Virus record (IMG/VR): IMGVR_UViG_3300050138_000100
Span: 1 to 50,647 of that record
DNA from: a virus
Direction: 5' to 3' (one strand)
Length of the DNA: 50,647 nucleotides
This document shows, piece by piece, positions 1 to 50,647 of this stretch (its first letter is position 1; every line of letters starts with the position of its first letter). The notes under the pieces are model-generated. The model made no database searches and had not been told where the DNA came from. It worked only from the letters and a program-made list of their open reading frames with translations. The translations under genes and the position numbers were made by a program.

Positions 1-85
1 GCACCAACCATATTACATAAATTACCAATAGTACAAAAAGCGGCCAAGTTGAGTGTACGCCAGATGGTTTAGGGTAATTGCTCAT
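1..85 (-). CDS. Small membrane protein, N-terminal part (gene spans the circular junction)
   Basis: The ATG at 85 opens a frame that reaches the window edge with no stop: MSNYPKPSGVHS, then a hydrophobic stretch (about residues 14-28) able to cross the membrane. Joining position 1 to 50647 makes the codon CAT and the frame continues to a TGA at 50535, giving a 65-residue product. Function unknown: one membrane segment followed by a soluble tail. It lies just after the gene ending at 88. Confidence 0.75.
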   Translation of the reverse strand, partial: MSNYPKPSGVHSTWPLFVLLVIYVIWLV

Positions 86-87
86 AT

Positions 88-246
88 CTATACTTTCCTA
101 AGCCTCAAACATTTATTATGAAAATACATTCTTCGATAATCTTCATCTTCGTTCCAAGTATATTCTTGATTAGTATTACAGGGCTTTCGACAATAAATAC
201 ATTTGGGTCTTGTGCGTGTTAAACTAACTAATTGAAATACACTCAT
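88..246 (-). CDS. Small cysteine-rich protein, 52 aa
   Basis: ATG at 246 directly follows the TAA of the upstream gene (247-249), a coupled arrangement. The product has CIYCRKPC and one later cysteine, suggesting a small metal-binding knuckle, and is rich in charged and aromatic residues. Its stop is TAG. No family recognised. Confidence 0.65.
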   Translation of the reverse strand: MSVFQLVSLTRTRPKCIYCRKPCNTNQEYTWNEDEDYRRMYFHNKCLRLRKV

Positions 247-462
247 TTATTTAGATACTCCTGCTCCACTTGGCGGATTCGCCGTGTCCGAGGTGGCTAA
301 AGGTTTCTTCAGCTCCACGTCGTTACGTTTATACTCAGCTTCTATGATTAGCTCAAGTCCACGTCTAAGTGTCTGTCCTTTAGAATGGGCGATAGCTTTC
401 ATCATAGAGTGATATGGGCGGTCTACCACTAGGTTAGCTTGTAGTTTCGGGTCGTAGGGCAT
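247..462 (-). CDS. Small protein with ribbon-helix-helix-like pattern, 71 aa
   Basis: Residues 10-45 (NLVVDRPYHSMMKAIA, then a helix starting TLRRGLELII) follow the beta-helix-helix spacing of CopG/Arc DNA-binding proteins, so a small regulator is possible. The C-terminus is Pro/Gly-rich (ANPPSGAG). The family assignment is an inference from pattern only. AAAGGT precedes the ATG. It sits in the AT-rich module. Confidence 0.65.
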   Translation of the reverse strand: MPYDPKLQANLVVDRPYHSMMKAIAHSKGQTLRRGLELIIEAEYKRNDVELKKPLATSDTANPPSGAGVSK

Positions 463-489
463 TATTTACCTTTCTTTGGGTAGTAATAA

Positions 490-669
490 TCATAACTTTC
501 CTTTCTTACTTTGGGTGGCTTTAGGAGTATGTAACGGGCAGTCTCCGCTATACCAGAAGTTTACTCCACCGTTGCCGTCTGGAAATCCGTTGCCATAGTG
601 ATTATCTATCACAGGACAGAGGCAGCCTTGGTCTTGGGCTTCTTTGCTGCCGGGATTTGGTTTAGTCAT
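490..669 (-). CDS. Conserved small phage protein with CxC/CPLH motifs, 59 aa
   Basis: Begins MTKPNPGSKEA and contains GCLCPVIDNHYGNG and GDCPLH, a layout I recognise from short uncharacterised proteins of many metagenomic tailed phages. The Cys and His residues could bind a metal. Its ATG overlaps the TGA of the upstream gene (ATGA at 666-669), behind a strong AAGGAGAAGGT site. Role unknown. Confidence 0.8.
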   Translation of the reverse strand: MTKPNPGSKEAQDQGCLCPVIDNHYGNGFPDGNGGVNFWYSGDCPLHTPKATQSKKGKL

Positions 670-1388
670 ACCTTCTCCTTCCTATGGTTAAGGGCTTTAC
701 TGGCGGATTGGTGAACGCCATTCTTAGCTTCTAAGTTGTTACTAACCAAGTCGCTAGCTGGGTCATCAGCTTGGTTCATTTTTTTTAACTCCGCTAGTTT
801 CTTTTCCAGCTTTTTGACTTCTCGGTTTTTTAGGTCTTTAGCATTCAACTCTCTATATTTCTTGAGGATATTATAAAACTCATCATATATAGGCTTGGCG
901 TTCTCTAACCTCCAGTACAGGGTTTTATTAGTTGTATCTGAATAGTCAGGCTTATAACTTTTTAACTCTGCAAAGAAATCTTGAAATAGTTGTTGCTGTC
1001 CATTGTAGTCGTCACCAAAGATATAAGCACCCGTAGAAAAGCTAACCTCAAACAACCATTCGTCTTTAGGCTGTCTGCCGTCATCGCTCCACGAAATATA
1101 TTTACCGCTTCCATTATCCTTATCCTGTTCAGCGTTCTTAAAATGGCTAAATATCGTGTAGTCACCTGCCTTAAAGTAATTGTAGGAATAGGGCCTATAG
1201 GCATGGTCAATTTCTAATCCATATTTTTCGTACCATTCAATTAGTAATAGATGGTCTTTAGCACTTCTTTTCATATCATCAATATCACTAAACCCGTATG
1301 TATCCCTAAAATCAGGATAATTTTCACAGGCATCTAGAATATGTGTGTATGCCTTTTTCCATAACTTTACGTTAGTATCGTAACTCAT
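666..1388 (-). CDS. Hypothetical protein, 240 aa
   Basis: Starts at ATG 1388 behind GGGAG and overlaps both neighbours by four bases. The N-terminal 150 residues are rich in Tyr, Trp and Asp and look globular; residues 165-205 form a lysine/glutamate coiled coil (NREVKKLEKKLAELKK). I recognise no family. It belongs to the AT-rich accessory module. Confidence 0.8.
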   Translation of the reverse strand: MSYDTNVKLWKKAYTHILDACENYPDFRDTYGFSDIDDMKRSAKDHLLLIEWYEKYGLEIDHAYRPYSYNYFKAGDYTIFSHFKNAEQDKDNGSGKYISWSDDGRQPKDEWLFEVSFSTGAYIFGDDYNGQQQLFQDFFAELKSYKPDYSDTTNKTLYWRLENAKPIYDEFYNILKKYRELNAKDLKNREVKKLEKKLAELKKMNQADDPASDLVSNNLEAKNGVHQSASKALNHRKEKV

Positions 1389-1762
1389 TTTAAACTCCCT
1401 ATTACTTCTTTTAATTGCTCTTGAAAGGCTGGGGCGCTGCTATCTACCACAACACCTACTCTGCCCCACTGATATACCATCTTAAACAGCTCAGACACCA
1501 AGATAGGGTCAGCGACTTGGTTGCCACCTACTGAGGCAGTATCACTTGGCTTGTCTAATCCGCCCAGTTTAGCTTCTATGATTTTATTAGTAGTGTAGAC
1601 GCTTATGGCTGCTTTGGCTTTTGTAATTGCTTCATCTGCGCCTGGTAAATCCTCATCACTTCCGTATGTAACACCTTTATAGAGGAAGCGCCTCCTTGTG
1701 CCAAAAAGTATGGATAGCAATATCTTCTCTAGCTCATCTTCTGGCGGATTAGAAACGCTCAT
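1385..1762 (-). CDS. Hypothetical protein, 125 aa
   Basis: Start ATG 1762 follows a GGGGGG Shine-Dalgarno inside the repeated junction AGCCAGTCTAGGGG. The product is acidic at the N-terminus (SNPPEDELEKILLSI) and helical, without recognisable motifs. Stop and start codons overlap with both neighbours, so it is part of the same operon. Confidence 0.75.
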   Translation of the reverse strand: MSVSNPPEDELEKILLSILFGTRRRFLYKGVTYGSDEDLPGADEAITKAKAAISVYTTNKIIEAKLGGLDKPSDTASVGGNQVADPILVSELFKMVYQWGRVGVVVDSSAPAFQEQLKEVIGSLK

Positions 1763-1925
1763 CTTGCCCCCCTAGACTGGCTACTTCCCGGCTAAAAACA
1801 GCTATGGCTTCATACGGATTGAGAGGCACGACATTGACTAACTGCCATATAGGTTCAGCTTCTTTTATCGCCTGTTCCAAGCCAGTTGTAGCAGTACTAA
1901 ACTTGATATGCTTGTATTCAGTCAT
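1749..1925 (-). CDS. Hypothetical small protein, 58 aa
   Basis: Reads MTEYKHIKFS and ends in EVASLGGQDERF. The ASLGG segment is encoded by the junction repeat that also supplies the RBS of the next gene, so the two reading frames overlap by 14 bases. CTAGGAG lies before the ATG. Function unknown. Confidence 0.65.
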   Translation of the reverse strand: MTEYKHIKFSTATTGLEQAIKEAEPIWQLVNVVPLNPYEAIAVFSREVASLGGQDERF

Positions 1926-1966
1926 GCTGGTCTCCTAGATACGCCTGGTGGTTTGGGGTTATTCAT
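1922..1966 (-). CDS. Possible 14-residue mini-gene
   Basis: ATG at 1966 follows a clean AAGGAG, encodes MNNPKPPGVSRRPA and stops in an ATGA overlap with the next start. Its first residues resemble the start of the junction-spanning membrane protein (NYPKPSGV). It may be a translated leader that couples ribosomes into the next gene, or a remnant. Confidence 0.4.
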   Translation of the reverse strand: MNNPKPPGVSRRPA

Positions 1967-2054
1967 CTTTACTCCTTAAACCAGCCTTAATAAACTTTCC
2001 CCTGTATGGTGGAGGTTTTTTGCCCCATCCGCTATAAATAACTCCCCACGGCAT
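1959..2054 (-). CDS. Hypothetical small basic protein, 31 aa
   Basis: Opens at an ATG sharing its A with the upstream TAA (TAATG, 2052-2056). It encodes MPWGVIYSGWGKKPPPY followed by a basic tail. No family recognised. Coupling and lack of gaps on both sides are the support for it being real. Confidence 0.5.
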   Translation of the reverse strand: MPWGVIYSGWGKKPPPYRGKFIKAGLRSKDE

Positions 2055-2200
2055 TATTGTTTACCCCCTAGACTGGCTCTTATAATTCCGTTTTTATGGA
2101 TAGGACAAGTTTTCCATGAGTTTGCAGCAGAGCTGCAAGTACAAACAATAACTTGCCCTTTGGTATTTTCAGTAGCATTAAATATAACGTGTTTAATCAT
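2054..2200 (-). CDS. Small putative zinc-binding protein, 48 aa
   Basis: The start is ATG 2200, which overlaps the TGA of the upstream gene and follows AAAGGAGAAGAA; an in-frame ATG further upstream would place the RBS inside the protein. Residues CTC and CPIH could bind zinc, as in the 490-669 product. The C-terminus RASLGGKQ is encoded by the repeated junction element. Confidence 0.65.
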   Translation of the reverse strand: MIKHVIFNATENTKGQVIVCTCSSAANSWKTCPIHKNGIIRASLGGKQ

Positions 2201-2532
2201 TTCTTCTCCTTTAGACTGGCTTGTAGTTCGGCTAAACACCTTTTAATATATCTTTTGTTGTCTCGTATAGCAGCCGCTATTAATCCTGTGCTGTCATTTA
2301 TTGAAGCCCAAGCAGTATTTTGGAGCTCCATCATTTCGACCTTAGCCCTCACCCGTTCCTGTTGTAGGAGTGTTTCAAGGTCGCTAATTTTAGCCAGTGA
2401 TATAAACTTTTCACCTTTTAATCTAATGCCGTGGTCAACAAATAGGACTGGGGTATCAATGGGGGCATGAACTGGCGACATCACAAAATGCTCTAATTTA
2501 TATTCCTTACGAGGTTCTATTTTATCTGTCAT
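2197..2532 (-). CDS. Hypothetical protein with coiled coil, 111 aa
   Basis: The N-terminal 45 residues look beta-rich (MSPVHAPIDTPVLF); residues 50-75 form a coiled coil (LETLLQQERVRAKVEMME). Ends LQASLKEKK, again encoded by the junction repeat. RBS AAGGAG before ATG 2532. No family recognised. Confidence 0.75.
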   Translation of the reverse strand: MTDKIEPRKEYKLEHFVMSPVHAPIDTPVLFVDHGIRLKGEKFISLAKISDLETLLQQERVRAKVEMMELQNTAWASINDSTGLIAAAIRDNKRYIKRCLAELQASLKEKK

Positions 2533-2897
2533 TTCTGTAGCTCCTTTAGACGGTTTCTAATTCTTGGTACTGAAATATGACGAGTATTTTTCCAGTCGTA
2601 GCCTTTGAGATACTCACCAAACCAATAGTCAATTTCATCAATCCGAACCCCAACCTCAAAAGCCTCTAACCGCTGCCGTACTTCTGACTTAGATAACGGG
2701 TGGTAGAGTTTGTTTATTTGGGCTTTGGCTTCGGCTTCAGATTTCTCAAAAGCAGCAAGCAATTCATCATCAGAATATTTAACTTCATCAGCTTTAATAA
2801 GACTGTTTCTAGCATGATATTTAGAAAATATCTCATCCAACGAATCTATAGGGTGGACTTTAGTTAGGTCTCGGATTAATTGGTCTAGGTTAGTCAT
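2529..2897 (-). CDS. Hypothetical acidic helical protein, 122 aa
   Basis: Mostly helical and acidic (DELLAAFEKSEAEAKAQI), with a C-terminal basic segment. The start overlaps nothing but lies four bases after the upstream stop; the only RBS candidate is a weak GGGT. ATGA overlap with the following gene. Function unknown. Confidence 0.75.
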   Translation of the reverse strand: MTNLDQLIRDLTKVHPIDSLDEIFSKYHARNSLIKADEVKYSDDELLAAFEKSEAEAKAQINKLYHPLSKSEVRQRLEAFEVGVRIDEIDYWFGEYLKGYDWKNTRHISVPRIRNRLKELQK

Positions 2898-2900
2898 GGT

Positions 2901-3173
2901 TTACCCGACTACCGCTATTGGTTTCATGTAGTCACTATAATCGGACATAATTGCGACTGCTTCTTCTACAGCCCCGCCAAATTCAATCTGATGAGGTAGG
3001 TCAAAAACGTGGTAGAACTTTCCTTCGTTAACACCATCTTTGATGTTCTGTTGTCTTTCAAAACCTGCTTCATGCAATAACTTCATCATTTCTTCAATCT
3101 TTTCTTTAGCTTCTGGCTTCTCTGGGTCTTCGCTATGTCGAGGCTGTACTAGATTTCCAAACTTTACAATCAT
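2901..3173 (-). CDS. Hypothetical protein, 90 aa
   Basis: Starts ATG 3173 behind AAAGGAAAT. Contains a helical middle (EKIEEMMKLLHEAGF) and a beta-like C-terminus. No motif of known function. It lies between two other unknown genes in the AT-rich module with almost no spacing. Confidence 0.75.
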   Translation of the reverse strand: MIVKFGNLVQPRHSEDPEKPEAKEKIEEMMKLLHEAGFERQQNIKDGVNEGKFYHVFDLPHQIEFGGAVEEAVAIMSDYSDYMKPIAVVG

Positions 3174-3174
3174 A

Positions 3175-3852
3175 TCAATTTCCTTTCAGCTCCGCTTCCA
3201 CCTTAAAAATCTTCTCTAGCAAATCAGAGTTCCGGTTGAGGGCTTTAGTGTTTTCCTGCAAGTCCGTGGCAGAAGATAAAAAATCAGGAGAGGAAAGAGA
3301 TTGAGGCCCCACCGCACGACGCGAAACATCGTCAATCACGACGACGGAGCGGCCGACAAACGCCCCGCCGTCACCGTCGACGAGGGCGCGCGGAAAGGTC
3401 CCGTCGCTAGGCTCCAAGTCATAGAAACGGGTATAGGTACTGCTCCAATTTAGAGTCTCACCCAATTCCCGTAACACAAACCAATAAACAATGCTTTCCA
3501 ATAATGTAGGGATTTTGGTGTCAAATTTTTGCTTATGGTACTGGGCATAGGTCATTGCCGGTATGTTGGCTTCATGCGGAATATAGATAGACCGGTAAGC
3601 CTTGCCAGTCGGTACGCCGCATAGCTCAGTAGCCTGATATTTATTGATGAAATCTTTATTGAAATATGTGGATATTGGTTGGTATTTGCCAAAAGCGACA
3701 GCCAGTTTTTCCAGCTTATCGACAGTGAAGACCTCATCCGGCACGATAACCAGTGAAGCGCCGGGTACTGCTTGGAAGCCCTCGGTAATATTGGCAGGCT
3801 TGACACCTAGAATCTTACAAATTTGTTTATAGGTTTTGATTGACGGGTTCAT
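3175..3852 (-). CDS. Hypothetical protein with a GC-rich insert, 225 aa
   Basis: Start ATG 3852 follows AAGGAGAGAAGGT. The first 150 residues are AT-rich in codon use; residues about 145-185 (SDGTFPRALVDGDGG and on) are encoded by a sharply GC-rich patch (about 3305-3415), unlike everything around it. The C-terminal 45 residues return to AT-rich coding. No fold recognised. The patch could be an inserted domain. Confidence 0.75.
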   Translation of the reverse strand: MNPSIKTYKQICKILGVKPANITEGFQAVPGASLVIVPDEVFTVDKLEKLAVAFGKYQPISTYFNKDFINKYQATELCGVPTGKAYRSIYIPHEANIPAMTYAQYHKQKFDTKIPTLLESIVYWFVLRELGETLNWSSTYTRFYDLEPSDGTFPRALVDGDGGAFVGRSVVVIDDVSRRAVGPQSLSSPDFLSSATDLQENTKALNRNSDLLEKIFKVEAELKGN

Positions 3853-3888
3853 ACCTTCTCTCCTTCCTATGGTGATTTATAGCGTTCA

Positions 3889-4080
3889 TTAGTAAGTTAA
3901 TACCAATCCTAGAAATATCACTATTCGGGCGACGACTAGCTGCAAATCAGCGTCCTTACTGCCGATATGGGCGGTCAATATACCAACCTCGTGCTTTGCC
4001 GAGTTCAGCCCTCGCCAAATCGCCATAAACAGCTCCTGGTGAGCCCACAGCGTACCGTCCATGTCAATCGCTACCTTCAT
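3889..4080 (-). CDS. HAD-like hydrolase fragment, 63 aa
   Basis: Begins VAIDMDGTLW, the DxDGT nucleophile motif of haloacid-dehalogenase-type phosphatases, and continues to GILTAHIGS, the expected motif II region. HAD phosphatases normally exceed 130 residues; this frame stops at TAA 3889, so lysine and acidic motifs III-IV are missing. It overlaps the upstream gene by four bases. Either a decayed gene or a minimal domain with another role. Confidence 0.6.
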   Translation of the reverse strand: MKVAIDMDGTLWAHQELFMAIWRGLNSAKHEVGILTAHIGSKDADLQLVVARIVIFLGLVLTY

Positions 4081-4562
4081 AGCAAACTCGCTTGCAAACT
4101 AGGCTTGCGCACTGGTCGGAAGCCAATCATGTTACCGGCGTCGTCGAAATACTCGAACGTCGTCACTATGGCGTCGCTGCCGCGATAGACTTCGCGCACG
4201 TCGATCGTCTGGCTACTGTGATCGACAATATGATTATTCCTAACTAACACGAACTTCGGTAGCTCGAGCTTTCCTCGCAAAAAAGCCCAGCCGTTACGTG
4301 TTATCAGCCAACGTCCGCGGACCCGGTTGCCGAAATGGTCGCGCCCTGGCGTTACCAGGCCGTGATACCTTAGCTTCTGGAAATTATTAAACACCTTGAA
4401 CTCGCTCTCGTCGGCGATATCGCGGACCATAAAATCGTTCTTCTTGGTCTGCATAACGTGCGACGCGGCTCGCTTGAGCATGGTCAGCTTCATTTTACCC
4501 AAGTGTTCCCTGTGCGCTTCCATGATCGTCTGACCGCAGCTGTGGCAAACGTCCTTAGCCAT
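4077..4562 (-). CDS. Zinc-finger/winged-helix-like protein, 161 aa
   Basis: N-terminal CHSCGQTI is one zinc knuckle. Residues 25-100 read like a winged helix (a helix beginning MLKRAASHVM, then FNNFQKLRYHGLV and GRWLITRNGWAFL), suggesting a nucleic-acid-binding protein. The C-terminus is beta-rich. The assignment is by pattern and is tentative. RBS AAGAAGG precedes ATG 4562. Confidence 0.75.
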   Translation of the reverse strand: MAKDVCHSCGQTIMEAHREHLGKMKLTMLKRAASHVMQTKKNDFMVRDIADESEFKVFNNFQKLRYHGLVTPGRDHFGNRVRGRWLITRNGWAFLRGKLELPKFVLVRNNHIVDHSSQTIDVREVYRGSDAIVTTFEYFDDAGNMIGFRPVRKPSLQASLL

Positions 4563-4734
4563 TTTTGACCTTCTTTCTCGGCGGCTGATTTTCGGCTCTC
4601 AACCTCGCTAATGTTTCGCTCCGTAAGTCGAACGCGTCAGTCCAGCTCTTGACGGCAGCGCGCGACGCATTGATCATCAACTCGGCTTGCTCGGCTTCCT
4701 TTAGGGCTAGATCAATTTTTTCCTGAGCCGTCAT
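4555..4734 (-). CDS. Small helical protein, 59 aa
   Basis: MTAQEKIDLALKEAEQAE opens a single long charged helix ending in a basic tail (PPRKKVKNG). The frame overlaps the next gene by eight bases (ATGGCTAA) and begins inside the upstream gene's 3' end. Function unknown; size and coupling support it. Confidence 0.6.
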   Translation of the reverse strand: MTAQEKIDLALKEAEQAELMINASRAAVKSWTDAFDLRSETLARLRAENQPPRKKVKNG

Positions 4735-4870
4735 TTCTACCCTCTCTTATCGCGTCATAAAACACGTGTATAAGTGCAACTACTACAGCGATTAGCAGAG
4801 CTATCAAGATAACCAGCACGATCGCCGCTAAGCAAACCACTATGGCGTACGATATGTCGTGCAAAATCAT
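4712..4870 (-). CDS. Single-span membrane protein, 52 aa
   Basis: Start taken at ATG 4870, in an ATGA overlap with the upstream stop. Residues 8-37 are strongly hydrophobic (VVCLAAIVLVILIALLIAVV), one or two membrane passes, followed by a charged tail REGRNDGSGKN. Could be inner-membrane located; role unknown. Confidence 0.65.
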   Translation of the reverse strand: MILHDISYAIVVCLAAIVLVILIALLIAVVVALIHVFYDAIREGRNDGSGKN

Positions 4871-5094
4871 TTTTTGGCCTCTGCTTCTTGCTGCTCGAGC
4901 CATTTACCAATAATCAGCATGGCGTTTTCGGTTGTTTGCTTCATAACGACCACCTTGTTTTCGTGGCGGCTCGGGGCCAGCTTCTTCGGATTAACCGGCA
5001 TACCTTCGAAATTGCTCAGACCGGCCATAATCTCAACGGCTAAGGCGTTGCGCAGCCGTAATAATTCTTTGCCTTTAAGTTTTGGGAGTTTCAT
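4867..5094 (-). CDS. Hypothetical protein, 75 aa
   Basis: Starts ATG 5094 behind AGGAGcgccgacg. Basic N-terminus (MKLPKLKGKELLRL) and acidic C-terminal helix. No motif recognised. Part of the operon headed by the promoter at 5501-5529. Confidence 0.7.
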   Translation of the reverse strand: MKLPKLKGKELLRLRNALAVEIMAGLSNFEGMPVNPKKLAPSRHENKVVVMKQTTENAMLIIGKWLEQQEAEAKK

Positions 5095-5473
5095 CGTCGG
5101 CGCTCCTAAATTGATCTTCTTCTACTATATCAAGTGCCAGCTGCTTTTCATCATCACTCAGTGGTCGTTCAGTGAAAATCTCGCCGGTATCGAGCCGCAA
5201 TTCTTCGCGTATACCCTTCTCAAAATCGAAGCGGACCTCTACGGTAACTTCCCGGTACTCTTTGCCGGTGGACACTGTGCTGCTCAGCTCATTTCGCTTT
5301 GCTTCGTGCAGCTTTATCTCACTGGTTAGCTGAGCGTCCAGTGACTTTTTGGCGTCTTTAGCGCGCTCCACCCTTGTCACGGCGCCGGCCAGTTGCTGCG
5401 ATCTGTCGGCCAACTCCTCATTGGTTAGACTGCAAGGTAGGTTTTGAACTTCACGTTCGCGTTTTACTTTCAT
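5075..5473 (-). CDS. Conserved phage coiled-coil protein, 132 aa
   Basis: Residues 20-70 form a coiled coil; the C-terminal half contains EYREVTVEVRFD and RLDTGEIFTERPL, a pattern I recognise from uncharacterised early proteins of many tailed phages. Expressed behind GGAGACAGCG and a good promoter just upstream, and first in its operon. Function unknown. Confidence 0.8.
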   Translation of the reverse strand: MKVKREREVQNLPCSLTNEELADRSQQLAGAVTRVERAKDAKKSLDAQLTSEIKLHEAKRNELSSTVSTGKEYREVTVEVRFDFEKGIREELRLDTGEIFTERPLSDDEKQLALDIVEEDQFRSADDETPKT

Positions 5474-5500
5474 TGCGCTGTCTCCTTTGACTTCAATCTA

Positions 5501-5529
5501 ATTGTATCAAAAAAATAAGCATAAGTCAA
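5501..5529 (-). promoter_or_regulatory. Sigma70-like promoter
   Basis: Minus strand: TTGACT, 17 bases, TACAAT, followed by a leader ending in GGAGACAGCGC-ATG of the gene starting at 5473. Confidence 0.75.
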
Positions 5530-5783
5530 TCATTTATACCTCTGTTGAGGCGCTTCATTGCCTGCAAGTCTTTCGACGCCGCCGTGACGTCTCGAATCTC
5601 TTTGCTGGACATCTTAACGGTGACGCTATCCTCGCCGATCGCCATGCTCTGGTTTATGAAGCCCTGGACAACGTTTTCGAGCAGCGTAATGCGCTTGCCT
5701 TCGTCCTTGAGCACTTCGTTGACGTCTTTGGCGTTCGGCGTCAGCACGACGGCCTTGATTTTGACCGACTTCTTGCTAGCCAT
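5526..5783 (-). CDS. Hypothetical protein, 85 aa
   Basis: Starts MASKKSVKIKAVVL; the C-terminal half is helical with several Met/Gln residues. It ends just before the promoter at 5501-5529 and begins inside the 3' end of the upstream frame. No family recognised. Confidence 0.7.
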   Translation of the reverse strand: MASKKSVKIKAVVLTPNAKDVNEVLKDEGKRITLLENVVQGFINQSMAIGEDSVTVKMSSKEIRDVTAASKDLQAMKRLNRGIND

Positions 5784-5925
5784 GCCGCTTGCCGGTCTTC
5801 GCCTTTTTCTGATACATCTGCTTGCGCAGTCGGGTGAACACGTACTTGTTAAAATCGTCGCCGGTCAAGCCCTTTTCGCGGGCCTCGGCTTCCAGCTCGT
5901 CTCGGGTTTTACGCTTTGCCTTCAA
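5776..5925 (-). CDS. Small basic protein with TTG start, 49 aa
   Basis: TTG at 5925 lies seven bases after GGAG and opens a basic, helical product (KAKRKTRDELEAEAREKG, later RLRKQMYQKK). It overlaps the genes on both sides by 17 and 8 bases and ends in TAG. Nucleic-acid binding is possible but unproven. Confidence 0.6.
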   Translation of the reverse strand: MKAKRKTRDELEAEAREKGLTGDDFNKYVFTRLRKQMYQKKAKTGKRHG

Positions 5926-6322
5926 AATCTATCTCCTCTCGACGGTCCTTATAGCAGAACAGGTGCACGTGGTACAGGCCCATTATACTCCGGCGGCGCT
6001 GCATATTGTCGATCATGCCGTCGTAATTTTGCTCGCCGTACGTCTCCAAAATACGCATTAAATCGAAATACTCGACCGGCAGCATTGCGCCGCGCGTGGC
6101 AAAATCCCGTTTCGGTATCAGCAGATCGTGCTTGCTAAAAACGGCGTCGTACGGATAGCGGTTTCTAATCAAAAGCCACTGCTTAAACTCCTCGACTACC
6201 ATCTCTTTGCGTACGTCGGTCAGCTTATCGTCTTTGGCGGCCTTCTGGTAGGCGCGTTCGGCGGCGGCGCTGCGCAGGCTCATCGGTAGGCGTTCAGCCT
6301 TTGATTTTTTTCGGCTTGTCAT
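5909..6322 (-). CDS. Hypothetical protein, 137 aa
   Basis: Basic N-terminus then a helical region (EMVVEEFKQWLLIRNRYPY) and a C-terminal stretch GLYHVHLFCYKDRREEID. Overlaps the end of the ParB-like gene by 29 bases, so it is translated from the same message and may take part in the same DNA-linked function. GGGGGAG lies very close to ATG 6322; ATG 6283 is an alternative. Confidence 0.7.
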   Translation of the reverse strand: MTSRKKSKAERLPMSLRSAAAERAYQKAAKDDKLTDVRKEMVVEEFKQWLLIRNRYPYDAVFSKHDLLIPKRDFATRGAMLPVEYFDLMRILETYGEQNYDGMIDNMQRRRSIMGLYHVHLFCYKDRREEIDFEGKA

Positions 6323-7055
6323 GCTCCCCCTTCTCGCGCTGTTCGTAGTAAACGTCCACGATATCCATCATCAGGCTCATTACGCCGGCAATATTTCGTA
6401 TATCTTCGTAACGGCTAATCTTGTGCACGGTCGCGACAAAATGCTTGAAGTCGTCGACGTCGGCCACGTACTTTTTAGCTTCCGGCACGAGCCGGTCGAT
6501 CAGCTGCTCGAAGCGCTCACTGCCGGACTTCATAAACATAATGTAGATCGGCTCAAACTCGAACTCCACGTCTAGGTCGTCGACGTTTATGCTCGGAATA
6601 TCCATCGCCACGTCCAGCTCCGTCAGGCCCGACGCCATGCGCTGATTCACGTCTTCAATACTCTCGTACAGCTTCTTGAGCAGCTCCGGGTTACTAAAGC
6701 CACTTAACGCGTTGTGCGCCAGTTGCTTCGCTGTAATTTCGTCATCACTTAGCTCGCGCTCGATGACAATTACGAATATCTCCATAATGCCAGCTACCCT
6801 AGCGCTGCGGGCCCGATGATGACCCGATATAATCAGGAACTCTGGCGGCTTCCTTGATGTTAACAAGACCAGCGGCAAGCTTTCAAGTGCACCCTCGGCC
6901 TTCATGTTCTGCGCCAGCTGATTAAACTTGTCCTCAGACATCACCTGAGCGTTGACGTCGGCTTCGCGCAGAGAATCAAGATGTACGCGCCAGATAGCCA
7001 TACCTGGAGTTAGTTCCAATAAACGCTCTGGTTCAGGTATGTCCGTTTTACTCAT
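6294..7055 (-). CDS. ParB-like nuclease-domain protein, 253 aa
   Basis: Residues 25-125 match the ParB/sulfiredoxin fold: a beta region then LPLVLLTSRKPPEFLIISGH and GHHRARSARVAGI, the GxHRxxA signature. Phage proteins with this domain often bind or nick DNA or take part in DNA modification; which applies here is unknown. The C-terminal 120 residues are acidic and helical. It overlaps the HNH gene upstream by four bases, forming a cluster with it and the methyltransferase-like gene. Confidence 0.85.
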   Translation of the reverse strand: MSKTDIPEPERLLELTPGMAIWRVHLDSLREADVNAQVMSEDKFNQLAQNMKAEGALESLPLVLLTSRKPPEFLIISGHHRARSARVAGIMEIFVIVIERELSDDEITAKQLAHNALSGFSNPELLKKLYESIEDVNQRMASGLTELDVAMDIPSINVDDLDVEFEFEPIYIMFMKSGSERFEQLIDRLVPEAKKYVADVDDFKHFVATVHKISRYEDIRNIAGVMSLMMDIVDVYYEQREKGEHDKPKKIKG

Positions 7056-7519
7056 GTCGCTAATGCCTTATTTAACTGATACCATGTGCGCATAGCCTCA
7101 CCCCTGCACTCACGACAGTTGCGTCTACCGTTAGGCGTGACATAAGTATTTTTTTTATCGTAGACGTGACCTTGCGGACAGTGAGTTTTTGAACGATGTT
7201 GAGCGCCTGTTTTTTGGCCGGTCTTGCCACGCTTATTATTTTCCCTATGCGTGACTGGCTCCAAATGAGCAGGGTTTACACAGCGTCGGTGCTGGCAGGT
7301 TTTGCCACCTAAACAACTCTTGTCAGCATTGTGGCAGGTATGGTCGAGCTCCAGGCCGGCCGCGATCGGGCCGACGATTAGCTCGTAGGAAATACGGTGG
7401 GCTTGCAAAGTTCTGCCTTCAAACCAAAATCTACCATATCCACGACTTAGCTTAGCTGTCCATAGCCAACAGCTATCTGTTTTTTTGACCTTAGTCCAGA
7501 ATCGTTTATTTATTAACAT
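7052..7519 (-). CDS. HNH endonuclease, 155 aa
   Basis: Classic phage HNH layout: FWTKVKKTDSCWLWTA, GYGRFWFEG, AHRISYE, LELDHTCHN, CVNPAHLEPVTHRENN. The central D-H and later N-H residues form the beta-beta-alpha metal site. The C-terminus adds a zinc motif (HCPQGHVYD and NCRECRG). Such enzymes are often selfish homing nucleases; here it sits between two overlapping DNA-related genes and could also be functional in that cluster. Confidence 0.92.
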   Translation of the reverse strand: MLINKRFWTKVKKTDSCWLWTAKLSRGYGRFWFEGRTLQAHRISYELIVGPIAAGLELDHTCHNADKSCLGGKTCQHRRCVNPAHLEPVTHRENNKRGKTGQKTGAQHRSKTHCPQGHVYDKKNTYVTPNGRRNCRECRGEAMRTWYQLNKALAT

Positions 7520-8942
7520 CTGCCACTAACTCCTTCGGCTTAGCAAACTCGACTTCCTCAGCCAAAAAGCGGCGGACCTGATCGGCGAACGTCTCCTGCC
7601 GGAACTCGGCCTGGTACATGATTTTATACATGCCGTCCTTCATACGCTCGCGCTTCTCGACGGTCAAAATACCATTGTTCAGCTTCACCTTACGATACTT
7701 GCTCAGGCACGTCGTCCGCAAGCCCTTCATGTAATAATAGCGATTCACGCGGCTGGCCTGGTCGTGCACCAAGTCGCCAAACTCCTGGCAGGTGATCGCC
7801 AACATCAGCAGTCGGTTGGCCCGCGCATACTTCTCGAGCGACACGTTAAAGCCGTAATTCTCGAACACGTAGTCCTGCTGCAAGCGGAACATGTGGCTCA
7901 GCATAAACGCGCAGGTCGCAAACACCTTGCCATCGAGCAACATCAAAAAGAAATGCTCGCCGCTGGTTTGACCCAGCTTGTGCGCGAATAAGTCCCGGTA
8001 GTATAGCGCTACGTTGGCTGGGACGGTGACAAAGCTAATCCTGGTATCTTCGGTAATCTCGTCGTCGTCACTGAATAGCGGGGCCTTATATGGCTTGAGC
8101 TCGCGCCGGCCGAACGTGGCGATCTTGTTCAACCCCTTCCAGTCCTTGAGCAGCTCCGGCTTCGTGCAGAGCCAGTAATCTATCTTCTGCACGTTGTACT
8201 GCTTGGCATAAATAACCTGCTCGCTATCAAACCCGGCAACGGACCGGCTGCGATACCACACGAACGGTGCCGGGCTTTTGAGCGTCTGCTCGTACATGTC
8301 GCGGTACTCCTTGCCAAAGCTAAACTCCGGTACGTTCGGGTCAAACTCGATGTCGCTACCGAAGTCAAACATCTTCGTATAGCCGTTACTGAAAACAGGC
8401 GGGTTAACCACAACCAAATCCCCATGTGTATAACGGGCAGTCAAAACTTCGCGCATATCTTGTAGCTCGTACTTGACACCAGCAAAATAAGGCTTCATGG
8501 CCTTGACCTTGCCCTTCAAGATTTCCCGGTGCTTCTCTCCGTTAATCAGCAAATCCTCGAGCTGGGCCTTCATGTAATGCACCTTGCGTATCTGGCATAC
8601 CTTCATCAGCCAGAGCAGATACGCTACGCGCTCGACGTCACTCTGGCAGAGCTGATAATCGTCGAACCACGCGTCACCTACCTTAAACTCGATCTCACGC
8701 ACCTTACGGCCGGCGAAGTAATACCCGAGCAACGTGCTGTACAGCGATATGTCGCTCGTGTAAATATTCTCTTTGGCAAACCCGGCTTCGATCGCGCAGC
8801 GGGCCAGCGTGAACTGACCGACCGCGGGCAAAAATATACGACTGTGGCCCAAGTCATAAAACTGCTTGAGTACAGCCGTCAGATACTTACGCTGATCGGC
8901 GGGGGTATGCCCCAAGAATATGCTCTCGTTTTTACTTACCAT
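7506..8942 (-). CDS. DNA adenine-methyltransferase-like protein with extra C-terminal domain, 478 aa
   Basis: Residues 36-66 look like a SAM-binding motif I region (RIFLPAVGQFTLARC, then DISLY), and residues 179-184 (NPPVFS) match the catalytic NPPY/F motif of N6-adenine methyltransferases, followed by NGYTKMFDF. Residues 325-470 are a second domain (SGEHFFLMLLDGKVFATCAF, LRTTCLSKYRKVK) that loosely recalls GNAT/Mom-type acyltransferases; that part is speculative. Start is ATG 8942, 14 bases after the tRNA's CCA end, with GGAGACAACGG between; an upstream in-frame start would read through the tRNA. Possible role: protecting phage DNA from host restriction. Confidence 0.75.
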   Translation of the reverse strand: MVSKNESIFLGHTPADQRKYLTAVLKQFYDLGHSRIFLPAVGQFTLARCAIEAGFAKENIYTSDISLYSTLLGYYFAGRKVREIEFKVGDAWFDDYQLCQSDVERVAYLLWLMKVCQIRKVHYMKAQLEDLLINGEKHREILKGKVKAMKPYFAGVKYELQDMREVLTARYTHGDLVVVNPPVFSNGYTKMFDFGSDIEFDPNVPEFSFGKEYRDMYEQTLKSPAPFVWYRSRSVAGFDSEQVIYAKQYNVQKIDYWLCTKPELLKDWKGLNKIATFGRRELKPYKAPLFSDDDEITEDTRISFVTVPANVALYYRDLFAHKLGQTSGEHFFLMLLDGKVFATCAFMLSHMFRLQQDYVFENYGFNVSLEKYARANRLLMLAITCQEFGDLVHDQASRVNRYYYMKGLRTTCLSKYRKVKLNNGILTVEKRERMKDGMYKIMYQAEFRQETFADQVRRFLAEEVEFAKPKELVADVNK

Positions 8943-8956
8943 AAACCGTTGTCTCC

Positions 8957-9032
8957 TGGCTGCGGACAAAGGATTCGAACCTAAGCTTTCTCTGGTTAGA
9001 CCAGAGCGTCCTACCAACTAGACGATTCCGCA
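8957..9032 (-). tRNA. tRNA with anticodon CTA (amber suppressor type), Gln-like
   Basis: A 76-base cloverleaf on the minus strand: acceptor TGCGGAA/GTCCGCA, D arm GTC/GAC, anticodon stem CTCTG/CAGAG with loop GTCTAAC (anticodon at 8997-8999 reads UAG), T loop TTCGAAT, encoded GCCA 3' end. The U1-A72 pair, TC at 8-9 and G73 match bacterial tRNA-Gln. Weak points: two T-T mismatches in the T stem (TTAGG/CCTTT) and an A-G mismatch at 7-66. The CCA is followed directly by the RBS of the next gene. Confidence 0.85.
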
Positions 9033-9060
9033 ATGTGCGGCGAGGGAACACCGCTGTTAT

Positions 9061-9090
9061 ATTATAGCTCATCTTACTGTGACCTGTCAG
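9061..9090 (-). promoter_or_regulatory. Promoter before the tRNA
   Basis: Minus strand CTGACA, 18 bases, TATAAT; predicted start near 9054, about 20 bases before the tRNA's 5' end. It would make a tRNA plus methyltransferase-like transcript. Confidence 0.65.
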
Positions 9091-9136
9091 CGATCAATAA
9101 CCCGATGATGAACGACAAAACTAGGGCTTTTTTCAT
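9074..9136 (-). CDS. Possible 20-residue hydrophobic peptide
   Basis: ATG 9136 follows AAAGGAGccgt and encodes MKKALVLSFIIGLLIADRSQ, shaped like a membrane anchor or cleaved leader peptide. It overlaps the tRNA promoter. Too short to assign; it may be a leader peptide for the transcript from 9211-9240. Confidence 0.4.
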   Translation of the reverse strand: MKKALVLSFIIGLLIADRSQ

Positions 9137-9210
9137 ACGGCTCCTTTCTGGTTACTAAAATCTCTATGCTCTTACCGAGCTCAATCGGTCGGCTGATCGG
9201 GTGGCGCACC

Positions 9211-9240
9211 AGTATAGCAAAGCCAAAGCACCACTGTAAA
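9211..9240 (-). promoter_or_regulatory. Sigma70-like promoter
   Basis: Minus strand TTTACA, 18 bases, TATACT, after the end of the DUF488 gene. It would drive the mini-peptide, the tRNA and the downstream DNA-modification-like cluster. Confidence 0.65.
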
Positions 9241-9263
9241 AATCTGTTCTCGAAAACGCCCAT

Positions 9264-9812
9264 TCAGTGCGCCCACTTCGGGTTATGCGGTGGCTTCAAC
9301 GGCTCAACGTCTAACAGCGTAGCCTGTTCGGGTCCGACCGGCTTTGGTGGCTTTGGTGGCTTCGTGTGGACCGGCGGCTTCTCGATTCGTTGATCTGGTT
9401 CGGTCTGCACGATCGACGTCCCGTTCCATAAAATATGCGTCATCGTCATGCGGCGCTTCAAAAACTCCGGCGCTAACATCGACTTCCTGTGACAATCGTC
9501 CGGCTTGCCCTCGCTGCACATTAACGCTATCTGCTCGCCGTTTTGTGCACGCTCGAAAAACTCGTCAATCGTTTCGTCAAAATCGACGTTCCGGCCCAGG
9601 CCGCCCACGTTCTTCCCTCGCAGCTCGTAGCGCATGTCTGCCGCGTCGCAAGCTTCCTGAATGGGGTGAGTATTGAACTGCGGGTGCCAGCGGCTTCCCG
9701 GGCTCGTACGCACGTCGATTAACGTATCAATATTGAATTGTTGCAGCAGCTCGATCAACGCTTCGAGCGGCTTATTGCTATGACCGATTGAAAATATGGT
9801 TGTTTCTGGCAC
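9264..9812 (-). CDS. DUF488 family protein, 182 aa
   Basis: Contains FSIGHSNKPLEALIELL, TLIDVRTSPGSRWHPQFN and ALMCSEGKPDDCHR, the three conserved blocks of DUF488, a bacterial family of unknown activity with conserved Cys/His residues. A proline-rich tail follows (PPVHTKPPKPPKPVGP). Start is GTG 9812: the in-frame ATG at 9827 is part of the ribosome-binding site (ATGGAGACAGCGCGA-GTG). Its own promoter lies at 9841-9869. Confidence 0.88.
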   Translation of the reverse strand: MPETTIFSIGHSNKPLEALIELLQQFNIDTLIDVRTSPGSRWHPQFNTHPIQEACDAADMRYELRGKNVGGLGRNVDFDETIDEFFERAQNGEQIALMCSEGKPDDCHRKSMLAPEFLKRRMTMTHILWNGTSIVQTEPDQRIEKPPVHTKPPKPPKPVGPEQATLLDVEPLKPPHNPKWAH

Positions 9813-9840
9813 TCGCGCTGTCTCCATTTAGTGTAGTTAT

Positions 9841-9869
9841 ATTGTAGCAAAAAAATCACTGTTTTGCAA
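9841..9869 (-). promoter_or_regulatory. Sigma70-like promoter
   Basis: Minus strand TTGCAA, 17 bases, TACAAT, followed by a leader with GGAGACAGCG before the GTG start at 9812. Confidence 0.7.
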
Positions 9870-9885
9870 GCTTATTACCCCGGTT

Positions 9886-10095
9886 TCAAGCCTCGACTAA
9901 TACGGATTTATGTTTTTGGTTTTTGTCCGGCTGCCGAGACGCTGCTTTGTGAGAGCCCGGCCCTTTGCCATTTGCGCTAGAATTACTTGTGCTACGCGTC
10001 CGATTGCCATTGTCAGGCTCCTTTAGCTTTTTAGGCTGCTTAACTATTTCGCCTCTCAGTATGAACGTCCTGCGTCCAATAATCAATCCTAACAT
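9886..10095 (-). CDS. Basic low-complexity protein, 69 aa
   Basis: After a hydrophobic start (MLGLIIGRRTFIL) the chain is rich in Lys, Asn, Ser and Gly and probably disordered. It shares the base A with the upstream TAA (TAATG at 10095). RBS GGAGACAGCATA. Function unknown. Confidence 0.65.
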   Translation of the reverse strand: MLGLIIGRRTFILRGEIVKQPKKLKEPDNGNRTRSTSNSSANGKGPGSHKAASRQPDKNQKHKSVLVEA

Positions 10096-10328
10096 TATGC
10101 TGTCTCCTCTACATTATAGTTATCGCTGACCGTTGCCGGTCGGCTTGTTATTGCACTGCCTACTTTTTTAACCTTTGCCGCGACCTTGCTGATGATCGGC
10201 CACAAACAGGTCGTTATTATTAAAAACGCGCCGACGCCGCCGGTCCAATAGAACGCGGTGTACTGCCCGTGCGACAGCATACCGAACGCTGAGTAAATAG
10301 CGTAAATGCCGGCCAGTAGCACGGCCAT
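10095..10328 (-). CDS. Two-span membrane protein, 77 aa
   Basis: Two hydrophobic segments, about residues 2-16 (AVLLAGIYAIYSAFG) and 26-46 (GGVGAFLIITTCLWPIIS), then a basic and polar tail. Start chosen at ATG 10328 because it overlaps the upstream TGA (TGATG) and has GGGAG nine bases before; a GTG at 10373 would add 15 residues. Early membrane proteins of phages sometimes block superinfection, but nothing here proves that. Confidence 0.65.
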   Translation of the reverse strand: MAVLLAGIYAIYSAFGMLSHGQYTAFYWTGGVGAFLIITTCLWPIISKVAAKVKKVGSAITSRPATVSDNYNVEETA

Positions 10329-10777
10329 CACGAAATACTCCCGGCCGCTGTTTTTGCTTTTGATATTTCCCACGTCGTCTCGTCTCCCAGCTGCTCCTCA
10401 GCCACGAACTTTAGTAACTGCTTGCGCATTGAGCAAAGAATACCATAAGCTTCGGATTCGTAGTAGTCGTCACGCTCGCACGACTGGTACTCCAGGCAGT
10501 CGATCGCGCCGGCTATTTCAGCGATCTTATAGCTCTGATGAGCGCTTTCAATAAACCGGAACTGATATCGCTCGTCACCGTTCGCTTCGTTGTAGCGGTT
10601 GTCGACGCTGCGCACGTTCTCGCGGTGCAAGGCATAGGCCACAGCAGCAGCGTTGTCACGCGTCAAATATATATATTCGTCGTTGACTTTGCACCAAAGT
10701 TTCTGGCTATCGAGCCAGCGGACAAAATAACTGACCAGGACGTTCAGGTGGTCGTCGCTTACCAGATAGGCGCTCAT
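10328..10777 (-). CDS. Hypothetical protein, 149 aa
   Basis: Soluble and rich in Tyr and Asp (SYFVRWLDSQKLWCKVNDEY; RDDYYESEAYGILCSMRKQL). Overlaps its neighbours at both ends, in the operon from the promoter at 11034-11062. No family recognised. Confidence 0.75.
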   Translation of the reverse strand: MSAYLVSDDHLNVLVSYFVRWLDSQKLWCKVNDEYIYLTRDNAAAVAYALHRENVRSVDNRYNEANGDERYQFRFIESAHQSYKIAEIAGAIDCLEYQSCERDDYYESEAYGILCSMRKQLLKFVAEEQLGDETTWEISKAKTAAGSIS

Positions 10778-10998
10778 GCGTTATTTACCGTGACCTTTAG
10801 CTTTTTAATCAAGCCTACAACGTCGGCCGTGGCTTGATATTCATCGTACAATTTGGCAATTTCGCCATCGTCACGACTGTTCAACCGGCTAATAGCCTGC
10901 ACCTTGCTCCAATTAGAAGCCTTGTTGGTTTCGTAAATTACGTTCGTTAGCTCGACTACTCTTTTAAGTGTCATCTGCGTGTAGGTTGCTTCGTTCAT
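10774..10998 (-). CDS. Hypothetical protein, 74 aa
   Basis: First gene of its operon, behind a near-ideal promoter and GGAGACAACGAA. Mostly helical, with a repeated pattern of Lys and Asn (LTNVIYETNKASNWSK). Function unknown. Confidence 0.75.
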   Translation of the reverse strand: MNEATYTQMTLKRVVELTNVIYETNKASNWSKVQAISRLNSRDDGEIAKLYDEYQATADVVGLIKKLKVTVNNA

Positions 10999-11033
10999 TT
11001 CGTTGTCTCCATTGTTCTTATGTTTATGTAATT

Positions 11034-11062
11034 ATCATAGCAGCTACACAGTTTTGTGTCAA
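11034..11062 (-). promoter_or_regulatory. Strong sigma70-like promoter
   Basis: Minus strand TTGACA, 17 bases, TATGAT. The leader contains ACATAAACATAAG, shared in part with the leaders at 18.2 and 20.7 kb, then GGAGACAACG before ATG 10998. Confidence 0.85.
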
Positions 11063-11089
11063 GTAGATTATCAGGGGTCTGTGGACAAT

Positions 11090-11719
11090 TCACGTGCCGT
11101 AATACTTAATCCACTCCAGCGTCACGAAAAGCCGTTCGCAGCGGACCCGTAACCAGTCGCGAATCATCATCAGATCGGCAACCCGAATCGGCACTATGAC
11201 CTTCGCGTAGCCCATAATTTTCTTGTAGTCGTGGTCCCAAAACTCAATCAGGTACACAGCCTTGTCGACCCGAATCCCGTGCGCGTACATCTGGTATGCG
11301 TACACCAGGTGCTGCTTACTCGCCCGGTAATGCTTGACGGTAGTCTCGTAGTCAGATATCGACGTTTTGTAGTCCACGATCGTAGCCTCGGGCTTGCTGA
11401 AAACGTCCGGCCGGCTGTGCAGCACCACGCCTTCGAATATTTCGGTCGCAAACTCGCGCTCGATGTACGTTGCCGGCACTTGGTACTCGCAGGGAAACTC
11501 CTTAAACACCTCTGGCGTGACGCCTGTGTTTTCAGCTTCTTCCTGCCACATCTCGTGCCGCATTGTCCCGAAGTTCATGGGGCCGCCGGTCGGCCGGTAG
11601 CGCTCGGTGATACCTAAATATTCGAGCGCTACCTTATCGACTGAGCCAGGCGTACAGCGGGTCAGGTCCGTATATCTGGTGTGAACCTTGCCGTCATTCT
11701 CCTTCTTGTAATCGGCCAT
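11090..11719 (-). CDS. PD-(D/E)XK exonuclease (RecB/Cas4-like), 209 aa
   Basis: Residues about 100-125 carry RPDVFSKPEATIVDYKT, the D-x(n)-DxK core of PD-(D/E)XK nucleases, with downstream KQHLVYAYQMYAHG as the usual QxxxY helix. It overlaps the RecT/Bet-like gene upstream, so the pair likely forms a double-strand-break recombination module: the exonuclease resects one strand and the annealase pairs it. Size fits phage RecE/lambda-exo analogues of this type. Confidence 0.85.
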   Translation of the reverse strand: MADYKKENDGKVHTRYTDLTRCTPGSVDKVALEYLGITERYRPTGGPMNFGTMRHEMWQEEAENTGVTPEVFKEFPCEYQVPATYIEREFATEIFEGVVLHSRPDVFSKPEATIVDYKTSISDYETTVKHYRASKQHLVYAYQMYAHGIRVDKAVYLIEFWDHDYKKIMGYAKVIVPIRVADLMMIRDWLRVRCERLFVTLEWIKYYGT

Positions 11720-12488
11720 CGTCGTCTAAACTTTCACGCGTCAGCGCTTCGTTCTTGGCTTCCAGCTTCGTGCCGGCGCGGGCCCGGGCAGCCAGGGCGG
11801 CCTGGATATCGTTCTTGGTGTGCTCGGTAACAGTCTCGCCGTCAATAAACTTGCGGGCGTCCATCTCCTCACGCACGTACACGCCGCTCACTGAAAATGC
11901 CCGACGCAATGCGTGCGCTTCGGCGACTTTGGCGATCATCGTCTTCGGCTTGCTCCACCACAGCGGCTTCTTCGACTTTTCGGTTTCAGGCGGCTGGTAT
12001 TCCTTGAACGCTACCTCTGAGTACACAGCCCTCGGAAACGACTTATTCCAAACCTTCGCCCAGCCGTACGTCTCCCACTCGCCATCTTCGGGGTCTGACT
12101 TTTTAATCGTTCCGCTCTCGATACCACCGAACATGCCTGATCGGTGTGCAACGCCAAGCAACCCGTCGCGTGTCGTGATATACACAACCGTCCGCTTATC
12201 GGGGTCGTCCTTGCTGTACACGACTGGCACGAGCTCGCCCACTACCGGGTCGAGACCAAACTTGCGGGCCCGGTATAAAAATACCGCGAACTCGTCGTCC
12301 GTCAGCCCTTTGGCGATCTGCTTGCGCATGAGCTGTTTCTGCGTCTCGCTGAACTCGGGAGCGTTTAGCCACCCCTTCGTCGTTCTTTTCTCTCGGCGGA
12401 TTAAGGCTTTGCGCTGCTTGTCACTCTGCTCTGGCAGTGTGCCGGCGGCGCTATTGGCCTCGTCCTCTTGTGCTTCGTCTTCTGACAT
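11694..12488 (-). CDS. Bet/RecT-type single-strand annealing protein, 264 aa
   Basis: Residues 45-190 match phage Bet/RecT proteins: LMRKQIAKGLTDDEFAVFLY, KFGLDPVVGELVPVVY, ITTRDGLLGVAHRSGMF, then WWSKPKTMIAKVAEAHALRR and FSVSGVYVREEM. These proteins coat and anneal single-stranded DNA during phage recombination and concatemer formation. The start is ATG 12488 (AAAGGAGtgct before it). The N-terminal 25 residues are acidic and disordered. It overlaps the exonuclease gene by 26 bases. Confidence 0.92.
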   Translation of the reverse strand: MSEDEAQEDEANSAAGTLPEQSDKQRKALIRREKRTTKGWLNAPEFSETQKQLMRKQIAKGLTDDEFAVFLYRARKFGLDPVVGELVPVVYSKDDPDKRTVVYITTRDGLLGVAHRSGMFGGIESGTIKKSDPEDGEWETYGWAKVWNKSFPRAVYSEVAFKEYQPPETEKSKKPLWWSKPKTMIAKVAEAHALRRAFSVSGVYVREEMDARKFIDGETVTEHTKNDIQAALAARARAGTKLEAKNEALTRESLDDDGRLQEGE

Positions 12489-12711
12489 AGCACTCCTTTC
12501 GATTATGATCAAAAACTAAACCAGCACACGTCGGAGCGGAAGGGCTCACTTGACGTTCGGCTCACTCGGGGTTTACGAGAATGTGGGGTTCCTTGCGGAA
12601 ACCTTACCAATCCTTAACGCCCATGCCGGCCTAGTCACTGATCGCTTGTTAAAGTACCTGCTGCTAAGCAGGCTACCGGCGAGCATGTTTGCCTACTCGC
12701 CAGAAGTCTAC
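12489..12711 (-). other. Non-coding stretch with hairpins
   Basis: About 220 bases without a gene. It holds a perfect hairpin with arms CCTGCT/AGCAGG (near 12660), another GGCGAG/CTCGCC (near 12680-12705), and an imperfect GGTTTCC/GGAACC stem near 12600. None is followed by a U-run, so these are not simple terminators. CATAAT about 20 bases before the Bet start could be its -10. Confidence 0.45.
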
Positions 12712-12966
12712 CTATAACTGCAACTCTCCGCCGTTCCAGCCGTCACCCTCTATGTTGACAGCGCCGCAGCCATCGCACACGTCGGCCGGGCGGACAGAAT
12801 CAAGCCAGTCCATCTCGCCGTTGCGGTCCAGGCCGACGCCGCCAAAATCAATATCCTCGTTGTGCGTGCTGGCGTGGTTGCAGTCGATTAGCGTGCCGTC
12901 TTCGTAGGTCCTGACGATGACGCCTTCGTCGTACGTGAATTGCTGTTTTACTTCGATTGTTTTCAT
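12712..12966 (-). CDS. Small acidic protein with CxxC, 84 aa
   Basis: Beta-like N-terminus (KTIEVKQQFTYDEGVIVRTY) and CDGCG near residue 65, a possible half zinc site. Acidic overall. First gene after the promoter at 12996-13024 with GGAGACAACGCT. It ends in TAG; readthrough would add some 12 residues before the next TAG. Function unknown. Confidence 0.7.
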   Translation of the reverse strand: MKTIEVKQQFTYDEGVIVRTYEDGTLIDCNHASTHNEDIDFGGVGLDRNGEMDWLDSVRPADVCDGCGAVNIEGDGWNGGELQL

Positions 12967-12995
12967 AGCGTTGTCTCCATTAATACTATAGTCTT

Positions 12996-13024
12996 ATAGT
13001 ATCAAGCGTACCCCTGTTTGTCAA
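12996..13024 (-). promoter_or_regulatory. Strong sigma70-like promoter
   Basis: Minus strand TTGACA, 17 bases, TACTAT. The spacer (aacaggggtacgcttga) is nearly identical to that of the promoter at 18215-18243, pointing to a duplicated promoter cassette or a shared regulator site. Confidence 0.85.
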
Positions 13025-13248
13025 GGGGATTTTGGTTTATTTGGGCTACCGGCCCGGCTGCTCAATCGCCCGCCTTTTGCACCGGCAATTTTAGCCAACT
13101 CGCGGTTAACTGCGAATCCGTGCGGCCGGCGGTTCTCGCGGGCCTCGGGCGACCATGCTTTTTGCCCTAGCTTCACGTAAAAATCAGCCCCGTAAGTATC
13201 TTTGATTTCCTGCGCGGCCAATAATCCGCCTTCTCTACTTCCTGCCAT
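13021..13248 (-). CDS. KGG-motif (stress-protein GsiB-like) small protein, 75 aa
   Basis: Contains LGQKAWSPEARENRRPHGFA and IAGAKGGRLSS, matching the glycine-rich KGG repeat found in GsiB-like hydrophilic proteins and several phage proteins. ATG 13248 lies eight bases after GGAG; a TTG at 13254 is less likely. Mostly disordered, perhaps protective or DNA-associated; unproven. Confidence 0.75.
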   Translation of the reverse strand: MAGSREGGLLAAQEIKDTYGADFYVKLGQKAWSPEARENRRPHGFAVNRELAKIAGAKGGRLSSRAGSPNKPKSP

Positions 13249-13250
13249 TG

Positions 13251-13553
13251 TCAATCTCCTTCGGTTATTTTAATTTCGCCCTTAGCCTTTTCAATGTCGG
13301 CGGCCGCGCCGACGGGGTCGAACTTGTACTGGTCCTTCTCGGCAATCTTGCCCTCGCTGACCAGTCGGTGGTATTCGCCGATCATAAACTTCAACCCGCC
13401 GCCTAGTTCGGCCGTCGTGCCTATGACGTCTTCCGTCGGCATACCGAGCGTCTTGAAATGCGTCGCGATGATCGCCAGAAAATCCGACATGTAGTACCTA
13501 AGCTCCTCGATATTCTCCGGGCGGCCCGCTGGGTTTGCCTGCTTGTCTGCCAT
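13251..13553 (-). CDS. Hypothetical protein, 100 aa
   Basis: Reads MADKQANPAGRPENIEELRY and then a helical region with GTTAELGGGLKFMIGEYH. Start ATG 13553 shares its A with the upstream TAA and has GGAG nine bases before. The encoded NPAGRPE tract resembles N-termini of some small DNA-associated phage proteins, but no family is certain. Confidence 0.7.
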   Translation of the reverse strand: MADKQANPAGRPENIEELRYYMSDFLAIIATHFKTLGMPTEDVIGTTAELGGGLKFMIGEYHRLVSEGKIAEKDQYKFDPVGAAADIEKAKGEIKITEGD

Positions 13554-13753
13554 TAAAACAGTCTCCTTTGCCCGCGTATCTGTTCGAGATACACGCACTT
13601 AAACTTTTTACTTCGACGCATAATTTCATACCTAGCAATCACGGCGACACTGTGGTCGCTGAACGTAACCAGGCGGACCTGTTCTTCGTCAAGCAGCACT
13701 TCCGGCAGTATCGAGCCTTCGATTTCTACCTTCGTCCACTTACGCTTGCTCAT
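13553..13753 (-). CDS. Small basic protein, 66 aa
   Basis: Beta-rich and basic (WTKVEIEGSILPEVLLDEEQ, later MRRSKKFKC). TAATG overlaps at both ends, so it is coupled to its neighbours. Function unknown. Confidence 0.7.
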   Translation of the reverse strand: MSKRKWTKVEIEGSILPEVLLDEEQVRLVTFSDHSVAVIARYEIMRRSKKFKCVYLEQIRGQRRLF

Positions 13754-14169
13754 TAGCGCCTGGTTACTTTGCGCCAGACCTGATCAAATGCGTCTTCGAC
13801 TACGTCCCAAAACTTGTCGACCCGGGTTTTGCCGGTCAGCCTGCCTTCCGCAACCCTGTCCCTGGCTCCTTCGGCTTCCATATAGCTAGGCCTGGCGGCG
13901 TCGAGCTTGGTGTCGTGAGTATTCACAAACCTAGCGACGTGGTCGTCGAGCTTGGCTATCATCGCCTCGCTGTTAGCTAGGCGTGTGTGTACGGAGCCGC
14001 CGATGGCGTACACTCGGTACTTGTTCGTGATAGGCCCGTACTTTAACTGATTAGGCTTACCTAACCTGTTAAACCAGGTTAGCGTTTTGTGATATGCGTC
14101 TTGCAGCTCTGACGCGACGACCGGGCGGCTGAACCCGCCGTTGCTCATTGCAAACTTGTACTTTGCCAT
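13753..14169 (-). CDS. Hypothetical protein, 138 aa
   Basis: First gene after the promoter at 14201-14229, behind GGAGACAACGCT. N-terminus beta-like with YKFAMSNGGFSRPVVASEL, C-terminal half helical and basic, ending WRKVTRR. No family recognised. Confidence 0.75.
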   Translation of the reverse strand: MAKYKFAMSNGGFSRPVVASELQDAYHKTLTWFNRLGKPNQLKYGPITNKYRVYAIGGSVHTRLANSEAMIAKLDDHVARFVNTHDTKLDAARPSYMEAEGARDRVAEGRLTGKTRVDKFWDVVEDAFDQVWRKVTRR

Positions 14170-14200
14170 AGCGTTGTCTCCGTTTACTGTTAGTGCTTAT

Positions 14201-14229
14201 ATTGTAGCTTAAACGGTAACGGTATGCAA
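14201..14229 (-). promoter_or_regulatory. Sigma70-like promoter
   Basis: Minus strand TTGCAT, 17 bases, TACAAT, for the gene starting at 14169. It begins right after the hairpin at 14240-14302. Confidence 0.7.
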
Positions 14230-14239
14230 ATTATAAACG

Positions 14240-14302
14240 GCCGATCGTTTCGCCTCTGGAGACAACGACTTAAAAAGAGGTTGAAAGGCAGCCACGATCG
14301 GC
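14240..14302 (-). ncRNA. Hairpin displaying a sequence complementary to the shared RBS
   Basis: On the minus strand, arms GCCGATCGT and ACGATCGGC pair perfectly (9 bp), enclosing an inner CCTCT/AGAGG stem. The loop carries GTCGTTGTCTCC, the exact complement of GGAGACAACGAC, the RBS consensus used in this genome. It lies just after the NinG-like stop codon, so it would be the 3' end of that message. No poly-U run follows, so it is not a standard terminator. A regulatory role is inference. Confidence 0.5.
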
Positions 14303-14303
14303 A

Positions 14304-14840
14304 CTATCCTATTTTACCATTAAGCTCCGACTTATTAACCAACCAGAGTAGTATTCTCGTCAGCTCGTCCGACTTATCTTCACGCATATCGGTAATTGTC
14401 CTATACCAGGACCCGCCGAAAACCAGCTCGAACAGCGCCGGCTGCCAGCGGCCTTTATCGGCGTGTACTACCGGCACGTGCACCGCGTCGCATAGGCAAA
14501 TCAGATTCCACTGCTCGTTGCACTCATGCTCGGACAGGTAAATGATATGGTGGGCGTGCCGGCGGATTCCACAGACGTGCGGGACCACGCCTACTAACTG
14601 GCAGACGTAATTTACGCGCTGTTTGCACTCAAGCTTGGCTGCGGTTCGCTCGGCTGGCTCGGCCGGTTTGCGATGAAGTCGCGGATTAGCGGTTCGCGGT
14701 TTCGCATGGGCTGCGTACCTTTTGGTTGCAGCGCCTTTGCGAGCGCAAGCAGGAGAGCAATAGCGATCGGTTGACCGATACGGCCGAAATTCATTCGGGC
14801 ACTCCCTACATTTTTTTAATTTAACTTGCGGTGTCTCCAT
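14304..14840 (-). CDS. NinG-like zinc/HNH recombination protein, 178 aa
   Basis: Residues near 11-33 read CRECPNEFRPYRSTDRYCSP with a further Cys, the paired zinc motif of lambda NinG (Rap); the C-terminal half has CGIRRHAHHIIYLSEHECN and WNLICLCDAVH, an HNH-like core. Rap is a structure-specific endonuclease aiding lambda Red recombination, which fits the Bet/exonuclease pair nearby. Start uncertain: GGAGACA follows the ATG at 14840, so a GTG at 14852 or a non-AUG start after it is possible. Ends in TAG. Confidence 0.8.
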   Translation of the reverse strand: METPQVKLKKCRECPNEFRPYRSTDRYCSPACARKGAATKRYAAHAKPRTANPRLHRKPAEPAERTAAKLECKQRVNYVCQLVGVVPHVCGIRRHAHHIIYLSEHECNEQWNLICLCDAVHVPVVHADKGRWQPALFELVFGGSWYRTITDMREDKSDELTRILLWLVNKSELNGKIG

Positions 14841-14860
14841 AAATGTTTTCACCTATCTGA

Positions 14861-14889
14861 ACATTAGCATATTACAAACTCCGGTACAA
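14861..14889 (-). promoter_or_regulatory. Probable promoter
   Basis: Minus strand TTGTAC, 17 bases, TAATGT, ahead of the NinG-like gene. Weaker match than the others. Confidence 0.5.
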
Positions 14890-14897
14890 TGTGATTT

Positions 14898-15074
14898 TTA
14901 TTCGGCGGGTTCAATCGGCACAAGCTCAACCATCGTATCGAGCAAACTGTCGATAATCGCCATCGACTTCTCGGCGCCATGCTGGTCGGCGATATCCTTC
15001 GCTGCTATCCAAGTCCAGCGTTCAGCTTCAATCGCGTTAATAATTACTTCGCGGCCGTCGTCAACCTCAACCAT
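14898..15074 (-). CDS. Small acidic protein, 58 aa
   Basis: ATG 15074 overlaps the end of the upstream gene and has GGAGAG nine bases before; a GTG further upstream is less likely. Sequence MVEVDDGREVIINAIEAE, then a helix; acidic. Function unknown. Confidence 0.65.
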   Translation of the reverse strand: MVEVDDGREVIINAIEAERWTWIAAKDIADQHGAEKSMAIIDSLLDTMVELVPIEPAE

Positions 15075-15258
15075 TTTGTATGCTCTCCGGCAGCTCCACG
15101 CCTTCACCGACGTGATAAGCCGGAGTGCTCCACTCGCTGCTGACTATCGTGCAACCGAACTCGCCGAGCTTCTGCACGTGTTCCGGCTCCGCCTGGCGGC
15201 GCATGGCTTCTTCGGCTTCCTGCTCCTTTAACTCTTTAGCACGATTGTAGGGTTTCAT
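15067..15258 (-). CDS. Hypothetical protein, 63 aa
   Basis: Begins MKPYNRAKELKEQEAEEAMR (charged helix), then a beta-like part with EFGCTIVSSEW. No clear RBS: TAAAAT sits only six bases before the ATG, so a leaderless message is conceivable. Function unknown. Confidence 0.6.
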   Translation of the reverse strand: MKPYNRAKELKEQEAEEAMRRQAEPEHVQKLGEFGCTIVSSEWSTPAYHVGEGVELPESIQNG

Positions 15259-15530
15259 ACAACCATTTTATCACGGCGGCACAATCCCGCCTTTCCCCTG
15301 CTAGGCTTTGGTGAAGTTGAAAACTATTATCTGTAGCGTTTGAGCGACTTAACCCGATTTAGCTTCCCCAACCATACGGCCGTCTCGTGGTGTCGTTGCG
15401 TGTGCTCTGCAGATGGCCCGGGTGACGTAGCAGGCGGTCGTAGTATCAGAGCCGGGACTAAAGCACAGCACGCGATCATTACGTCTTTGTTGTCAGGAGA
15501 TCGTACAACTCCTTTTTGCTACCGATATAT

Positions 15531-15559
15531 TTGCAAAAGTAAACAAGCCGTGATAAACT
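15531..15559 (+). promoter_or_regulatory. Plus-strand promoter candidate
   Basis: TTGCAA, 17 bases, TAAACT on the plus strand, opposite to all genes. Predicted start near 15566, at the first CAGTCACGTT repeat. Confidence 0.5.
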
Positions 15560-15565
15560 GAAAGC

Positions 15566-15619
15566 TCAGTCACGTTTCGTAATTTAAGAACTTCGCGTCA
15601 ACGAGGTTCTTTTTCTTTT
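15566..15619 (+). ncRNA. Putative short plus-strand RNA ending in an intrinsic terminator
   Basis: About 54 bases from the predicted start to a terminator: stem AAGAACTTCG/CGAGGTTCTT (10 bp with one G-U pair, loop cgtcaa) followed by TTTCTTTT. No reading frame fits. This would be the only plus-strand transcript in the genome. Confidence 0.45.
15586..15619 (+). terminator. Intrinsic terminator, plus strand
   Basis: Ten-base-pair stem with a six-base loop followed by a U-rich tail on the plus strand only. On the minus strand no U-run follows the stem. Confidence 0.7.
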
Positions 15620-15691
15620 ACGCCTGTTATAAAACAGTCACGTTCCATAATCAGGTCATTCAATATTAGCACAAGCTGCCCCAGCGGCAAG

Positions 15692-16171
15692 TTAGATTAC
15701 GTTGTTCTGGTTATACTTCGCGTACTGGGCCTGCGTGTCGAGCTGCTTTTCGATCAGCGTGGCCTGCTTACGGACGCTGGTAAACATGTCGTCAAAATAT
15801 CCCCATATCACCTTCGCGGCTTCGTGATCTGCCCTGGCTTGAATTAACGCCATCTCTGCCTCGATAACTTCCTTCTGTTCGAGCACCCAGGCTTTGCGGT
15901 CGGCGTCGCTTGATAACTCCAACACTTCTTTTTTAGCGACCGCGATCATCTGCTGCTTCGCCATTACCCGTTTCAGATCGAACTCGGCCTGCTGCAACTT
16001 GCTACGGCTGCTATGCACGAGTTTTGACGCCTCTACTTTCTGTCGAGGTAATCTCGTTAGTTGAAACGTGATTTGCGCCTGAGACAGGCCCTGCGTAGCT
16101 TTAACGACCTGTTTGATCGTGCTTATACTGCTCTGAATATCCAGCGGCTTGTTGCGCTTCTTGTCTGCCAT
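15692..16171 (-). CDS. Coiled-coil protein, 159 aa
   Basis: Long helical stretches (SSRSKLQQAEFDLKRVMAKQ; LEQKEVIEAEMALIQARAD). Start ATG 16171 with GGAGACAACGCA. The upstream gene ends in TAG seven codons before this ATG in the same frame, so amber readthrough would fuse the two. Possibly a recombination accessory protein by position; unproven. Confidence 0.75.
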   Translation of the reverse strand: MADKKRNKPLDIQSSISTIKQVVKATQGLSQAQITFQLTRLPRQKVEASKLVHSSRSKLQQAEFDLKRVMAKQQMIAVAKKEVLELSSDADRKAWVLEQKEVIEAEMALIQARADHEAAKVIWGYFDDMFTSVRKQATLIEKQLDTQAQYAKYNQNNVI

Positions 16172-16192
16172 TGCGTTGTCTCCTTGAGCTGG

Positions 16193-16498
16193 CTAGGCTT
16201 TTTGCTGCTGCACTATAGCAGCGACTTCGGCGTCAGTCTTCAACACGTCCATCGGGTAGGACCGGTTGCTGCCATCGTAGCCGATAACAGTCGCTTCTGC
16301 GCTGTCGGCTGAAACAGCAATGACTTCCGAGCGCCGGTAGCCGCTTTCGCTCTCCGCGTGCTTATAACTCGCGTAGTCGCCAACCTTGAACTTGGCGCTG
16401 CCAGCCTGATTGCTCGGTTCGTCGTTCTTGCCTTCGTCCGAGTAATTTGCGCCAGTACCTGGCTTCGGGTCTTTGTTGTCTTGGCTATCGTCGCGCAT
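16193..16498 (-). CDS. Small protein with SH3/KOW-like C-terminus, 101 aa
   Basis: N-terminal 35 residues are hydrophilic and disordered; FKVGDYASYKHAESESG and RRSEVIAVSADSAEATVIG look like a small beta-barrel. Start ATG 16498 behind GGAGACGACATT. TAG stop, in frame with the next gene. Function unknown. Confidence 0.7.
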   Translation of the reverse strand: MRDDSQDNKDPKPGTGANYSDEGKNDEPSNQAGSAKFKVGDYASYKHAESESGYRRSEVIAVSADSAEATVIGYDGSNRSYPMDVLKTDAEVAAIVQQQKA

Positions 16499-16533
16499 AA
16501 TGTCGTCTCCTTGCTTAATCAATAACTCTTAGC

Positions 16534-17127
16534 TTACACTACTCGCTTCTTCTGAACAATCCGCGTGCCAGGCACGGCAATGCCGGGCTTCTTGTTATCG
16601 CCGGACTTGATACCGAGCACGTCGGTCCGCAGCTTGCCGTGGTCGATCGTCCAATACTTGCGCGGGATTTTGGTTTCGTCGGCTACCACAACGTCGGTAA
16701 ACGTCGTAATCGACACGCCCGGCTCGCTGGTCGTCAACGTATCGAGCTTCTCCATCATCTCCAGCGCTTTGTCCGGCGTGATCTCGGCGTTCTCCAGCTT
16801 TTGCTGAATCTCCTCGATCTTTGCCGCGTTCTTGCCTTCGTACTGATTCACGAACTCTGTCAGCTGCTTCTGGATAGTGCTTTTGGCTGAGCCTAGCTCC
16901 TGTTCCAGCGGCTTAAACATGCCCGTGAAGGTTTTGAGGGCTTCGTTCATAGGCTTGGTTACGGCCTCTTTCTTGGCCTTGACCTGCTTCTCGAAATGCT
17001 TGGCGTGCGCGAAGATTTTCAGCCCTTCGTGAAACGCGGCCGGCGTCCCGATTTTTTTCGGGACCACAATCTCTTTCGACTGCGTCTCGAGCTCGACCAA
17101 TTCTTGCTTAACTTTGTCTCCTGCCAT
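16534..17127 (-). CDS. Conserved phage coiled-coil protein, 197 aa
   Basis: Residues 40-125 are coiled coil; the C-terminus IPRKYWTIDHGKLRTDVL and IAVPGTRIVQKKRVV matches a motif common in early phage proteins of unknown function, often near single-strand annealing genes. Start ATG 17127 with GGAGACAACGCT; an upstream in-frame start would encode the RBS. Promoter at 17156-17184. Confidence 0.8.
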   Translation of the reverse strand: MAGDKVKQELVELETQSKEIVVPKKIGTPAAFHEGLKIFAHAKHFEKQVKAKKEAVTKPMNEALKTFTGMFKPLEQELGSAKSTIQKQLTEFVNQYEGKNAAKIEEIQQKLENAEITPDKALEMMEKLDTLTTSEPGVSITTFTDVVVADETKIPRKYWTIDHGKLRTDVLGIKSGDNKKPGIAVPGTRIVQKKRVV

Positions 17128-17155
17128 AGCGTTGTCTCCTTGTTTAACTTCTTTC

Positions 17156-17184
17156 ATTATAGCACACGCGTCCCTGTTAATCAA
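17156..17184 (-). promoter_or_regulatory. Sigma70-like promoter
   Basis: Minus strand TTGATT, 17 bases, TATAAT, overlapping the end of the upstream gene (stop at 17185). Confidence 0.75.
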
Positions 17185-17370
17185 TTACTGATATTTGTCG
17201 ACCAGCTCCCTAACAATTTTTGCGAGCGCTTCGATCTTGGCTTCTAAAATACCGTGTAACTCGCCTAGCGTTTTGCCGTCAAACTCTTTGCCGTCAAACT
17301 CTTTTGCGTCAGTTTTACAGTCCTCTATTATCAGATCTAGCACCCTGAGCGTATCAGTTTTACTCGCCAT
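17185..17370 (-). CDS. Small helical protein, 61 aa
   Basis: Contains an in-frame DNA repeat giving KEFDGKEFDGK (17280-17300), then a coiled helix (LHGILEAKIEALAKIVREL). Start overlaps the upstream stop by 11 bases. Function unknown. Confidence 0.65.
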   Translation of the reverse strand: MASKTDTLRVLDLIIEDCKTDAKEFDGKEFDGKTLGELHGILEAKIEALAKIVRELVDKYQ

Positions 17371-17506
17371 CTTTAACCTCTACCAATTCCCAGCCCGGTC
17401 CGTAACCTGACGTATTGCCTTGCTCGATCAAGTCAGCGATTCGTCGCAAACAGTCAGGCCAGTCTACGATCGGGCCTTCGTCTAAAATGCTAATGCTGTA
17501 GCTCAT
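17360..17506 (-). CDS. Small acidic protein, 48 aa
   Basis: Reads MSYSISILDEGPIVDW and ends WELVEVKDGE. ATGA-type overlap with the upstream gene and an 11-base overlap with the next. No family recognised. Confidence 0.6.
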   Translation of the reverse strand: MSYSISILDEGPIVDWPDCLRRIADLIEQGNTSGYGPGWELVEVKDGE

Positions 17507-17838
17507 GCGTAAACCACCTCTCCGAACAGCGCCAGCTGCACGATACAGTCAGCGTCAGCAGCGTCCATATCGTCGAAATTACTACGATCGTAAAGCTCCA
17601 CGCCTTTCAAAAACTTCTTGAGCGTCAGCGTCAGCCATTTTTCATCTTCGGTATCGTATATTTTTATCTTGCTACCGCGCGTTAAGCACTCACTGATAGC
17701 CGTAGCGCCCTCTGGCATTTTTGACGGCACAATATCAACGGTGCTGGCCCAATAGCTAATGCCACTATACAGCGCAGCGTCGAGCACATTGTCAACCTGC
17801 TCTGACGTAATCGTCTTCGTAAAACTATGCTTTTTCAT
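17503..17838 (-). CDS. Hypothetical protein, 111 aa
   Basis: Contains VDNVLDAALYSGISYWASTV and ALFGEVVYA. The pattern of a helix then ISYWA and a C-terminal acidic helix resembles uncharacterised phage proteins. It is coupled to neighbours by four-base overlaps. Confidence 0.75.
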   Translation of the reverse strand: MKKHSFTKTITSEQVDNVLDAALYSGISYWASTVDIVPSKMPEGATAISECLTRGSKIKIYDTEDEKWLTLTLKKFLKGVELYDRSNFDDMDAADADCIVQLALFGEVVYA

Positions 17839-17996
17839 ACCAGCTCGCTTTCATGATTAACACCCTGCCTGTATAATTCGTCCACCAACCAGCCAGCAGA
17901 AGCGCGATCAGCGCCGCTACCTACCAGTTCGTCTTCACTGTTAAAGACTAGCCACTCACCTCTGTCCTCTTGTAGTCTGTAGCCTTTGTAATTCAT
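17835..17996 (-). CDS. Small protein, 53 aa
   Basis: MNYKGYRLQEDRGEWLVFNS looks like a small beta-sheet domain, followed by a helix AGWLVDELYRQG. ATGA overlaps on both sides. Function unknown. Confidence 0.65.
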   Translation of the reverse strand: MNYKGYRLQEDRGEWLVFNSEDELVGSGADRASAGWLVDELYRQGVNHESELV

Positions 17997-18175
17997 GCTA
18001 TCGCCTCTCTGACTTCTTGAACTATGTTCATAGCGACGGCGTCGACCACACCGCTGTAATCTGAAAAGGTTAATTCTCCCAGATCGCCTGCCCGGTCTTG
18101 GGCGATAAGCTCATGAATTTGCTCGGCCACTTTGTTGACCAATAAAGCTGATTCTACTACCTGTGTTGCTGTCAT
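17993..18175 (-). CDS. Small helical protein, 60 aa
   Basis: First gene of the 18.2-kb operon, with GGAGACAACGAC directly before ATG 18175, the best match to the loop at 14240-14302. Two predicted helices; no family recognised. Confidence 0.7.
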   Translation of the reverse strand: MTATQVVESALLVNKVAEQIHELIAQDRAGDLGELTFSDYSGVVDAVAMNIVQEVREAIA

Positions 18176-18214
18176 GTCGTTGTCTCCTTTGATACTGCTT
18201 ATGTTTATACTTAT

Positions 18215-18243
18215 ATCATATCAAGCAGTACCCCTGTTGTCAA
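18215..18243 (-). promoter_or_regulatory. Strong sigma70-like promoter
   Basis: Minus strand TTGACA, 17 bases, TATGAT. Spacer nearly identical to that at 12996-13024. Confidence 0.85.
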
Positions 18244-18248
18244 GGGTT

Positions 18249-18962
18249 TTATACCTGTGAATCGAACTTTACGGCAACGGCCCGGCTGTGCCAGCCGACG
18301 TCTTTCGGACCGTCCTTTTGAGCCCACGCGCTGAACGCGTACATAGCCTCGAAGTCGATCTGCCCGAACTTGCCGATTTTCTTGAGCCACCAGAGCATAC
18401 TGTTGTGGTTCAAATGCCCGTGATCGCCGTCGGTATCATGCGCCTGGTCCGGCGATGTGCTGCCATTTGCAATAAAGAAGCCGTAACGGGCGTGCTGGGC
18501 CATGAAATGCAACACCCGGTCGACGTCTTCATTCATAATGTGCTCCAGGAATTCACACGCTGTCACCAGGTCGACTTTAGCCGGCGTTTGGTATTTCCAT
18601 GTGTCTCCGTCCAAAGCGTCGCCTATAGACACTCTACGTGCGTCGGCTGGTGTGATTCGGCTCAGCCGGTCCTTTGCCTTCAAAATTGCGTATTCGCTGA
18701 CGTCGAAGCCGGTGGCGTCGATATCGTTATCCAAAAACTCGCTGACGCTGAACCCGTACGCGCAGGCCACGTCAACCGCGCTGCCGATCGGCCCGTGCTT
18801 CTCGCGCACCGTCCTGATGATTGCCTTGTAAAGCATGCGGACGATCTGCTCAGTCGTCGAGTAATCGGCGTAGCCGCTGATAGTGCCGGCTTCAAAATAG
18901 TCCCGGCCATAAACTTTCGGATCGTACTTCCGGGCGTAATTATGTTCGTGCTTGTCTGCCAT
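18249..18962 (-). CDS. SAM-dependent methyltransferase, 237 aa
   Basis: Class I Rossmann methyltransferase pattern: AVDVACAYGFSVSEFL (motif I variant), DATGFDVSEYAILKAKDRL (acidic ribose-binding residue), KVDLVTACEFLEHIMNEDVD (motif IV). The target is unknown; the N-terminus YDPKVYGRDYF resembles small-molecule or sugar methyltransferases rather than DNA enzymes. Follows the DUF2786-like gene with a 23-base overlap. Confidence 0.85.
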   Translation of the reverse strand: MADKHEHNYARKYDPKVYGRDYFEAGTISGYADYSTTEQIVRMLYKAIIRTVREKHGPIGSAVDVACAYGFSVSEFLDNDIDATGFDVSEYAILKAKDRLSRITPADARRVSIGDALDGDTWKYQTPAKVDLVTACEFLEHIMNEDVDRVLHFMAQHARYGFFIANGSTSPDQAHDTDGDHGHLNHNSMLWWLKKIGKFGQIDFEAMYAFSAWAQKDGPKDVGWHSRAVAVKFDSQV

Positions 18963-19497
18963 CACCTATCGCCTTTCTTATTTCTACATCGTCTAGCATA
19001 TCAGATATCTTAGACTGCCGGTGCGCGCTTTTTAGTTCTTCTTCGCTAGGCTCGCGCATGTCTTTGGCGTCGTATTCGCTGTGCGGTAAATACAGATTGT
19101 GCTTCATCGCAAACGCACCAGGTAAATCTTTCAATATTCGAGCTTTCTCCTTGCGGTACGCTACCTGGTAAACTGCAAAAGCGTTCGCTGTCTCGATATA
19201 GCGCGCGGCAGTGCACGTAAAATAAATCCATAGTCGGTTTCTCGAGTAGCCCAAAATTATATGTTCGCGCGTCACTGCATACTTCGCTATCACATGAGCT
19301 AGAACATTAGCTTCACCTTTGTCGATCGCGTTCAAGCGGTACTCCTTCACTGCAACGCTGTTCATAACGTCGTCGTAATCAAGATTCTTCTCGGCACACA
19401 TTTTCTTGACCAGCCTGATAGCCGTCTCGCGCTCGCCGCCAACGCCTTGCTTCGCCAGCTCGATAATTTTCAGTGTCCGGTCGTCAATATCTTCCAT
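18940..19497 (-). CDS. DUF2786-like protein, 185 aa
   Basis: The N-terminus (IIELAKQGVGGERETAIRLV) resembles the helical start of DUF2786-type phage proteins, and ITREH/GYSRNRLWIYFTCTAA could be the adjoining beta part. Assignment is tentative. No catalytic motif seen. Confidence 0.6.
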   Translation of the reverse strand: MEDIDDRTLKIIELAKQGVGGERETAIRLVKKMCAEKNLDYDDVMNSVAVKEYRLNAIDKGEANVLAHVIAKYAVTREHIILGYSRNRLWIYFTCTAARYIETANAFAVYQVAYRKEKARILKDLPGAFAMKHNLYLPHSEYDAKDMREPSEEELKSAHRQSKISDMLDDVEIRKAIGDGRQART

Positions 19498-19506
19498 AAT
19501 TCCAGC

Positions 19507-19737
19507 TTACCTTCCTTCGTATTTCTTGGCTACCGCTTCGTGGTTAACCTGGCTCAATGCCTGCACCGCAAAGCCAAAGTACGCGGCGTCGGCCACTGTA
19601 TGCTGCCTCGGTTTATCAGCCAACTCGTTGCCGAGCTCCTGCATAAGCGCGTGCGCGATCTCAACCTGTTCCTTGAACGGTAGGCCGCGTAGCAGCGACT
19701 TGCAGGTGTGCTCGATGACTGTTTTGTCTTTCGCCAT
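19507..19737 (-). CDS. Hypothetical protein, 76 aa
   Basis: Start ATG 19737 (MAKDKTVIEHTC) two bases after the upstream TGA. Helical, with LRGLPFKEQVEIAHALMQEL. An upstream in-frame ATG would run through the small gene at 19739-19852 and is rejected. Function unknown. Confidence 0.7.
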   Translation of the reverse strand: MAKDKTVIEHTCKSLLRGLPFKEQVEIAHALMQELGNELADKPRQHTVADAAYFGFAVQALSQVNHEAVAKKYEGR

Positions 19738-19738
19738 A

Positions 19739-19852
19739 TCAGTACCCCGCGTCCTCGAGCAGGTGCTCGATCTCGTCTTCTGGAAAATCCATTGCTTCCA
19801 GCTCGGCTCGGATAGCCTCGGCCGTTTCGGTTTCGATATCTTGCTCACTCAT
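19739..19852 (-). CDS. Tiny acidic protein, copy 2, 37 aa
   Basis: Sequence ETAEAIRAELEAMDFPEDE and so on; resembles the product directly upstream (STAELIESELRAQGLSEAD), so the two look like a tandem duplication. Strong negative charge suggests a DNA mimic or a protein-binding inhibitor, as for many tiny phage proteins; this is inference. Confidence 0.65.
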   Translation of the reverse strand: MSEQDIETETAEAIRAELEAMDFPEDEIEHLLEDAGY

Positions 19853-19982
19853 CGCAGTCAGCCCCTAACATGTTGTCGATGTCGGCTTCGCTCAAGCCCT
19901 GGGCCCGTAGCTCGCTCTCGATCAGTTCGGCGGTCGATGGCTCAGCTTCTGCTGTCAACCCGCCTTCAAATAAATATTCCAT
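19845..19982 (-). CDS. Tiny acidic protein, copy 1, 45 aa
   Basis: First gene of its operon: promoter at 20007-20035 and GGAGACAACGCA. Shares the pattern TAExIxxEL-x(6)-E-x-(D/E)-I with the following gene, with which it overlaps by eight bases. Function unknown. Confidence 0.65.
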   Translation of the reverse strand: MEYLFEGGLTAEAEPSTAELIESELRAQGLSEADIDNMLGADCDE

Positions 19983-20006
19983 TGCGTTGTCTCCTTGACT
20001 TCTTTA

Positions 20007-20035
20007 ATTATAGCACTTTACTATCTGTTAGTCAC
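20007..20035 (-). promoter_or_regulatory. Sigma70-like promoter
   Basis: Minus strand GTGACT, 17 bases, TATAAT. The -10 is ideal and the -35 is a partial match. Confidence 0.6.
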
Positions 20036-20369
20036 TAGTTACGCGACCACCATAGACGGCCGACAGCAGCGGTATTAGCGCCGAAGCCGGAGCCTTGAGC
20101 TTGCCTATGTTACGCAGCACTCGGTAAACGCTTACTGTGCCGTCAGTCTCCCATATAGTCAGGCGCGTACCCCGGAAGCTGTCGATCTTAATAGCAGCTA
20201 TCTCAACGTTGCTGATGAGCCTTTTGCGGTTCATTATACTGGTCGGGGCTTTCAGATGGACGTCACCATTTTCGTAAAAATAGATCACGCAGTCACCTCT
20301 CGCTATAGACCCGAACTTCTTGCCATTGCTGTATTCGCACCTGGCGCGGTTTACATAAATTGTTTTCAT
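20028..20369 (-). CDS. Hypothetical beta-rich protein, 113 aa
   Basis: Contains YVNRARCEYSNGKKFGSIAR, CVIYFYENGDVHLKAPTS and RLTIWETDGTVSVYRVL, alternating strands suggesting a beta-barrel. RBS GGAGACAGCG before ATG 20369. No family recognised. Confidence 0.75.
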   Translation of the reverse strand: MKTIYVNRARCEYSNGKKFGSIARGDCVIYFYENGDVHLKAPTSIMNRKRLISNVEIAAIKIDSFRGTRLTIWETDGTVSVYRVLRNIGKLKAPASALIPLLSAVYGGRVTSD

Positions 20370-20379
20370 CGCTGTCTCC

Positions 20380-20472
20380 TTATTGGGCCAGCAATAGCCA
20401 CATGAACACGTAACTTACTGCTGCACCGATTGTTACTTTTCCCCACTCTTTTGCTGTCAATCCTAAAATCAT
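20380..20472 (-). CDS. Small membrane protein, 30 aa
   Basis: ATG 20472 follows GGAGaacaaa. Product MILGLTAKEWGKVTIGAAVS and a hydrophobic end (YVFMWLLLAQ): one membrane segment. Fits the pattern of short inner-membrane peptides in phage early regions. Confidence 0.6.
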   Translation of the reverse strand: MILGLTAKEWGKVTIGAAVSYVFMWLLLAQ

Positions 20473-20491
20473 TTTGTTCTCCATTTTTATG

Positions 20492-20707
20492 TTAGCGTAG
20501 CTCTTTGAACGTCAGCGGTCGGTACTTTTTATTGTACTTCTTGGCGATCAACTCGCCGCGCCGGTTCATTTCGTTAATTAAAACCATCGCCTTAGCCTTG
20601 TAAATCTCGTACGGTAGGCCCACGCTGCTGCGTCTGAGTGTCTCAAACATCTCGCGTAGCTCGCCGCCGGATAACTCGGTTAAATTGATGGTTTTGGTCT
20701 GTTCCAT
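20492..20707 (-). CDS. Small basic protein, 71 aa
   Basis: First gene after the lysis terminator, behind a strong promoter and GGAGACAACGCACT. Helical and basic (ELREMFETLRRSSVGLPYE; KKYNKKYRPLTFKELR). It may be among the first phage products made; function unknown. Confidence 0.75.
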   Translation of the reverse strand: MEQTKTINLTELSGGELREMFETLRRSSVGLPYEIYKAKAMVLINEMNRRGELIAKKYNKKYRPLTFKELR

Positions 20708-20744
20708 AGTGCGTTGTCTCCTTATCTTTTATGTTTATATATAA

Positions 20745-20772
20745 ATCATAGCAGACATGCACATTGTGTCAA
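20745..20772 (-). promoter_or_regulatory. Strong sigma70-like promoter
   Basis: Minus strand TTGACA, 16 bases, TATGAT, then a leader with ATAAACATAAAAG similar to that at 11.0 kb. Heads the early operon. Confidence 0.85.
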
Positions 20773-20810
20773 GGGTAATATCAGGGGTCAGAATACTTCT
20801 GTGGACAAAT

Positions 20811-20843
20811 GAAAAACGAGCCAACCCCTCGAGGTCAGCTCAT
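20811..20843 (-). terminator. Intrinsic terminator after the lysis genes
   Basis: Minus strand stem GAGCTGACC/GGTTGGCTC (9 bp, two G-U pairs) with a short loop, followed by GTTTTTC. A second hairpin GAGCAG/CTGCTC lies at about 20860-20880. Together they separate the late operon from the early promoter. Confidence 0.8.
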
Positions 20844-20919
20844 TTCCCTACCAAAACCCGAGAGCAGGGTCGATTCTGCTCACAAGGCCATTCTAGGTAG
20901 ATTTCATGTGAAAGTCAAC

Positions 20920-21201
20920 CTACACTTTAGGCGGTAGCTGCGCACCTGGACTGGCGGCTGGCGTAACGGCAGCGACAGCCGGCTTTTTGTCGTGCGTAAA
21001 GTACGCAGCGGCAAAATGCACCAGGCTAACCAGGGCGACACCGCCGGCTAGTATCTGCGTGATATTATCCTGAAAATTAACCGGCAACTGTACGCCGAGA
21101 GCGCTAGCTACTACTACTACGGCGGTCAGGATTAAACCTGTGACGCCGACGGCCTGGACTTTTGGCACAGGCGCTTTTGATGGCTGTTGATATGGTTGCA
21201 T
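20920..21201 (-). CDS. Holin-like protein, 93 aa
   Basis: Two hydrophobic segments, about residues 15-33 (VTGLILTAVVVVASALGV) and 45-65 (TQILAGGVALVSLVHFAAAY), with a polar tail, following the endolysin gene directly. That size, topology and position fit a phage holin that opens the membrane for the endolysin. RBS AAGGAG. Ends in TAG. Confidence 0.75.
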   Translation of the reverse strand: MQPYQQPSKAPVPKVQAVGVTGLILTAVVVVASALGVQLPVNFQDNITQILAGGVALVSLVHFAAAYFTHDKKPAVAAVTPAASPGAQLPPKV

Positions 21202-21211
21202 ATTTAACTCC

Positions 21212-21913
21212 TTATTTAGGTGGCGTATTCGCCTTAATCCATGCGATTACTTCGTCTTGTGTGATCTGATTAGCCTCGAGACTGGCGATTTGGGCTTCTA
21301 AGCCGGCAAAGGCTTCGGCCCGTAAATGCAGGTTGCGCGTCTCGCTGTAGTTGTCGAGGTTATCCAAGACGGTCCCCAGCGGGTTATTCAGGTTGTTTTC
21401 GAAGTTTGTATTGCCGGTAGCCTGCTCGCCGGTGGCGTGCCAGACTAATTGATCTAACGTGTGCTGGTCATCTACTATTTCGTTGCGTATTGGCATAGGT
21501 GCTCCTTGTGCTGCTCCTTGTAGGGTTTGGCCTACACTTACTTTACTATTATCTGACATGTGAAGATAGACCCAACTGGCCCCGTCTCCTTCTACCCGGA
21601 CATATTTACCGTTAGTCGGGTCTTCGTTAATCTCCGTGACTACTGCTGAAATGAACGTAAATCCATTGCCTACGCCGGGGTCTGTAGCCGCGCCGTTTAC
21701 CCACCTACCAACGTGGACGTGCGGACCTGTCACGTTACCGGTAGCTCCCGATATGCCTATAGTCACCCCGTTTACTATAATCGGCGTTCCGACCGGGCAA
21801 CCGTAGTCGATTCCGTTATGAAAGCCTTGTCCGGGCGGGCAGAGGCCGGTATTAAGCGGGTAGCCGTCCTGGCAGCCAAACAATTCTGTTACTGGAAAGT
21901 CTTGGACGTTCAT
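21212..21913 (-). CDS. M23-family peptidase (endolysin), 233 aa
   Basis: Residues 30-70 hold GFHNGIDYGCPVGTP (zinc ligands H32 and D36) and TGPHVHVGRW (HxH, residues 65-67), the LytM/M23 signature of enzymes that cut peptidoglycan cross-bridges. YVRVEGDGASWVYLHMSDN continues the fold. The C-terminal 90 residues are helical and may bind wall or form oligomers. No signal peptide, so it needs the holin next door. Confidence 0.9.
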   Translation of the reverse strand: MNVQDFPVTELFGCQDGYPLNTGLCPPGQGFHNGIDYGCPVGTPIIVNGVTIGISGATGNVTGPHVHVGRWVNGAATDPGVGNGFTFISAVVTEINEDPTNGKYVRVEGDGASWVYLHMSDNSKVSVGQTLQGAAQGAPMPIRNEIVDDQHTLDQLVWHATGEQATGNTNFENNLNNPLGTVLDNLDNYSETRNLHLRAEAFAGLEAQIASLEANQITQDEVIAWIKANTPPK

Positions 21914-21930
21914 TGAACCTTCATTATACG

Positions 21931-22554
21931 CTACTTTTTAATGATATATAATATCCCTACTAACGTGCTAACGAAACCGAAGAATATAGCGATACCTATG
22001 CTGATATATAGAGCAACGTTGTTGGACCTGGCAGTGGCCCCACCGGCTTCGGCGCGGCTTTCAACGACTTGTGCTTTGCCACCAACGCCCTCGTACTGGA
22101 AGCGCCGCAGTTCAGCGATGTCTTTGATGATCGGCTCCAGCGCGGCCGTCAAGGCGATTGTCGCGGCAGTCGCGGCCGCTTGCACCTGCGTTCGCAGCGT
22201 TTCGGCCGAGGTCGCCACGGTAGCCGCCAGCGTGGAAGCTCTAGTCTCCGCGTCTTTTGCAGCCTGTTGCGAGGCAGCTACGTCCACGGTCCTTATAGCG
22301 TCAATTCGAGCCGATTCCGCTTTACGGAGTTTTTCCTCATACGCCATCCTAACTTCACTAACTTCCTTGAGGTGCCTGGCAACTATAACGCTAATATCGT
22401 CTTGGCGTTTATCTGACGCCAAACGAAGGTCATCGAGCCTTTTGACTGACGCTTCCACTAGGTCTAGCACGTTCTGGGTTGGGTCAATTACTTCCTCACC
22501 GTGCTTGTCTGTAGCGGGGCCATCGGAGCCGGGATTGCCATTACTATTAGTCAT
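21931..22554 (-). CDS. Coiled-coil protein with C-terminal membrane anchor, 207 aa
   Basis: Residues 25-160 are coiled coil rich in Ala, Glu and Lys (QQAAKDAETRASTLAATVAT), ending in one membrane segment (LYISIGIAIFFGFVSTLVGI) and IIKK. Position before the endolysin suggests a lysis role such as a holin-like or spanin-like component, but the family is not recognised. Ends in TAG, seven codons before a TGA. Confidence 0.7.
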   Translation of the reverse strand: MTNSNGNPGSDGPATDKHGEEVIDPTQNVLDLVEASVKRLDDLRLASDKRQDDISVIVARHLKEVSEVRMAYEEKLRKAESARIDAIRTVDVAASQQAAKDAETRASTLAATVATSAETLRTQVQAAATAATIALTAALEPIIKDIAELRRFQYEGVGGKAQVVESRAEAGGATARSNNVALYISIGIAIFFGFVSTLVGILYIIKK

Positions 22555-22566
22555 GCTGCTCTCCGA

Positions 22567-23016
22567 TCAGCTTATAGTCAGCGTCCAGACAATACTCAGC
22601 GTGTCGCCGGCCGCCTTGTTTATTACGGAAAACGACGTGTACGTCCACATATTGCCGGCGCTCGAAGCGTCAAAGATACCAGCCTCGGTAATCGCGCCCG
22701 TGCCGCTGCCGGCCGCCCAATCGCCCTGCATAGTCACGACGTTCGTGCTGCGGGTCTTGCTGGTCAAAGCGTTACGGGATAGCTCGGTCGTCAAAGTCGT
22801 CGTACCGCCAGTGCCAGTACCAATCGCCATGTACGTCGGCTTGCCGAGTGACGGCGCAGCTAGAATCTGGTCTGCGATAGCGTTCTTGCCGGCCGCTTCA
22901 ACCGTATTGTGCGAGCGTTCGATCTGCTTAATGCGGCCCTTGCTATCGCGCAATATCGCGACGGCGTTCCATTTACGGTGCGGGCTGTTTACGTCAATGC
23001 TGTCTGTAACTTTCAT
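22567..23016 (-). CDS. Phage tail-fibre-associated protein, 149 aa
   Basis: Contains YMAIGTGTGGTTTLTTELSR and TEAGIFDASSAGNMWTYTSF, a pattern widespread in small phage proteins encoded next to tail fibres. Probably structural. ATGA overlap with the upstream gene. Confidence 0.7.
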   Translation of the reverse strand: MKVTDSIDVNSPHRKWNAVAILRDSKGRIKQIERSHNTVEAAGKNAIADQILAAPSLGKPTYMAIGTGTGGTTTLTTELSRNALTSKTRSTNVVTMQGDWAAGSGTGAITEAGIFDASSAGNMWTYTSFSVINKAAGDTLSIVWTLTIS

Positions 23017-23231
23017 GCTTTTGCCTCTATATCCCCTAATTCAATAAAACGGCCAGCGGTGTCAGCGTCCAGCTCGACAGTCTCGCCCTTAGCGATCAAC
23101 TTGCCTTCCTGGAACAGCCCGGCTTCGGTCAAAACGGTATACGCCAGACGCGCCGGATTTTGCGGTGCTTGATCGGTAGTTACGGCTGTCTGTTCGCCGT
23201 CTTCGTTGACTGTAAGTTCGTGGTGGGCCAT
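23013..23231 (-). CDS. Hypothetical small protein, 72 aa
   Basis: ATG 23231 (MAHHELTVNEDGEQ) lies five bases after GGAG. Contains KLIAKGETVELDADTAGRFI, a pattern like small phage head or tail accessory proteins. The upstream fibre gene ends in TAG 18 codons before this ATG in the same frame with no other stop, so readthrough would append it to the fibre. Confidence 0.65.
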   Translation of the reverse strand: MAHHELTVNEDGEQTAVTTDQAPQNPARLAYTVLTEAGLFQEGKLIAKGETVELDADTAGRFIELGDIEAKA

Positions 23232-23285
23232 GCGCACTCCTCTCGTTATTAAATATACATTTTTTGCTGCCTTATGGCAACTTCC

Positions 23286-24167
23286 CTATTTCAAGTGGCC
23301 GGTAAGATAAGTCTGAGTGGGAGTATTATCAGCGCTTACCGCAGTCGCCTGCCCCGTAAACAGCTCGACGTAGTCACCTGCCGCTAGTTTAATATCAGCA
23401 GCTACGACACTGGACATATGCTGATTTCCACCGGTGTTATTAACGATTGGGCCCGTACCGTACGCAACAATACCACCGTTTTTATATAGAGCGCATTGAG
23501 TTTGAGTACCGTTACCCATGAATGAAGTTAACAGCCCCTTAAAAGGATAATCCCCGGGTACGGGTGCTATAAATCGGTGGTTAACAAGATCGAAATTACC
23601 GCCATCATCATAAGTTAAACCGTCCAGATTTATTTTAGTACCGCCCGCTGGTGCTTGCGCACTGGATAGATAAACTGCAAAAGCCGGGTCGGCGTTATTA
23701 AGCAGTCTCGGGTATAGCCTATACGAGTGCGCGCTAGACCACCGGCCGTCTTGATTAACCGCAGTAATAGCCGTGGCGTTGCTGATATTGACACCTAAAC
23801 ATACGCTGTTAGCCGGCAATGCTTCCGGCGCCGCGCCGTTACTGACCGCGTTATGCGTGATAGCGCCGGTATTGTCGACGTACGTGTACGTGTCCTGATT
23901 AGCGGCGAAAACATGCGCCGACACCGGGTCAACCTGCACGTACTTGCCGCCTATAATGACCACGCCGCCACTCATATTAGCCGTTAAGTCGCCGGCCGGC
24001 CCGTCCCAAACGCAGCCTTGCTGAACATAATCGCCAAGCGAGGCCCGCAGTATAACCAGGCTGTTGTTGTCTGCGTCATAGTCACCAGTAGACAGCCCGG
24101 TTAGCGCGTCGTCCCACTCGCCGGCATGGATTATATCGCCAGGGTTCTTATTGTTCGGAAATCCCAT
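23286..24167 (-). CDS. Tail fibre with C1q-like C-terminal domain, 293 aa
   Basis: N-terminal 100 residues (FPNNKNPGDIIHAGEWDDAL and following) resemble phage fibre base domains; the C-terminal 130 residues read FAVYLSSAQAP, VPGDYPFKGLLTSFMG, CALYKNGGIVAYGTG and KLAAGDYVELFTG, the jelly-roll pattern of C1q/TNF-like domains that trimerise. Likely a receptor-contacting fibre. RBS GGAG before ATG 24167. TAG stop. Confidence 0.75.
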   Translation of the reverse strand: MGFPNNKNPGDIIHAGEWDDALTGLSTGDYDADNNSLVILRASLGDYVQQGCVWDGPAGDLTANMSGGVVIIGGKYVQVDPVSAHVFAANQDTYTYVDNTGAITHNAVSNGAAPEALPANSVCLGVNISNATAITAVNQDGRWSSAHSYRLYPRLLNNADPAFAVYLSSAQAPAGGTKINLDGLTYDDGGNFDLVNHRFIAPVPGDYPFKGLLTSFMGNGTQTQCALYKNGGIVAYGTGPIVNNTGGNQHMSSVVAADIKLAAGDYVELFTGQATAVSADNTPTQTYLTGHLK

Positions 24168-24192
24168 ATAAAGCTCCTATCCGCATTATACA

Positions 24193-26325
24193 TTAAGTTG
24201 GCGCTCCCGGCGTGCCAGACAGCTCCAGCGTTTTCAGGTTGCGCTTGACGTCCTCGATACGTTTAGTCACGTCAGGCCTTTCAGTAGACAGCACAAACGC
24301 GATATAGTCAGGCTTATAATCGAACGCTATTACCTGCAGCACCAGACTGCTCAGATCTGCCAAATTGTAGTCAAAACTACCTTCGTCGAACTCTGCAGTG
24401 CCAAATAACGAGCCAGTAATACCGCTACTTATGCCGGTTGGCAGCAGGTTGGCGATTTTAGCAATCTTACCTAGTACCACACTTTCGATGTCGTAACCGA
24501 GATCGGCGTTTTGCGTGTTGTCGATAATTTCAACTGTTAGCTGTACAATAGGCGTCCCGCTGAACGCTGAATTAGCCAGTATCGAAGCCGTGGCGTCAGT
24601 AATTACTCGGCCATCGCTCAGCACCATAGCGTGCTCGCCGTAAGCCGTAACGCTGCTGTCTTGAGTGTACTTTTTCAGCAGCTTCACACCGCCGCCAATG
24701 TCGCCGCCGACAAAGTAAATTACGTTGACGATTTTTTCGGCCGTCTTGAGTATTGACAGGCTCTTGACTTCCTTCCCCATCGTGAACACATAGTCCGGCA
24801 GGCTGCCTTTTTGGTGCAAGTGAAACACGTTCGTGGCCTGGTCGATGTAGTAATACCAGTCTGTCGGGCAAAGTTCCAACACCTTATCCACGCACTCCTG
24901 ACCGTTGTTGACGTTAAACTGGTACGAAACGAGCGTGCCGGTATCGTCGATTGAATCAGCCGTATATGTGATCGGGCAGCCGTGCGAATGCAGGTCGTCT
25001 ATCACGCTGCGCAACATATCCGACGGGTCAACACTGCTGTAAGTCGGCTGCGTGTTGCCAGTACCAGAGTAGCTATTGAAATAAATGTCGCCGGTTATCG
25101 TGGTCCAGGCAGAAGTCGACGGGTCGTAATACTCGGTCAAGCCATTGGCGTAAACATTCGTATTTTCGTACGACAAATTGATTACTCCCGGCGGCACTGC
25201 GAAGCCAAGCGGCGAAACCCTGACCCAATACGTAGTCAGCGGCGTAATTGTCAAAATGCTCGGAAGCGTAAGCTTATACACCGTGTCAACAAGCGTATTA
25301 ACACTAATAGTCTGTGATGATAGCGGGCTGGTTTGCGCTTTAGCGTTAGCTTCGCTCGCGTACACCACCGCTTCTACTGACACCGGTGAGTACAGTGCGC
25401 TTACCAGGGCCATCTTTAATTCAATAGACGATAACGAGGTAACTCCCGCGCCGCTCTTGAATGAAAACACAGCGTCAGACGCGCCAGAACCCTTACCGGT
25501 GTTACCAATGCCTAGATAAGCGTTGCTGATATTTTGGCTCTGATCGACTAACTCGCCACTCTGCAAAACGTAGTCTTTCATCGTATAGCCGAAGCCCATC
25601 ACGTTTACGTCCACCTGGTCCTTCGTGTAGTCAGGGTTATAGTTCGAGATAAAGCCTTTGGCGTACAAAAAGCCACTCGGGCTGTCCCAATCGACAATAA
25701 ACATATGGACCTCATTGAGATAATCGACGTCGTAACCTTCGCCAAACACGTCGGCCGGCCGCGATAGCGTGATACTGACTGTCGAACCGGCACTGTTTAT
25801 TTTCTGCGCCAGCCCGAGGTCGCTGGTAACATCGTCGTCCCATGTCGTCAGGTAATTACCCATGCGATCGTAGACCTTGTAAAATACCTTCTTCGTCTGC
25901 CACAGCCCTACTACTGCCGGCGCGCTTGTGCCATCTGTCACCGTGACACTATCGGTGACGGCTTTCACAGCTCGCTTTGCTACGCTATCGGTTACGGTAA
26001 CGGAATCTGTCAGGTGCTTGACGTCAGCCTTCGTACCTACGCCGTCCGTGGCAGTAACGGAATCAGCCAGGGGTTTGACGACCTTTTTACCTACGGAATC
26101 CGTGACAGTGACGGAATCGGCTTTAGGACTTATGCCACTCTTAGCTGTGGAATCCGTGACCGTTACCGAATCAGCGACGCCTTTTACAACAGTCTTGCCG
26201 CTTACGCTGTCGCTGACTGTTACCGAATCAGTCGATAATACGGTACTCTCGTCGCGCAACAGGAAGCTTGTGCCGTCTTCTTGTAGTAACTTACTTGTGC
26301 CGTCTTCTTGTAGTAAAAAACTCAT
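24193..26325 (-). CDS. Tail baseplate/hub protein with N-terminal repeats, 710 aa
   Basis: Residues 1-26 repeat LLQEDGTS; residues about 30-140 hold six copies of an 18-20-residue unit with DSVTVTDSV. From residue 145 (YKVYDRMGNYLTTWDDDVTS) the sequence resembles tail-associated hub proteins (gp27/Tal-like), including RPADVFGEGYDVDYLNEVHM. It lies after the distal tail gene, as hubs do. Start ATG 26325 is inside a hairpin. Its repeats may extend or anchor the tail tip. Confidence 0.75.
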   Translation of the reverse strand: MSFLLQEDGTSKLLQEDGTSFLLRDESTVLSTDSVTVSDSVSGKTVVKGVADSVTVTDSTAKSGISPKADSVTVTDSVGKKVVKPLADSVTATDGVGTKADVKHLTDSVTVTDSVAKRAVKAVTDSVTVTDGTSAPAVVGLWQTKKVFYKVYDRMGNYLTTWDDDVTSDLGLAQKINSAGSTVSITLSRPADVFGEGYDVDYLNEVHMFIVDWDSPSGFLYAKGFISNYNPDYTKDQVDVNVMGFGYTMKDYVLQSGELVDQSQNISNAYLGIGNTGKGSGASDAVFSFKSGAGVTSLSSIELKMALVSALYSPVSVEAVVYASEANAKAQTSPLSSQTISVNTLVDTVYKLTLPSILTITPLTTYWVRVSPLGFAVPPGVINLSYENTNVYANGLTEYYDPSTSAWTTITGDIYFNSYSGTGNTQPTYSSVDPSDMLRSVIDDLHSHGCPITYTADSIDDTGTLVSYQFNVNNGQECVDKVLELCPTDWYYYIDQATNVFHLHQKGSLPDYVFTMGKEVKSLSILKTAEKIVNVIYFVGGDIGGGVKLLKKYTQDSSVTAYGEHAMVLSDGRVITDATASILANSAFSGTPIVQLTVEIIDNTQNADLGYDIESVVLGKIAKIANLLPTGISSGITGSLFGTAEFDEGSFDYNLADLSSLVLQVIAFDYKPDYIAFVLSTERPDVTKRIEDVKRNLKTLELSGTPGAPT
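25925..26245 (-). repeat. In-gene repeats coding for DSVTVTDS units
   Basis: Degenerate direct repeats of about 54-60 bases, each with a variant of GACTCCGTCACTGT on the minus strand, six copies, in frame within the hub gene. Copy number could vary by recombination. Confidence 0.85.
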
Positions 26326-26354
26326 GGGTTATCCCTTGCAATGGGGCAACCCAT
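26324..26354 (-). promoter_or_regulatory. Hairpin covering the hub gene's start codon
   Basis: Minus strand arms ATGGGTT and AACCCAT pair perfectly (7 bp), with further CCC/GGG pairing inside. The second arm contains the ATG of the hub gene and the weak RBS AGGGAT, so folding would hide the start site. It begins right after the upstream TAA. Confidence 0.55.
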
Positions 26355-26720
26355 TTACGCTGCTTCGTAGTCTTTAAGGCGTTCGGCTACACGCTGGGCG
26401 GCCTCTAGCTCAGTTTTACCATGTTCGCCCATCGTAGACGGATAACTAGGGCGTTCCTTCGTTGGCTGGAAATGAAAATACCACAATGTATCGTGCTCGA
26501 TAGTCTGCCCGATTGCAGCTTGAGGAAAATAAACCTGAGCGGCCGAGAGCGTAATCATTTTAGATTGATCGAAGCCATCAGGAACAATTGGCTGGTCGTT
26601 TTTGACTTCATGGTCTTTAACGACTTCCTGAGTAATTTCAGGTTGCGGTGACGCCTGCTCAATCCGAACACTATTATCTTCCGGGTTTGCTGCAATTTTT
26701 AATAATTCTTCTGCTGTCAT
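26355..26720 (-). CDS. Hypothetical protein between fibre and hub genes, 121 aa
   Basis: Acidic N-terminus (MTAEELLKIAANPEDNS), then SAAQVYFPQAAIGQTIEHDT and a helical end. No motif recognised. Its place suggests a fibre-assembly or accessory role. RBS AAGGAG. Confidence 0.7.
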   Translation of the reverse strand: MTAEELLKIAANPEDNSVRIEQASPQPEITQEVVKDHEVKNDQPIVPDGFDQSKMITLSAAQVYFPQAAIGQTIEHDTLWYFHFQPTKERPSYPSTMGEHGKTELEAAQRVAERLKDYEAA

Positions 26721-26729
26721 AATATCTCC

Positions 26730-27254
26730 TTATGCTATTTCGTAAAAGCCTTCTACTAGAATCTTATGTCCGTTACCCCAGGTGAAGGGTGTAGTAGACG
26801 TAACCGCTCCTTCGTCAACGTTAATGTCCCAGGTCATCAACCTGGCTGTAGTTGTAGTAAGCCATTTAACAAACAGCGCCCTGGCACCCGAGCCACTGTT
26901 GGCCTGACCTTGAGCGATCGGAAGGTCGGCAGCCGGGGTTGCAGTCGAAGTGATCGGTAAGGAAAAGTTTGGATTGGTGCTCATCGACGAGGTACTCCCT
27001 AGCGTTGTGACAACCCTAAAAAATACGGTTTTACCGATTTGCATATATTTAGCGTCGTTTGTGCCGTTGCCAAGCGTGAAGTTAGCCCAGGTTGGCGTCC
27101 AGGCTTGCCAGGCCCCACCGAGACCTAGAGCAAGCTGCGCTAGAGTTACTTTACGGTTAGTCGGCGTCCCCAGCGGGTCATCGACCGTTGCGACCAAGTC
27201 GTCGGAAGTAGGCGTAGGGTCAGCTGTCAGGCCAGTTATTTTGCTATCAGGCAT
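26730..27254 (-). CDS. Tail fibre tip protein, 174 aa
   Basis: Starts like a short fibre base (MPDSKITGLTADPTPTSDD). From WQAWTPTWANFTLGNGTN to the end it is homologous to the C-terminus of the 40720-41784 fibre: WANFT, KYMQIGKTVFFRVVTTLG, LPIAQGQANSG and WDINVDEG are shared. Likely a receptor-binding or tip domain. RBS AGGAG. One 60-bp stretch is identical in both genes. Confidence 0.75.
   Translation of the reverse strand: MPDSKITGLTADPTPTSDDLVATVDDPLGTPTNRKVTLAQLALGLGGAWQAWTPTWANFTLGNGTNDAKYMQIGKTVFFRVVTTLGSTSSMSTNPNFSLPITSTATPAADLPIAQGQANSGSGARALFVKWLTTTTARLMTWDINVDEGAVTSTTPFTWGNGHKILVEGFYEIA
27010..27069 (-). repeat. 60-bp perfect repeat, copy A (copy B at 41000-41059)
   Basis: The sequence is identical to that at 41000-41059 on the same strand, offset 13990 bases, inside the shared fibre-tip domain. 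Confidence 0.9.
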
Positions 27255-27285
27255 ATGTTCTCCTTACGAAAATTATACCACTTCA

Positions 27286-28062
27286 TTACAGGAACTCCCG
27301 GTAATACTGAGCGTTAATATCAACATTTCGGGCCGTGAAGCTATCTGAATAAGCCGGCGAATCGACATTTGGCCGGAAGACCGGAAACACGCCGTTATAA
27401 TCAACGGCCACGTCATTAACGCGCGCGATCTTGCGCTTGCAGTCAAGCATAACGATGTCGCCGGGCGCCCAATCAGTTTTCGTAATAGTCAAACTCTGGC
27501 CGTTCAGCGAGTTAAAAAACGTCATCGTCCGCTCGCCGCTGCCGGTGAAGCTATTCAGCGTTATGCGTATCAACGGCTTGCTCGGCGCGCTGCCGCCAAA
27601 CATCGTAGCCAGTATGTGGCCCGTAGTCGTAACCGCGGTCTCGCTATAATTCGATTGCGTCGTTTCAATGCCAAACGGATAGCCGGCCGTGAATACTAGG
27701 CTGACTGCCGCCTTGCCAGCCTCGATATGGCTGTGGACGATGTTATTCAGGCTGCAGATGTATTGCCTGGTCTGCCCGCTTTGAGCAAGTACCAGGCTGG
27801 CGTTTATAGCGGTTGTCAGCGTTTTCAACGTGTCCAGGGTTATCTCGTACGTCGCGCGGTCCGTGGCTACGATATAGCCTTCCAGAATCAGCCCTTTCGC
27901 GCCAAACCTCTTGCCGGTAACTGCTTGGCCGTCTTGCCGGGCCATGTCGTAAGCCAGCAATGTGATCGTCGGCAATTCGTTCGGGTAGCGCCGGCTCAGC
28001 ACAAAGTTCGGTATTGTCGATAGATCGTTGCCGTCAAATACTGCCGAAAAGTCGTTTTCCAT
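27286..28062 (-). CDS. Distal tail protein (Dit-like), 258 aa
   Basis: N-terminus NDFSAVFDGNDLSTIPNFVL and LPTITLLAYDMARQDGQAV and GLILEGYIVATDRATYE match the belt domain of Dit proteins, which close the tail tube and hold the hub. It directly follows the tape measure with a TGATG overlap. C-terminal half beta-rich. Confidence 0.8.
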   Translation of the reverse strand: MENDFSAVFDGNDLSTIPNFVLSRRYPNELPTITLLAYDMARQDGQAVTGKRFGAKGLILEGYIVATDRATYEITLDTLKTLTTAINASLVLAQSGQTRQYICSLNNIVHSHIEAGKAAVSLVFTAGYPFGIETTQSNYSETAVTTTGHILATMFGGSAPSKPLIRITLNSFTGSGERTMTFFNSLNGQSLTITKTDWAPGDIVMLDCKRKIARVNDVAVDYNGVFPVFRPNVDSPAYSDSFTARNVDINAQYYREFL

Positions 28063-30953
28063 CAGATCAACCCCCCCGCCAACGTCGACGTAATACCCTT
28101 ATCGGCCAGCTCCTGATTGCGCGCGATGATACCAAGTATGCGACCGTCGTCAGTGCTGTTATTGCCAACCGTCACGGGACCATGAAAATTAGTCACTGAA
28201 CCGCCGCCGGCAGCGCTGCCGCCAGGAGCAATGCCGCCTCTCGTGCCTATAGCCACCGGCCCGGCCACCATGCCGGCGAGCCCGGCCGAAGCCGTCGCGA
28301 CCAGCCCGGCATTCTTCGTGATACCAAGCGCCAGCCCTTGCACTGTGTTCAGGCCGTAGCCTTCCATCAACGTCGACGGCGAGTGAATACCCAAGACTTT
28401 CAGTATCGGGCCCGGCACGTTGTCCTTAATGAAGCCCGTGACATCGCTAGCCAGCTTACCGCCCATGCCTTTAATGCCGTTGATAAAGCCTGTTATCAAG
28501 TCCTTGCCGGCGTCGACCAGCCAGCCTATAGCGCCAGACACAGCGCTTTTAACTGTTTTTTCAATACCGCCAACTACGCCAAGCATTTTACCGATCGCGC
28601 CGCTGACTGCGTTGTAAATGGCGTCCCAAATCCCGGCCACAAAGCCATAGACGGCGTTGAACACACCTGTCACCACATTCCAAATCGCTGACACCACCAT
28701 GCTGACGTTGGCATATAAATTATTCCAGCGCTCAATCATAAAGTCGACGATGGCGTGAATGATGGCCCACAAGAAATTATGAATCGCCGTATGCACGGCA
28801 ACAATGAAGTTCCAAATTGCCGTAAAGACGCTGACCACGACGCCCCAAATAGCCTGCACCGGCCCGGCGACGGCGTTATAAATGGCGTTCCACGTCACAA
28901 TCATAATCGCTAGGGCCAGCCCAATCACGTAGCCCACGACGTGATACACCAGATCTAAGTACGCGCTGACCACTGTATAAATGGCGTTCCAGACGGCCGT
29001 GACTATAGCAGCCGTCAGCTGCAACGCCGTCTTCACCATGATATAGGCTCCCATAAAGAACGCGCCTATGACTAAGACGATCGTCTTCACGATGTCGAAC
29101 ATGGCCTTGAACGCCACAATAACTACTTTTATTAACAGCGCCGCCACGTCGATATTGATTTTGTAAAAATCTGCCAGCAGCCTGATGACATCGCCAATGA
29201 ACGGAGCGATAACTTCTAAGACTTTACTGAACACTACCAGCGCCGCCACGGCTAGAGCCAACGGCGTTAGCAGCGCCACGCCTATAACGATAGCGATATC
29301 CTTCAAGTACGGCCTGATCGGCTCCAGCGCGTGCATTAGCGTCATAAACGCACTGCCTAGCGTGTCCAGGGCGGGCCTGAGAGCCTTCCCTATGCTGTCT
29401 GCCGCTTCTTTGAGCGCCGTCAGTAGATTATTGGCAATATACTCGACAATCGGCTTCATGATACTGTAGGCTGTCTGAAACGCCGGCCCGATATCCTTAA
29501 CGGCGTGCTGAATGTCCAGGCTCACGGTCTGCACTACAGCCATGTCCTGCGAAAACTGACGCCATTTCGGGCTGATGTTCACCGTCGGGTCATCGCCCAA
29601 CAAAGCTGCCATCAGGATTTTGCCGGCCTCAACTATATCCTTGAAAGCGTGCTGAATGTCCAGCGCTACCGTCTGGACTGGCGCTAAGTCTCTAGCAAAC
29701 TGTCTCCATTTCGGCGATATATTGACGGTCGGGTCATCGCCGAGCAGGGCAGCGAACAAAATCTTGAAAGCTGTGATTACGTCATTTACCGGGCCCTTGA
29801 TATCCTTCATAACCTTGCCCCAGCCGCCAAACTTCTGCACCAGCACTTCAACGATCGCGCCGATCGCCATAGCGCCTAAAATGAACGGCGCCAGCGCCAG
29901 CGCGCTTTCAATGAACGTGACAACCAGCGGCGCCATAGCCGCGACCAGCGCGCCCACCCCGAGCACCGCCAGCCCTATGAACGCGCCCTCGACAGCCGTC
30001 AGCAACAACTTATGCGTAATAATGAACGCACCGACGGTCTCCAGCACATGACCGACGTCAATCATAGCGTTCTGAAACATCTTGACAGCGCCCATCGACA
30101 GCTCGATCATCGTCTTCTCGATTACGGCCAGCTTGCCCTGATACGTCTGCGTGGCAGCGGCAGCCTTGCCGTTGATCACGTCGGCCAGATCGGACAGATA
30201 GAGCTTCTGTGCCGCCGCCACGCCGCTGACCTTTTCCATCTGCTTGATTTGCTCCGTTTGTGCCGCGCTAAACGCGATACCGAGGCGCGTCAGTGACGTA
30301 ACGCCTTTGGCCGGGTCTTCCAGCGCCTTACCGAGCATTTTCGAAGCCAGCGACGTATCTTGCAGGCTCGGTATGGCCCGGCCTTTAACGTTCGCCATAG
30401 CCGTCGCTACGTTGTCGATCTGCTTGGCAGCCATCGGGAATACGTCCTTGCCAATAGCCGTGTAATTCATCAGCGTATTCTCAGCTGCCAAGTTCTGCGC
30501 CGCCGTGACGGTCGTGCCTTTAGCTGTCGATTCCGCCATCGCTTCCAACTGCGTAATGTTCAACCCTAGCGCTTGGTTATTACCCTTAATCGTGTTCGTG
30601 ATCTGCGCCGCCGCGTTGTTATACAGGTTCGTGTCTTTGACAGCTCCACCTATAATCGTCTTGATACCTTCGTAGCCAATGAACAGCGCGGCCAGCGGAG
30701 CCAGTGTTTTCAGCATACTGCCGCCGAGCAGGTCGAAACCGCCAGCACCTTCGGCAGCCGCCGCGCCACCAGCCCGGGCTTCACCCCCGCCAGCCGCTAC
30801 TTGCGCGCCACCGGCTTCAACCTTGTTGCCAGTTACACCGGCCGTAACCCCGAGATCGGCCATACCAGCCCGGGCAGCAGCAATGCTAGCAGTAAACTCG
30901 GTCGTATTCAGAACAAGGTTAGAGTAAACTGAGCCAAGAAACACATCAGCCAT
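28062..30953 (-). CDS. Tape measure protein, 963 aa
   Basis: Longest gene, between the tail chaperones and Dit. N-terminus has NTTEFTASIAAARAGMADLG, typical of tape measures; Ala/Gly-rich helices follow, several membrane-like helices, and a Trp-rich repeat region (VWNAIYTVVSAYLDLVYHVV and similar) near residues 640-790. Residues about 400-480 contain a near-perfect tandem duplication with ALLGDDPTVNISPKWRQF. Its length sets tail length, predicted near 140 nm at 1.5 angstroms per residue. Confidence 0.92.
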   Translation of the reverse strand: MADVFLGSVYSNLVLNTTEFTASIAAARAGMADLGVTAGVTGNKVEAGGAQVAAGGGEARAGGAAAAEGAGGFDLLGGSMLKTLAPLAALFIGYEGIKTIIGGAVKDTNLYNNAAAQITNTIKGNNQALGLNITQLEAMAESTAKGTTVTAAQNLAAENTLMNYTAIGKDVFPMAAKQIDNVATAMANVKGRAIPSLQDTSLASKMLGKALEDPAKGVTSLTRLGIAFSAAQTEQIKQMEKVSGVAAAQKLYLSDLADVINGKAAAATQTYQGKLAVIEKTMIELSMGAVKMFQNAMIDVGHVLETVGAFIITHKLLLTAVEGAFIGLAVLGVGALVAAMAPLVVTFIESALALAPFILGAMAIGAIVEVLVQKFGGWGKVMKDIKGPVNDVITAFKILFAALLGDDPTVNISPKWRQFARDLAPVQTVALDIQHAFKDIVEAGKILMAALLGDDPTVNISPKWRQFSQDMAVVQTVSLDIQHAVKDIGPAFQTAYSIMKPIVEYIANNLLTALKEAADSIGKALRPALDTLGSAFMTLMHALEPIRPYLKDIAIVIGVALLTPLALAVAALVVFSKVLEVIAPFIGDVIRLLADFYKINIDVAALLIKVVIVAFKAMFDIVKTIVLVIGAFFMGAYIMVKTALQLTAAIVTAVWNAIYTVVSAYLDLVYHVVGYVIGLALAIMIVTWNAIYNAVAGPVQAIWGVVVSVFTAIWNFIVAVHTAIHNFLWAIIHAIVDFMIERWNNLYANVSMVVSAIWNVVTGVFNAVYGFVAGIWDAIYNAVSGAIGKMLGVVGGIEKTVKSAVSGAIGWLVDAGKDLITGFINGIKGMGGKLASDVTGFIKDNVPGPILKVLGIHSPSTLMEGYGLNTVQGLALGITKNAGLVATASAGLAGMVAGPVAIGTRGGIAPGGSAAGGGSVTNFHGPVTVGNNSTDDGRILGIIARNQELADKGITSTLAGGLI
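29493..29757 (-). repeat. Tandem duplication inside the tape measure gene
   Basis: Two copies of about 120 bases (about 29493-29615 and 29637-29757) encode the same peptide around ALLGDDPTVNISPKWRQF. Adding or losing a copy would change tail length by about 48 residues. Confidence 0.8.
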
Positions 30954-31320
30954 TTATAATTACTCCACTCCCGCCGAGCGCTCGCAGCACTTCGGCTAAT
31001 TCCGGTTGCTTTGGCGCCTGGCCTTCATCTGCGAAGTCTTCCGGTCGCTTATAAAGCGGAATCGGCAGTGGCGGTTCATCAATATTTCTAGCACCGTTCG
31101 ATCTCATAATTCCTACCATATACCTTTTGATCTCGTGCAACATATCGGCGTCGTGCTCCTTGTCGCCTAAATAGCCTCTATAGGCTATTCCCAAGTCCAG
31201 CCGTAACGCGTCATATTCGCTTAGGTCAAAGAAATCGCTCGGACGTCGGCCTGGATAGCGCCGACACAGGACGTCAAGCAGGAATGCCTGATTGCTGACT
31301 ACGAAATTTGGCGTTTTCAT
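30946..31320 (-). CDS. Tail assembly chaperone, second product (GT-like), 124 aa
   Basis: Overlaps the upstream chaperone by 47 bases in the +1 frame. DVLCRRYPGRRPSDFFDLSE and LDLGIAYRGYLG resemble the T part of lambda gpGT. ATG 31320 has a weak AGGG upstream, so separate initiation is possible; frameshifting in the overlap (near GCCAAATTTCG) is the usual way such products are made. The alternative start at 31425 is less likely. Confidence 0.7.
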   Translation of the reverse strand: MKTPNFVVSNQAFLLDVLCRRYPGRRPSDFFDLSEYDALRLDLGIAYRGYLGDKEHDADMLHEIKRYMVGIMRSNGARNIDEPPLPIPLYKRPEDFADEGQAPKQPELAEVLRALGGSGVIING

Positions 31321-31762
31321 CTGCGCCACCCTGTACGTATTCAACAATCGCGCGGACATCGGCGTCGTCCAGATCGTCAAAAGCGATCTCGCCATTCGCG
31401 TAATCGGGCGTTGCACCGTCAGCAACTACCTTCGGGTTTACCAGCGCGGTCCTGGCTACGATCGTCGAGAACTCCACGACCTTCGCTAACTCTTGCGTAG
31501 ATAACTTTGTACTTATTTTGCCACCAGCTGCCGCAGCTTGAGCGTCAGCACTCTGGATAGCCGAGGCTACATCGCTCGGGATTTGACCGGTTGTCATCAT
31601 CTTACGAACGCTGGGCTTTCTTACTAAAACAGACAAACCGCTAGGCAGCGTTATAACTTCGCCTGTCTCGCGTGCTTGCCTTGATTTTTCGAACTCTGCT
31701 GCCGAACTAACCTGGGGCTGTTCGGCTGGGGTCGTATTTTCGGGCTTGTCTTCCGTACTCAT
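31274..31762 (-). CDS. Tail assembly chaperone, first product (gpG-like), 162 aa
   Basis: Acidic, helical, with ITLPSGLSVLVRKPSVRKMM. Position after the tail tube and before the tape measure is diagnostic for gpG-type chaperones, which coat the tape measure. Start ATG 31762 (GGAG six bases before). Confidence 0.75.
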   Translation of the reverse strand: MSTEDKPENTTPAEQPQVSSAAEFEKSRQARETGEVITLPSGLSVLVRKPSVRKMMTTGQIPSDVASAIQSADAQAAAAGGKISTKLSTQELAKVVEFSTIVARTALVNPKVVADGATPDYANGEIAFDDLDDADVRAIVEYVQGGADENAKFRSQQSGIPA

Positions 31763-31780
31763 CACGATCTCCTTCCGTAT

Positions 31781-32308
31781 TTAGTTAATGTTCAGTGTCG
31801 CTACCCGCGTACTCGCTAACGCAACACCCAAAATATCTTTGGTTGTCTGGTACGCCGTACCGTCGAACTCGACCGACAATTCCTTGCCGTTACTGCTCGT
31901 GACAGTAGTCATTCTCAACTGTACCTTGTGCCAGGTCTTAGTCACAACCCGCGCACTGTTCGTGTCGCCATCAACAGCGGTAATCTGACCACTGACTTCA
32001 ACAAATGGCGGGCTCATTTCGCTGGTTGTACCAAGCGCAACCTGCGAGCCACCATTTGAGCTCGAGAGCGCGTTGCCGGTGATCGCTTGAATCGCGTCCA
32101 TATCAACAGCGTTGGCGATGATTTTCATGTCTTCTACTCGATTACTCGAAAAGACAGCCTTTACTGTGTCGTCACCGTCGACAGTCACATCGTTCTGTTT
32201 CGGCGTGCCGGCCATCTCTATGATGGCTTCGATATCGTGAACAACACCGTCGTTCGTCCGAATCGAGCCATTAATTAAGCCAGCGCCGTATGCTTTGTTA
32301 AAAGCCAT
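31781..32308 (-). CDS. Major tail (tube) protein, 175 aa
   Basis: Beta-rich, with DVTVDGDDTVKAVFSSNRVE, FVEVSGQITAVDGDT and LSVEFDGTAYQTTKDILG. Size, position before the chaperones and strong RBS (GGGGAG) fit the tail-tube subunit. Confidence 0.8.
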   Translation of the reverse strand: MAFNKAYGAGLINGSIRTNDGVVHDIEAIIEMAGTPKQNDVTVDGDDTVKAVFSSNRVEDMKIIANAVDMDAIQAITGNALSSSNGGSQVALGTTSEMSPPFVEVSGQITAVDGDTNSARVVTKTWHKVQLRMTTVTSSNGKELSVEFDGTAYQTTKDILGVALASTRVATLNIN

Positions 32309-32342
32309 ATGCTACTCCCCTGCTTTACCTGCGCCTGGTGTT

Positions 32343-32804
32343 CTATGCCAGTCGCAGCATTTCAAACTGTGCTTCCCGATACGGTAAATTGAACGCCTGA
32401 TCGGTTAGCTCGGCGGAACTACCCAGGTAGACCGTCTGGACGCTTACGGAGCTATCCAGCGTAAACGACTGCCTATGCAGCAGGTCGATTACCCGTGACA
32501 GGATTTCGTCGATTGAGACATACGTCTTGTCACTGGCATTATAGCACCTTATGAACAAACTTTGTGCAAACAAGCGACTGACGCTTTTATTCAAGCCGGC
32601 GTTAACATCAGCGCTTAGCTGGAACGTCAATGCCGGCAATATAATATTTTTCGGGTTGAACTGGTTAACTGGCACTATGCTGTTGCTCGAAAGCTTGCGA
32701 CCCTTGAGCGACTGCCAGTTGCTGTTTGCCGGCAGTAGAGCCATCAGCTGCTCATCGGCTATCAAATGGTCGAAAAAGACCTGGCGTATTTCGTTCGTAT
32801 TCAT
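32343..32804 (-). CDS. Tail terminator-like protein, 153 aa
   Basis: N-terminal EIRQVFFDHLIADEQLMALL, beta core with PALTFQLSADVNAG and LFIRCYNASDKTYVS. This order and size match tail-completion proteins that cap the tube at the head end. TAG stop; readthrough would add six residues. Confidence 0.7.
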   Translation of the reverse strand: MNTNEIRQVFFDHLIADEQLMALLPANSNWQSLKGRKLSSNSIVPVNQFNPKNIILPALTFQLSADVNAGLNKSVSRLFAQSLFIRCYNASDKTYVSIDEILSRVIDLLHRQSFTLDSSVSVQTVYLGSSAELTDQAFNLPYREAQFEMLRLA

Positions 32805-33139
32805 AGTGTTAACACCCTTTGCAAGTCACGAAGCAGCTGATATTTCGCCTGGTCGACGGTCGGCTGGATAACCCGGAATCGGCCGCCAAACGACAGCTCC
32901 AAATACACGCCGTAGTCGACGCCAATGCCAATGCTCACCGTTATAATGCCACCGTTATCGCTAAACTCGTAGTGAATCGAGCGCCGGGCGTTGCCGGTCT
33001 GGTCCTGCCAGGGCGCGTCGCCGTGCGCTTGCGTTTCCATGCGGCCGCCCGTAGCTTCCATAATCACGGCGGCATTAACGGCAACCCGCTCGGCCAGGGC
33101 CACCATTTTGTCCATAACTTCGGCATTCTTAAAATCCAT
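32801..33139 (-). CDS. HK97 gp10-like tail completion protein, 112 aa
   Basis: Contains MALAERVAVNAAVIMEATGG-type helix, then GDAPWQDQTGNARRSIHYEF and VDYGVYLELSFGGRFRVI, the layout of HK97 gp10-family proteins. Start ATG 33139 overlaps the upstream TGA; the longer frame from 33244 would overlap the previous gene by 106 bases. Confidence 0.8.
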   Translation of the reverse strand: MDFKNAEVMDKMVALAERVAVNAAVIMEATGGRMETQAHGDAPWQDQTGNARRSIHYEFSDNGGIITVSIGIGVDYGVYLELSFGGRFRVIQPTVDQAKYQLLRDLQRVLTL

Positions 33140-33498
33140 CAGTCTGCATTGTCCTTTAACTGCACTTGCGTCATTTTGCCTTCTTTGACGATGTAAGACA
33201 CCATCATTCGCTTCATACCGTAACGCGGGTCCAGAAAGTACCAAAAATCACGTAGCTTCACGTCCGCGTTATCGGTCAGGCCGACAAAATCCGGCGAGTT
33301 GCGCTTATAAATATCTATCCGGGCGTACAAGCTGTGCGAGTATTCCAGCCCTGCTACTTCGTTATCGAAGCCCGGGTTGGCGTTGACCTGCGTGCCGCGC
33401 ATGACAGTCACACGCACCGCGTTCTGATCGTTGGCAATATCCATCAGTTCGAGCTCTCGCTGCTGATCGTCACCGACGTACGAGATTACATCAACCAT
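33139..33498 (-). CDS. Head-closure/stopper-like protein, 119 aa
   Basis: Sits between connector and gp10-like genes, where stopper proteins lie. Beta-rich (VRVTVMRGTQVNANPG; HSLYARIDIYKRN). Function inferred mainly from position. Confidence 0.65.
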   Translation of the reverse strand: MVDVISYVGDDQQRELELMDIANDQNAVRVTVMRGTQVNANPGFDNEVAGLEYSHSLYARIDIYKRNSPDFVGLTDNADVKLRDFWYFLDPRYGMKRMMVSYIVKEGKMTQVQLKDNAD

Positions 33499-33500
33499 CG

Positions 33501-34085
33501 CTAGTAGCCTCGGCGCGACGGGAACCTGGTTATATCACGGCGCTGGTAGCGGCGGTTCAGGTAGCCGGTATTCTTACGACTGCGTATGCGCACCTGGCCG
33601 CCCGGGAATGGGCCGTCCGGCTCGTCGCCCATTGCCTCGTACTGCTTTACTAGGGCTTGCAGGTTAGCGAACACCTGTGACTTCTTGACCTGCGTCTGGC
33701 CTTGCACGTAATCATAAAACCTAGCCGACCCGGCCAGCAACTCGTACAAACACTCCAGCACAGCCGGAATAAAGCCGCCGGCGTCGATCAGCGCGCTTAT
33801 TTCGTCGTCAGTATAGGCGCTGTACTGATAGCTTATTTTCAGTAAGTCGTCGCTCGTTATGGAAACGGAATCATCAATAATAATTATGCCGGACGGCGCG
33901 TTGACGGTGTAATCGGTGTTAAGCGTCAGCTGAGTGCCATTCTTATCGACCTCTATTGCTGTGATATTGCTGTACTTCAAATCATATAGGCTGTTGGCGC
34001 TGTCGCCCTGGACCTGCTCGACGTTCGGGCGAAGCGCGTCGCCAATGCGTCGCCGTAGCTTGTCGATCTCTGCCTGTATTGCCAT
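33501..34085 (-). CDS. Head-tail connector (adaptor), 194 aa
   Basis: Helical N-terminus (MAIQAEIDKLRRRIGDALRP), then QLTLNTDYTVNAPSGIIII and YTDDEISALIDAGGFIPAVL with a helical bundle, matching gp6/gp15-type adaptors. TAG stop. ATG directly follows the TAG of the small gene upstream, in frame with it. Confidence 0.8.
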   Translation of the reverse strand: MAIQAEIDKLRRRIGDALRPNVEQVQGDSANSLYDLKYSNITAIEVDKNGTQLTLNTDYTVNAPSGIIIIDDSVSITSDDLLKISYQYSAYTDDEISALIDAGGFIPAVLECLYELLAGSARFYDYVQGQTQVKKSQVFANLQALVKQYEAMGDEPDGPFPGGQVRIRSRKNTGYLNRRYQRRDITRFPSRRGY

Positions 34086-34214
34086 CTAATTGCTCCCTGC
34101 GACAACGGCCGCGATAACAGCGGCAGCAGCCTTAGCGTTCGGCTTTTTAACCACTGGCACGGACGGGCGGGCCGGCGTGATCGTCGCAACGCGTGATTGC
34201 TGTCGTACGTTCAT
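34086..34214 (-). CDS. Small Ala/Val-rich protein, 42 aa
   Basis: Basic, Pro-rich start (RVATITPARPSVPVVKKPNA), then AAAAVIAAVVAG. Ends in TAG placed immediately before the connector's ATG, so readthrough would put it on the connector's N-terminus. No good RBS (GAGGG is only one base from the ATG). Real gene or leader; uncertain. Confidence 0.45.
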   Translation of the reverse strand: MNVRQQSRVATITPARPSVPVVKKPNAKAAAAVIAAVVAGSN

Positions 34215-34226
34215 GCCCTCATTGTA

Positions 34227-35330
34227 TCACTGCGGGTAGTGCTTTGCGATAGCATTTGCGAACTGCTCGGCTACGTGCTGGTAACTGAACGCCTTATGCG
34301 CCCACCGGCTGCGCTCTTTAGCCAATGATCGCCGGTACTCGCGATGGTCATAGGCGAAACGCATGCAGCGCTTCAAATCTTCGTAATCGCTCTCAACCCA
34401 GTTACCGACAGGCCCCCATTTAGGCGGGTACTTCAAGGCTTTCGACTTGCCGGCCGACTTGACGGTCAGGCTAAACCTGTGTCTCGGGTCCATCAGCTCG
34501 CGCATGCCCGTATTGTCGGCCATTATGCAGTCCATACCAGTCGCCATCGCTTCGAGCGGCGGCATACCAAAGCCTTCGCCCCGGCTCGGGAACACGAAAC
34601 AATCGCTGTTAGCCATCAGCTCGTACATCTGTGCCTCGCTGTACGGCGCGTCGATAATCCTAATGTCGCCCAACTCCTTAGCAAATTCTAAATTGCCATG
34701 CGTACCGGACTGCGTTTTGACGATCAGCGTCACGTCGTCCTGGCCCTTAAACTCGTCCATGAAAGCCGATATCACGGCGCCGCTATTTTTGCGCAGCGTC
34801 AGCGTCCCCATAATCATAAACGTGAACTTCTTACGCTCCTTGCGCTCGATGTACGGGAAAGCCTTCGGGTGGACGCCGTTGTGCATGACTTCGATCGGCA
34901 CTGTCACGCCGTTTTCGCGGAACATCTCGACGCAGAATTGGCTCGGCGTCAACAGCAGATCGAGCTGGCTGTTTATTGACTTGGCAGCCGTCGGGTACTT
35001 GCCGGTCCAGTCGCTATAGCCTTTAGGCATGGTGTCGGTCTCAAACATCGTAAAGCCGACGCGATATGGATAACTCTGAATCAAGTGAAAGTCGCCCGGG
35101 AAGGCATGGCAGACGCCTATGTCTGCGTGTCCCTGCGGCTTGCTGAGCAGCGCCTGGCCCTCTTTACTGACGTTACCTAGCGGAATGTACTGCTGGACGT
35201 TAAACGGCACTACGTACAGCTCAAACTCGGGCAGGCGGTCGATCGCCAGTGCCGTCTGTTCGCTGCTGCCGCTGTAACCCTGGCCGCCGCTGAATGTTCC
35301 GTGCCATGCGATCTCTATAGGCTGTTTCAC
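34227..35330 (-). CDS. Glycosyltransferase family 4-like protein, 367 aa
   Basis: GT-B pattern: YSGSSEQTALAIDRLPEFEL near the start, LTPSQFCVEMFRENGV and VMHNGVHPKAF, FTFMIMGTLTLRKNSG, and the EGFGMPPLEAM motif (donor-binding glutamates). It would transfer a sugar from a nucleotide-sugar donor; target unknown. Start GTG 35330: the ATG at 35345 lies in the RBS (GGAGACAAC-GTG). It has its own promoter, and a terminator stands between it and the capsid gene, marking it as an inserted moron. Confidence 0.88.
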   Translation of the reverse strand: MKQPIEIAWHGTFSGGQGYSGSSEQTALAIDRLPEFELYVVPFNVQQYIPLGNVSKEGQALLSKPQGHADIGVCHAFPGDFHLIQSYPYRVGFTMFETDTMPKGYSDWTGKYPTAAKSINSQLDLLLTPSQFCVEMFRENGVTVPIEVMHNGVHPKAFPYIERKERKKFTFMIMGTLTLRKNSGAVISAFMDEFKGQDDVTLIVKTQSGTHGNLEFAKELGDIRIIDAPYSEAQMYELMANSDCFVFPSRGEGFGMPPLEAMATGMDCIMADNTGMRELMDPRHRFSLTVKSAGKSKALKYPPKWGPVGNWVESDYEDLKRCMRFAYDHREYRRSLAKERSRWAHKAFSYQHVAEQFANAIAKHYPQ

Positions 35331-35352
35331 GTTGTCTCCGTTCATTTCCTTG

Positions 35353-35361
35353 ATTATATCA
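35353..35361 (-). promoter_or_regulatory. Extended -10 promoter for the glycosyltransferase
   Basis: Minus strand TGATATAAT (TGnTATAAT) 23 bases before the GTG start; no clear -35. An inverted repeat TGACAGC/GCTGTCA lies upstream near 35402-35430. Confidence 0.6.
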
Positions 35362-35482
35362 TAAGTTGCTGCTGGCTAGGCAGCTGGGGGTCGGTTCCCC
35401 GTGACAGCGACATCAGCTGTTGGCTGTCATACACCGTGCCTATGTCACTATAGCAAATGCTCTATGTAACTTCTATGTCAAC

Positions 35483-35512
35483 TAAAAACCGGCCGCCGAA
35501 TTGCGACCGGTT
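35483..35512 (-). terminator. Intrinsic terminator after the major capsid gene
   Basis: Minus strand stem of 10 bp (AACCGGTCGC with GGCGGCCGGTT) and a short loop, followed by TTTTT. Confidence 0.85.
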
Positions 35513-35532
35513 ATACCTGCGACTGCGAGGTA

Positions 35533-36600
35533 CTAGGCTGAGACCGTGAACTTCACGGCGCCGAACTGACCACCGAGAGCGGCCAACAGTGCGCGTCGAG
35601 CACGAGCAACCAGCTGCGTAACGATCAGTCGGCTAAGGTCGCCGTCTCCACCGTCAACACGAACGTCGTGCTTGATGTACTCTTTGAAGTTGCCCTGGCC
35701 GGCAGCGACGAGGTAAAACTCGCCTTGCGGCACGCCTGGGTAGTAGTACAGCTTTCCACCTACGAAGCAACGGGCTCCGTCGTAGAAAATGAAGTCGTCG
35801 ACACTGAACTGGCTCTTAGCGATACCAGGCGTGAAGTCGGCCAGCATGTCGGCTGCCAGAGCAGTTTCAATGCTAATCCGATCAAGGCTGGACGCCAGAA
35901 TCTTACTACCGGACGGCAGAATCGCCATTGCAGCTTCCAGAGCTTTCAGCCAAGTAGTGCCGGTAACAGCTTGCGCCGTACCGAAGTCACCAGTTGCTGG
36001 ATTACCCCACTGCGCGATTTTAGCCGGCAGGAAATTACCAGTCGCGTTCGAGCCCGAATCGGTCGTACCATCATACGTACCGGTAAAGATCGCGCTCAAG
36101 TGCAGGTGGTTCAAAAGCCAGTTATAGCTTTGACCAAATGACGCGCTAATGTCGTCAACCCGCCAGGTCTGGTTGTATTCAACGATATCCTCGTTGTACT
36201 CCATACCTGTAGCCCACGTGTGGAAGCGGACCGTCCGCTCGACGCCTGGCCCCATGCTGCCAAACTTAATTTCTCCACCTTCGAACTTTTCCAGGAACAC
36301 CGTCTGTACCTGGCCGAACTGGTTCTCGATCATTATCAGCGGAAAGTTCGGGTCCACAACGGTCGTGTAGATATCGGTGTACAAAAGCGGCACGGCTGCG
36401 CGAGCAGCGGCCAAGTCGTACGTAATTTTCTCGACGAACTGAATAGCACCATCGGACGTGCCGATCATTTCAGCGATAGTAGCCTTGCCTTCGTTAAAGT
36501 CAGGACTCCATTGCGGAACTTCAAGTGCCCCACTAGCCATTTCACTAATGACTTTGCGCTGGGCGTCGATACCAGCTTGTGTTAAATTAAAGCCTTTCAT
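35533..36600 (-). CDS. Major capsid protein, HK97-like, 355 aa
   Basis: Follows protease and decoration genes, has a strong RBS (AGGAAGG) and a terminator after it. Typical capsid features: N-arm, MIENQFGQVQTVFLEKFEGG, FHTWATGMEYNEDIVEYNQT and ILASSLDRISIETALAADML. Ends VSA then TAG; readthrough would add 16 residues up to a second TAG inside the terminator. Confidence 0.88.
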   Translation of the reverse strand: MKGFNLTQAGIDAQRKVISEMASGALEVPQWSPDFNEGKATIAEMIGTSDGAIQFVEKITYDLAAARAAVPLLYTDIYTTVVDPNFPLIMIENQFGQVQTVFLEKFEGGEIKFGSMGPGVERTVRFHTWATGMEYNEDIVEYNQTWRVDDISASFGQSYNWLLNHLHLSAIFTGTYDGTTDSGSNATGNFLPAKIAQWGNPATGDFGTAQAVTGTTWLKALEAAMAILPSGSKILASSLDRISIETALAADMLADFTPGIAKSQFSVDDFIFYDGARCFVGGKLYYYPGVPQGEFYLVAAGQGNFKEYIKHDVRVDGGDGDLSRLIVTQLVARARRALLAALGGQFGAVKFTVSA

Positions 36601-36620
36601 AGCTTATTCCTTCCTGACGC

Positions 36621-37037
36621 CTAAGCAGTCAAATTAGGTAGCACTTTGGCCCAAACAATGTTGTTCGCGTCTTTGGCTAACGTTATTTTTAATACGGCCC
36701 GTTTGCTGGTGTCGCTACTGATAGCGCCTGGGGGGGTCGTCGGGTCCAAGTACAGGACATTGCCCTTAGCAGCCGAAAGGCTGCCAACGTCGAACTCGTA
36801 CTCATCTTCGTCGATCTCCAGAGCTATAGTAGTGCCTGGTGCGCCGGCGGTCATCGCCACACCATGCCAACCGTCAATATAGACGAGCTGACCTTTCAAC
36901 ACATTAACTCCGCTAGGTACTACTACGTCGACAGCTTCAGCGTCACTACGGTGGTTTTCAACACCTTGAACCGGAGCAAGCGCAAATACTGTGCTAATTA
37001 GACTACCAGAGGGCGGATTGATTGCAGTTTCACTCAT
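36621..37037 (-). CDS. Head decoration protein (DUF2190-like), 138 aa
   Basis: VVVPSGVNVLKGQLVYIDGW and HGVAMTAGAPGTTIALEIDE and KGNVLYLDPTTPPGAIS follow the DUF2190 beta-barrel pattern of capsid decoration proteins. Position between protease and capsid fits. TAG stop. Confidence 0.8.
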   Translation of the reverse strand: MSETAINPPSGSLISTVFALAPVQGVENHRSDAEAVDVVVPSGVNVLKGQLVYIDGWHGVAMTAGAPGTTIALEIDEDEYEFDVGSLSAAKGNVLYLDPTTPPGAISSDTSKRAVLKITLAKDANNIVWAKVLPNLTA

Positions 37038-37039
37038 AA

Positions 37040-38128
37040 CTATTTCTTACCTTTCTTGCCGGCTCCATCGCCTGGCTTACTCGTCCAACTTCGCTTCCTG
37101 GTCCGGCCTTCCGGCTGGGTGATCGACGGAACCAATGCAGGCTCGCGGTCGGTCATTTCACGAATCAGGGCTTTACCTTCTTCGCTATCCAAAACTTTGT
37201 CCACAGTCGCGCTAACGTCAGCGTCGTCGGTCATCTCTGACACGACTATCCGGCGAAGCACCTTACGAACGGCGGGGTTGCGCACCTTTGCGTCCAGCTC
37301 CTTGTCGATCTTGCCGTCACGGATATCGGTCTGCATTTCTGCAATTCGTTCCAGCGGCTTATCACCGAGCTTTTCGGTGATGGCGGTCATTTCCGAAACT
37401 ACTTCATCGTGCTCCGCTTTCGGCACGGCTCCATCGGTCATTTCCGAGACTAGCTCAGGATTGACTTCACGTAGTTCGTCGGCTGTTGCCGACTTCAAAA
37501 CTTCTTCACGCTTCATGCTATCTCCTCCGTTACTATCGGACATTTCGGCCGTTACTGAGAACAACCCTAGCGTCTTGACGCCTTCGGAACCCGGTCGGGC
37601 CCAATCCACACTCTCGAGCACAAAATCGGAAATTCGACGAGCGTCTATAGCTCTATCGTACACTGCTCGGCCAGCGCCGTAAACACTGACTGCAATTTTC
37701 TTTCCGGCTTTCTGCGCTCGACGGAGATAGCTGCGACGCTTCGTAGCTTCGGGTAGAACATAACCTTTGGCAAACAGGCGTACCTTGCCAGCGGTCTCCA
37801 AAACTTTAGCGCCGAGCCAGATCGTCTCACACTCGGGGGTCTTATATGCACGTTCGTCCTGGGACAGATGACCCGCATACCCGTCAGGGTGATTTGCGTT
37901 GATCTGCTCAGCGATAGACAACAGAGTTGCCTTATCGTAAAAGCGCTTGTTTTTGCTCACGCTTTCATTCAGAACTTCAATAGTAACGAACATCGGATTG
38001 GGATCGTCGTCAACCATATCCTTAACGAGCTTCGGGTCCAATGCAATCAAGTCACTAACTCCGTCAGCAGACATCTCTGCGATGGTGGCTTCTACTGGTG
38101 CGTAGCCCGTGACCTTTACGTCTTTCAA
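37040..38128 (-). CDS. Prohead protease fused to scaffold, 362 aa
   Basis: TTG start at 38128, eight bases after GGAG. Residues 50-190 are protease-like: LNESVSKNKRFYDKATLL, DGYAGHLSQDERAYK (probable catalytic His) and KIAVSVYGAGRAVYD (probable Ser), then VLESVDWARPGSEGVKTL. Residues 200-345 are charged and helical, as in scaffolding domains, with repeated VSEMTD. The protease would remove the scaffold during capsid maturation. TAG stop. Confidence 0.82.
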   Translation of the reverse strand: MKDVKVTGYAPVEATIAEMSADGVSDLIALDPKLVKDMVDDDPNPMFVTIEVLNESVSKNKRFYDKATLLSIAEQINANHPDGYAGHLSQDERAYKTPECETIWLGAKVLETAGKVRLFAKGYVLPEATKRRSYLRRAQKAGKKIAVSVYGAGRAVYDRAIDARRISDFVLESVDWARPGSEGVKTLGLFSVTAEMSDSNGGDSMKREEVLKSATADELREVNPELVSEMTDGAVPKAEHDEVVSEMTAITEKLGDKPLERIAEMQTDIRDGKIDKELDAKVRNPAVRKVLRRIVVSEMTDDADVSATVDKVLDSEEGKALIREMTDREPALVPSITQPEGRTRKRSWTSKPGDGAGKKGKK

Positions 38129-38224
38129 GACCCTATCTCCGTTAATGTTTTTGGTCGGCTAGACTGCCATAGTCGCGCTCTACGGCGCTTGTTAACATCA
38201 TCATACTGCTAATTGCTGGCAACA

Positions 38225-38626
38225 TCAAGTCTTTGTCGTGTATTGCTTTTTGCCGCCCGGCGGCGTCACGGTAGTCGTGACAACAGTGCTGTCGTCATCG
38301 TCATCATCACCGTGCTCATTTTTATCGTCGGCTTCCTCGAGAGCTTCTCCTTCACCGTCTTTCGGCGGGTCGACCGGGTCCGGCGGATTTTCGTCATCGT
38401 CGGGCGCATTATCGTCCTTGAACGTCACGTCGGCCACCACCAGCTCGCCGTTCTCGACTAGCAGGCTTGTCTTCGTATTACAGCGCGGGCACGTACCGAG
38501 CAGGTCAAAATCGTTGCCGCGTACCACTATCTGTTGCTTACCATGCACTATGTCGATCGTCTTCGCACCAAGCAGGTGTCCAAAAACAGCCTGACAATTC
38601 GGGTTAGAACACTTAATTCGTTTGAT
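38225..38626 (-). CDS. Com-like zinc-ribbon protein with non-AUG start, 133 aa
   Basis: An in-frame GTG at 38548 would cut off half a zinc site. Upstream codons give IKRIKCSNPNCQAVFGH and later LLGTCPRCNTK, the C-x4-C / CxxC layout of Mu Com proteins. No ATG, GTG or TTG precedes it after the MuF stop; ATC at 38626 lies eight bases after AAAGGAG and is my preferred start. The C-terminal half is a long acidic tail (EADDKNEHGDDDDDD), unlike Com. Could bind RNA or assist capsid assembly. Confidence 0.7.
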   Translation of the reverse strand: MKRIKCSNPNCQAVFGHLLGAKTIDIVHGKQQIVVRGNDFDLLGTCPRCNTKTSLLVENGELVVADVTFKDDNAPDDDENPPDPVDPPKDGEGEALEEADDKNEHGDDDDDDSTVVTTTVTPPGGKKQYTTKT

Positions 38627-38674
38627 AGCGTCATCTCCTTTCGCCCAGCCACAGGGCGTATTACTGCAAACAGT

Positions 38675-39601
38675 TTACGACAAATCGCCGCCATCTACAA
38701 GCGCCGCGATATCGTCAATGCTCATTACTCTTACGACCCAGTCGCACAGGCAGAAATTATGGCTGTCCGGCTGGGCGTCGTCCGGCCCGTACGGATTAGC
38801 GGCTCCGTTGTCGTCGCAGACGTCCTCGATCTCGTGCGTGGCGCTGAGCACCCAATCAAAGCCTTCGGCCCAGGGCTTGTCGGCATAAAACTCGTCAGTC
38901 GCCTGACGGTACATATCGCCGCTGATCGTTCGCTCCAGATCGTAGACGTTCGTCTGAAAGCTGCCGGCCATCACGTCTGCCGGTATGGCGTTGTCGACAT
39001 ATTGAAAACGCTGCCTGATCGCGCTCCAGGGCCGCTGTGCCTGCTGCGTCGGCGTCGGGTTGATGTATCTAGCCAAGTTGAGCGAAATATCGCTAGCGGA
39101 CTGTCCTTTGTCCTGGCCGTACTGTATCAATGCCTGCGACACCTTTACGGCGCTAAGCGCCAACGCTGCGGTCCGGTCGTCATAGCTCAAATTATACGGA
39201 CCGGTCTGCATGGCGTGATAACGGCTAACGGCTTGCTGTGGATAATTATTTATCTGCGCCGAGAAGCTGTTCGCCTCATTGTTTGCTCCGGCAACCCGCA
39301 GGACTGGCAACACTTGCTCGACCGCCTGGTTAACCCGGACCGTAATAACTGCCTTCACGCCGGCGTCCGTGACTTCATTCATAGCCGCAAAATAAATAGC
39401 CAGCAGTGCCTTGATGTCTGACACTAACTGACTTTCATTGTTGACGGTCCCGCCACTGCTACTGCGCATAACAGCGTCGTGAATGTCGCTACTCGTTTCA
39501 TCGAGCAGCTTTTGCACTGCGGCCAGCGTCGCCAGAACTTTTAGCACGTACGGCTTCTGCTGCGCCGTGCTCTGCTTGGCGTCTGCCCGCGTTAAGGCCA
39601 T
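38675..39601 (-). CDS. MuF-like minor head protein, 308 aa
   Basis: C-terminal part has DEFYADKPWAEGFDWVLSAT then a Cys/His cluster CDDNGAANPYGP and SHNFCLCDWVV, resembling the MuF/SPP1-gp7 C-terminus (His and Cys near the end). The N-terminal 200 residues are helical. Such proteins sit inside the capsid near the portal. It is separated from the portal by fibre-like genes, which is unusual. Confidence 0.7.
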   Translation of the reverse strand: MALTRADAKQSTAQQKPYVLKVLATLAAVQKLLDETSSDIHDAVMRSSSGGTVNNESQLVSDIKALLAIYFAAMNEVTDAGVKAVITVRVNQAVEQVLPVLRVAGANNEANSFSAQINNYPQQAVSRYHAMQTGPYNLSYDDRTAALALSAVKVSQALIQYGQDKGQSASDISLNLARYINPTPTQQAQRPWSAIRQRFQYVDNAIPADVMAGSFQTNVYDLERTISGDMYRQATDEFYADKPWAEGFDWVLSATHEIEDVCDDNGAANPYGPDDAQPDSHNFCLCDWVVRVMSIDDIAALVDGGDLS

Positions 39602-39608
39602 TGCTTAC

Positions 39609-39995
39609 CTAAGCTGGCGGTGCTTGAGTATCAGTTGCACCTGCACCGGCGGCTGGGTCAGTGACAGTGTAGCCCTCGGCTTCGAGAGCGGTCTTGAGCT
39701 GATCGGCCCCAAAGACCTTAACCAAACCGGCACTTTGCACGACCGGCACGGCGGCTGCGAGCACCTGGTCGCCGACTGAATCGGTTGGCCCGGCGCTGAC
39801 GGCTGTCTCCAGGTCAGCTAATGCCGTAGCGTCAGCCTCGTTATTAGCCTTTAATGTTGCGAGTTGATCTGTTATGTCAGACATATCTTTCCCTTCTACT
39901 TTATTACGATCTCGTACTACTATTTTACGCACTTTACGTGCTTCCCGTCCAGCCCATTTTTCGGCTTCTTCGGCGGCTTCACCTAAAGTCTCCAT
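39609..39995 (-). CDS. Small structural-region protein, 128 aa
   Basis: Helical start (METLGEAAEEAEKWAGREAR), then MSDITDQLATLKANNEADAT and an Ala/Pro-rich tail. ATG 39995 has AAAGGAG six bases before it; ATG 40055 lacks an RBS, and ATG 39884 with AAGGG is another option. TAG stop. Possibly a fibre adaptor; unproven. Confidence 0.65.
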   Translation of the reverse strand: METLGEAAEEAEKWAGREARKVRKIVVRDRNKVEGKDMSDITDQLATLKANNEADATALADLETAVSAGPTDSVGDQVLAAAVPVVQSAGLVKVFGADQLKTALEAEGYTVTDPAAGAGATDTQAPPA

Positions 39996-40058
39996 GCGCG
40001 TCTCCTTTCGTTCGTCACCAGTATAGCGCGGTTTGCGTAATTTTGGTAGTCGCATGGT

Positions 40059-40697
40059 CTAAGTCCACGGTCCTAGACTAGCGGAGACGTCAGCCCCGAA
40101 TGGCGTCAGCTTGATGTACGAGTTGGCAAGCACTTTCGCTACACCAGTCGTAGCCGCGCTAGGCTTAATCTGCGGTATCAGCGTGCCGGCGGCATTGACG
40201 CGGATAATTCCCCTGGCTGTAATAATAACGTTTTCAGTCGCGCTAACCGAAGCCGGCGTGACGACCAGAGCCGTTGCCGCTGTCGCGTAAATAGCGCTAA
40301 GCGCTGCCAGGGCGTTGCTCGTAGCAGTTTCGGCTAACGCATGATAGCCGATTGACGTCAGCGTGGCCGTGCCGCCGAACAATATCGCCCAGGTGTGCGA
40401 GGTCGTGCCGGTGTTGGTAAGTATGTAATGCAGCTCCATCAGGTAAGACATCGAGGGCGGTAACGTAACCAAGCCGTTAGTCGAACCGTTCAGGGCTTTC
40501 TCGGCGGCGCCAGTGTTCGCCAGCGTATAGTCGGCGGTGTTGGTCAGAATAAGCTGCTCGGCTACCGGCCAGATGTTGCCGGCGCTATCCAACCTGAGCA
40601 GACGGGACGGCGTCGAGTTACCCATATACAGGGAATCTTTACCGGCCGCTGGTGCTGTCGGAGTTGCTACTTCGCTGAGTTTAAGCTCGCCTGCCAT
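40059..40697 (-). CDS. Fibre/structural protein, 212 aa
   Basis: Starts with TPTAPAAGKDSLYMGNSTPS, a base motif common in phage fibre and collar proteins, followed by a beta-sandwich (LMELHYILTNTGTTSHTWAI). Stop TAG two codons before an in-frame ATG (40055). Likely a virion surface protein. Confidence 0.7.
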   Translation of the reverse strand: MAGELKLSEVATPTAPAAGKDSLYMGNSTPSRLLRLDSAGNIWPVAEQLILTNTADYTLANTGAAEKALNGSTNGLVTLPPSMSYLMELHYILTNTGTTSHTWAILFGGTATLTSIGYHALAETATSNALAALSAIYATAATALVVTPASVSATENVIITARGIIRVNAAGTLIPQIKPSAATTGVAKVLANSYIKLTPFGADVSASLGPWT

Positions 40698-40719
40698 ATA
40701 TCAATTATTCTACCATACA

Positions 40720-41784
40720 TTAAGCTGCCTCGTAGAAGCCCTCTACAAGAATCAACATATTAGCTCCCCAAGTATATGGGTAAGTCGGTGTTACTGACCC
40801 TTCATCAACGTTAATATCCCACGTCATCAATAGGCCGGTCGTAGTCGATAACCATTTAACCCATAATGCCCTTCCGCCAGCTCCAGAATTAGCTTGCCCT
40901 TGAGCGATTGGCAGATTTACGTTTGGCGGAGTAATTGACGTTACGGGCAACGTAAAGGTCGGTGCTGTACCCATTGATGAAGTCGTACCAAGCGTAGTCA
41001 CAACCCTAAAAAATACGGTTTTACCGATTTGCATATATTTAGCGTCGTTTGTGCCGTTGTTGATGGTAAAGTTTGCCCAGGTTGGTGTCCACGACTGCCA
41101 GGCAGAGGCCCATAGTTTAGGCGCGAAGCCATGCGCTGACGAAGACACGTCGTTGGTCGTGATGTCACTAAGAGCCAGTGCTAACTCGCTCAGCGTCCCG
41201 CCGCCGGGGTTATTCTGGTGATTGTGCACGGCGTTTAGGAAGTTGGCAATGGCCGGTAAGTTGAGCGTCTTATTAGCCAGTATCTCAGCACCGCTGAACG
41301 TCGGATAAGTCACTACTTCCAGCGAACTTGTGGCTGGTACTTCCAAGACCTTCGAGACGCCAATATCCAGCAAACCTTCGGCCATGAAATCCGTGCTAGG
41401 CGGTAGTATGACGTCTTGCGTCAGCCTGGACTGCGAAGCAAAGACGTTAGCCGCGTCCGGCGCAATCCCTAGAGCCGTGCTCAGGTACGCTAGGTCGGCG
41501 TACGGCGCTATCTCCAGCGTCGAGGTGCTCGGCACTTCCAACGTGAAAGCCGCGCCTATTTCCAGCTTGTTGTCGTACACAAAATCAGTCGAGGCTGTCA
41601 GCAGCAGGTTCTGGACCGTAGCATTTAGCGAGTTGAAGACGTTGCCTTCTAAAGCTGTCGCGCCGCCGGTGATCGAGGTATCGACGTAGTTCTTGGTGGC
41701 AGCCTCTTGCGGGTTCGTCGGGTCCAGGACATTGATAATCTTCTGGCTGTTCATGTCCTGAACAACTAGGATTTTCCTTGCCAT
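40720..41784 (-). CDS. Tail fibre, 354 aa
   Basis: INVLDPTNPQEAATKNYVDT is a common fibre motif; beta repeats follow (NKLEIGAAFTLEVPSTSTLE, later GLLDIGVSKVLEVPATSSLE, three degenerate copies). The C-terminal 120 residues are homologous to the fibre tip protein at 26730-27254. Probably a receptor-binding fibre. Confidence 0.78.
   Translation of the reverse strand: MARKILVVQDMNSQKIINVLDPTNPQEAATKNYVDTSITGGATALEGNVFNSLNATVQNLLLTASTDFVYDNKLEIGAAFTLEVPSTSTLEIAPYADLAYLSTALGIAPDAANVFASQSRLTQDVILPPSTDFMAEGLLDIGVSKVLEVPATSSLEVVTYPTFSGAEILANKTLNLPAIANFLNAVHNHQNNPGGGTLSELALALSDITTNDVSSSAHGFAPKLWASAWQSWTPTWANFTINNGTNDAKYMQIGKTVFFRVVTTLGTTSSMGTAPTFTLPVTSITPPNVNLPIAQGQANSGAGGRALWVKWLSTTTGLLMTWDINVDEGSVTPTYPYTWGANMLILVEGFYEAA
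41000..41059 (-). repeat. 60-bp perfect repeat, copy B
   Basis: Identical to 27010-27069 on the same strand. Confidence 0.9.
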
Positions 41785-41787
41785 GAC

Positions 41788-43245
41788 TTAACCTATAATC
41801 ACGACTTTGTAGGCGTTCGTGGCCGGAGCTACAGCGAACGTGAATGTCGTAACGGTCGTGCTGGTCTGGACGATATCACAATCGACTACCGCGTCAGTCG
41901 CGGCGTCCCTAATCTGACAGATGACATCTTTCGTACCCAGGCCATGCGTCACAGCGATGGCTGTCGTGCTGCCGTCGCCAATCGTCGCCGTAAACTTGGC
42001 GCTGCTAAACCCACCGGCGCCGTTACCTTTCAGAATAGACGTGCCGGACGTGGCGGCCGCGTAGTCGGTCCCAGCAACGGCAACCGAGAAGTTCGACGTG
42101 CCGTTACCCTTAACTATACCGGAGATCGTCGCAACGCCCGTACCACCGTGCGTCGGCAGCAGGACACCAGAGTTTTCAATGCTCAGCGAGTTACCGGACT
42201 TCGACAGGCCAGTCCCGGCGCTAATCTCGCCAGCGCCAGAGAATTGCGTGAAGGCGATGTTATTCGTGCCGTATGTGAACGCGCCGGCCGCGCTTGGCGT
42301 GCTGACTACGTAGCCAGCGGCGGCGTTAACCGTGCCAGCTTCAACGAATACGAAAGCGCCTTGCGGGGCGTTAGTGCCGGACAAATCAGTTACACGCGAT
42401 ACAGATAAGTTGGTCGTAGCGTTCGTAACGGTGTAGATACCGTTACCTGGCTGCGTCGAGTTTGGCGAACCGACACCAGAAGCCGAGGGAGCGTCTTTAA
42501 TCAAAATCCGGTCGCCGATAGCCGGTGAAATACCATCGAGCGTCGTGCCGGCAATAACCGTTACCGAGCCAGACGCGACCGTGAACGTTTCAGTACCAAC
42601 AGTCGCTACGCGGGCCGCTGCCTTGACTAGCAGACCTTGCGAGGTAGCGTCAACATAATTCTTGGTGGCGGCGTCCTGGGCGGCACTCGGATCGACTACG
42701 TTAGTCAGCTTGTGCGTGTTCATGCTGAAATCAGCCGTCGGCGCACCGTTATCGTTCAGCGTGGCGTTCGCGAAGCCACCGGAACCATTGCCTTTAAGCG
42801 AACTGCTGCCGGTTGTCGCCGGCGCGTAATCGGTACTCGATACGGCGTTAGCGAATCCACCAGCACCATTACCCTTCAAAATCGCGCTACCGGCGGTCGC
42901 TACGGCGTAATCCGTACCGGCAACAGCGGCACTGGCAACACCAGAGCCGTCAGACTTGACTATTCCAGCAGTCGCGTAATCAACGATCGTCTTGTTCGAA
43001 CCGGACGAAACTTTCAGCCGGCCGGCGCCGCCCGAGTTGCTGGTCTGTAGAACGTTGCCGGCAGCCCCGGCAGTTGCTAACGTTTGCCAGGTCGCGCCGT
43101 CGTAATACAAATAGGCGGTCGCGGTCGTATCAAAATAAATCTGGCCTTTGGTCGGCGTGCCTGGCGCGCTCGCTAAGTTTTGGACTACAGCGTTTTGCAG
43201 TTCGTTTTTCGCTAGGTCGATCGCTGTCAAAAACTTCTTTGCCAT
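41788..43245 (-). CDS. Repetitive tail fibre, 485 aa
   Basis: Contains KLTNVVDPSAAQDAATKNYV (fibre motif), four copies of AGTDYAxAT-GxxxLKGNGAGGF, and a C-terminal domain with VTHGLGTKDVICQIRDA, like fibre-tip domains of many phages. RBS AAAGGA. First of two large fibre genes following the portal. Confidence 0.78.
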   Translation of the reverse strand: MAKKFLTAIDLAKNELQNAVVQNLASAPGTPTKGQIYFDTTATAYLYYDGATWQTLATAGAAGNVLQTSNSGGAGRLKVSSGSNKTIVDYATAGIVKSDGSGVASAAVAGTDYAVATAGSAILKGNGAGGFANAVSSTDYAPATTGSSSLKGNGSGGFANATLNDNGAPTADFSMNTHKLTNVVDPSAAQDAATKNYVDATSQGLLVKAAARVATVGTETFTVASGSVTVIAGTTLDGISPAIGDRILIKDAPSASGVGSPNSTQPGNGIYTVTNATTNLSVSRVTDLSGTNAPQGAFVFVEAGTVNAAAGYVVSTPSAAGAFTYGTNNIAFTQFSGAGEISAGTGLSKSGNSLSIENSGVLLPTHGGTGVATISGIVKGNGTSNFSVAVAGTDYAAATSGTSILKGNGAGGFSSAKFTATIGDGSTTAIAVTHGLGTKDVICQIRDAATDAVVDCDIVQTSTTVTTFTFAVAPATNAYKVVIIG

Positions 43246-43265
43246 GCTGCGCGTCCTTTATTTAC

Positions 43266-43784
43266 TTAATTGCATATTACCATGCCGGCAAAACTTGCGC
43301 TAGCCGTAATGCGAATATTGTTCGTGTCCAAATACTCTAACCCGACGTCGACTTCATCATTGGCGCTGTCGATAACAGTAACGACCGGATATTTACCAAG
43401 CCCGTGATTGACCAACAGCACGTTAGCGATTATCGAGCCGAATGCCTGCGTGAACGTCTTGTCGCCCGTCCCGCTTGGCCCGACATCGCCAGTGTCGCCC
43501 TTATCGCCTTTGACGCCTTGCGCCCCGGCAATACCCAGGACGATCGTTTCCAGCACCCGGTCGGTTTCGAACAGCGTTAGCGTCTGTATGTGCTCGATCA
43601 TCAGCGTTTCGATGGCGGCCGGCTCGTTGACCACTAACGCCTGCTGATTGTCGACGACGACAGTCTCAATCGTTCGCTCGGTTTCGAACACCACCAATTT
43701 CTGCGGATTGTCTAAAACAACGGTTTCAACAGCGGCTGGCTCGTTCGCAAAAATAACTATCGTGTTTCCTGGCGCGCTCATCAC
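43266..43784 (-). CDS. Fibre with beta repeats and collagen-like stretch, 172 aa
   Basis: Residues 8-90 are four 19-20-residue repeats (NEPAAVETVVLDNPQKLVVF, then FETERTIETVVVDNQQALVV, and so on). Residues 95-112 are GAQGVKGDKGDTGDVGPSG, a collagen-like triple-helix segment. The end (LLVNHGLGKYPVVTVIDSAN) matches the tip domain type of the 41788 gene. Probable short trimeric fibre. Confidence 0.75.
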   Translation of the reverse strand: MMSAPGNTIVIFANEPAAVETVVLDNPQKLVVFETERTIETVVVDNQQALVVNEPAAIETLMIEHIQTLTLFETDRVLETIVLGIAGAQGVKGDKGDTGDVGPSGTGDKTFTQAFGSIIANVLLVNHGLGKYPVVTVIDSANDEVDVGLEYLDTNNIRITASASFAGMVICN

Positions 43785-44152
43785 GCATACTCACCCGGCG
43801 CGGCCGTGCGCGGATTAACGTAAGCTGTCCCTCTCAAAAGCGGCGAAATATCGCCTGTCGAGCCGCTGACAGCTACTCCGAGATCGTAAACGCAAGTGCC
43901 TTCGCTGAGCTGATCAGTTTGGGCTGGCGTCAGCACAACGGTAATCGTCGGGTCGGTATCGCTCAGCGTCACGCCGCTGCCAACTTTAGCCGTGATCAGC
44001 GCCGACGTGCTCTTGTAATTGTCTTTGATCTGAAACACGACTAGCGTAGCGTCAGTAAACGCTACATTCGCGTTGTTGCTGTCCTTCCAGCTAAAAGCCA
44101 GCCGGAATGTGCGGCCTTGAGCGATCATTATATCGTAATCTGCTGGCTCCAT
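43781..44152 (-). CDS. Conserved virion-associated protein, 123 aa
   Basis: Contains GRTFRLAFSWKDSNNANVAF and AKVGSGVTLSDTDPTITVVL, a pattern common in uncharacterised phage structural proteins next to fibre genes (BppU-like base domain). Coupled to the portal by TAATG. Confidence 0.7.
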   Translation of the reverse strand: MEPADYDIMIAQGRTFRLAFSWKDSNNANVAFTDATLVVFQIKDNYKSTSALITAKVGSGVTLSDTDPTITVVLTPAQTDQLSEGTCVYDLGVAVSGSTGDISPLLRGTAYVNPRTAAPGEYA

Positions 44153-45972
44153 TATTCGCTCCCGCTATCAATATTATTGCCTGGCACACCGCCGCCCTGG
44201 CCTGTGTCGGCGGCTGCGTTCGGGTCTGGCGTCGGCACGTCACCTGGTGCTGGCGCTGGCTTCGGTCCTAAAATCTGGCTAATCAAACGGTCTTGGTTCG
44301 TGGCGGCGTTGGCGGACGTATCGGCAGCAGCCTCTTTAGCGGCAGCTTTGACTTCTTCGTCGATGTCTTTTACTCTGCCGTTGGCGATCATCTCAAGCGC
44401 GGTCTTCTTCGTCATAATGCCCGACTGCAAAGCGAACGTAACGACAGCTAGCGTCAGCGTCAGGTCTTCATCGTCGATCGCCGGGAAATTAACGGCAATG
44501 CGGATATTCTCGATATCCATGTTCAGGTACGCCACGTTCGACAGCAGCGTTTGCTTCTCCATGTACACCCGTATCAGCTTCCTGAGCACTTTCGTAGCCT
44601 GCATTTGCTTGCGCTCGATCTTCTTTATCAGGACCGGCATTTGGCTGTCAGTGCTAGCCTTACTGCTGGCAACACCCGTACCGAGCGAAAACTCCGGCGT
44701 CTCACTGCCTTGCACCATCAGGAAGAAATAATACTCGAGCAACAAAACCGCGTCAGCCACCACGCCAGTCGCCTGCAAAAACTTGGCGTCGGCGTTCTGG
44801 CCGTCAATATACAGCACCTTCTGGTTCGACCAATCCAAGCCTGGCATAGTCGTGCCGCTGCCCGGGCTGTTGGCGTAGGCTTCCTGATCGCTGGCGTCCA
44901 TGCTATCGTTGGCGTCAGCCTCGAACGCGTCGGTGTCCGTAACGCCTTTAATGACTGGAATCGGCGTCGAGTTGTAAATTACGTTCTTCGTACCGCCCGA
45001 CAATATGCTGGCGTAATTCTGGAACAGTGCCAGGACGTTCTGATACTCGCTTGTGCCGTAGACGGCTTTCGGGTCGGGCTCGTTTGCAAAGTGCAGCACC
45101 GGCAGCGCCTGCTCGACTATATCGGCCGGATTAAACACCGTGTCATCTTCGTAAGCGTTCTCGTCGGCGTCACCGTTCGGGTCCGTGCCGCTAACGTTGT
45201 CTTCTTCGGTACTCGAGCCTACTGGCTGCCCGGTGCTATCAACGCCGGCCAAGTTCACGGCGCCGTTAACCGTGTACACCTTCTGGTATAGCACTGTGCC
45301 GCCCTGATCGTTGCCTAGCGCGCTCATATTTTCATACTGGATAATCTGTATGCTATCGGTTCGGTAACGTCTCAGGTAGTAGTACACGCGTTCTACGCGG
45401 TTTGTCTTAGCGTTCGGGTCGTAACCCGGAATCAGCACGCGCACGCGGTCGATGACGTCGTAGCCTTTCAGCCGGCCGCTGACCGGGTCCAGTATCACTT
45501 CCACGCCCTCAGCGTCCAGCAGCGTCACGTTGCAGAGCTCGTCCAGGTGCACATAACTGTCGCCGTCGCGGTAGCCGAAGCGCAGGAAATCGTACAGGTC
45601 AGAGCCGTTCTCGTCTACCCAGGCGTTTATATCTTCTTCGGCTGATGTAATATTGGCGTCATTATTCGGGTTATCGAGCTCGATCTTAAAGCCCCGGCCG
45701 GCCACGAAGCCAGCTATGACGTTAACGATCGGCTTGCCAAGCGCGGCCGCCAGCAGGTACTCGGCGCCTTCGCCGTTGACTATGCTGTTGTGATAAATCG
45801 CACGCGTCAGGTTATAATTCGGGCGCTCGTAGTTAGTCTCGGCGATGTGAATCTGCGACCAGACGTTATTGCCTAAACCGTAGCGGGCGAAGCCGAACAA
45901 CATACGTCGTAACGGGCTGTCGTCCACGCTTATCATCTCGGCTATGCGCTGGCGTAACGGTTTTCGTGGCAT
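44152..45972 (-). CDS. Portal protein, 606 aa
   Basis: Follows terminase; typical features: NVIAGFVAGRGFKIELDNPN, FLRFGYRDGDSYVHLDELCN, AEGVEVILDPVSGRLKGYDV, a long wing and stem, and a C-terminal disordered Pro/Ala-rich tail. The portal ring is the DNA entry channel and docks terminase. The length is above most siphovirus portals owing to a 40-residue acidic insert near residue 260 (DPNGDADENAYEDDTVFN). Confidence 0.85.
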   Translation of the reverse strand: MPRKPLRQRIAEMISVDDSPLRRMLFGFARYGLGNNVWSQIHIAETNYERPNYNLTRAIYHNSIVNGEGAEYLLAAALGKPIVNVIAGFVAGRGFKIELDNPNNDANITSAEEDINAWVDENGSDLYDFLRFGYRDGDSYVHLDELCNVTLLDAEGVEVILDPVSGRLKGYDVIDRVRVLIPGYDPNAKTNRVERVYYYLRRYRTDSIQIIQYENMSALGNDQGGTVLYQKVYTVNGAVNLAGVDSTGQPVGSSTEEDNVSGTDPNGDADENAYEDDTVFNPADIVEQALPVLHFANEPDPKAVYGTSEYQNVLALFQNYASILSGGTKNVIYNSTPIPVIKGVTDTDAFEADANDSMDASDQEAYANSPGSGTTMPGLDWSNQKVLYIDGQNADAKFLQATGVVADAVLLLEYYFFLMVQGSETPEFSLGTGVASSKASTDSQMPVLIKKIERKQMQATKVLRKLIRVYMEKQTLLSNVAYLNMDIENIRIAVNFPAIDDEDLTLTLAVVTFALQSGIMTKKTALEMIANGRVKDIDEEVKAAAKEAAADTSANAATNQDRLISQILGPKPAPAPGDVPTPDPNAAADTGQGGGVPGNNIDSGSE

Positions 45973-46022
45973 TTATTCGTCGCTTTCATTGCTTATTATA
46001 GCGCGGTTTGCGTAAAACTGTA

Positions 46023-46589
46023 CTACCATCTCGGCGGCTTCTTCCCGTCGTCAGTAATGCCCTGGTGTAGCACGCATAAATCACCGGCGTTTCGGCACAT
46101 ATTGCAGTCCCAGGGATCGTTGAAAGCAGCTCGCTGGTTATTCATAACGGTCTCAACTTCTTCGGCTTCGTCTATACGCTGTTGCGGAATCGGCTTAACA
46201 GGGTTCTCGATCACCTGGGGCCTATTTTGAGCGTGCCGCCGCTTCTGAGCTTCGCTTATGCTCTTGGCTCGTACCTTTTCCCGGCACTCAGGACAATATT
46301 TACCAACTCCGCTTTTAGCCGTGTATTCATCGCCACACCTAATGCAGACAAGCTTAGCCTGGCCTTTACGCTCATAGTGCTTTTTGGCGGTATAAACTCC
46401 CGTTCGTTCGCCGCCATGTCGGACGCACGGAGCACCGCGCTTTTTGCAATAAACACAACCTTCAATCGGCGCAGCCGGCTTAGTCGCTACCACGCTCTTA
46501 AAGTCACCGACTGCTGACACGGTAGCAACGCGCTCGTCATCAACATCGACAGTTGTCTTCCCATTCTCGACTGTAATTACTACTCTCAT
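46023..46589 (-). CDS. Protein with three zinc clusters, 188 aa
   Basis: Two near-identical knuckles, CVYCKKRGAPCVRHGG (residues 45-60) and CNMCRNAGDLCVLHQG (near 160-175), flank a third, CIRCGDEY and YCPECR. The layout is not one I know. It lies between terminase and portal with an ATGA overlap, so it may act in packaging, or bind nucleic acid in regulating the late genes. TAG stop. Confidence 0.75.
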   Translation of the reverse strand: MRVVITVENGKTTVDVDDERVATVSAVGDFKSVVATKPAAPIEGCVYCKKRGAPCVRHGGERTGVYTAKKHYERKGQAKLVCIRCGDEYTAKSGVGKYCPECREKVRAKSISEAQKRRHAQNRPQVIENPVKPIPQQRIDEAEEVETVMNNQRAAFNDPWDCNMCRNAGDLCVLHQGITDDGKKPPRW

Positions 46590-48103
46590 CTTGGCTGGTT
46601 CCTCATATTCATAGTACCAAAGCGGGCCCGGCCGCGTGTCGGCTTGTTCAGCAGCGAGCGCAGGCCAGTATTCGCGAACCAGAGCGCCATCAAAATGTCG
46701 GCCGTATGCCCGTTCGGAAAGTCGAGCATGGCCTGAATTAGCGTGTCGACTATATCCATCGTCTCCGGGCTCTCCTTATCGTACGGCAAAATCCACTTGC
46801 CGTTCTCGAACTCGACGGCCAAACTGTTCAGCCCGACTTCTTCGTCAAACTTCTCGCCGCCGGTCGTATAGCCCCTGATCGGCAAATCACTGTACTCGGC
46901 CATGTCACGTTGCAGCGCGGCCTGATAACCGTTGTCTTCAACCATGAAAATGCTCGGGTGAAACTTCTGGTTCAGGCCAAACAAAAAATCCTCGGTCTGG
47001 CCCATGCTAAAGCCCTGGTGCTCGCTCAAATGCAGCGGCAGCTTCATGCCGTCGCGCGTCTGCCCAACCACCGCGAACGCTGTCGTGTCGGCGTCTTTGC
47101 GCTTGCTGATAGCAAGGTCAATACCACAGGCTATCACTAACCGACCCAAGTCCCAATTCTCGTATTTCAGCCTGGCGATCAACCGGCGGCCGGCGCCTTT
47201 GCGCTTGGCTTCGTTGGTCCATTCACGCTTCCAAACGGCTGTCTCAGCACTCTGCACCAGATTGCGGTACGACTTATTGAACGACATCGTGCCGTTTTCC
47301 TTCTTCAACGCCATGAGCTTCTGCCAGTCGAAACGGGCCGGCCACAATGCGATCTGCTTCCGTTCGTCGACTACGGCGTCATAGCGCAGCCGGATATCGT
47401 AGGCGTCATTCTCGAACAGCTCGTGGTACAGGTCGTCCAGGTTCCAGGCTGTACCGACAACGATCACCAAGCCGTCGGGCTCCAGCACCGGCATGAGCAC
47501 TTCAAAAAACCATTCGCGCAGCTGGTCGCGCTGGTACTTCGTACGGGTGTTCTCCTTGTTCAAAATATCGTCGCAGATGATTATATCAGCGCGCTTCGAC
47601 AAAATCGTTCCACCGGCTCCTACGGCCGCCACAGTCGGGTCTTTCAGCGTCAGGTCGGTGCGGTTAACGATGACTTCTTCGCGCGTCCACGAATCCGGCA
47701 CTTGCGGCACGAGGTTGCCGAACATCTCGCGGTAGTCGTTATTGCGCTCTAGGTTCATTGTCACCTGTCGCAAAAACGATCGTGCTGCGCTGCCCGACTT
47801 CGAAACAAGCAGGATTCGTATGTTCGGGTTCTTGGCAATGCGCCACAACGGATAAATCACCGACCAAAACGTCGACTTGGCGTGGTTGCGCGGCGCCATT
47901 ATCATAATGCGGTGCACTTCACGTTTGATGGCCCAATCGTAACGCAGCTTGCCATCGCTGTCCTGCCAGGCCCGGCCGTCGGCTATCATGCTCCAATCGA
48001 CGTGATGATCACCTAGTTCGAAGTCGAACTGCTTCCTCATAAAGTAGCCGCTGCTATCGAGCTGTAAGGCCCGTTCTAAATCAGTCTCGCTCGGGTTTGA
48101 CAT
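46586..48103 (-). CDS. terL: Terminase large subunit, 505 aa
   Basis: ATPase: Walker A APRNHAKST (residues 70-78), Walker B IIICDD (174-179). Nuclease domain near residues 330-480 with GIDLAISKRKDADTTAFAVV, FMVEDNGYQAALQRDM and DILMALWFAN, the RNase H-fold acidic residues. Drives DNA packaging through the portal and cuts the concatemer. RBS GGGAAGG. Overlaps the small subunit gene by 23 bases. Confidence 0.95.
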   Translation of the reverse strand: MSNPSETDLERALQLDSSGYFMRKQFDFELGDHHVDWSMIADGRAWQDSDGKLRYDWAIKREVHRIMIMAPRNHAKSTFWSVIYPLWRIAKNPNIRILLVSKSGSAARSFLRQVTMNLERNNDYREMFGNLVPQVPDSWTREEVIVNRTDLTLKDPTVAAVGAGGTILSKRADIIICDDILNKENTRTKYQRDQLREWFFEVLMPVLEPDGLVIVVGTAWNLDDLYHELFENDAYDIRLRYDAVVDERKQIALWPARFDWQKLMALKKENGTMSFNKSYRNLVQSAETAVWKREWTNEAKRKGAGRRLIARLKYENWDLGRLVIACGIDLAISKRKDADTTAFAVVGQTRDGMKLPLHLSEHQGFSMGQTEDFLFGLNQKFHPSIFMVEDNGYQAALQRDMAEYSDLPIRGYTTGGEKFDEEVGLNSLAVEFENGKWILPYDKESPETMDIVDTLIQAMLDFPNGHTADILMALWFANTGLRSLLNKPTRGRARFGTMNMRNQPR

Positions 48104-48731
48104 TTATGCCTTCCCCTTTTTGCTCGCCGACCCGCGTCCTGAACGTCTCGTACGATTCGATCAACGCGGCGCCGTCGGCAACGCTCTTTTGGAAATCTTC
48201 GGGCGTATCGGTTGCAGCGCCAACGCCTGCGTTCTTCGTGCTGGCGTTCCAGGCGTTCGTCCCGTCAGCGTGTACACTGCGGCTCAGGCCCATGCGCACT
48301 TCCATCGCGTTCACTTTGTCGGCGGCAGCCAACATTAACGTGAACAGCCGGGCCTGCGTCGTCAGCGACACGTTCGACTTCACGGCAAACTGGTATCTTT
48401 GCTCTGCTGTGATCGCGTATGCGATGAGTTTTTTGACGCTATCGTATTGTCGTAACAGATTAAAATAATCGGGCGCGTACGGCTCTACTACGACCACTGC
48501 CTGCAAGTGATTCTTGACGTATGAGCCTAAACTACGCTGGCTCGGCACGTCGCCATTCGGAAACTTCATTACCAACGCGCGCCGGCATTGCGCCACGTTC
48601 TTGCCATCACGCCACAGCTTGATGAACGCTTGCTTCATGTCTGGCTGAGCGTCGAGCAACGACTTCACACCAGACGTTTGCAGGCGGTGCGCCTTGCTCA
48701 AGTTCGCTTTCATGCTGACTTTGTTTGACAT
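48081..48731 (-). CDS. Putative terminase small subunit, 216 aa
   Basis: Directly before terL. Helical; residues 35-75 (LWRDGKNVAQCRRALVMKFP and SQRSLGSYVKNHLQ) could form a helix-turn-helix for binding packaging sites. Assignment rests on position and shape. First gene after the late promoter at 48800-48828. Confidence 0.7.
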   Translation of the reverse strand: MSNKVSMKANLSKAHRLQTSGVKSLLDAQPDMKQAFIKLWRDGKNVAQCRRALVMKFPNGDVPSQRSLGSYVKNHLQAVVVVEPYAPDYFNLLRQYDSVKKLIAYAITAEQRYQFAVKSNVSLTTQARLFTLMLAAADKVNAMEVRMGLSRSVHADGTNAWNASTKNAGVGAATDTPEDFQKSVADGAALIESYETFRTRVGEQKGEGINVKPERD

Positions 48732-48799
48732 CTGGCTTGTAAGTCCTTCGTTCGCTCTGCGGCGATTTGCGGGTTCTGCGACCCTTCAACCTAGCCCTA

Positions 48800-48860
48800 A
48801 TTATAGTGTACACGGTGCTGAAATGAAAACCCGTCTGCTGCTGTTCCGGCGCGTGTACAC
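48800..48860 (-). promoter_or_regulatory. Late promoter with two GTGTACAC palindromes
   Basis: Minus strand TTTTCA, 18 bases, TATAAT (48800-48805). GTGTACAC touches the -10 (48806-48813) and recurs at 48853-48860, each preceded by CC or CG. The two boxes are 47 bases apart, about 4.5 helical turns. Probably where a regulator controls the late operon. Confidence 0.7.
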
Positions 48861-48881
48861 GGTCTCTACTTTTTTTGAAGG

Positions 48882-49115
48882 TTAGTTTTGCTGCTGATCG
48901 GGGCTACAGCCCGCTCCTATGTGACACATAACTTCCATTCTGAGATCGTCGTCCAAGCGCCAGGTCGATGACAGTACCACCACGCTGCCTGTTTTATCGA
49001 CGATACGCTGCACCTTTGCCATCAGCTTCGGGTCAATACCGATGTATGGACAGGCCGTCTCCTTCGTAGTTGCGCAATTAGCGACACCGTCTATATCTAA
49101 AAATAAGACTTTCAT
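48882..49115 (-). CDS. Truncated HAD-like phosphatase, 77 aa
   Basis: MKVLFLDIDGVANC carries motif I (DxDGV), VVVLSSTWR motif II. The chain stops at GCSPDQQQN before motifs III and IV, just upstream of the late promoter. Full-length relatives are 150 residues or more, so this is a fragment or reduced version. Confidence 0.65.
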   Translation of the reverse strand: MKVLFLDIDGVANCATTKETACPYIGIDPKLMAKVQRIVDKTGSVVVLSSTWRLDDDLRMEVMCHIGAGCSPDQQQN

Positions 49116-49429
49116 GCTACCGCCTTGTCTGCAACCATATCTGCGCCGTAAAACAATCCGTCAAGCCACCGGCCCAGCTTCTTTTTGTCGCGTGGCAGCT
49201 TGCCTCTCTCGTCAGTACGTTCATAACTCCTCTCGCCAGCAATTTCGGAATAATTGGTTTCCTCGACGAAATACTTGCCGGTAGTCCAGATACTGATACA
49301 GGTGAAGCCACTGTCGCGAATCTTCATGTGGTACGCGCCGTATGCGTAAAAATCTAGCTTGCGGCTTAGGCAGTAGCGTTGTAATAGCTCGCGTAGTTCC
49401 GGCCAGTGCTGCTTTTTGTGGCGGCTCAT
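49112..49429 (-). CDS. Hypothetical protein, 105 aa
   Basis: Basic ends and beta-like centre (KLDFYAYGAYHMKIRDSGFT; SIWTTGKYFVEE). Four-base overlaps at both ends. No family recognised. Confidence 0.7.
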   Translation of the reverse strand: MSRHKKQHWPELRELLQRYCLSRKLDFYAYGAYHMKIRDSGFTCISIWTTGKYFVEETNYSEIAGERSYERTDERGKLPRDKKKLGRWLDGLFYGADMVADKAVA

Positions 49430-49644
49430 AAAAGCGTCGCCTGTCGTCGGTGTGCTTCCATTCGTTCGGACGCTCTGATAATTTTTTTTAAGTTACGACG
49501 CCATTCAGATCGGCGCGTTCCGTATGGCAAACACTTATCAATGCCGCGCCAAGATATTCGTCGTTCGTGCTCAAACACCTTAATATCGTGCTTTTCGATC
49601 TCGTCTTTTAGTTCTGCAGCTGCTCTACCTAGTGCGTTACTCAC
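49426..49644 (-). CDS. Small basic helical protein, 72 aa
   Basis: Helical start (ALGRAAAELKDEIEKHDIKV) and basic end (RNLKKIIRASERMEAHRRQA). Possible nucleic-acid binding. Coupled to neighbours by ATGA overlaps. Confidence 0.65.
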   Translation of the reverse strand: MSNALGRAAAELKDEIEKHDIKVFEHERRISWRGIDKCLPYGTRRSEWRRNLKKIIRASERMEAHRRQATLL

Positions 49645-49829
49645 GACAGCCCCCTCTCTAAAATGTTTGGCTTAGGGCGTTTCCTTGAGTGGCGGATAGC
49701 AGGCTCGTCTCCTGCGGGTCTTCGGTGGCAGTTGCAACCGCCAGTCATGTAAATATCCATCAGCTGTTGCTCCTGTGCAAGCGTCAGCTCAGTAGGGAAT
49801 AGCTTCTTAAGCAATATGACTTCGCTCAT
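49641..49829 (-). CDS. Small protein with Cys/His pair, 62 aa
   Basis: TGGCNCHRRPAGD near the middle and a helical start. Function unknown. ATGA overlaps with neighbours. Confidence 0.6.
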   Translation of the reverse strand: MSEVILLKKLFPTELTLAQEQQLMDIYMTGGCNCHRRPAGDEPAIRHSRKRPKPNILERGLS

Positions 49830-49933
49830 TGCTCCCCCTTCTTGATCTCGTCGATAAGTTTCATAGCGCCCAGGATTTTATAACCGGCCTGGCGGACTAG
49901 TGCTTCAACTCGGGCTACTTGCTTGGCGGTCAT
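49826..49933 (-). CDS. Tiny helical protein, 35 aa
   Basis: MTAKQVARVEALVRQAGYKI followed by a charged helix. GGGGGAG near its end serves as the RBS of the next gene. Small but coupled on both sides. Confidence 0.55.
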   Translation of the reverse strand: MTAKQVARVEALVRQAGYKILGAMKLIDEIKKGEQ

Positions 49934-50136
49934 CGGGCTGCCTCGCTGTAACTAGCATGGCTGATATGCCCGCAATCCTCTGTTCCGCACCAACCTGAGC
50001 CACGCGGCCGGTCGCGGTCCTGCTTTATGCCTTTCGGGGCGGCGGCCTGAGCTTCGGCTGCAATTCGAGCCTTCGATTCGGCTATCAAACGCTTGACGTC
50101 GGTTTTGCTCATCGGGGCAGCCATCTTGACCTTCAT
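49930..50136 (-). CDS. Small basic protein, 68 aa
   Basis: ATG 50136, five bases after GGGAG (a TTG at 50148 is less likely). Basic helix (KTDVKRLIAESKARIAAEAQ) and C-terminus GWCGTEDCGHISH, possibly metal binding. Function unknown. Confidence 0.65.
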   Translation of the reverse strand: MKVKMAAPMSKTDVKRLIAESKARIAAEAQAAAPKGIKQDRDRPRGSGWCGTEDCGHISHASYSEAAR

Positions 50137-50231
50137 GTATTCTCCCAAAACTTTAATTTCTCTAGGTAGTAGTAAAACCGCCTTTTGGGGTGGCCTTTCA
50201 GTAATTGCTTCTTAGCAGTTTTCCAGTCCAT
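50133..50231 (-). CDS. Tiny basic aromatic protein, 32 aa
   Basis: MDWKTAKKQLLKGHPKRRFY and YYLEKLKFWENT. TAATG overlap with the upstream gene and ATGA with the next support translation. Function unknown. Confidence 0.55.
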   Translation of the reverse strand: MDWKTAKKQLLKGHPKRRFYYYLEKLKFWENT

Positions 50232-50494
50232 TATAGCTCCTCTGTACGTTCTCTGCCGTCGGCACTGTTATGAACTATGATCGGCGTCGTAATCGCGTGC
50301 TGGTGGCCGTTTACGCAGGTTGCAGTGGCTGTCATGCTTTCAGTCTTCGGCATGCACCAGCACTCGTCGCCTAAATTGTGCTCCTGGCTATCGTCGAGCG
50401 GCGTGATCTCGATCATGCAGTAATTCGAGTGCTTGGTTCGGTGCACCCTTGTTGACCAACGGCCGGTCTTCGGGACGTGGGCATGTAGGCTCAT
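50231..50494 (-). CDS. Putative metal-binding protein, 87 aa
   Basis: Contains LGDECWCMPKTESM and ATCVNGHQHAI, Cys and His residues able to bind zinc. Start ATG 50494 follows GGGGAG within the repeated junction. Function unknown. Confidence 0.7.
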   Translation of the reverse strand: MSLHAHVPKTGRWSTRVHRTKHSNYCMIEITPLDDSQEHNLGDECWCMPKTESMTATATCVNGHQHAITTPIIVHNSADGRERTEEL

Positions 50495-50538
50495 GTTTGC
50501 TCCCCTAGACTGGCTTGTAAGAATTGGAGAATAGTCAT
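50491..50538 (-). CDS. Mini-gene with junction repeat, 15 aa
   Basis: MTILQFLQASLGEQT; the second half is the junction repeat AGCCAGTCTAGGGGAG, which gives the RBS of the next gene. ATGA overlaps at both ends. It resembles the C-terminal end of the 2197-2532 product (LQASLKEKK), so it may be a remnant of such a gene. Confidence 0.45.
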   Translation of the reverse strand: MTILQFLQASLGEQT

Positions 50539-50647
50539 TTTTTACCTTCTTGATTTATCTCTATAATGTATGTCTTTTTATCAACCTTTATAAATAGCGC
50601 ATTGCCTTGCTGAATGTAGTATAGCGGTTTCACATTTTGAAACGGAT
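50535..50647 (-). CDS. Small membrane protein, C-terminal part (continues from position 1)
   Basis: Second part of the junction-spanning gene: after His at the join, PFQNVKPLYYIQQGNALFIK and VDKKTYIIEINQEGKK to TGA 50535. The frame matches that of 1-85 exactly, with no stop, which is the main evidence that the genome closes on itself. Confidence 0.75.
   Translation of the reverse strand, partial: PFQNVKPLYYIQQGNALFIKVDKKTYIIEINQEGKK

Follow-up and report, generated by a model that had tools for sequence, protein, structure and literature searches.

RNA loops that block ribosome-binding sites (RBSs) have been described in several systems. The C4 RNA acts on the RBS of one gene, and the LhrC and NfeR1 RNAs act on many; an earlier sequence-only reading of the DNA analysed here, which knew of no described example of a one-to-many antisense hairpin, was therefore too strong on this point. 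LhrC and alpha-r14/NfeR1 carry unpaired anti-Shine-Dalgarno motifs that silence, or are predicted to silence, several mRNAs. In phage T4, genes e, soc and 49 have inhibitory leader structures (PMC3014915). In cluster K mycobacteriophages, 14-17 start-associated sequences (SAS, GGGATAGGAGCCC) are found at RBSs, together with one inverted site (PMC3203893). The inverted site was reported solely for four K1 phages, and the authors left open in 2011 whether an RNA or a protein binds the SAS (PMC3203893).

The stretch of DNA analysed here, called the window, is the complete virus record IMGVR_UViG_3300050138_000100. It is 50,647 bases long and nearly all of its genes lie on the minus strand, hereafter the coding strand. 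The claim that at least ten genes share an RBS is borne out: the minus strand of the whole window holds ten exact copies of GGAGACAACG, nine of them clearly before an ATG and one before a probable GTG start. Three copies of a first variant, GGAGACAGCG, and one of a second, GGAGACAGCA, are found on the same strand. The copies are the following.

5476 to 5485, minus strand: variant GGAGACAGCG (5' end 5485), with a module promoter
8947 to 8956, minus strand: GGAGACAACG, immediately after a tRNA gene
9816 to 9825, minus strand: variant GGAGACAGCG (5' end 9825), with a module promoter
10098 to 10107, minus strand: variant GGAGACAGCA (5' end 10107)
11001 to 11010, minus strand: GGAGACAACG, with a module promoter
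12969 to 12978, minus strand: GGAGACAACG, with a module promoter
14172 to 14181, minus strand: GGAGACAACG, RBS of the gene at 13753-14169, 77 nt downstream of the hairpin loop described below
16174 to 16183, minus strand: GGAGACAACG, before an ATG, with a weak promoter
17130 to 17139, minus strand: GGAGACAACG, with a module promoter
18178 to 18187, minus strand: GGAGACAACG, with 12 bases complementary to the hairpin loop
19985 to 19994, minus strand: GGAGACAACG, with a module promoter
20370 to 20379, minus strand: variant GGAGACAGCG (5' end 20379)
20712 to 20721, minus strand: GGAGACAACG, with the module promoter TTGACA-16-TGCTATGAT
35330 to 35339, minus strand: GGAGACAACG, before the probable GTG start (35339) of a glycosyltransferase gene

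Allowing up to one mismatch, 18 matches to the shared RBS are observed against 3.6 expected from shuffles. The extended form GGAGACA[AG]C occurs 14 times, with 13 of the copies between 5 and 21 kb, where it is repeated before many non-structural genes. Conservation thus extends beyond the Shine-Dalgarno sequence, as in an SAS-like RBS repeat. Most copies form the 3' part of promoter-leader modules, ordered as a TTGACA-like box, 16-18 bases, a TGnTATAAT-like box, the leader, GGAGACA[AG]CG and the ATG. A further match, GGAGACACCG at 14838, was rejected as an RBS: it is coding and lies inside the NinG-like gene described below.

In some modules the -35 box lies within a palindrome, such as CCCCTTGACAAACAGGGG; the form CCCC-TTGACA-(A)CAGGGG is found at 13007-13030 and 18220-18250. 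Judged from their sequence, these palindromes may well be operators, and can be compared to the inverted repeats in the cluster K ESAS promoters. The tRNA gene (8957-9032, minus strand), which directly precedes an RBS copy, has a CTA anticodon and is labelled tRNA-Pyl by ARAGORN. It is a possible amber suppressor, though many genes here end in TAG; recoding of TAG was rejected, as TAG acts as an ordinary stop in this phage. The gene at 7506-8953 (minus strand) encodes a phage Dam-like domain fused to a GNAT-like domain, and is adjoined by a ParB-like gene (6294-7055).

The plus strand holds a single copy of the shared RBS, at 14258-14267, and this copy lies inside a hairpin. The locus comprises the following features.

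14304 to 14840, minus strand: HNH/NinG-like gene, upstream of the hairpin, with its TAG stop one base before the stem
14240 to 14302, minus strand: hairpin, with a 9-bp outer stem, an inner stem GCCUUU/AGAGGC plus CAAC/GUUG, and a bulge UCUCC
14258 to 14269, minus strand: anti-RBS segment GTCGTTGTCTCC, reading GGAGACAACGAC on the plus strand
14201 to 14230, minus strand: promoter TTTGCA or TTGCAT / AGCTACAAT, between the hairpin and the next gene

The minus-strand RNA reads CGUUGUCUCC at 14258-14267. The 9-bp outer stem, GCCGATCGT/ACGATCGGC, pairs without mismatch, as the sequence-only reading had it. The inner stem that it proposed, CCTCT/AGAGG, gives way to a different one: the fold with that stem reaches -16.7 kcal/mol, against -27.1 kcal/mol (z -4.4) for the favoured fold. 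The latter places the hairpin within the most stable 0.6% of 63-nt windows of the same strand; perfect 9-bp inverted repeats alone are not rare (8 observed, about 13 expected). A strong hairpin is thus confirmed by folding, but not the display of the complement in an open loop: the favoured fold pairs the GUUG of the complement with CAAC and leaves UCUCC bulged, so that the loop is half open. Four of the ten anti-RBS bases are therefore paired, when measured against the unpaired motif of the LhrC/NfeR1 type. The 12-base exact complement holds for the 18187 leader only, the other copies being complementary over 10 bases.

By gene call, the hairpin is intergenic: the HNH/NinG-like gene precedes it, and the module promoter of the gene at 13753-14169 follows. 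The upstream gene matches phrog_144 (E 2.8e-7) and Pfam NinG (2e-4, under the Pfam cut-off). The promoter ending at 14201 ranks 11th of 50,597 minus-strand positions by matrix score, with a matrix trained on eight other modules and not on this one. No promoter above background was found for an RNA of the hairpin itself with the same matrix, and a dedicated small-RNA promoter ending at 14311 was rejected, its score being no better than background. No intrinsic terminator was detected on the minus strand at the hairpin by a consensus scan, nor is there a U tract. The sequence scans therefore do not delineate a discrete small RNA with its own promoter and a clear 3' end. Because the neighbouring genes all point in the same direction and the scan shows no intrinsic terminator, coding-strand RNA is expected to run through the hairpin. 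A plus-strand ORF at 14224-14541 was discarded for its off-frame-like codon use. Other strong intergenic hairpins are located at 12649-12711 and 20805-20875. The second (minus strand) is long, followed by T's and situated upstream of the module promoter ending at 20745; it is likely an intrinsic terminator, absent from the list of the scan.

The number of exact plus-strand RBS copies expected by chance is 0.016, 0.007 and 0.006 under Markov models of order 1, 2 and 3, and about 0.06 when scaled from dinucleotide shuffles. An antisense copy anywhere on the coding strand exists for 36 of 952 leader 10-mers, and in intergenic DNA such copies are found at only two loci, the hairpin site and one near 15556. 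A fraction of 0.0002-0.002 of positions lies in an equally good or equally enclosed hairpin, and as an antisense match the hairpin anti-RBS site scores 18.0, the second-best site 8.8. The complement alone is hence moderately surprising, and more so jointly with the hairpin; these chance figures are only a guide, because both features were picked after the site had been seen. As to energetics, opening the complement costs a computed 5.4 kcal/mol, and the net predicted pairing amounts to -8.1 to -17.1 kcal/mol with 14 RBS leaders out of the 15 sites tested. The best predicted partner is the 18187 leader (12 bp, -17.1 kcal/mol), followed by those at 11010 and 20721. For the site at 14838, which is coding, the value is -5.5 kcal/mol.

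The queries used to look for relatives were three proteins (the NinG-like one, the one encoded next and TerL) and an alignment of 11090-11719. Two useful relatives with synteny were obtained (G001 and G002), both distant, with TerL about 50% identical, and these queries returned none closer. Both carry shared promoter-RBS modules of their own, GGAATCAGCC-like in G001 and GGAGTCAACC-like in G002, so a shared module appears, from these sequences, to be a habit of this phage group. Their shared RBSs have diverged, and neither of the two has a stand-out antisense RBS copy in a hairpin. The NinG-like gene has no match in G001-G003, the exact loop DNA has none in viral contigs, and no tRNA is found in the two distant relatives. 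The TATAAT-plus-RBS pattern was discarded as a relative finder, as the four contigs that it matched hold no window protein. To note, both ends of G002 (50,170 bases) repeat the same sequence (L013:52, L015:9804), which suggests a circularly complete genome.

The cluster K phages offer a second view of such an architecture. The inverted SAS site was taken from the literature by orientation alone. When the coding strand is folded, the site falls within a hairpin that leaves all ten of its core bases unpaired; this holds for Adephagia, Angelica, CrimD and Anaya, at energies of -27 to -34 kcal/mol. On the right arm of Adephagia, 0.17% of positions are in an open loop of this kind. The hairpin region is matched by BLAST in 143 Mycobacterium phage records. 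An alignment of 13 sequences gives a stem of 16 consensus pairs, in which 3 of 208 cells are broken or gapped. Many pairs have changed on one or both sides and still form, with double changes at two of them. The covariation is modest (7-9 of 500 shuffles by paired cells and by score), and weaker for the double changes. The core loop CCTCCTATCC is invariant in the 13 sequences except for Amginevirus, where one base is lost, and most of the cluster K1 phages examined have kept the loop complement. With 14 SAS leaders, the loop-SAS duplex energies range from -19 to -25 kcal/mol. In Adephagia, late transcription begins between genes 92 and 93 according to RNA-seq, the position being given as this gap only (PMC11373665). 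The gap is the site of the hairpin, and since late transcription starts there, the hairpin RNA could appear at the early-late switch.

Several members depart from this pattern. SirPhilip, taxonomically also an Anayavirus, has 14 SAS and a homologous hairpin with a different loop, devoid of the complement, and no anti-SAS loop was found in the right-end stretches examined of Pixie and ZoeJ, which hold SAS. As SAS are thus present without the loop, the anti-SAS loop would not be essential wherever SAS exist, and the cluster K hairpin may have a second role. Covariation between loop and SAS was rejected: the SAS of the Amginevirus DarthP are standard though its loop has lost one base. The shortened loop, CCTCCTTCCC, is found at 231-243 in Ekdilam (L024) and DarthP (L025), and also resembles the 3' end of 16S rRNA. 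Strong hairpins just after a gene are also seen in Yuna (L037, 7806-7865), with the sense SAS GGGATAGGAGCCC displayed in the loop, and in Pixie (L036, 2793-2852), with the near-SAS GGATAGGTAG there. Both are intergenic with no gene start nearby, and are possibly sponges for an anti-SAS factor.

A tentative reading, to which we give somewhat less than an even chance, is that the window hairpin acts as an RNA antisense to the duplicated phage RBS and lowers translation of the whole RBS-sharing set. The hairpin would belong to a stably accumulating minus-strand RNA, as the 3' part of the transcript of the HNH/NinG-like gene and as an upstream leader for the gene that follows. Loop and bulge would present the complement of an RBS copied before at least a dozen early genes. 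The toehold for GGAGA would be the bulged UCUCC, and zippering would then displace the 4-bp GUUG/CAAC helix and yield 10-12 bp with the leader. Such a duplex, formed in trans, would cover the Shine-Dalgarno sequence and block 30S subunits, so that one RNA would reduce translation across the set. The one-to-many antisense idea of the sequence-only reading is thereby retained as to complementarity, strand, energetics and the cluster K parallel, and weakened by a loop that is half buried. Compared with what the window offers by itself, the idea gains much plausibility from the cluster K architecture with its conserved stem. Counting against it are the pairing of GUUG in the fold, the two relatives without the hairpin, the loop loss in SirPhilip, the anti-SAS loop not found in the Pixie and ZoeJ stretches, the absence of an own promoter above background and of a clear 3' end, and a span that is possibly coding. 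A wider proposal, which we find doubtful, is that phages whose early genes share copies of one private RBS have evolved, at least twice independently, one complement-displaying hairpin RNA that shuts down or times the whole set; in cluster K, this RNA would be the SAS ligand, made from the late transcript and acting as an early-to-late translational switch.

The main rival to the antisense reading is a transcription boundary. The hairpin would be a factor-assisted terminator or a 3'-end stabiliser between the upstream operon and the 14201 promoter, and the complement a product of chance or the relic of an inverted module. Its location, after the end of a gene and ahead of the promoter that follows, agrees with this, as do the two other strong intergenic hairpins of the window, and the SirPhilip hairpin, kept without its complement, indicates that such a structure can serve another role. 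On the other hand, a U tract and a terminator-scan match are lacking, complement and hairpin are unlikely to coincide by chance, and the loop complement persists in most of the K1 phages examined. This explanation is possible but on balance doubtful. A switch in cis may also be envisaged, in which the loop pairs with the RBS at 14172-14181 in read-through RNA, as a pseudoknot, and silences long transcripts; those started at the 14201 promoter would lack the hairpin and be translated, in the manner of T4 gene e. This arrangement draws on the 10-bp complementarity to an RBS 77 nt downstream, on the good promoter in between and on the T4 precedent of inhibitory leaders. Folding of the read-through RNA, by a method confined to nested pairs and hence blind to pseudoknots, keeps the hairpin with no loop-RBS pairs, and the switch accounts no better for a complement to a sequence present in all modules than for one to this RBS; we consider it improbable.

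The span may instead be coding, either as a short coupled gene or as a C-terminal extension reached by TAG readthrough with the CUA-anticodon tRNA, the fold being incidental. The frame concerned is the following.

14209 to 14304, minus strand: alternative 31-codon open frame, with a GTG start in a TAGTG overlap, spanning the hairpin

It fills the gap exactly and has the best codon score of the three frames, and the phage does encode a tRNA with the required anticodon. This score, 0.062, is nevertheless ambiguous: coding sequence averages 0.30 and off-frame sequence -0.35, and the frame lies at the 13th percentile of the former and within the top 6% of the latter. The readthrough frame resembles non-coding DNA in its score, extensions after TAG genes are no longer than after others, and the span has no protein match, which makes a coding role very unlikely.

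With regard to known systems, the antisense reading brings the window close to the SAS/ESAS system of cluster K: a phage-specific RBS recurs many times across the half of the genome that holds the non-structural genes, frequently accompanied by a promoter module (PMC3203893), and one inverted copy sits in a hairpin loop. The similarity is of architecture alone, with no homology between the window RBS and the SAS: the sequences differ, the phages are unrelated, and in cluster K the loop is conserved and open throughout, whereas that of the window is half paired. As in C4 of phages P1 and P7, loops of a phage RNA would pair around an RBS and block translation (PMC12197685), but C4 has one operon as target and a characteristic structure. 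The Rfam covariance model of C4 has no match in the window, where only a tRNA reached the gathering score. The same-transcript arrangement of C4 may have a counterpart here in the next RBS, which is complementary, 77 nt downstream and presumably co-transcribed.

LhrC of Listeria and alpha-r14/NfeR1 of rhizobia likewise use one RNA with an anti-Shine-Dalgarno motif against several mRNAs; they are, however, bacterial RNAs with their own genes and several motifs directed at the generic Shine-Dalgarno, whereas the window hairpin has one motif directed at an extended, phage-specific RBS with at least ten potential targets. The leader hairpins of T4 genes e, soc and 49 also time translation by hiding an RBS in a phage RNA structure, but each acts in cis and on a single gene. 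Blocking of an RBS by an RNA loop is thus known, while a single hairpin opposed to a phage's own duplicated RBS appears undescribed in the literature searched, with Dedrick et al. 2019 on ZoeJ, said by others to discuss SAS function, falling outside its scope. The conserved anti-SAS loop provides a concrete candidate for the SAS ligand, a question of RNA or protein open since 2011, and one testable in a tractable phage. If the antisense reading is correct, genes sharing a copied RBS would form a regulon under the control of one RNA, which would be a compact means of timing many phage genes and a design usable in synthetic circuits.
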